Shown here: one piece after another, positions 1 to 23,570 of the stretch
How positions within the stretch are numbered: the first letter of the stretch is position 1
How the letters are laid out: each line of letters begins with the position of its first letter
IMG/VR virus record: IMGVR_UViG_3300044837_000155
Location: 1-23,570 of that record
Reading direction: 5' to 3' (one strand)
DNA length: 23,570 bases
Source of the DNA: a virus
Program-made: the position numbers and the translations under genes
The notes under the pieces: model-generated
What the model saw: only the letters and a program-made list of their open reading frames with translations
What the model was told of the DNA's origin: nothing
Databases searched by the model: none

Positions 1-2
1 CC

Positions 3-131
3 AAGGTCGAACCGGGCGCAGGCTATCCGATCGGTGACGATGGCAGCGTTCGGTTGCCCGGCCAAGACTGGACGATGATCGCTCAGGGAAAGTTCGGCTG
101 GCGATACCCTTCGATGCACCAAGTTCTCTAA
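3..131 (+). CDS. 3' end of a plus-strand gene cut by the window edge
   Basis: Only the last 42 codons are visible, ending with TAA at 129-131. The peptide is rich in Gly and aromatic residues (ending GKFGWRYPSMHQVL) and looks like natural protein. The gene runs against the late operon and converges on the minus-strand gene that ends at 128, with the two stop regions overlapping by a few bases. An antisense minus-strand frame is also open to the edge, so the strand is not certain. I do not recognise the family. Confidence 0.45.
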   Translation, partial: KVEPGAGYPIGDDGSVRLPGQDWTMIAQGKFGWRYPSMHQVL

Positions 132-679
132 ACCACCGGGACATGAAGCGAGTCAAAGTCCCAGCCGGTTTCGTTCTGGCTGACCATTTGGAAGGTCTGG
201 TACTGGTATTTTCCTTTGCTCGCCTCGCAGAAAAAGAACCAATGAACGAGGGTGGGGAAGCCCGAATAGACGACGCTGAACAGCAACACCTGCTGGCTTT
301 CGATCGCCAGGCGATGCGAGGTCAACCCCTCCGCGAGGTTGGTGGCGGTCACGATCTCCCCCAACCCAGGCTGCGTTTCATCCTCCAATTCCAGCGCATC
401 CCCCGCGGCGAGCGTCGCCTTGGGGCGCTGGGGGATGACCCAGTATCGATTCTTCGTCGTGTCATCCGCCTGACCGCCCGGCCCGGTCGCCACAACCAGC
501 CCCAGCACTCCTTCATCCACCCTGACGCCGGGGATATGTGTCGGCCTGCGATTGTTCATGAAGTCGGCGCGGAGCTGGTCCAGCACCTCGATCGGGTGGT
601 TGAGGTTTTCGGCGGAGAGTTCCGCCAGCGGAGGGTTGCCCCTGACGAAGCGGCGGAGGGGTCGGTTGTCGGGGGTCAT
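128..679 (-). CDS. Hypothetical protein downstream of the tape-measure region
   Basis: A 183-aa protein with no signal peptide or membrane segment that I can see. The N-terminal part (about 1-45) is rich in Arg, Asn and Pro. The rest alternates short hydrophobic strands with polar turns (for example HRLAIESQQVLLFSVVYSGF), which suggests a mostly beta fold. The ATG overlaps the stop of the previous gene as TGATG, so translation is probably coupled. The position, two genes after the tape-measure protein, is where siphoviruses encode distal tail, baseplate or adhesion-module proteins. A minor tail role is therefore a positional guess only; no family motif was recognised. Confidence 0.7.
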   Translation of the reverse strand: MTPDNRPLRRFVRGNPPLAELSAENLNHPIEVLDQLRADFMNNRRPTHIPGVRVDEGVLGLVVATGPGGQADDTTKNRYWVIPQRPKATLAAGDALELEDETQPGLGEIVTATNLAEGLTSHRLAIESQQVLLFSVVYSGFPTLVHWFFFCEASKGKYQYQTFQMVSQNETGWDFDSLHVPVV

Positions 680-1626
680 CAGGCTTTGCCCTCGATGGCC
701 GAGACGAGGTCCATCTTGTCGAAATCGGCTTCAAAATAGAGCTTATCGACGAGCCAGCCATTGCCCAGGATCTTCCCCTTCAAATACTCGCCCTTGAGCG
801 GGTCAACATCGTTGGGAGTGCGCCCGGTTTTGGTGTCCACGAACAGTAATAGCGGGTCCCATCCCGGACCGTCTGGAGGTAACGGTCGCTTGCGAAATCG
901 GTAGGTTGTTAACCAGTTGAAGCGGGCCTTGCCCGTCACCACCTTTTGATCTTTCAGGTCCGCGAGGTTGGTCGGAATCGGTGACTCGACGTGCCCCGTG
1001 ATCGACTCGCATAGCCATTCGCGGGGCTTACCCCCCTGCCAGTCTTTCGCGTTGAGCTTGCGGGCATACAGCTTGGCCTTGGCGTCGGGACTTTCGTTTT
1101 CGAGGTAGGTGATCTCCAGCGTTGTTTCCGGCAAGAGATATGGAGCCACCGCGTAGTTGTAGTCCCATCCATTTTTCTCGACGGGTGGTGATGGAAAGGG
1201 CGTACCAGCGCCAACCGGCGTCGTATCGCGCCCGGTGCGGCTGGACTGGGGGGGCTTATATCCCACGATCATGAGCGCGGCGTCTCGATTGCGGTTGGTT
1301 GTAGTATTGATGCTGACGCCGTTGTAAACCACATCCAGCAGGCGGCGGCGCACCTTGACGTAGTAGATGGCGATGCGTATCCCGGTGCGACTCCCGCTGA
1401 CCGGCCGCACGTTGACGCGTCGCACCACCAGATCCGCCAACTTCGGGTGTGGCTGGCCGGCGGAGGGGATGGAGATGCCGTTGTCCTGCGCCTCCAATGC
1501 CTTTTGCGAGATATCGGTATCGGAGGTCAGCCCATCCACGCGGAAGCCGCGCGCGAGCATGCCGCTTTTGTCGTCCTCTTCGTACTCATGGGGCGCAACG
1601 AGATCGGGTATGATGGAAATGGCCAT
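679..1626 (-). CDS. Hypothetical protein, possible tail-tip component
   Basis: A 315-aa protein starting with ATG 39 bp after the tape-measure stop, with no strong Shine-Dalgarno visible. It is mixed alpha/beta in character, with strand-like stretches (IRIAIYYVKVRRRLLDVV, around residues 83-100) and many Lys/Asp pairs. There are no transmembrane segments and no catalytic motif that I can name. In lambdoid and HK97-like siphoviruses the gene after the tape measure usually encodes the distal tail protein or a minor tail protein, so that is the best positional guess. I do not recognise the sequence. The next gene overlaps its stop, so both are co-translated. Confidence 0.75.
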   Translation of the reverse strand: MAISIIPDLVAPHEYEEDDKSGMLARGFRVDGLTSDTDISQKALEAQDNGISIPSAGQPHPKLADLVVRRVNVRPVSGSRTGIRIAIYYVKVRRRLLDVVYNGVSINTTTNRNRDAALMIVGYKPPQSSRTGRDTTPVGAGTPFPSPPVEKNGWDYNYAVAPYLLPETTLEITYLENESPDAKAKLYARKLNAKDWQGGKPREWLCESITGHVESPIPTNLADLKDQKVVTGKARFNWLTTYRFRKRPLPPDGPGWDPLLLFVDTKTGRTPNDVDPLKGEYLKGKILGNGWLVDKLYFEADFDKMDLVSAIEGKA

Positions 1627-1665
1627 AGGGGATGGGTTAGGGGTGGCGCGAGGCGAGGGTGGGAC

Positions 1666-3396
1666 TTAATTGAGGCCGAGCAACTTGCTGTCGAAGCGTT
1701 CAAGGATGTCCAGAATGCGGGCGAGGGTGATTTCGGATTGAGATCCCGCGTCAGTTTGATTCTCGTTGATGCCGTCCACCCCATTCCCCATATGCAGGCC
1801 TAGGTCGCGGGCACGTGCCGATCCCAAGGCCGGGTCTGATCGCATGGTCAACGCCCCGATCTTCCCCAATGCAGAATCGGTCATTCCCGCTGCGCGGAGA
1901 CGAGCCTGTGTTTCGGGATTCAGGTTGTATGGATCGCCAAACAAATCCGTGGCGATGTTGGTCACCGCCGCCATGCCCCCGCCGCGCACTTCCAGACCGG
2001 CGCGGAAAGCGCGAAGCGAGGCAACGCCTTCCAGCATCGCGCGATTCTTCCCCTCCCTGGACGTGGCGCGACGGATGCTCGACTCAACGCCGCGGATATT
2101 CCCCAGTGCATCCTCATCGTCCAGATGCAGCCCGCGATTCTGCACCCGCATCTCACTCAGGCCGATACGGGTATCGCTATCGAACCTAAGCAGTTGCATC
2201 CGCGTGCCGCCCAGCTTGGCGAGGTTGCTGATCTCCAAATCTTTTCCGGCAAGAAGTCCCGCCGTACGTGCGCGGACGGCCGCCGCTGCCCCAATGCCCT
2301 TGCCGTTGAAAAAGGCGTCCACCTTTTGCGCGCGTTCGAGCGACTGATCTCCCTCGATTTCGATCTTCTCGCGCTCGCGCACCAGATCGATGTGCGCCTT
2401 GACCGTCTCGGCTCTGGCGATGGAGAACTGGTCCCCGCCCACCTGCGCCGACGCCACGCCGAAGCCTTCCAATGCCAGCCGGGTTTTGATCTTCTCGTTC
2501 AGAGCCTCGCTCGCACCGGTGAGCTTGTCGAAGGCGCTGAACAGACTGCCGATGACTGGGATGGAGGCCAGCCCTTGAAGCGTGCCGAGCTTGCCCTGCG
2601 CGCTGAGCACTGGATCGCTGGACATGCTCAGGCCGACACCTCGACCGGTATCGAGCGCGGCATTGGCCAATTGACCCGTGAAGTGGGCGGCGTATCCAAA
2701 AGCCCCGCCGCGCAAAAGTCCGCGAAGGCTTCCTAGCCCGCTTCCCGGCTTATCCTCATCCTCCTCTGGCCCAAACAGCCGCTCGCGCACCTGCGCCTTC
2801 AACGTCTCGCGGCGCATACGGCGAATCTCATCGGCGGCCCCAGCGCGGATGGCCGATTCCCGCTGACTGAAACGCCCTCGCACCGCCGGGCCATGAATGC
2901 CAACATCCTCCGGCTCTTCGATATATTCATACGGCTTCCCAAAGATTGCCTCCCGCGCAGCCTTCATCGTCTCGTCGGCTCGCGCCCTCGCTGTATCATT
3001 GCGAACCCCGCGAAGGATTGCGGCCTGCGCGCCACGAAACTGCGCATCGCGAGTACCAAATCTCCCTCGCACGGACGGTCCATATGAACCGAATCCCTGA
3101 TCGAAATTAGGCGGTTCCTGATAGACGGGCCGCTGCGCCAGCCCCAGGTTCCCCGCCTCCGCCTGCACCTGCACCTTGACGATCTCATTCGTCAGTTGTG
3201 ACCGCAGCTTGCCCAGCGCCCGCTTCACCGCGGTCTGCTCGAAATCAATCTCCGGCTTGAGCTTCAACCCCTCGCTGATCTGCTTGATCCGCGCGTTCAG
3301 CGTGGGAATGGCGGCGCGCAACGTCTCCACGTCCACGCCCACGCCTAAAACTATGCCGCTTCCACCAATGCGGGCGCTGCTAAGAGGTGCCACCAT
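1666..3396 (-). CDS. Tail tape-measure protein (short)
   Basis: At 576 aa this is the longest tail gene. It lies directly after the G/GT-type chaperone pair, the standard place of the tape measure, which sets tail length and occupies the tail lumen. Residues 1-90 are amphipathic helix with a coiled-coil look. Residues 106-153 and 169-209 form an internal duplication sharing the core GP-x-VRGRF and ending in (I/L)FG. About 217-270 is Gly/Ala-rich and mildly hydrophobic, and the rest is helical and charged. The ATG at 3396 follows GGAG with 7-nt spacing inside the end of the T frame. At the usual 0.15 nm per residue the tail would be roughly 85 nm. The identification rests on position, length and helicity rather than a conserved motif. 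Confidence 0.75.
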   Translation of the reverse strand: MVAPLSSARIGGSGIVLGVGVDVETLRAAIPTLNARIKQISEGLKLKPEIDFEQTAVKRALGKLRSQLTNEIVKVQVQAEAGNLGLAQRPVYQEPPNFDQGFGSYGPSVRGRFGTRDAQFRGAQAAILRGVRNDTARARADETMKAAREAIFGKPYEYIEEPEDVGIHGPAVRGRFSQRESAIRAGAADEIRRMRRETLKAQVRERLFGPEEDEDKPGSGLGSLRGLLRGGAFGYAAHFTGQLANAALDTGRGVGLSMSSDPVLSAQGKLGTLQGLASIPVIGSLFSAFDKLTGASEALNEKIKTRLALEGFGVASAQVGGDQFSIARAETVKAHIDLVREREKIEIEGDQSLERAQKVDAFFNGKGIGAAAAVRARTAGLLAGKDLEISNLAKLGGTRMQLLRFDSDTRIGLSEMRVQNRGLHLDDEDALGNIRGVESSIRRATSREGKNRAMLEGVASLRAFRAGLEVRGGGMAAVTNIATDLFGDPYNLNPETQARLRAAGMTDSALGKIGALTMRSDPALGSARARDLGLHMGNGVDGINENQTDAGSQSEITLARILDILERFDSKLLGLN

Positions 3397-3398
3397 CT

Positions 3399-3632
3399 CT
3401 AAACTCCTAATCCGGTGTAGCGGTACGGTTCGATCACGACATCGGGCGGGCCTTCGGACTCCGCGTCGTCGAGATACTTGAGCCGGGCGCGGAACTCCCC
3501 GAAGGAAATCGCGTAGGCGTCCGCGACTTGCGAAAATCCCGCTTCTACGCGGAAGCGGAGCGCGGCCCAGTCGGTTCCCCGCCCACCGTCACCGACGGTG
3601 AAACCGTCGAGTAGGTCAGCGGGGCCTGCGGG
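3399..3632 (-). CDS. Tail assembly chaperone T extension, made by -1 frameshift (GT)
   Basis: This is the -1 frame entered from the upstream chaperone gene at the CCCAAAC heptamer. From the CCC codon at 3632 it adds 77 aa, so the fusion would be 158 + 77 = 235 aa. The frame is open upstream to 3743 but has no start there supported by a Shine-Dalgarno. The extension carries DWAALRFRVEAGF and GEFRARLKYLDD, which look like folded protein, and it ends just ahead of the tape-measure start. In lambda, gpGT links the tape measure to tail-tube subunits, and the T part is translated only as a fusion. The arrangement here matches that model. The slippage itself is inferred from sequence. Confidence 0.75.
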   Translation of the reverse strand, partial: PAGPADLLDGFTVGDGGRGTDWAALRFRVEAGFSQVADAYAISFGEFRARLKYLDDAESEGPPDVVIEPYRYTGLGV

Positions 3633-4105
3633 TTTGGGAGGTCGGGCCCGCCATCGCCGTAGGTGGCGGATTTGCTGGCGGAGTCCACCACTTCGTTCGC
3701 CGGGGTTGGGCTGATCCCGAACGGCTCCAGCAACCGCCAGCACACCTCATCGATCGTGCCGCGCGGCAATTCCGGCATCATCGTCGCGGCGTTGGCCGTG
3801 GCGTAGGCGCGTTTGACGATGTTCGCGCCCGCCTCGGGCGCTTCCTTCAAAAACTCCAGGAACGCCTCCATCGGGTCCCGGTTGCGATGGTGCTTGTCGA
3901 AGCCGTTCAGCTCCGCTGCGATCTCGAATTTCTCCAGACCGGAGGACCTGAGATTCTCCAGCACGTCGGCCTTGAGCCGTTTGCGGTAGAGTGGGACGAA
4001 CCCGTTAGCCTCGGGCTTGGCCGGGTCCCCGAACACGTCGTAGAGGGAGAGGTGCGCGAAACGATGTTCAGCGCCGTCCCCCGTGGTATGGGTGAAGGTG
4101 TCCAA
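3545..4105 (-). CDS. Tail assembly chaperone (G-like)
   Basis: A 186-aa cytoplasmic assembly factor by analogy with lambda gpG, encoded between the tail-tube candidate and the tape measure. It starts at TTG (4105) behind AGGAAACGCAA; no ATG occurs near the N-terminus. Residues 1-140 are mixed helical (KRLKADVLENLRSSGLEKFEI, then a segment around EAFLEFLKEAPEAGA). The last 45 residues are low-complexity Pro/Ser/Thr/Gly and contain the slippery site at codons 157-158. In most G genes the zero frame stops soon after the slip; here it runs 28 codons further. The frameshift architecture is the strongest evidence for the family. Confidence 0.75.
   Translation of the reverse strand: MDTFTHTTGDGAEHRFAHLSLYDVFGDPAKPEANGFVPLYRKRLKADVLENLRSSGLEKFEIAAELNGFDKHHRNRDPMEAFLEFLKEAPEAGANIVKRAYATANAATMMPELPRGTIDEVCWRLLEPFGISPTPANEVVDSASKSATYGDGGPDLPNPQAPLTYSTVSPSVTVGGEPTGPRSASA
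3584..3638 (-). promoter_or_regulatory. -1 programmed ribosomal frameshift site with downstream stem-loop
   Basis: On the minus strand the heptamer C CCA AAC lies at 3638-3632 in the X-XXY-YYZ register of the chaperone frame (codons CCA and AAC). Slipping back one base gives CCC AAA and enters the T frame. About 22 nt downstream, CGACGGT (3609-3603) can pair with ACCGTCG (3599-3593) across a 3-nt loop. A second, mutually exclusive stem joins CACCGTC (3600-3594) with GACGGTG (3590-3584). The spacer is longer than in classic stimulators, so the stem may matter less than the heptamer. Confidence 0.8.
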
Positions 4106-4136
4106 TTGCGTTTCCTATCCGTGAAAAGGGGCGCGT

Positions 4137-4169
4137 AAAACCCCCGGCTCGCACGCGCGAGCGCGGGGG
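4137..4169 (-). terminator. Intrinsic terminator after the tail-tube candidate
   Basis: Read on the minus strand, a GC-rich hairpin (arms 4169-4157 and 4152-4141, loop GCGT, one bulged base) is followed at once by TTTT at 4140-4137. It begins 15 nt after the stop at 4185 and ends before the chaperone start. A terminator or partial terminator directly behind a highly expressed tail-tube gene lowers expression of the chaperones and tape measure, a common design in siphoviruses. Confidence 0.75.
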
Positions 4170-4184
4170 ACGCGCAAGATTGCG

Positions 4185-4574
4185 TTAGGCGAACGACGTG
4201 GTGTTGCTGCCGGCGTTCTGGAGACGCCAGGTGCAGCCGACCGCCCCGCGCGTGCGGGCGTGGCTGATGCTGAGTCCGGCCATGATGTAGAGGCCGGCGC
4301 AGGTACAGGACGTATCGATCGTCACCGTGCAGGATGCGCCCGCCGAGGTCATGGTGCCCATGCCGGGGTTGAATGCCCCGGATTGGACGAAGCCGTTGAC
4401 CGTCACGTTCTGGACGGGCGTGCCCGAACCGAGGAAGGCGCCATAGCTGCCGTTATTCGTTCCATAGGACGAGACGTTTTCCACGTCCTGACTTTCATCC
4501 AGGGTAAAGCTTTGAAACACGCCCGCTCCGCTGGGGAGCGTGATGTTGCCGTTTTTCGGATTCGCGAGTGCCAT
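4185..4574 (-). CDS. Putative major tail (tube) protein
   Basis: A 129-aa protein, Gly/Ser/Thr/Asn-rich and strand-forming throughout, as expected for a tube subunit, but no family motif was recognised. The call rests on position: between the tail-terminator candidate and the G/GT chaperones, with a strong AAAGGAG 8 nt before the ATG and an intrinsic terminator right behind. Both suggest high, separately controlled expression. Two nearby cysteines (TSCTCAG, about residues 88-94) and a third near the C-terminus are unusual for such a protein. It is shorter than the usual 150-250 aa tube protein, so a small decoration-type tail protein is possible. Confidence 0.55.
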   Translation of the reverse strand: MALANPKNGNITLPSGAGVFQSFTLDESQDVENVSSYGTNNGSYGAFLGSGTPVQNVTVNGFVQSGAFNPGMGTMTSAGASCTVTIDTSCTCAGLYIMAGLSISHARTRGAVGCTWRLQNAGSNTTSFA

Positions 4575-4887
4575 AGAGGATGCTCCTTTGAGCGAGTGGG
4601 GGTGCGGGGGGCGCGAGGAACTGGTTCATCTCGCGCTGCCAGGGAGTGGCCACATACTTCTGTGGCACGGGTTTACGTTGGAAAGCCTCGCCGATTTTTT
4701 CAGTGAGTTCGGCAGTGAACGATGAGTAATCGAGGAAGGGGAAGAGCTGCTTGACCACGACCAGAAGTTGATCCTTGGTCGCGATCCCCGGCCCGCCATC
4801 CGTGAAGATGATCACGGCGCTGCCGGTGTTGGGGTCCTTGGCGGTCCAGTGCCACCAGTGGAGATATTTGCCGTTGACGAGGGGCAT
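4495..4887 (-). CDS. Hypothetical protein between tail terminator and tail tube
   Basis: A 130-aa product whose ATG overlaps the stop of the preceding gene (TAATG). The N-terminal 32 residues are aromatic-rich (KYLHWWHWTAKDP) and strand-like. Residues 35-80 are helical, followed by a Pro-rich stretch (LAPPAPP). The last 26 codons overlap the start of the tail-tube candidate by 80 bp in another frame. That is much longer than the usual 1-4 bp overlaps here and the residues there look like random basic sequence, so the functional part probably ends near residue 104. Family unknown. Confidence 0.65.
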   Translation of the reverse strand: MPLVNGKYLHWWHWTAKDPNTGSAVIIFTDGGPGIATKDQLLVVVKQLFPFLDYSSFTAELTEKIGEAFQRKPVPQKYVATPWQREMNQFLAPPAPPLAQRSILYGTRESEKRQHHAPQRSGRVSKLYPG

Positions 4888-5051
4888 TACTTCTTCGAGC
4901 CGTCGTCGGCGGACGTTAGCTTGGCCCCAGGGAACTTGGCTTCGAGATGTTTCTTGACATCGGCCTCGGTCTGCACCGCGTCGCCGTCAATCGTCATCTC
5001 GCGTTCCACTTCGCCAAGTTTGAACTTGACCTGCCAATGCTTGAGTTCCAT
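4887..5051 (-). CDS. Small hypothetical protein (54 aa)
   Basis: A short charged protein beginning MELKHWQVKFKLGEVEREMT and ending in a Lys-rich tail. GGAG lies about 7 nt before the ATG at 5051, and the TAA overlaps the ATG of the next gene, so it fits the coupled operon. It looks like a strand-strand-helix fold. It lies between the tail-terminator candidate and the tail-tube candidate. No family recognised. Confidence 0.7.
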   Translation of the reverse strand: MELKHWQVKFKLGEVEREMTIDGDAVQTEADVKKHLEAKFPGAKLTSADDGSKK

Positions 5052-5071
5052 CAGATGCTCCAAAAGGGGTG

Positions 5072-5503
5072 TTAAGAAATCGAATATTGATAGTCCACGA
5101 CCGATTCAAACTCCGTCGCGCCCGCCGAGTTTTGCGGGAGATACATCGTCGTCACCGGGTCCCCCAGCCGCGTCACGTTGTTCACGCGCCCCGAGGTAAG
5201 GGTAAGAATTGCTTCGTCGAATGCAGTCATGACCTTTTCGATATTGGCGATGGCCATCGCCCGCCCCACCGCCACCGATTTGAAGCGGTAGATCGGTTCG
5301 CTGAACAGCACGCCGCCGTACTTGCTGGTCATGGGTGCGGCGAGCTGCTGAATGACGAGGTACGGTTGCACCGCCCCCTCAGCCGCCATGTCCCAGAACA
5401 CCGCCCATGTAGTTCCATCGCCGCGCAGGTTCCCCGTAAATGCGGTGGTGAGTGCGGAAGTAGCCGCACCCTTCGCGTTGATGGCGGCTTCTAAGGTGTT
5501 CAT
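5072..5503 (-). CDS. Putative tail terminator / tail completion protein
   Basis: A 143-aa protein directly after the HK97 gp10-like gene, overlapping it by ATGA. This is the standard slot of the tail terminator (lambda gpU, HK97 gp11, DUF3168-like), which caps the tail tube and joins it to the neck. The phrase AVQPYLVIQQL in the middle resembles the PYVVI core common in such proteins. The C-terminal strands (TEFESVVDYQYSIS) also fit. I see no motif strong enough to be certain, so the call depends on order plus this weak resemblance. Confidence 0.55.
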   Translation of the reverse strand: MNTLEAAINAKGAATSALTTAFTGNLRGDGTTWAVFWDMAAEGAVQPYLVIQQLAAPMTSKYGGVLFSEPIYRFKSVAVGRAMAIANIEKVMTAFDEAILTLTSGRVNNVTRLGDPVTTMYLPQNSAGATEFESVVDYQYSIS

Positions 5504-5829
5504 CCGCCGCCGCCTTCCAGGATGTCAATGATCCCCGGCAATGCCTTGTAGGTGGCGCGGAGCAGGAACGGGTTGGCCCGCTGCTTCACGGTGCCAAACT
5601 CGTTGAACGCCGAATAAAACTTATCGACGTAGACGTAATAACCCGAGCCATCCGGCTTCACGAAGTATCGGATGCTCTTCGCCAGCTCCAGCGTTTTCTT
5701 CGGGGCCTCGTCGTAGATCATGCGCGTGTGGTATTCCGCCGCATCCGACAATCGCGGAAGGATCTCCGCCAGCGCCGTTTGCACGATCTCCTCTTCGTCG
5801 AGCACCACTTGTGGGCCGTCGTTATTCAA
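5500..5829 (-). CDS. HK97 gp10-like tail-component protein
   Basis: A 109-aa neck/tail-completion protein of the HK97 gp10 family, involved in joining tail to head. The signature is the C-terminal stretch YSAFNEFGTVKQRANPFLL, matching the family's (Y/F)-A-x-x-x-E-x-GT-x-x-x-x-A-x-PF(L/M) pattern. The N-terminal half is helical and acidic. The likely start is TTG at 5829, preceded by AGGTGA, overlapping the end of the upstream gene by a few bases; no suitable ATG exists. Next in the operon comes the tail-terminator candidate, the usual order. Confidence 0.8.
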   Translation of the reverse strand: MNNDGPQVVLDEEEIVQTALAEILPRLSDAAEYHTRMIYDEAPKKTLELAKSIRYFVKPDGSGYYVYVDKFYSAFNEFGTVKQRANPFLLRATYKALPGIIDILEGGGG

Positions 5830-6832
5830 AGCTCACCTGGCTCCCCGGATTGCGTATCAGCGTGGTCCATGAGAAGTGGCCGGGGTTGGCCTTGTTGGTC
5901 AGAATCCGCCCGTTGCCGTTTATGGTCAGGGCCGTGACCGAGAGGTTCGCGGGGTTGCGCGTGAGGTCCAGCGTGAAGTTGTCGTTGAGCGTCAACGCGC
6001 CCGTGATCGTGTCCCCGGCGCTGGCCTTGCGCAGGTCGAAGGTCAGCGTGCCGCCGATCGTGAGGTTGGCGATGGTGCCCGCCCCGGTAATCCTGCAATC
6101 GCCAGAGGATTGCGTGATCACCCCCGCCGCCGCGCCACTGGTCAGGTTCAGCGTCCCGCCCGATTGGAAGATGTTGGTCCAGGTCAGTCCCGCGCCACCG
6201 TTGAGCACCCCGCCGGTCTGGTTGATGGTCGCGAGCGTCGCCACTTCCGCCGCGTCCGAAGTCGCCAGTCCGGTCGTGCCGCCCAAGACGTAAATGACGT
6301 TCGAGGCATGGGTCCCGATGATCCGCAGCGGCTCCAGCCCGCTGTCCGCCGATGATTGCGAGGTGTTCAGAACCGTGATCGTCGTCTGCACACTTCCGAA
6401 GTCATGCTTCCAACGGTTCGGTCCACTGCCGGTGACGCTGGTGTTGTTCCCCGCCGCCCCGAAGGTCGCCACCGTCGCCGGCTGGATCAGGTGCGAGCGC
6501 TTGCGCACCAGGATGGTGCCCGTCGCCGGGGTGGTCGGCGTGTTGGCGACGGTGTAGTCGAAGGTGTCGGCGGTGACGTTGCTGATCGTCGCGTTGATGT
6601 TGTAGTCGGTCTGCACCGCCCCCGAAACCAGCACCACGTCGCCGTTGCTGTAGCCGTGCGCCGTGCTGGTCGCGGTGGCCGTGGTGGACGTGCGGGTGAT
6701 GCCAGACACGCTCTTGACCAGTTGATTCGTCAGCCCCGACGTGCCCGTGTAGGTCATCGGGACGGCCAGGCTCGCCAGGGTCGCGGTGTTGAGCAGGCCC
6801 AGGTCCACGGTGGCGGATGAGTTGGCGGCCAC
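5822..6832 (-). CDS. Repeat-rich beta-structured phage protein (possible virion appendage)
   Basis: A 336-aa Thr/Gly/Asn/Ser-rich protein. Residues about 43-105 form a domain often seen in phage structural proteins (HGYSNGDVVLVSGAV and YNINATISNVTADTFDYTV). Residues 180-336 are a ladder of short strands (GTLNLTSGAAAGVITQSSGD) like autotransporter or beta-solenoid passenger repeats. The start used is GTG behind CAGGA. The frame stays open 33 codons upstream to 6931 and encodes sensible sequence (an INWQTAANWS segment typical of the N-terminus of such repeats) but contains no ATG, so the true start is unclear. It sits in the neck cluster, suggesting a surface fibre or head-tail decoration. Confidence 0.75.
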   Translation of the reverse strand: MAANSSATVDLGLLNTATLASLAVPMTYTGTSGLTNQLVKSVSGITRTSTTATATSTAHGYSNGDVVLVSGAVQTDYNINATISNVTADTFDYTVANTPTTPATGTILVRKRSHLIQPATVATFGAAGNNTSVTGSGPNRWKHDFGSVQTTITVLNTSQSSADSGLEPLRIIGTHASNVIYVLGGTTGLATSDAAEVATLATINQTGGVLNGGAGLTWTNIFQSGGTLNLTSGAAAGVITQSSGDCRITGAGTIANLTIGGTLTFDLRKASAGDTITGALTLNDNFTLDLTRNPANLSVTALTINGNGRILTNKANPGHFSWTTLIRNPGSQVSFE

Positions 6833-6959
6833 CGCGTCCTGCGAGGTCGTGGGGGCGAGCAGCAGGGACCAGTTGGCGGCGGTCTGCCAGTTGATGCTGC
6901 CGGCGGCGGTTTGGAGGGAATTATATGCGATGGGACACCTGCTGGGTTATGATGGGGGG

Positions 6960-7187
6960 ATGAGCGAACGTGAATGGCTGCGCGTGGTTCAGCAAACCTT
7001 GATTTTGAACGCTGGTAAAATGCTTACCGATCCATCGCTTTCAATGCTTGAGTCGGTCGAGGAACAAACCCACATGGAATCGATCCGGGAACACATCCGA
7101 GAACTGTACGATCTGGTTTCCGCGAAAATACAAAGCCAGCCACCAAAATCGTCCAGCATTTCACCGTTGGGGGACTTAGGGAGCTGA
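6960..7187 (+). CDS. Small plus-strand hypothetical protein A
   Basis: A 75-aa helical, charged protein starting MSEREWLRVVQQTLI, with a Ser/Pro-rich C-terminus. It is read against the late operon and precedes a second plus-strand gene by 9 nt, so the two likely form a small unit. The ATG at 6960 follows a G-run; an in-frame ATG at 6930 would add 10 residues. A 12-codon ORF (6925-6963) with GGAGG 7 nt upstream ends by ATGA overlap with this start and could couple translation. The DNA looks more A/T-rich than the flanking structural genes. Function unknown. Confidence 0.6.
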   Translation: MSEREWLRVVQQTLILNAGKMLTDPSLSMLESVEEQTHMESIREHIRELYDLVSAKIQSQPPKSSSISPLGDLGS

Positions 7188-7196
7188 CGCGAATCG

Positions 7197-7556
7197 ATGT
7201 ACCATCGCGGGAAAGTTGAACAAGCCATGATCGAGCCGGAATTCGTGGTTGTGCTGCTCAGGATTGGCGATCGCACTTGGGAGTTCGATATGCCCAAGGA
7301 CATGCCCAAATTCTATTTCGATTATTTGGAGGAATTTCCGCGTTTGATCGGGATTGGCTGGGATGGCATTTCAATTATAGTCAGGCCCAATTCGTCCGCC
7401 GCCGATCATGGGAAAATTGACTTCACCAAAGTTGTCCTACCCGAACCAGATCCGGCATACCTGGAATGCCCATATGGGGAGGGATTCGTCTCAAAGGACT
7501 CGAAAGAAATCACGATAATCACGACTAAGGGGATGCTGAAACTCGGTAGCGCCTAA
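7197..7556 (+). CDS. Small plus-strand hypothetical protein B
   Basis: A 119-aa acidic protein with alternating strands (EPEFVVVLLRIGDRTWEFDMP, then an aromatic-rich FYFDYLEEFPRLIG segment). An alternative ATG at 7227 would begin at MIEPEF. It has no signal peptide or membrane helix. It ends 12 bp before the convergent minus-strand stop at 7569. Together with gene A it makes a 600-bp plus-strand island inside the neck gene cluster, the layout of a phage moron (an extra gene pair benefiting phage or lysogen). Family not recognised. Confidence 0.65.
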   Translation: MYHRGKVEQAMIEPEFVVVLLRIGDRTWEFDMPKDMPKFYFDYLEEFPRLIGIGWDGISIIVRPNSSAADHGKIDFTKVVLPEPDPAYLECPYGEGFVSKDSKEITIITTKGMLKLGSA

Positions 7557-7568
7557 GCCGTCCGTCGC

Positions 7569-7823
7569 TCACAGCGGATGAGCCACTGCGTTGCCCGTTC
7601 GTCTCAACAACCGCTCCACCTTCAGCACGCCCCGCGCAAACGTCCGCTTAATGTGCCCACCCTCCACGATGGACCTGCCATCACGCTTAACGATCATCCC
7701 CACAAATCCCGTCGCCTCGTTCAACGCAAAGCACTGGTTGGTGATGTCCTCGCCATCGAGGAAAACCTTGCTGATCTTCGGAGAATTGAAGCCGTTCTGG
7801 TTTTGACTCGCAAATTCAATCAC
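7569..7823 (-). CDS. Small neck-region hypothetical protein (84 aa)
   Basis: It starts at GTG (7823), which overlaps the head-closure stop as GTGA. The frame is open further upstream but only as a shadow of the head-closure gene. The protein contains KVFLDGEDITNQCFALNEAT and a basic C-terminal half (HIKRTFARGVLKVERLLRR), and looks like a small beta-barrel. It is the last minus-strand gene before the plus-strand island. Probably a minor structural or neck-associated protein by context; family not recognised. Confidence 0.65.
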   Translation of the reverse strand: MIEFASQNQNGFNSPKISKVFLDGEDITNQCFALNEATGFVGMIVKRDGRSIVEGGHIKRTFARGVLKVERLLRRTGNAVAHPL

Positions 7824-8170
7824 GATGTCCGCCGATCGCAGTGCATGACGTACAGCGGACGCCCCAGCAGCCGCGTGTTGCTGTAAGGCTCCAACCCCTT
7901 GACGATGTAGTACACACCAGCCACATTGATCCGGTCCGCCGGTTTCGCGCCAAGGTCGGTGTCCGTACAAATCGCGTGCGACACCGCGATCTGCCGCTGT
8001 GCATAATCCGTCGCCACCGCAGTATCGAGCGGCCAGATCGAGCATTTGAACGACGCCAGCACCGTCGTCCAGTTCGCGACCGGACCGCCGTTGGCGTCGG
8101 TGGTGGGAACGTTCCGCTCGTGCGTTGCGGTCGTATCCATCATCGCGCGAAAGATGCCGCGGAGTGCCAT
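7820..8170 (-). CDS. Head closure / head-tail joining protein
   Basis: A 116-aa protein placed between the gp6-like connector and the gp10-like protein, the position of the head-closure (stopper) protein that seals the packaged head and contacts the tail. The end of the chain, AGVYYIVKGLEPYSN followed by a hydrophobic strand and an H-C-D ending, fits the small beta-barrel of the phage head-tail joining family. A GGGGAGG lies 8 nt before the ATG at 8170. The gene starts just after the connector stop at 8174 and ends overlapping the next gene's GTG. Confidence 0.7.
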   Translation of the reverse strand: MALRGIFRAMMDTTATHERNVPTTDANGGPVANWTTVLASFKCSIWPLDTAVATDYAQRQIAVSHAICTDTDLGAKPADRINVAGVYYIVKGLEPYSNTRLLGRPLYVMHCDRRTS

Positions 8171-8173
8171 GTG

Positions 8174-9406
8174 TCACGCCTCCCCGATAAGGCTCGACTG
8201 GTCGATGTACCCCTTCAACTGCTCGCGGATGTCGTCGATCTCCGACTGGTCCAGCTTTAAAAGGCCGGGACCCAAACGTACCTCCGTGATCCCACGCCCG
8301 AACTGCCCCTCGAAATACTTGTCCGCCACGATCTCATTGCAGAGCAGGTTAACGTCGGCGGGGATCGTCTCAAACCCGCCGCGCCACTCCGCGAGGATGT
8401 ATTGGAACGCGCGCGGCATCCGTGGGTGAACGTGATAGTGGGACCAATAGGGCGAGGCTCCGCCGCTGTAGGCGTTGAATTGGATCGTCCCATTGTCGTA
8501 GTTCACGCTGAACGTGTAATCGTTGAGATCCGGATAAGTCAGCGTCACCGTGCGCCCCTTGGCGTCCTCGCTCCCCGAGGGGTGCAGGTCCAGGCTTGGT
8601 TGGTTGATGAGCGTCGTCGCCGACCACCCGCTGATGAGGTTCGCCGCCGTCACCAACGCCGAAACACTGCCGTAGGTGGTAAACGGCAGGTCCGTCGAGG
8701 TCTTCACGCCGCTGGTGTTGTAGGAGATCAGCCGCAATCCCCCCGCGTCGGCGGTTTCGGGATCGCGGTAAACGCCGGCGTTGGCGCGGATGCCACTGCC
8801 GGTATAGGTCAGACTCATCGCGTTGGCCGAACCGAATGCGATCCGCGGCGAACCTTGCACCGGATATTGCGGCAGGCGCAATTCGCGCTGCCGGTTGCCA
8901 TTGAGCCACTTGCGGTAGTCGCGGGCCTTGAAGTTGCGGCCGGTCACGCGCTCGATCAGGGCGGAGACTTGGTTAATCAATTCGCTGAGGATGGTGTCGC
9001 TCGATGAGTCGTCAATTTCGAGACGCCGCTTAACGCTCGCCAGAGTCGTCAAGGCATAGGGAGAAATCGAAACGCTCGACGTGGTCGTGAGCGCGTCGCC
9101 ATCCCAATGCTGGACGGGGGATTTGAGCAGAAGATCGTCCGTTGCCGGGGATGCGCCCGCACGCTCGTAGAAGAACAGTTCGTAGTCGCCGGCGGCAATG
9201 GCGGTGGGGAAGTCGCCCGTATAAAGGTCGCCACCCTGATCGGTGAGCGAGACTGAGTATTGCCCCAGCAAGAGATTCACATCCGAACGCACCTCCCATG
9301 CGGAGTTGGTCACGCTCCAGACGTAGCCGTCTGCTGATGGCCTACGAATGACAACGTAAAGGTTGGCACCTGCGCCGGGGTAGGATGTAGAAATCTCGCG
9401 GGCCAT
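8174..9406 (-). CDS. gp6-like head-tail connector with extra N-terminal domain
   Basis: A 410-aa protein. Residues 117-165 (PYALTTLASVKRRLEIDDSS, then helices leading to ERVTGRNF) match the start of HK97 gp6-type connectors, and about 338-405 (PRAFQYILAEWRGG, ADKYFEG, then a helical end) match their end. The ring of this protein sits under the portal and carries the head-closure protein. Family members are usually about 100-200 aa; here a separate beta-rich domain (1-105) precedes it and a strand-rich insertion (about 185-335) splits it. The ATG overlaps the previous stop as TGATG. Position between capsid and head-closure genes agrees. Confidence 0.75.
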   Translation of the reverse strand: MAREISTSYPGAGANLYVVIRRPSADGYVWSVTNSAWEVRSDVNLLLGQYSVSLTDQGGDLYTGDFPTAIAAGDYELFFYERAGASPATDDLLLKSPVQHWDGDALTTTSSVSISPYALTTLASVKRRLEIDDSSSDTILSELINQVSALIERVTGRNFKARDYRKWLNGNRQRELRLPQYPVQGSPRIAFGSANAMSLTYTGSGIRANAGVYRDPETADAGGLRLISYNTSGVKTSTDLPFTTYGSVSALVTAANLISGWSATTLINQPSLDLHPSGSEDAKGRTVTLTYPDLNDYTFSVNYDNGTIQFNAYSGGASPYWSHYHVHPRMPRAFQYILAEWRGGFETIPADVNLLCNEIVADKYFEGQFGRGITEVRLGPGLLKLDQSEIDDIREQLKGYIDQSSLIGEA

Positions 9407-9639
9407 CAGGCGACGCCTTTCCGCTTAACGCGCTCCATCCGCACCATCTTGTCGGCGGGCGACTCAGTCAAAGCCTTCGCCGGATCGCTCACCGGCGCAT
9501 AAGGCTCGGCCACCCGAACTATGCGCTTGTAGTCCAGCATCGTCTGGATCATGCCGGCGCCGTAGGTGTCAGGCACGGGGTCGCCGATGTTGTGCGGGGG
9601 ATAGGGACGAAGAAATTTGTATTGGGGTCGCTGGGTCAT
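9406..9639 (-). CDS. Small hypothetical protein (77 aa)
   Basis: A Pro/Tyr-rich N-terminus (RPQYKFLRPYPPHNIGDPVP) and a strongly basic C-terminal tail (MVRMERVKRKGVA). It overlaps the previous gene by ATGA and the connector gene by TGATG, so it is translated within the neck operon. No domain recognised. Confidence 0.7.
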   Translation of the reverse strand: MTQRPQYKFLRPYPPHNIGDPVPDTYGAGMIQTMLDYKRIVRVAEPYAPVSDPAKALTESPADKMVRMERVKRKGVA

Positions 9640-9881
9640 TGTGCTGTTTCCTTGATAGAGGCCACTCCGAATCGAAAATCATGAATCGCTCCCTCGCGCG
9701 TGTGCCGCGATTGGGTTGTCGTCGAGTAAAGTTCCACGCCATACTGCTCGGCAATGCGGGTCCATTCGCTATAGGCAACCCGCGTCGGGCCGGTCACGAA
9801 TGAGTCGATTGTGGATGGCTTCGCCTTCATCCACGCGATAAACCGGTCCATCAGAACCGTGTCGTAAACAAACGTTGGCAT
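9636..9881 (-). CDS. Small hypothetical protein (81 aa)
   Basis: The ATG at 9881 follows AAAGGAAACGCAG, the same Shine-Dalgarno cassette found before two other genes of this window. The protein is mixed, with a helical N-terminal half (VLMDRFIAWMKAKPST) and a strand-rich C-terminal half. It is the first gene after the glycan cassette and overlaps the next gene by ATGA. Family not recognised. Confidence 0.7.
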   Translation of the reverse strand: MPTFVYDTVLMDRFIAWMKAKPSTIDSFVTGPTRVAYSEWTRIAEQYGVELYSTTTQSRHTREGAIHDFRFGVASIKETAQ

Positions 9882-9912
9882 CTGCGTTTCCTTTCAGTCT
9901 GTTTCCTTGCGT

Positions 9913-9932
9913 GGCCAGCATCCCGGCTGGCC
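9913..9932 (-). other. Perfect inverted repeat between glycan cassette and neck genes
   Basis: GGCCAGC (9913-9919) pairs with GCTGGCC (9926-9932) around a 6-nt loop. It lies 31 nt upstream of the ATG at 9881 in the minus-strand transcript. No T-run follows, so it is not a convincing intrinsic terminator; it could be a partial terminator or an mRNA-stability hairpin. The rest of 9882-10010 is GC-rich and carries a second palindrome (TGGCGCA/TGCGCCA, 9993-10006) just after the methyltransferase stop. Confidence 0.4.
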
Positions 9933-10010
9933 TAATCCCCTGCCGGGCGGTCAGGCCCGACAGAGGAGGGATGGGGGAGGAAACGCCCCGGTTGGCGCAT
10001 GCGCCATGGT

Positions 10011-10655
10011 TCAGTTGCACCACTTCCTGAATGCCCGCTTCCCCACTTCGTAGAGTCGTTGGTCTGTGGTCGCGAAGAACAGCCCCCGCTCGGTGCGCTC
10101 GCCTTCCCGCTTCACGCAATCTTCGATGCACCCATACCACCGTTCGCCGTGATAGCCGGGCAGTGACTTGATCGCCGCCTTGAGATTCCGCGACCCCTCG
10201 CACTTCTCGTAGCCCGCCGCCGTCGCGTTGGTGTCGTGCGCCATGATGCACAGCGGGCGGCGCGTCAGCAGCAGTTCAGTCTCTTTCGCCACCGGCTCCG
10301 CATCGTGATAGGCATCCACCAGCACGAAGTCGAAATGCTCGAACGACGCCAGCACGTCCCACGACGGATCTTTCGTCACCCGTACACGGTCGGGGCTTTT
10401 GCAATTCCGCACCACGTCCCAAAGACTCGCGCGGGGATAGATGTCGCAAAACGTAGCGGTCATCGGCGACCCCACATTGATCGCCTCGACAAACGCGGTG
10501 CTGGACGCGCCGTTGTACGACCCCAGTTCGAGCGCGGCCTGAAACGGCCACGCCGCCAGGATGTCGAAGATGATCCCGACGTGGCGCGGGTCCATCGCGC
10601 CCGCGGGGTCGGCGTAACAGCCTGAATAGTTGCCAACGAAGGGGTACGGGGTCAC
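10011..10655 (-). CDS. Class I SAM-dependent methyltransferase
   Basis: A 214-aa protein with a Rossmann-type SAM site: ALELGSYNGASS at residues 41-52 is motif I (E-x-G-x-x-x-G), and FVLVDAYHDAEPV at 110-122 is the post-strand-4 acidic motif of the small-molecule/sugar methyltransferase group (Methyltransf_24-like). It starts at GTG overlapping the upstream glycosyltransferase stop (GTGA), so it belongs to the same unit. Likely role: methylating a sugar or sugar-linked group made by the two glycosyltransferases. The substrate cannot be read from the sequence. It lacks the DPPY-type motif of DNA amino-methyltransferases. Confidence 0.75.
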   Translation of the reverse strand: MTPYPFVGNYSGCYADPAGAMDPRHVGIIFDILAAWPFQAALELGSYNGASSTAFVEAINVGSPMTATFCDIYPRASLWDVVRNCKSPDRVRVTKDPSWDVLASFEHFDFVLVDAYHDAEPVAKETELLLTRRPLCIMAHDTNATAAGYEKCEGSRNLKAAIKSLPGYHGERWYGCIEDCVKREGERTERGLFFATTDQRLYEVGKRAFRKWCN

Positions 10656-11356
10656 GCCTTCCTCCCTGACTCCGCATATTTGATGATCGCATCAGGCTTC
10701 GATTGGCTCGCGGTGAACTCTGCGAACGACAAAGGTACGTCACCGTAGTCGTGCCAGATTTTAATTGGCCCGAACCACGTCTTGTGCCATAGCGGGCGGA
10801 AATTCCAGTTCATCGGAAGCGTGTAAGGGTTGGTGCCCGTCTGCTCCATCGCCATCGCGAACCCAGCCTGATCGTTTAGCGGCATCCGCTGTACCCCCGA
10901 TGCCGCGTGGAACAGGATGGACGAATCGACCGTGCGATTGAGCACTTGCCATCGGTCGAAAAACGGTTGAGCGGCGTGCGTAAAAAAGACGATGCCCGCG
11001 TTGTACTCAACCATGTCCCCGGAACAGCACTTGTACCGCCGCGCCCATGGGGCTTCGCAAATGCAAACGGCCAGTCCGTGTTTCGCCGCCTTCTCAAATC
11101 CGAAATCCAGTCTGCCCATGACCACCGTGTCGGCGTCAAGGAACAGCGTCTCGTCATACGGCGTCAAGTCGCACATCGCCGCCTTGTCGAGCAGCGTCGA
11201 TTCCCTGGGGAGTCGGACGACGTGGTACGGCAGTTCGGGGTGGAAGATGCTTAGCGAGTCAATCGACCGCGCCAACATCATTTCGGTACGGGATTCGTAG
11301 CCTTCCCAGACGATGTACAACGCGCCTCGGGAGCCGGTGGTGTAGGATTGGCTCAT
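10652..11356 (-). CDS. GT-A-fold glycosyltransferase (GT8-like)
   Basis: A 234-aa cytoplasmic protein starting at the ATG that overlaps the previous stop (ATGA); an in-frame upstream extension lies inside the neighbouring gene. Residues 67-79 (YDETLFLDADTVV) hold the D-A-D metal/nucleotide-sugar motif (D74, D76) characteristic of GT8-like enzymes. VEYNAGIVFF further on and the C-terminal IWHDYGD, with its metal-binding-type His, fit the same fold. No membrane helix. It probably transfers a sugar from a nucleotide donor to phage or host glycan. It sits between another glycosyltransferase and a methyltransferase. The acceptor is unknown. Confidence 0.75.
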   Translation of the reverse strand: MSQSYTTGSRGALYIVWEGYESRTEMMLARSIDSLSIFHPELPYHVVRLPRESTLLDKAAMCDLTPYDETLFLDADTVVMGRLDFGFEKAAKHGLAVCICEAPWARRYKCCSGDMVEYNAGIVFFTHAAQPFFDRWQVLNRTVDSSILFHAASGVQRMPLNDQAGFAMAMEQTGTNPYTLPMNWNFRPLWHKTWFGPIKIWHDYGDVPLSFAEFTASQSKPDAIIKYAESGRKA

Positions 11357-12132
11357 GCCCGCACCTCCCCCTTCGTGCGCTGACGCCATTTTACATAATG
11401 AGTGTGGACCGGCTTGAGGTTCTCGTCGAATTCACTGACAAGAGGTTGCAGGTGTCCAATCGAAACCTTCGGATCTACGTACAGCGTCTTGTTAAAGGCA
11501 CCCCATTTCCGCCAGAAAAATATGTCCGAGTCCACTCGCCCCATCGTCTTGTAGCTGCCATTGTCATCCGGCAGGCCAAGGAACCACGGTTTGGGAACCT
11601 CTTTGAGCGCGTCCAGGCGAATCAGCGTCATGCCGAAGTGCGCCGTATCGGCGCGGATCGGCTCGTCGGTCACCTCCACCTCGCTCTGCCCGTTGAACGT
11701 CATCAACGGCAACTCTTCCGTGCTCCGCTTGCACTGGAGAGCGGCCAAGGCGTCGATGTCACCGCGCCGACCAAACCGTGCGATCAGGTCGGACAGGTTT
11801 TCCGGCGTCATGATGGAGTCATAATCCAGCGTGAGCCCCCAATCGACGCCATCGGCAATGAGGTCTTCCAGCAGATTGGAGATCATGTTCCCCCAAAACG
11901 CGCCGAACCCGAGGCGGATGGGGATTCCAAAGGGGCGGAGCGTTTCCGAAACACACCCCCAGTGTGGATTCCACCCGCACATCGGAACGCTCATAATGGC
12001 GCAAATCTTGATGTCGGCGGTGGCTGGTTCAGGTGCGGCAATGAGTTCGCCCGGAACTCCCGACTTCGTAAGTCTGTCGAAACTTTCTTCCAAGGCGCGA
12101 AGCCGCGCCTCCTGTGTGTCCTGTGTGCTCAT
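11353..12132 (-). CDS. GT-A-type glycosyltransferase (GT2-like)
   Basis: A 259-aa protein. Residues 1-20 look like a short coiled coil. Residues 41-100 form the nucleotide-binding half, and LTLDYDSIMTPENL (100-113) carries the DxD motif (D103, D105). A second acidic pair in GRVDSDIFFW (199-208) and H227 in VSIGHL are in the right order for GT-A active-site residues. The ATG follows TCACACACAGGAACCCA, a clear Shine-Dalgarno. The first codons contain two more copies of CACACAGGA. Likely the first sugar transferase of the cassette; donor and acceptor are unknown. Confidence 0.7.
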   Translation of the reverse strand: MSTQDTQEARLRALEESFDRLTKSGVPGELIAAPEPATADIKICAIMSVPMCGWNPHWGCVSETLRPFGIPIRLGFGAFWGNMISNLLEDLIADGVDWGLTLDYDSIMTPENLSDLIARFGRRGDIDALAALQCKRSTEELPLMTFNGQSEVEVTDEPIRADTAHFGMTLIRLDALKEVPKPWFLGLPDDNGSYKTMGRVDSDIFFWRKWGAFNKTLYVDPKVSIGHLQPLVSEFDENLKPVHTHYVKWRQRTKGEVRA

Positions 12133-12355
12133 TGGGTTCCTGTGTGTGAGAGAGAAAATCAGACCGTTTTGTTAAGCAGCGCGATGAGATATGGCGCGCA
12201 GGCTTGTCCGTAAGTTTCGGGCGTTTCCCTCAGCAGCCGGACCGCTTCGTTTTGGAACCGCTCCGGTTCCTCGCGATAGCGGCGATCCCACTCCGTGAAG
12301 GCTTCTGCCAGTTGCTTTTCGGTTGCGACGATTTCCATGGACATGCTCCTGTGTG
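12110..12355 (-). repeat. Four copies of CACACAGGA around two gene starts
   Basis: Exact copies lie at 12355-12347, 12146-12138, 12127-12119 and 12118-12110 (minus strand). Two serve as Shine-Dalgarno regions of the 59-aa gene and the first glycosyltransferase. The other two are tandem inside the first codons of that glycosyltransferase, where they encode TQDTQE-type sequence. The two ribosome-binding copies share the longer TCACACACAGGA. Confidence 0.7.
12159..12338 (-). CDS. Small hypothetical protein (59 aa)
   Basis: Acidic and helical (TEWDRRYREEPERF, then ETPETYGQACAPYLIALL). The ATG at 12338 is chosen because AGGAG lies 7 nt upstream; the ATG at 12344 would be only 1 nt from it. The 96 bp upstream hold a GC hairpin (12362-12377, CCGCCC/GGGCGG) and no other gene. 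Transcribed after the capsid-associated gene. Family not recognised, though the WDRRYREEPERF pattern is of a kind seen in small phage proteins near capsid genes. Confidence 0.65.
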   Translation of the reverse strand: MEIVATEKQLAEAFTEWDRRYREEPERFQNEAVRLLRETPETYGQACAPYLIALLNKTV

Positions 12356-12434
12356 TGAAATCCGCCCGATGGGGCGGGCGCGCCCAGCCGCGAAGCCGGA
12401 ACGCACCCACCCGCACACAGGCAGGGTTAAAGAC

Positions 12435-12881
12435 TCAACATAAGATCACGGCGTCATTGCTGCCGCCGGTCATCGCCGACGTGGACGCCGGCGCCTGCTC
12501 TTTTCGGCTCAGGGTCGAGAACGCGGCACACGACACCGGCTCGTTCGTGACCCCCGCGGTGCCCGGCGCGACCTGTAAGATCAGGTAGCGCTTGCGCGTG
12601 CGGGTGTCACACTCATAGCGGATCTCGCGGCCAAACTTGATGGCCGTCTGATCCGCGACGAACGTGGTCGCGTTAGAGGCGTTGGAGTCCACCGACTCCT
12701 TGAGGGAAACGGTAACGCCGTTCGCCGACGCGGTGCCGGTGGTCACGATGTTGGACAGGGCGACGCGGATGGTCGCCCAGTCCGCGCCGAGCGTGTCGAT
12801 CGCGGCCGACGCGGTCGCGCCGTTCGTGACCCCCGCCGGGCTGATTTCGAGTTTGTCGGTCATGGCAAGTGCTTGAATCAT
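12435..12881 (-). CDS. Putative capsid-associated (decoration) protein
   Basis: A 148-aa Ala/Thr/Ser-rich beta protein directly after the major capsid gene, the usual place for decoration or head-fibre proteins. The pattern TLGADWATIRVALSN near residue 30, then LKESVDSN and a basic KRYLILQV strand, resembles small beta-sandwich proteins found beside capsid genes in many phages. The start is the ATG at 12881 behind TAAGG (8 nt); a TTG further upstream is less likely. Function is inferred from place and fold character. Confidence 0.55.
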   Translation of the reverse strand: MIQALAMTDKLEISPAGVTNGATASAAIDTLGADWATIRVALSNIVTTGTASANGVTVSLKESVDSNASNATTFVADQTAIKFGREIRYECDTRTRKRYLILQVAPGTAGVTNEPVSCAAFSTLSRKEQAPASTSAMTGGSNDAVILC

Positions 12882-12913
12882 GGGAAAAGCCTTATTTCTA
12901 GGAGGTTTCAAGG

Positions 12914-12943
12914 TCCTTCGCGCCCGCGATCGGGCGCGAAGGA
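12914..12943 (-). terminator. Strong perfect hairpin after the capsid gene (possible partial terminator)
   Basis: A 13-bp perfect stem (12943-12931 with 12926-12914) closed by a 4-nt loop, 31 nt after the capsid stop and 33 nt before the next ATG. No T-run follows on the minus strand (CCTTGAAACC comes next), so a classic intrinsic terminator is not shown. It may act as an RNA 3'-end stabiliser or a partial stop that keeps capsid mRNA in excess. It is nearly symmetrical, so protein binding is also possible. Confidence 0.5.
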
Positions 12944-12973
12944 GTTAAAAACACGGGGTGTTGTGAGGATGGG

Positions 12974-14470
12974 TTAGGATGCGGCGCTGATGAGTCCGAC
13001 CACGGGGCCGGCGACGGTCGCCGTTCCCACGTCGTGGATGTTCATGTCGATCCGCTCGACGCATCGCAGCGCGACTTGGTTGCGCTCGAACACCGACTGC
13101 CCGCCAACGCTGGCGTGTTCAGAGAACGTCACCATCGTCTGCTGGCGGTCGCCGAAGCTCGCGGCCATCGAGTGGTCGCCAAACGTCGCGGCGATCTGCG
13201 AATTCACATCCGCCGAGGGCATCGTCTGGCTGAACTCGACCGGGTAGCCGAGGAACAGTGGGCGGGGACGCCGGCTACCGGCGCGGACCTCGCTTGCGGT
13301 CACGCCGCCCGCCGCCAGTTCCAACCGCTGCATGGTCCCGTAGTAGAACGAACGGTGCGCGACCCAGCAGGTGCGGTCGTTGTCGGCGTACTGCGGGATG
13401 CGGCCCACGGCCTTGTTGAAGTCGGCGAGCACGAACTCGCTGAACAGGTTGCCCGCCGCCAGCACGACGCCGCCGCCATCATCCACACCGTTGATGCGGA
13501 TCAGCTTCGCGGAGAAGCCTTCGATGCCGCCGTAGGTGGCGCTGGCATCGCCGATGAACGCGCACTGATCTTCGAGAAGAGAGGTCGCGTAGCCGCACTC
13601 GTAGGCGAGCTTGTCGCCAAAGTTGATGATCGCGTCCGCATCGACCTGCTTGGTCATCCGGGTCAGGACCATGATGTCCTTGGCGGTCAGGCGAACGTTG
13701 TCCCAACTGGTCGTACTTTCCGATCCAGCCGCGCCTTCGCCGACGAAACTGGCGGTCAATCCGCCGGTCTGCCGCGGGTCGGTGCGGGTGTCGCTGCTCA
13801 TCGGCACCATCATCAGCACCCGGCGGGCGACGCCGTATTGCTCGCGGAGCACGATCAGGTCGCGTCCGAACTCTTCGGGCACCAGGTAGCCGCCGGTGGT
13901 GTTGACGTTCTCCTGGTGGAGCTTCTGGAGCAGTTCATCGCCGAACGCCTTCTCGACCATGCCGATGCCGTGCTCGGCGCACCACGCTTGGGCGGTGGCG
14001 CTGCCACGGACGGCCAGACCCCACATGCCGAAGCGGTAGGCGCGCTCGTCGGCATCGAAATCGCCGACCTTCTCGGCGGCGAAGTGCTTGGGAGCGCCGA
14101 ACCGCTTGCACTCGGCGGGGATCTTGAAGGACTTGGTCGGATCGCCGCCAGCGCCGGCGTCGAGGGTGGCGTCGGGCTGCTTGATGCGTTTAACGTTCGT
14201 GGGGCTGGCCTTGGCAATCGCGGCCACTTTCGCAGCCACCTTGGTTTCAATTTCCGCTTCGATTTCCGCTTCGGTCTTCACTGGCGCGGTCTTCGTTACT
14301 GAAACCGAAAACGCGATGGGAATTTCTTTGCCATCGGCTTCGCGATAAATTTCGTACTCGTCGTCGATGGCCTTTTGCAGATTTTCCGGCTCTGTGGCGT
14401 GTTTCGCCTTGAGCATGGGCAGAACCGCTTCCTTGAACACGTCAAGGGGGACCTTCTTTTTCTTTGTCAT
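12974..14470 (-). CDS. Major capsid protein, HK97 fold
   Basis: A 498-aa precursor forming the icosahedral shell. The N-terminus is a scaffold-like delta region: Lys-rich start (MTKKKK), then a charged coiled coil (about 66-85, EIEAEIETKVAAKVAAIA). It would be cut off by the prohead protease encoded just upstream. The capsid domain begins near GGYLVPEEFGRDLI (193-206) and continues through RLTAKDIMVLTRMT and IGDASATYGGIEGF, typical HK97-family phrases. The ATG at 14470 follows AAGG (7 nt). The frame is open upstream to 14599, but that part lies in the leader RNA. A promoter and structured leader precede it, consistent with the highest-expressed late gene. Confidence 0.92.
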   Translation of the reverse strand: MTKKKKVPLDVFKEAVLPMLKAKHATEPENLQKAIDDEYEIYREADGKEIPIAFSVSVTKTAPVKTEAEIEAEIETKVAAKVAAIAKASPTNVKRIKQPDATLDAGAGGDPTKSFKIPAECKRFGAPKHFAAEKVGDFDADERAYRFGMWGLAVRGSATAQAWCAEHGIGMVEKAFGDELLQKLHQENVNTTGGYLVPEEFGRDLIVLREQYGVARRVLMMVPMSSDTRTDPRQTGGLTASFVGEGAAGSESTTSWDNVRLTAKDIMVLTRMTKQVDADAIINFGDKLAYECGYATSLLEDQCAFIGDASATYGGIEGFSAKLIRINGVDDGGGVVLAAGNLFSEFVLADFNKAVGRIPQYADNDRTCWVAHRSFYYGTMQRLELAAGGVTASEVRAGSRRPRPLFLGYPVEFSQTMPSADVNSQIAATFGDHSMAASFGDRQQTMVTFSEHASVGGQSVFERNQVALRCVERIDMNIHDVGTATVAGPVVGLISAAS

Positions 14471-14520
14471 GGGATGCCTTGAGAGGAGATTGGATAAGAC
14501 TTTGCGTCCTACCCACTCAA

Positions 14521-14593
14521 GCAGTCGGATCGACTGCCTCTCTAGGCATGGGCTGCGGATGACACGAGCAGCTACGCGGCGGGAACATCCCGC
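14521..14593 (-). promoter_or_regulatory. Structured 5' leader of the capsid mRNA
   Basis: Two perfect hairpins lie in the roughly 130-nt leader: GCGGGA/TCCCGC with 3-nt loop (14593-14579) and GCAGTCG/CGACTGC with 3-nt loop (14537-14521). A small stem GCCT/AGGC just before the second one shares bases with it, so the two could be alternatives. They could protect the capsid mRNA 5' end or tune translation; no known riboswitch class is recognised. Confidence 0.5.
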
Positions 14594-14608
14594 ATTCAAA
14601 TTTTAGTT

Positions 14609-14636
14609 AGTGTACTATTTACTCTAAGCTAGTCAA
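14609..14636 (-). promoter_or_regulatory. Sigma70-type promoter for the capsid gene
   Basis: On the minus strand TTGACT (14636-14631) and TACACT (14614-14609) are separated by 16 nt, in an AT-rich patch that stands out from the GC-rich surroundings. Transcription would start near 14602, about 130 nt before the capsid ATG and just after the protease-ATPase stop. It would boost capsid expression over that of the upstream packaging genes. Confidence 0.6.
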
Positions 14637-14637
14637 G

Positions 14638-14658
14638 CTGAAACTTCTGAAACTTCTG
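14638..14658. repeat. Tandem 9-bp direct repeat beside the capsid promoter
   Basis: CTGAAACTT occurs twice in tandem and is followed by a third CTG (plus-strand reading, 14638-14658). It ends one base before the protease-ATPase stop and lies directly upstream of the -35 box, a typical place for an activator operator. Confidence 0.6.
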
Positions 14659-14659
14659 G

Positions 14660-16525
14660 TCAAATTTCGATGTAAATCTCGCCGCGCTGTTTGCGGATTT
14701 CGGCGTCCAGGGCCTCTTCGTACATCACTTCGTAAGATTTGCTCATCGGCGGCCCGCAATCGTCGATGTCCATATGGATATATTCCATGGTGGGCAAATC
14801 CTTCTTCTCTGGCACCGACACTTCGGCGACGGCGTATTCCTTTTGGACTGGTTCCGCCAACGATTTCGCGCCCTTTTCGTCCGGATCATCGTCCGCGACG
14901 GGCATTCCGCACTCATCGCAGTAGTAATCGTCGCCATCTGCGGTCATGTCCGCGACAGGATATTTCTTCTCGCATTTGGCGCAGGTGCCCATTTCTGGCT
15001 TGGCGTCGGCGCCGGTGTCCGATTGGCCTTCGGTCATCCCCTTGGCCACCATCGCCCGCGCCGCGCGATTGGTCGGCTTGACGCCTACGCGAAGCCGCGC
15101 TAGCACGTCGGCCACTGGTTCTTTGAGGGCGTAAACCGCCGTCACCAGCTCGCGAAGGTGCCCAAACGACATCCCATCCGTCTCTTTGGCCAGCCGCTTG
15201 ATCTCATCATCCTTCTCGATGCCCTTGAGCTTGTTGAGTAGGTAGGTGTAGCGCCCCTCGTAAGGCGGCGCGTCCACGAACACCTTCTTGTCGAATCGAC
15301 CGGGCCGCAAAAGGCGTTGCGGGAACCGTTCGAGGTAGTTGGTGGTCGCCAGGTAGAGCACGCCGGCGATAGATTGCTCGCCGTCCAACAGTTGAAGAAA
15401 CTGCCGCTCTTCGTACCCGATGTATTCGTCGGCGTCCTCCAGCATAACCACGACCTTACGATCGGGTTCGACCTCGCGGAACTGCTGGAGTCCGGCGGAG
15501 AGCGTTCCGATGCTCTTCGCATAGAATACCACGTCCCCGCGCTCGACAATCATGTCCGCGACCTGATGCAAAACACACGTCTTGCCGGTTCCGGGAGGCC
15601 CGTAGAGCAGCATCCCCCGGTTGTGCATCAGCCCCAGCTTCTCGTAGTCGCCCTTGAGTCCCCAGAACTTGTCGATCTCGCCCAGCGTCTCGGTCATCAC
15701 CGAATTCTCGAAGGTGTAGAGATCATCGGTCTGCGGCTGCATGCGCACGAACGCGACGCCGCTCCACGTCGAGACGATGCGATAGGCGTCTTTCCCCAGC
15801 TTCGGCTCCAGTTCGATGTCTCCGGTCGCCTCGTAGGTGTCGCCGTGCCTGAAATATTGCGAGTAGGTCTGCTGCAACGGCTCGCGCTTCGAGGCTGGCT
15901 TCAAGCCCTTGGCGACGGCCGCGGCGGTCATCGCATCCTTGTGGTACTGGCCAAACACCTTGTCAACGCTTGCCTGTGTCAAGAATCCCTTTCCGACAGC
16001 CTCCACCAATGCTTCGGGGTTGCACGGAAGCGGCACTACGCTCAATTCGAGAAGCGTCCACCGTCCGTGAACGTACTGGCACCCCTCGCCATATTTCGCG
16101 ACATCGCGCGACGTGGCGGCGCGACCATCGACCGGCAAAAATCCCACGCTGACCGCGTTCAGGCCCTTATTTTTGAAGAGCCACCAGAGTGTGTCGGGAA
16201 CCCATTCGATCCCTTCGGGCAACGTCGGCGGGCGCTCTAGGAATTGAAATTTGATGCGCACACCCTCCTCCGTTCGCTGGATCGCCAGCCCCTTCGCGAC
16301 GGGGAGTTTGCTGCCTTCGTGGATGAAGAACACTTGCGGGTTCTTCTCCCACACCTTGCTCAAGCATCCATCAGGCACCAGCACCTCGCCCTCGTGATCC
16401 ACTGCCGCCGTCGAAGCGGTCACGGTCACAGTTCGCGGCTCATCGCCGGATATGCGAACGTCCGTCGAGAACGCCTTTTGGATGGTTTCGAGTTCGGCTT
16501 TGTGCTGGAGGGTGTCAGTTTTCAT
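14660..16525 (-). CDS. Prohead protease fused to AAA+ ATPase and zinc ribbon
   Basis: A 621-aa protein between portal and capsid, the place of the HK97-type maturation protease. Residues about 20-180 are the protease: VFFIHEG supplies candidate catalytic H69, NAVSVGF candidate S126, and LLELSVVPLPCNPEA (157-171) is the family hallmark. After a linker of about 60 aa, residues 273-470 are a classic-clade AAA+ module: Walker A GPPGTGKT (309-316), Walker B VVVMLED (358-364), sensor-1 N396, and RPGRFD (407-412). Its LEDAD form resembles BCS1-like ATPases. C515, C518, C536 and C539 make a zinc ribbon, followed by an acidic tail. Start: ATG 16525; a GTG at 16537 is possible. Prohead proteases normally lack an ATPase and are about 160-250 aa, so this is unusual. 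Presumably ATP-driven handling of capsid or scaffold during maturation; untested. Confidence 0.88.
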   Translation of the reverse strand: MKTDTLQHKAELETIQKAFSTDVRISGDEPRTVTVTASTAAVDHEGEVLVPDGCLSKVWEKNPQVFFIHEGSKLPVAKGLAIQRTEEGVRIKFQFLERPPTLPEGIEWVPDTLWWLFKNKGLNAVSVGFLPVDGRAATSRDVAKYGEGCQYVHGRWTLLELSVVPLPCNPEALVEAVGKGFLTQASVDKVFGQYHKDAMTAAAVAKGLKPASKREPLQQTYSQYFRHGDTYEATGDIELEPKLGKDAYRIVSTWSGVAFVRMQPQTDDLYTFENSVMTETLGEIDKFWGLKGDYEKLGLMHNRGMLLYGPPGTGKTCVLHQVADMIVERGDVVFYAKSIGTLSAGLQQFREVEPDRKVVVMLEDADEYIGYEERQFLQLLDGEQSIAGVLYLATTNYLERFPQRLLRPGRFDKKVFVDAPPYEGRYTYLLNKLKGIEKDDEIKRLAKETDGMSFGHLRELVTAVYALKEPVADVLARLRVGVKPTNRAARAMVAKGMTEGQSDTGADAKPEMGTCAKCEKKYPVADMTADGDDYYCDECGMPVADDDPDEKGAKSLAEPVQKEYAVAEVSVPEKKDLPTMEYIHMDIDDCGPPMSKSYEVMYEEALDAEIRKQRGEIYIEI

Positions 16526-16540
16526 AGTTATACTCACGTC

Positions 16541-16792
16541 ATGGAAACGCTGACCAAGAAAAACGCCCTGTTTTTGGCCGCTCAGAAATCATGTGCTTGC
16601 GGGAAGCGGAAGAACGCCGATCGACAGGAAATCCTTGGCGAGATCCGAATTCGAGAAGATCGCTGCCTCGAAAATCCAACCGTCGCCCAGGAATGCGCGA
16701 TGAGGTGTCTGGTCTGCAAAGACGTTCATCTCTTCGCAAACGTCACGCATTTATCCCCATTGGCTTACCGCGAAATTAAGTGCAACGAATAG
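16541..16792 (+). CDS. Small Cys-rich plus-strand protein
   Basis: An 83-aa ORF filling the gap between portal and protease genes on the opposite strand. It has seven cysteines including C18-A-C20 and C56-L-V-C59, plus H63 and H70, and basic stretches (GKRKNADRQ), so a zinc-binding fold is plausible. Its ATG lies 15 bp from the divergent protease start. There is no Shine-Dalgarno, but TATACT ends 6 nt before the ATG, which would suit a leaderless transcript. The antisense frames read as Arg/Ser-rich junk. Function unknown. Confidence 0.5.
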   Translation: METLTKKNALFLAAQKSCACGKRKNADRQEILGEIRIREDRCLENPTVAQECAMRCLVCKDVHLFANVTHLSPLAYREIKCNE

Positions 16793-16810
16793 CCCGCCTC
16801 ATCCTCGCCC

Positions 16811-18688
16811 TCATTTCCCTGCCGCTGGATCTGCTGGCGGACTCGCATCGCTTCCGCCTTGATCGGCGGGTTTCGGCGCGGCGTCGCCCGCCGACTCATC
16901 GCGGGTGATTGTGATCTGCTCGGGTGGCGCGTCCCCAGGTCCACCGCCCACGATAGCGCCGCTCTTGTCAACTTTGATGTCGCCATTGACGACGGGACCC
17001 GTGGTGGACACCACCGGAAGGTAAGGGCCATCCTTATATTCTTCGTTGCGCGGGATGCCAACTTGGTCGGTCAACTCGTCCAGCGCCGTCATGTTCGCCA
17101 GCACGTCGTTCACGGTCCCGTCTTTCAAGAACGCGAGATATACCTCCCGCTTGAACTGCGCCTCAGATTCTTCTCGCGCGCCGGCACCATCCACTTTCGG
17201 CATCGACGCGACCGCCTTGCCCTTGCGGAGAGATTTCCCGCACTCTCCGCAATAAACGGCGTGAACCGGATTCTGATGGCCGCAACCGCAAAGGCCCTTC
17301 CGGTCCGGCCGCTCATCGTTCTGTTCAGAGGACATATTCCCGATCGCCGCAGCGCTCCCACCCGTGTTCCCAGCCGGCGGATAGAGGAAGTCAGCGCCCT
17401 CCGCGTCCTGATACCCCAGCTCCTGCCGCCCTTCGTTGGGGCTGACGATCCCGCCCGCCACCAAGGCCACAACTTCCTTCGTCACCGCCGCGCGGTCCTC
17501 GAAGGAAACGTGGTCATAGCAGACGAAATAGTCATCGGAACCCGCGAACCGGGGGATGTACCGCTGGTTCAACTTCTGCTCATCGCGCAGACAGTCGGGC
17601 CGCACGGTGCCGCGGTAGAAGTTCAGCCGCGCGTTGTCGCCCCCAGAACGATTGGGGTCGTTGGACAGCAGCCACGATACGGGGACGCCCGATCCCGCCG
17701 CGATTTCCTCGATCAGGCGCGTCGGCGTGCCCAATTCCTTCGGTTCCCATTGCAGCGCGGTGGCCTTCAGCTTGCCGTTGGTGACCAGGAACTTGCCGCT
17801 GTTCTCCGGCCCGCGGAACCGCTCCTGCATTGCGGTTTGCAGCCGCGCCATGGTGTCCTTGTCGCCGCCGTCGGTGGAGAGCACCCAATCCGGCCGGCTC
17901 ATGTTGTCTTTGAACGCGGTATCTTCCGTGCGCTTGGCGTTGTGCAACCCCAGCGCCAGCCAACACGCTTCATACCAGCCCATGCCGTAGAACAGCCCGC
18001 CCTCTTTGGGGTTGGGCATCCGGAAATGATCGACTTCCGCCTCCGAAAACTCGACTTCGTTGGCGGTATTCTTGCCATAGACGTAGCCAGCCACCCGGTT
18101 CTCGCCGCTTTTGGCCATGTTGGGCTTGATCGTGGTCCATTGCGGTGGCAGGCGGTAGATCAGCCGCGGCGTCCCCAGCCGCGACTCCACGTAGTAAACC
18201 CAGTGATTCCCGGTGATTTGCTGGTCAAGGAAGCGGTCCACCGTCATTTCGTAGCCGTTTTCGTTGGGATTGGGCTCCTGGAGCAGCAACATCGCCGGGT
18301 GCGGCTCGATCACCTCTTCAACTTCGTACCCCCAAGCCGCCATCTTCGCCGACACCGCGCGGCTCGGCTTCAATTCTGCGCCGCCCGCGAGATAGCGCAT
18401 CGCCGCATCTTTCACGCGCCGCGTCTCATACAGCTTTCGCCCACCACTCGACGGGCGCCGTCGCGCGAACATCCGCAGCGGCACGCCCGCGGCCGCGTTG
18501 GCTCGGATGGTCGCCGCCGCATACGCCCAGTGGTGAAACTGGCGGACCGCGAGGTGGTAGTTGAACGGGCGCGGCTTTGCGCCCTTGCTCCCATACCCCT
18601 CCATGAAGATCGACCCCGCGAGGTACGGCTCCGCAGAGAGGCCCTTGGTTTCGGCGCTGAAGGTGTCGGTGGTGGCGAGGGTGGTCAA
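16811..18688 (-). CDS. Portal protein, HK97 family, with C-terminal zinc ribbon
   Basis: A 625-aa subunit of the dodecameric ring at the packaging vertex, through which DNA enters and to which terminase and connector bind. Family phrases occur in order: HPAMLLLQEPNPNENGYEM (130-148), TGNHWVYYV, YRLPPQWTTIKPN, the EVDHFRMPNPKEGGLFYGMG block (218-237), GTPTRLIEEIAAGSGVP (320-336), then the stem/crown helices to about 430. The C-terminal 180 residues are extra: a zinc ribbon (C467, C469, C480, C483), a helical segment (VYLAFLKDGTVNDVLANM), and a disordered Pro/Gly/Asp tail. The ATG overlaps the previous stop by ATGA. HK97 portals are usually about 400-450 aa, so the tail is long. Confidence 0.92.
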   Translation of the reverse strand: MTTLATTDTFSAETKGLSAEPYLAGSIFMEGYGSKGAKPRPFNYHLAVRQFHHWAYAAATIRANAAAGVPLRMFARRRPSSGGRKLYETRRVKDAAMRYLAGGAELKPSRAVSAKMAAWGYEVEEVIEPHPAMLLLQEPNPNENGYEMTVDRFLDQQITGNHWVYYVESRLGTPRLIYRLPPQWTTIKPNMAKSGENRVAGYVYGKNTANEVEFSEAEVDHFRMPNPKEGGLFYGMGWYEACWLALGLHNAKRTEDTAFKDNMSRPDWVLSTDGGDKDTMARLQTAMQERFRGPENSGKFLVTNGKLKATALQWEPKELGTPTRLIEEIAAGSGVPVSWLLSNDPNRSGGDNARLNFYRGTVRPDCLRDEQKLNQRYIPRFAGSDDYFVCYDHVSFEDRAAVTKEVVALVAGGIVSPNEGRQELGYQDAEGADFLYPPAGNTGGSAAAIGNMSSEQNDERPDRKGLCGCGHQNPVHAVYCGECGKSLRKGKAVASMPKVDGAGAREESEAQFKREVYLAFLKDGTVNDVLANMTALDELTDQVGIPRNEEYKDGPYLPVVSTTGPVVNGDIKVDKSGAIVGGGPGDAPPEQITITRDESAGDAAPKPADQGGSDASPPADPAAGK

Positions 18689-18879
18689 GGTTGGGTGCTC
18701 GCGAGGTGGAGATGTCTACTGGCCGGCCTTTTATATGTTCCCCACGCCCATCTTGAAGGCATGACAAACGCGCTGCGCGCAAAAAACCATCCCAGCATCT
18801 TCCACGCGCTCTGAATTCGTCCGTTGCCGAACGCGCGAAGCAGGCCATATCGAAATGAGGTTCGCAGGTAGACGTTCAT
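18685..18879 (-). CDS. Small basic protein (64 aa)
   Basis: Overlaps both neighbours by exactly ATGA, the gene before it and the portal after it, which is good support for a real coupled gene. It is rich in Arg, Trp and Phe (YLRTSFRYGLLRAFGNGR, then KMLGWFFARSAF), basic and possibly membrane- or nucleic-acid-associating. No family recognised. Confidence 0.6.
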   Translation of the reverse strand: MNVYLRTSFRYGLLRAFGNGRIQSAWKMLGWFFARSAFVMPSRWAWGTYKRPASRHLHLASTQP

Positions 18880-19073
18880 TTTCCACCCCCAATATGCTCC
18901 GCCAGCCGCCCCAGCGCATCCGCCGCCTCGCTCAGCAGCCCGCGCGTCGCCTCATCCCGTTCCACCCCTAGGTTCGCCCGCACGTTGACGAACAACGACA
19001 ACACCTCATCGCGCGACTGGTCCGTCGCGACCGAATACGACTCGCCTTTGTGGGTCCATTCGATGCGGTGCAT
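18876..19073 (-). CDS. Small helical protein (65 aa)
   Basis: Begins MHRIEWTHKGESYSV with a strand pair, then a helical acidic C-terminal half (EAADALGRLAEHIGGGK). The ATG at 19073 overlaps the previous stop (TGATG); the GTG one codon upstream is less likely. Part of the small-gene run between terminase and portal. Family not recognised. Confidence 0.65.
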   Translation of the reverse strand: MHRIEWTHKGESYSVATDQSRDEVLSLFVNVRANLGVERDEATRGLLSEAADALGRLAEHIGGGK

Positions 19074-19345
19074 CACTCAAACTTCCCGTTGCGATAGGTG
19101 CTAACCTCGCGACACGCCACCGTCCCTGCGATTTGGCGAGGCGATGAAGACAGTACGACGGTGGCATCGGCGATTTCGTCCAGGTCCTCGTAAGCAAACG
19201 CGACTTCAATCTGTCCAGCCAGCGATATCGTCGCCCGCCCATCGGCGTGTTGGGTGACGTTGAAACTGGTCGCGCGAACGGGGAAATACATCCCGTTGTG
19301 GCGGATGATCGCCACCATGCCGGTATCTAAGATTTTGACAGCCAT
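19073..19345 (-). CDS. Hypothetical protein (90 aa)
   Basis: Strand-rich protein (MVAIIRHNGMYFPVRATSF, then a TISLAGQIEVAF stretch), with an acidic turn in the middle. The ATG at 19345 overlaps the preceding stop as TGATG. No enzyme motif seen. It belongs to the tightly packed small genes before the portal. Confidence 0.65.
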   Translation of the reverse strand: MAVKILDTGMVAIIRHNGMYFPVRATSFNVTQHADGRATISLAGQIEVAFAYEDLDEIADATVVLSSSPRQIAGTVACREVSTYRNGKFE

Positions 19346-19836
19346 CACGCCACCCCCCTCTGCCGGATCATTGCCGCCACGTCCGCGCGGTATGCACGAT
19401 ACGGCGATTGATTGCGATCAATTCCCTGGCCAGCCTCCAGCCCATCCGCCACCTTCGCGCACGACTCGCGCTCTTCGGCGATGGCCTTGTCGATCAGGTC
19501 GGCGATACAGCGGCGGATGTGGGGAAGGGCGTTGAAGGATTCGGTCTCGCCCAAGGGCGGTGTCAGATAGCGGGGGAATTTCTGCGGATCGCCCGGCGTG
19601 GAAAACCTGATGCCATCTCCGGCAATGGCGATAGATGCAGCAGCGATTTCCTCGCCGCGGGTCGGCTCTCGCACCTTCTTGTCGGCCAGCCCCGGCATCA
19701 TATTTTCGTTGCCCGAGCCGAGCGTCGTAAGGCCCTGATCTGGCTGGTTAATCCTCAGCAGGCTTCTCGCCTCATCCTGCGTGAGCAATGTCGCCTGATA
19801 CAACTCTTTCACAATCATCGCATTTGCATAATCCAT
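19345..19836 (-). CDS. Hypothetical protein (163 aa)
   Basis: The ATG follows CAAGGAAACGCGAG, the recurrent Shine-Dalgarno cassette of this genome. The first 32 residues (KELYQATLLTQDEARSLLRI) resemble the segment around a T-x-(N/D)-EAR motif at the end of many portal proteins. The C-terminal part (ERESCAKVADGLEAG, ending VAAMIRQRGVA) matches a short tail widespread in phage hypothetical proteins. It may therefore be a mosaic of common phage modules. Function not known. Confidence 0.65.
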   Translation of the reverse strand: MDYANAMIVKELYQATLLTQDEARSLLRINQPDQGLTTLGSGNENMMPGLADKKVREPTRGEEIAAASIAIAGDGIRFSTPGDPQKFPRYLTPPLGETESFNALPHIRRCIADLIDKAIAEERESCAKVADGLEAGQGIDRNQSPYRAYRADVAAMIRQRGVA

Positions 19837-19865
19837 CTCGCGTTTCCTTGGGCATCCCGGCCCGG

Positions 19866-20036
19866 TTAGACAATCTTCGCCTTACGCCGCCATTCAATCG
19901 TCCGCAGAAAAAGCAACCACGCCGCCTCCCGCTCCATTTCCCGTTTCGGCATATGCGCTGATCCATAAAGAGGTATGGGCGGGAGCGCCTTCGGCGTCGT
20001 CAGGTTCAGGGTGAAAATCTTTGTGACTTGTTCCAT
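19866..20036 (-). CDS. Small protein after the terminase (56 aa)
   Basis: The ATG at 20036 follows AGGAG that overlaps the terminase stop codon (TAGGAG), so it is very likely translated. The N-terminal half is Pro-rich and extended; the C-terminal half is an amphipathic, basic helix (EREAAWLLFLRTIEWRRKAK). Small genes in this place between terminase and portal are common in phages, mostly without known function. Confidence 0.7.
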   Translation of the reverse strand: MEQVTKIFTLNLTTPKALPPIPLYGSAHMPKREMEREAAWLLFLRTIEWRRKAKIV

Positions 20037-20044
20037 TGGCGCTC

Positions 20045-22888
20045 CTAGACAATCGCAAAAGTAAACGTGCTCGCCGGCTCACCGGTAATCCCGCGCCCCA
20101 GCCCCATGATCGCCGCGACCACGCCGTCAATTTTCTTCCGGTGCTGGTTCTCGGGCTTGATCGGCCGCATGTTTCCCGCCTCATCGCGCTTCACCGCCGC
20201 GTTGCCCATCATCCATCGCATCACCGCATTGCCGTCGTGCGCCAGCCCGCCACTCACGATCAGCCGCTCGAACTCCTTGCACGGCTCGTTCATCGAGATC
20301 ATCCCCTGCCGGAACTCCACCATCTTGATTCCGTGGTGATCTTGCAGGCGGTTGCTGGTCGAAACACACTGCCAGGGGTCGAACGCGACATCCTCCACCG
20401 CATACTCGCCGCACAACTCCACGATCCGCGCCTCGACGATGTCGTAATCCGTCACGTTCCCCGGCGTCTGCACCACCAGCCCGCGCGTCGTCCACTCCGC
20501 ATAGGGGATGCGGTCCAACCGTTCCCGCTCCGCCGCAGAAGCCTCAGGAATCCAGAAGAATGCCAGCACCCGCCACTTCGGGTCCTCCTCGGTCGGCGGG
20601 AACATCAGGACGAACGCCGTCAGGTCGAGCTTGGAAGAGAGATCCAGCCCGCCGAAGCACTTGCGGCCCTTCAACCGCGACACGTCGAACGTCGGGTCTT
20701 TGCACAGGTCCCACGTCTCCACCGGAATCCACGCCTCAACCTGGTCGGTCCAGATGTTCAGGTGTTTGCGAAGAAACTTGTTGCGCTCCGAAGGGATCGA
20801 TTGTGCCTTGAGGCACTTGTCGGCTAGGTCGTCCGGCTTGACCGACACCCCATAGTTTGGGTTGGCCTTGCGCCACACCTCGGGGTCCGCCCAGTCATCA
20901 TCCTTTTCAGCAGCACTTATCAGGGCAAAAAACGAATCGTTGCGCACCCCATCCTCTTTATCGAAGTCATTCAGCAACTTCTCCGCGTATTCGTGCATCG
21001 TTCCGCAGAACGAATCGGGGTCACTGCCCGCGGTGGTGATCCCGATAATCATCGGCTGACGCCGCGCGCCCGTCGCCGTCTCGATCACACTCCACATCCC
21101 GTTGTCGCGATGCTCGTGCAGCTCATCTCCGATGCCGCCATGAACGTTCAAGCCATCCTGGGTCTTGCTGTCAGCCCCCAGCGGCTCCCACTTCGACGCC
21201 GCCTTCATGTAGGCGATGTTGTTGACGTACTTGCCGCCCGAAACGTGCAGCCGGCTCTTGAGAGATGTCGAAGCGCCGACGAATGCCGCCGCGTCGGTCA
21301 TGACGATCCGCGACTGTTCCTTTTTGGTCGCGAAGCTGTAAACTTCCGCCCCCGGCTCACCATCGCCCATCAGCAGATAAAGGCCGACACCAGAGATCAG
21401 GGTGGTGTTGTGCGTCGGCACCATTCCCTCGCCCGCGAGATACAGGCGGGACGGAGAATCAACCTGAATGCAGCGGACCGGTACGGATTCTATGGGGTTG
21501 ACGGCGACGATCTGCCGGAAACTTGAGCGGGCCACCATTGCAGGACGCGGCTTCTGCCTTGTCGTCTTCCTTCTAAGGCGAAACACTGGTCGATCGGCGT
21601 AGGCGTGGAAGATGATTCTGAACTTTTCCCCGCAGTCCTCGCCGTAGATGGTCGCGCGGGCCGTTTTAATGACAGGCTTGAATCCAAGACTCCTCGCAAG
21701 TTCCAGAAATCCGTCGCGGAGCGCCACGCTCGTCGTTGTAAACTCGCACTGACCAGACTTGCCGCAATAACCGTCCGTGTCCATAAGCCCTTGGATCATG
21801 GCGGTTCGCTGTCGAACGGACCCGCGAAGGTAGGCGGCCGGGATATGTTTGTTGTTGAGCAGGTTCAAATCGCGCAGGGCTGATCGGAGCGGATTTGCTC
21901 GCCCCTTGGCCGATCGATGGCCAACGGGACTGATCGTTGCCGTAACCGCGTTACTGCGACGGTCGCGATTCCAAACGCCAAGGCAAACCCCAGCATCGCG
22001 AAGGTGGCTGACCAGCTCATCTTCTGCGCCATCGAACGTCAGGCGGTTGCAAGCAGAATGGCCGTCGCCCAGCCAAGCCCCCAAGACATAGGGGTCGATG
22101 GGAAATTCGCGATCTTCGCACTCAATCGCATCTGCAACGGGGATTCGATGGTTGTATTCAGGAATGCCGCTCCGCAGATGCGATGGACGAGATACAAGCA
22201 GCGTTCGCCGAATGTCCACCGTCGTCTTCGCGATTGGCTTCGGGCCAGCGTTCTTTCCGCCACGCCCTTTCAACCGATCACGGTCCGTTCGTGCATCGGT
22301 GAGCCAAAGGTGCTCGGCATCTGCAACAACAGAAGTCCCATCCGAAAACTTAACTTGGTAGCAATCGCGCCCGTGCATCATGTCGGTCGCAAACGTCACG
22401 CAGCACTGCTGGCCTCGCTCGTCAAATACAACGTCGCCAACTTTCAAGTCGCCCATTGCGACCCAACCCGTTGGCGTTGGGATCGGTGTATCAATCGCCA
22501 AGGCCTTCCCATTTTTGCGGGGAACCTCGATATATCCCTGCCGAAACCGCCGCGTCCCATCCGCGCGCTTCCACCCGAACAGCACCCATAGGATGAACGC
22601 CTGCCATGGCTCTGGGCGGATCACCTCGCCGGGAAGCCCATTCTTCGGCCCCCACTCCCCTTTCCAGTGCCGAAGGAAGCCGAAGAACCGGATCACCCGC
22701 GCCGCCGCCTCCTCATCGAACCACAACCCGCGCTCTTCCGCGTGCTCCAGGTCGTGAACCTGCCGCTTGACCGCCGCGATCACCAGCCGCGCCGCCGGCA
22801 CAGTGCCATCCAGCACCCCGTCCATGTACTCGCGCACCACGGAAGCGGGATCGGCAAAAACCTGGGGTTGGTCGAGGGTGGCGGTCAT
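20045..22888 (-). CDS. Terminase large subunit precursor, interrupted by an intein
   Basis: DNA-packaging motor ATPase and nuclease of the HK97/Terminase_1 type: 947-aa precursor, 581 aa after splicing. The P-loop IEVPRKNGK / TTLISG is split exactly by the intein (residues 129-494). Walker B is GGIGDELHEH (D588, E589), followed by the ATG-x-RRQPMIIGITTAG block. The nuclease domain shows GGLDLSSKLDLTAF (D749, D755) and a late acidic residue in KKIDGVVAAI (D921). Start: the ATG at 22888 overlaps the previous stop as ATGA; a GTG at 22924 lies inside the upstream gene and is less likely. Without splicing the ATPase site would be broken, so packaging depends on the intein's activity. Confidence 0.92.
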   Translation of the reverse strand: MTATLDQPQVFADPASVVREYMDGVLDGTVPAARLVIAAVKRQVHDLEHAEERGLWFDEEAAARVIRFFGFLRHWKGEWGPKNGLPGEVIRPEPWQAFILWVLFGWKRADGTRRFRQGYIEVPRKNGKALAIDTPIPTPTGWVAMGDLKVGDVVFDERGQQCCVTFATDMMHGRDCYQVKFSDGTSVVADAEHLWLTDARTDRDRLKGRGGKNAGPKPIAKTTVDIRRTLLVSRPSHLRSGIPEYNHRIPVADAIECEDREFPIDPYVLGAWLGDGHSACNRLTFDGAEDELVSHLRDAGVCLGVWNRDRRSNAVTATISPVGHRSAKGRANPLRSALRDLNLLNNKHIPAAYLRGSVRQRTAMIQGLMDTDGYCGKSGQCEFTTTSVALRDGFLELARSLGFKPVIKTARATIYGEDCGEKFRIIFHAYADRPVFRLRRKTTRQKPRPAMVARSSFRQIVAVNPIESVPVRCIQVDSPSRLYLAGEGMVPTHNTTLISGVGLYLLMGDGEPGAEVYSFATKKEQSRIVMTDAAAFVGASTSLKSRLHVSGGKYVNNIAYMKAASKWEPLGADSKTQDGLNVHGGIGDELHEHRDNGMWSVIETATGARRQPMIIGITTAGSDPDSFCGTMHEYAEKLLNDFDKEDGVRNDSFFALISAAEKDDDWADPEVWRKANPNYGVSVKPDDLADKCLKAQSIPSERNKFLRKHLNIWTDQVEAWIPVETWDLCKDPTFDVSRLKGRKCFGGLDLSSKLDLTAFVLMFPPTEEDPKWRVLAFFWIPEASAAERERLDRIPYAEWTTRGLVVQTPGNVTDYDIVEARIVELCGEYAVEDVAFDPWQCVSTSNRLQDHHGIKMVEFRQGMISMNEPCKEFERLIVSGGLAHDGNAVMRWMMGNAAVKRDEAGNMRPIKPENQHRKKIDGVVAAIMGLGRGITGEPASTFTFAIV
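21407..22504 (-). mobile_element. Class 3-type intein with LAGLIDADG homing endonuclease in terminase P-loop
   Basis: A 366-aa in-frame insert between Lys and Thr of the terminase Walker A motif. It starts with Ala instead of Cys/Ser and ends VPTHN before Thr(+1). Block A (LAIDTPIPTPTGW), block B (DGTSVVADAEHLWLTD), block F (VRCIQVDSPS) and block G are all present. The W67-C345-T364 set matches the WCT motif of class 3 inteins, in which the block F Cys replaces the first-residue nucleophile, and +1 is Thr as expected. The endonuclease has both dodecapeptides, YVLGAWLGDG (139-148, D147) and MIQGLMDTDG (236-245, D244), so homing may be intact. Boundaries were checked codon by codon. Confidence 0.92.
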
Positions 22889-23052
22889 TTGAATCGAGTC
22901 AGGTCGTCCAACTCGCGCAACCACTCAGGCGGAACTTCTTTCGCGACTTCGGCATAACGGGCAATCGCCTCAAGGATGTCCGTGATGCGCATTTTGACGT
23001 GCAACCAACGGGGCATCAGTCCAAGTGGCGGCTTGCGCAGTTCTTCACTCAT
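22885..23052 (-). CDS. Small protein between terminase subunits (55 aa)
   Basis: Overlaps the terminase small-subunit stop and the large-subunit start, each by ATGA, so all three are translationally coupled. It has a basic N-terminus (LMPRWLHVKMRI) and a helical acidic C-terminal half (EAIARYAEVAKEVPPEWLRE). No family recognised. Its place suggests a packaging accessory, but that is only positional. Confidence 0.7.
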   Translation of the reverse strand: MSEELRKPPLGLMPRWLHVKMRITDILEAIARYAEVAKEVPPEWLRELDDLTRFK

Positions 23053-23525
23053 GCCTGCCCCACCAATCGCATCCCACCCCCACCAAGAAACTCCTCCATC
23101 GGGTCCTTGTCCTGTTCCGGCTCGCTCGCCACCTTCGACCGGCTGACCGGCGTGAACCCGAACTCCACTTGAAACGCCTTCATCTGCTGGCGCGAGTCCT
23201 GCGCGATTCGCACCGCGGGGTTCACCTTGAGCAGCCCGTTCGCGTCGTACATGATCCCGCGCGACTTGATCTCCGCTTCCGCCATCATCCACACCGCCAC
23301 CACCGAGCAGTAAGCCATCAGCGCCCCGCGATCGACACGCTTGAGCAACTTCACCTCGCCCACCTCGGAAACCACCCGCGCCCATTCCGCCTTGGCTTCG
23401 TCGCACAGGTGGCTGGGACAGTCCGGGTTGCCCGATGGAAACGAAGGCTCCGCAGGGACAGGACGACGCCCAGCGTTGCCCTGGAGTTCGCGGATCGCGT
23501 TGGGCTTGCGTTTACGACCTTTCAT
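23049..23525 (-). CDS. Terminase small subunit, P27 family
   Basis: A 158-aa DNA-recognition subunit that binds the packaging start site and recruits the large subunit. The N-terminus GRKRKPNAIRELQGNAGRRP is the signature of P27-type small terminases (basic GR-x-x-KP followed by a GN-x-G-x-RP segment). The central helices (EWARVVSEVGEVKLLKRVD, then CSVVAVWMMAEAE) and the Pro/Asp-rich end agree in length and layout. ATG at 23525 with only a weak GGTGA upstream. It leads the packaging genes as usual. Confidence 0.88.
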   Translation of the reverse strand: MKGRKRKPNAIRELQGNAGRRPVPAEPSFPSGNPDCPSHLCDEAKAEWARVVSEVGEVKLLKRVDRGALMAYCSVVAVWMMAEAEIKSRGIMYDANGLLKVNPAVRIAQDSRQQMKAFQVEFGFTPVSRSKVASEPEQDKDPMEEFLGGGGMRLVGQA

Positions 23526-23528
23526 ACG

Positions 23529-23570
23529 TCACCGAAAAATTCCCCAGAATCGCGCCGCCATCTTTCTAAT
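23529..23570 (-). CDS. Possible 3' end of an upstream gene cut by the window edge
   Basis: The minus-strand frame is open from the right edge to TGA at 23531-23529, reading only 13 residues (ending WGIFR). It would end 3 bp before the terminase small subunit. Too short for any identification; listed because a coupled upstream gene is expected here. Confidence 0.2.
   Translation of the reverse strand: MRKMAARFWGIFR

What the first reader, a model, noticed from the sequence alone, without database searches (positions are those of the whole stretch)
14660..16525. Capsid maturation protease fused to a classic AAA+ ATPase and a zinc ribbon
One ORF joins an HK97-type prohead protease (H69, S126, ELSVVPLPCNPEA hallmark) to a complete AAA+ module (GPPGTGKT, LEDAD, sensor-1 Asn, RPGRFD) and a C4 zinc ribbon. 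Known prohead proteases are ATP-independent and short. The architecture recalls FtsH- or Lon-like AAA+ proteases rebuilt from phage parts, and could mean ATP-powered unfolding or removal of scaffold or delta domains, or a chaperone role in prohead assembly. All catalytic motifs look intact and there is no frameshift, so it is unlikely to be a chance read-through.
Basis: partly seen in the sequence, partly recalled or inferred. Interest (0 to 1): 0.87.

Follow-up and report, generated by a model that had tools for sequence, protein, structure and literature searches.

The report
Phage capsid protease with inserted ATPase
In one uncultured phage, probably of planctomycete-type bacteria, the enzyme that trims the new capsid carries an extra ATP-driven chaperone-like module in its middle, an arrangement seen in none of about 100 related enzymes, so it may be a first direct link between such phage ATPases and head assembly.

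Summary
ORF 14660-16537 (-) encodes an HK97-type prohead protease, an intact classic AAA+ module, a C4 zinc ribbon and a C-terminal tail, between portal and capsid genes. Comparison shows its origin. About 100 distinct relatives of the protease with complete 3' ends lack the ATPase; the usual form is a ~175-aa protease plus a ~45-aa end, most often closing in GxIY. Four relatives have the zinc ribbon too, and one (L182) joins protease to zinc ribbon by 12-15 residues where the window has ~315. So a phage ATPase was inserted in frame inside the protease gene. Both junctions lead back to the same capsid locus, which makes an assembly error very unlikely, though only one contig shows it. The ATPase belongs to a family that is otherwise nearly always a stand-alone protein of large phages, often among DNA-metabolism genes. 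Its fold is nearest Bcs1 and YjoB. It lacks an aromatic pore loop, and the protease precedes it, so an FtsH/Lon-like unfolding protease is not the likely mechanism. A tethered chaperone for folded head proteins is my best guess, unproven. A published idea that phage BCS1 proteins help head assembly now has a physical link that can be tested.

The parts
14660..16537 (-). whole ORF, 625 aa (GTG start; 621 aa from ATG at 16525)
15968..16480 (-). HK97-type prohead protease domain, residues 20-190, with H73 (16319-16321) and S130 (16148-16150)
   Evidence: TIGR01543, phrog_80; 55% identical to L073 protease, whose PF04586 score passes the gathering cut-off; top viral fold match COG3740 head maturation protease
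14999..15949 (-). inserted segment, residues about 197-513, absent from all relatives of the protease
15698..15895 (-). N-terminal part of the ATPase cassette, residues 215-280, shared with stand-alone phage ATPases; low model confidence
15068..15691 (-). AAA+ ATPase core, residues 283-490: Walker A 15578-15601, Walker B region 15425-15454, sensor 1 at 15338-15340, RPGRFD 15290-15307
   Evidence: PF00004; fold nearest Bcs1/YjoB by Foldseek
14909..14983 (-). C4 zinc ribbon, residues 519-543, also in L073, L078, L084, L182
14663..14734 (-). C-terminal helix and tail, residues 602-625, ending RGEIYIEI; a GxIY-like end in 62 of 100 relatives
15929..15931 (-). internal ATG (M203) behind AAGGA, a possible second start for a free ATPase; weak, about 2 of 18 ATGs have such a context
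   Evidence: sequence inspection
12974..14599 (-). major capsid protein (likely ATG start at about 14470), 73% identical to L073
   Evidence: PF05065
16811..18688 (-). portal protein
   Evidence: PF04860
20045..22924 (-). terminase large subunit, interrupted by an intein
   Evidence: PF20441, PF03354, PF14528, PF05204
23049..23525 (-). terminase small subunit
   Evidence: PF05119

Best explanation
This is the prohead protease of a tailed phage into which a whole Bcs1/YjoB-like phage ATPase was inserted, at the linker between the catalytic domain and the zinc ribbon and tail (shown by comparison). The protease part most likely still does its ancestral job: it enters the growing prohead and cuts the N-terminal domain off the capsid protein (inferred from homology and gene position). 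The ATPase most likely forms a ring and acts as a chaperone or remodeller on folded head proteins, for example portal, capsomers or protease assemblies, brought to the place of assembly by the protease, and not as a motor that threads unfolded chains into the protease (inferred). HK97-type proteases are known to digest themselves (my knowledge), so the ATPase may be freed once the prohead matures (speculative). The architecture and its origin I hold at about 0.9; the number below is for the whole statement with its mechanism.
For: Gene order TerS-TerL-portal-this-capsid. Protease core 55% identical to L073 and 57% to L075. L073, L078, L084 and L182 are protease + zinc ribbon + tail without ATPase. 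L182 reads FGYEAKGEGEEEDDKPEMGTC where the window reads FG-[about 315 aa]-DAKPEMGTC. The ATPase cassette matches stand-alone phage ATPases over its length (L006, 44% over residues 212-483) and keeps 34 of 39 columns conserved in at least 90% of 31 relatives. Nearest PDB folds by Foldseek are Bcs1 and YjoB. No aromatic-hydrophobic-Gly pore loop; the aligned site reads KSIG. Bcs1 moves folded proteins in a concerted cycle (PMC10567702). A review proposes that phage BCS1 proteins translocate folded proteins packaged into the head (PMC7824862).
Against: Nothing here shows that the ATPase works in head assembly: its stand-alone relatives often lie among DNA-metabolism genes. The fusion is seen in one contig only. 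By VIA-align the ATPase is as close to p97, Drg1 and spastin, most of which thread chains, as to YjoB and Bcs1 (Z 17.8 to 20.3). No transmembrane part as in Bcs1 was recognised.
Confidence: 0.45

Rival explanations
1. Passenger or cargo. The ATPase has its own job, as in its stand-alone relatives, and the fusion only serves co-expression or packaging into the head; self-cleavage by the protease, or a second start at M203, gives a free ATPase.
For: Stand-alone relatives near polymerase, primase, clamp loader and ssDNA-binding genes. Insert sits in a flexible linker next to low-confidence segments. ATG M203 behind AAGGA lies where stand-alone ATPases begin.
Against: No cleavage site was identified; the AAGGA context is found at about 2 of 18 ATGs of the gene and is weak; the zinc ribbon and protease tail would stay on the freed ATPase.
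Confidence: 0.3
2. ATP-powered maturation protease. The ring unfolds or pulls the capsid protein's N-terminal domain and feeds it to the fused protease, as in FtsH, Lon or Clp machines.
For: Intact catalytic residues and ATPase motifs in one chain. ClpP-like genes lie near relatives of the ATPase in L022, L034, L042 and L043.
Against: Order is opposite to FtsH and Lon. No aromatic pore loop. About 100 relatives do the job without ATPase.
Confidence: 0.12
3. Assembly chimera or another contig artefact that joined two phages.
For: Only one contig; the closest relative L075 ends exactly at residue 195 of the protease, so it cannot confirm.
Against: Two junctions, both in frame, return to the same protease's zinc ribbon and tail and then to the matching capsid gene; base composition is even (57-61% GC).
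Confidence: 0.05

Closest known systems
HK97-type prohead protease (Peptidase_S78, PF04586; TIGR01543)
   Same: Homologous protease domain with invariant His and Ser, same place between portal and capsid genes, GxIY-like C-terminal end as in many relatives
   Different: Relatives are mostly about 220 aa and none of about 100 checked carries an ATPase
Bcs1 and YjoB AAA+ ATPases
   Same: Nearest solved folds of the ATPase core by Foldseek (6u1y, 8t14, 7w42)
   Different: No membrane anchor or Bcs1-specific domain recognised; fused to a protease and a zinc ribbon
Stand-alone phage AAA+ ATPases (phrog_7485 and relatives; BCS1-like proteins of large phages)
   Same: Same cassette including the N-terminal part; 44% identity to L006
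   Different: There nearly always a protein of its own of about 260-390 aa; phiXF1 has a different, 1338-aa fusion
FtsH, Lon and Clp AAA+ proteases
   Same: ATPase and protease acting in one complex is conceivable
   Different: Other domain order (FtsH, Lon), other protease fold, no aromatic pore loop
Prohead protease fused to capsid or scaffold protein (for example NF045541, lambda C/Nu3)
   Same: Prohead protease as part of a larger fusion
   Different: The partner there is structural, not an ATPase

Membership tests
HK97-type prohead protease (S78) | Sequence homology to the protease family | tested here: met
   TIGR01543 E 5e-6 (below its curated cut-off), phrog_80 E 1e-10; 55%-identical L073 passes the PF04586 gathering score
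HK97-type prohead protease (S78) | Catalytic His and Ser | tested here: met
   H73 and S130 invariant in a 16-row alignment
HK97-type prohead protease (S78) | Gene between portal and major capsid protein | tested here: met
HK97-type prohead protease (S78) | Cleaves capsid protein and itself in the prohead | not testable with these tools
   needs the bench
Classic AAA+ ATPase (PF00004) | Walker A, Walker B region, sensor 1, arginine fingers | tested here: met
   PF00004 E 1e-14; conserved columns kept
Bcs1-like AAA ATPase | Core fold nearest to Bcs1/YjoB | tested here: inconclusive
   Top in Foldseek, but tied with p97, Drg1 and spastin in VIA-align
Bcs1-like AAA ATPase | N-terminal membrane helix and Bcs1-specific domain | tested here: inconclusive
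   Residues 217-262 are low confidence; none recognised, no dedicated membrane-helix test run
FtsH/Lon-type AAA+ protease | Protease domain C-terminal to the ATPase | tested here: not met
   Protease residues 20-190, ATPase 283-490
FtsH/Lon-type AAA+ protease | Aromatic-hydrophobic-Gly pore loop 1 | tested here: not met
   KSIG in the window, mostly a Pro-containing loop in relatives
Stand-alone phage ATPase family | Homology over the whole cassette | tested here: met
   Residues 212-483 align with L006 at 44%
Stand-alone phage ATPase family | Encoded as a separate gene | tested here: not met
   Cassette lies inside the protease ORF

The most novel reading that the evidence does not exclude
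A capsid maturation enzyme that uses ATP: a ring of protease-ATPase chains works inside or at the prohead and couples ATP hydrolysis to removal of the capsid protein's N-terminal domain or to portal or protease remodelling, a step thought (my knowledge) to run without ATP in the tailed phages studied so far.
Probability: 0.2. Interest if true: 0.85.

Novelty: new variant of a known kind. Interest (0 to 1): 0.62.

Why it matters
Bcs1-like ATPases occur in many large phages and their role is unknown; one review guessed at head assembly (PMC7824862). A natural fusion to the prohead protease ties such an ATPase physically to head assembly and gives a single protein in which ATPase and protease mutants can be compared. 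It also shows the linker between a prohead protease and its tail as a place that takes up domains stepwise: a zinc ribbon in a few relatives, then an ATPase.

Tried and rejected
Single-protein scans with the whole ORF and with the portal found no relative. A first genome scan found none. Papers on prohead protease with AAA gave no precedent; absence from this library proves little. Joint alignment A6 put the ATPases in the wrong register and was discarded; A9 was checked and used. The protease alone, folded without an alignment, failed (pLDDT 37). The solved-structure fold lists were filled by AAA domains, so the protease was not compared with solved structures; its viral match is the evidence for its fold. 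No fused homologue in two draws of about 390 genomes each, by phylum and by class around planctomycete genomes, or in plasmids. Intron or intein origin of the insert was considered and rejected: no such domain, and it aligns throughout with ATPases.

Full report
ORF 14660-16537 on the minus strand is open for 625 codons (621 from the ATG at 16525, which agrees with relatives beginning MKTP). It lies between portal and major capsid protein in the order TerS, TerL, portal, this ORF, capsid. The window is itself one 23,570-base virus record.

The protease half is genuine. TIGR01543 matches residues 63-181 (E 5e-6, below that model's curated cut-off) and phrog_80, head maturation protease, residues 1-190 (E 1e-10). 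Relatives 55-57% identical were found in virus contigs, and the L073 relative passes Pfam's cut-off for Peptidase_S78. H73 and S130 are invariant in a 16-row alignment. The best match among predicted viral structures is a COG3740 head maturation protease.

The ATPase half is genuine. PF00004 matches residues 309-422 (E 1e-14). Together with about 70 residues before it, the module aligns with a family of phage ATPases found in up to 67 virus contigs, the weakest of them distant, and in huge-phage records. Nearly all the close ones are stand-alone proteins of 260-390 aa; L039 and L040 are longer and were not resolved, and Xanthomonas phage phiXF1 has the module at the end of a 1338-aa protein. 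The window keeps 34 of 39 columns conserved in at least 90% of 31 relatives, within the range the relatives show among themselves.

How the fusion arose is clear from the relatives. I collected 175 loci with the protease from virus contigs and bacterial genomes, 106 distinct cores, 100 with a complete 3' end. The typical protein is a protease of about 175 residues with a C-terminal rest of median 47 residues; 62 of 100 end in a GxIY-like motif. No ORF in any of these loci matches the ATPase family. Four relatives, L073, L078, L084 and L182, carry a zinc ribbon between protease and tail. L182 reads FGYEAKGEGEEEDDKPEMGTCSGC; the window reads FG, then about 315 residues with the ATPase, then DAKPEMGTCAKC. 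The protease tree puts the window in one well-supported set with L073 and L075 inside the group that holds all zinc-ribbon members included. The closest relative by terminase, L075, ends at residue 195, so whether it has the insert is unknown.

An assembly error would need two jumps, both in frame, the second returning to the same protease's zinc ribbon and to a capsid gene that matches L073 at 73%. I hold that very unlikely but cannot exclude it from one contig. Base composition is even across the ORF.

What the ATPase does is inferred. Foldseek's nearest solved folds are Bcs1 and YjoB; VIA-align ranks Drg1, p97, spastin, YjoB and Bcs1 within about two and a half Z units of each other, so the clade is not settled by structure. 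The site of the substrate-gripping pore loop reads KSIG in the window and mostly a Pro-containing loop in relatives. Bcs1 transports a folded protein in a concerted cycle, unlike threading AAA motors (PMC10567702, PMC11143374, PMC12219900). The protease precedes the ATPase, opposite to FtsH and Lon (my knowledge of those families). These points speak against an unfolding protease machine and for action on folded partners.

Context of stand-alone relatives is mixed. Neighbours include DNA polymerase, primase, clamp loader and ssDNA-binding protein genes, and a thymidylate synthase in L006, which suggests that the ATPase is not a head gene by origin. In L022 and L034 a ClpP-like gene lies two genes upstream, and in L042 and L043 directly downstream of a distant ATPase relative; this hints at a partnership with proteases but rests on few loci. 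A review of jumbo phages proposes that phage BCS1 proteins may translocate folded proteins into the head (PMC7824862).

Hosts: relatives of the protease in bacterial genomes that score best come from Planctomycetota, mainly Phycisphaerae, so the phage probably infects that group; this is indirect. Genome searches there found proteases and ATPases but never both in one frame.

Verdict: a real, so far singular insertion of a phage ATPase into a prohead protease. The architecture is well supported; the mechanism is a guess between tethered chaperone, passenger, and, less likely, ATP-powered protease.

Noticed in passing
window 20045-22924 (-): Terminase large subunit holds an intein of about 365 aa with a LAGLIDADG-type homing endonuclease match, inserted right after the Walker-A-like PRKNGK; relatives L073, L075 and L078 have terminases of normal length.
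   Followed up: partly
window 16811-18688 (-): The portal protein's C-terminal part also has a zinc-ribbon-like motif (CGCGHQNPVHAVYCGECGK); the L073 portal stops just before it.
   Followed up: no
window 10011-12132 (-): Three genes between capsid and head-tail connector genes, one with a methyltransferase match (PF13578); the gene at 11353-12132 has counterparts in L073, L077 and L078.
   Followed up: no
L022, L034, L042, L043: ClpP-like protease genes lie next to or near genes of the stand-alone ATPase family.
   Followed up: partly
L002:4950-8966: Xanthomonas phage phiXF1 carries the same ATPase module at the end of a 1338-aa protein whose first 1000 residues match no family searched.
   Followed up: partly
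C-terminal ends of prohead proteases in L073-L247: A short GxIY-like end is widespread in this protease family, even after inserts; it might be a docking tag for the capsid protein.
   Followed up: partly
L003:5176-6570 and L039, L040: The clamp loader in L003 looks interrupted by an intein, and the ATPases in L039 and L040 are about twice the usual length, perhaps for the same reason.
   Followed up: no
Bradyrhizobium plasmids, for example NZ_CP030054.1:442875-443639: Relatives of the ATPase module, 34% identical over residues 228-482, sit on large Bradyrhizobium plasmids.
   Followed up: no
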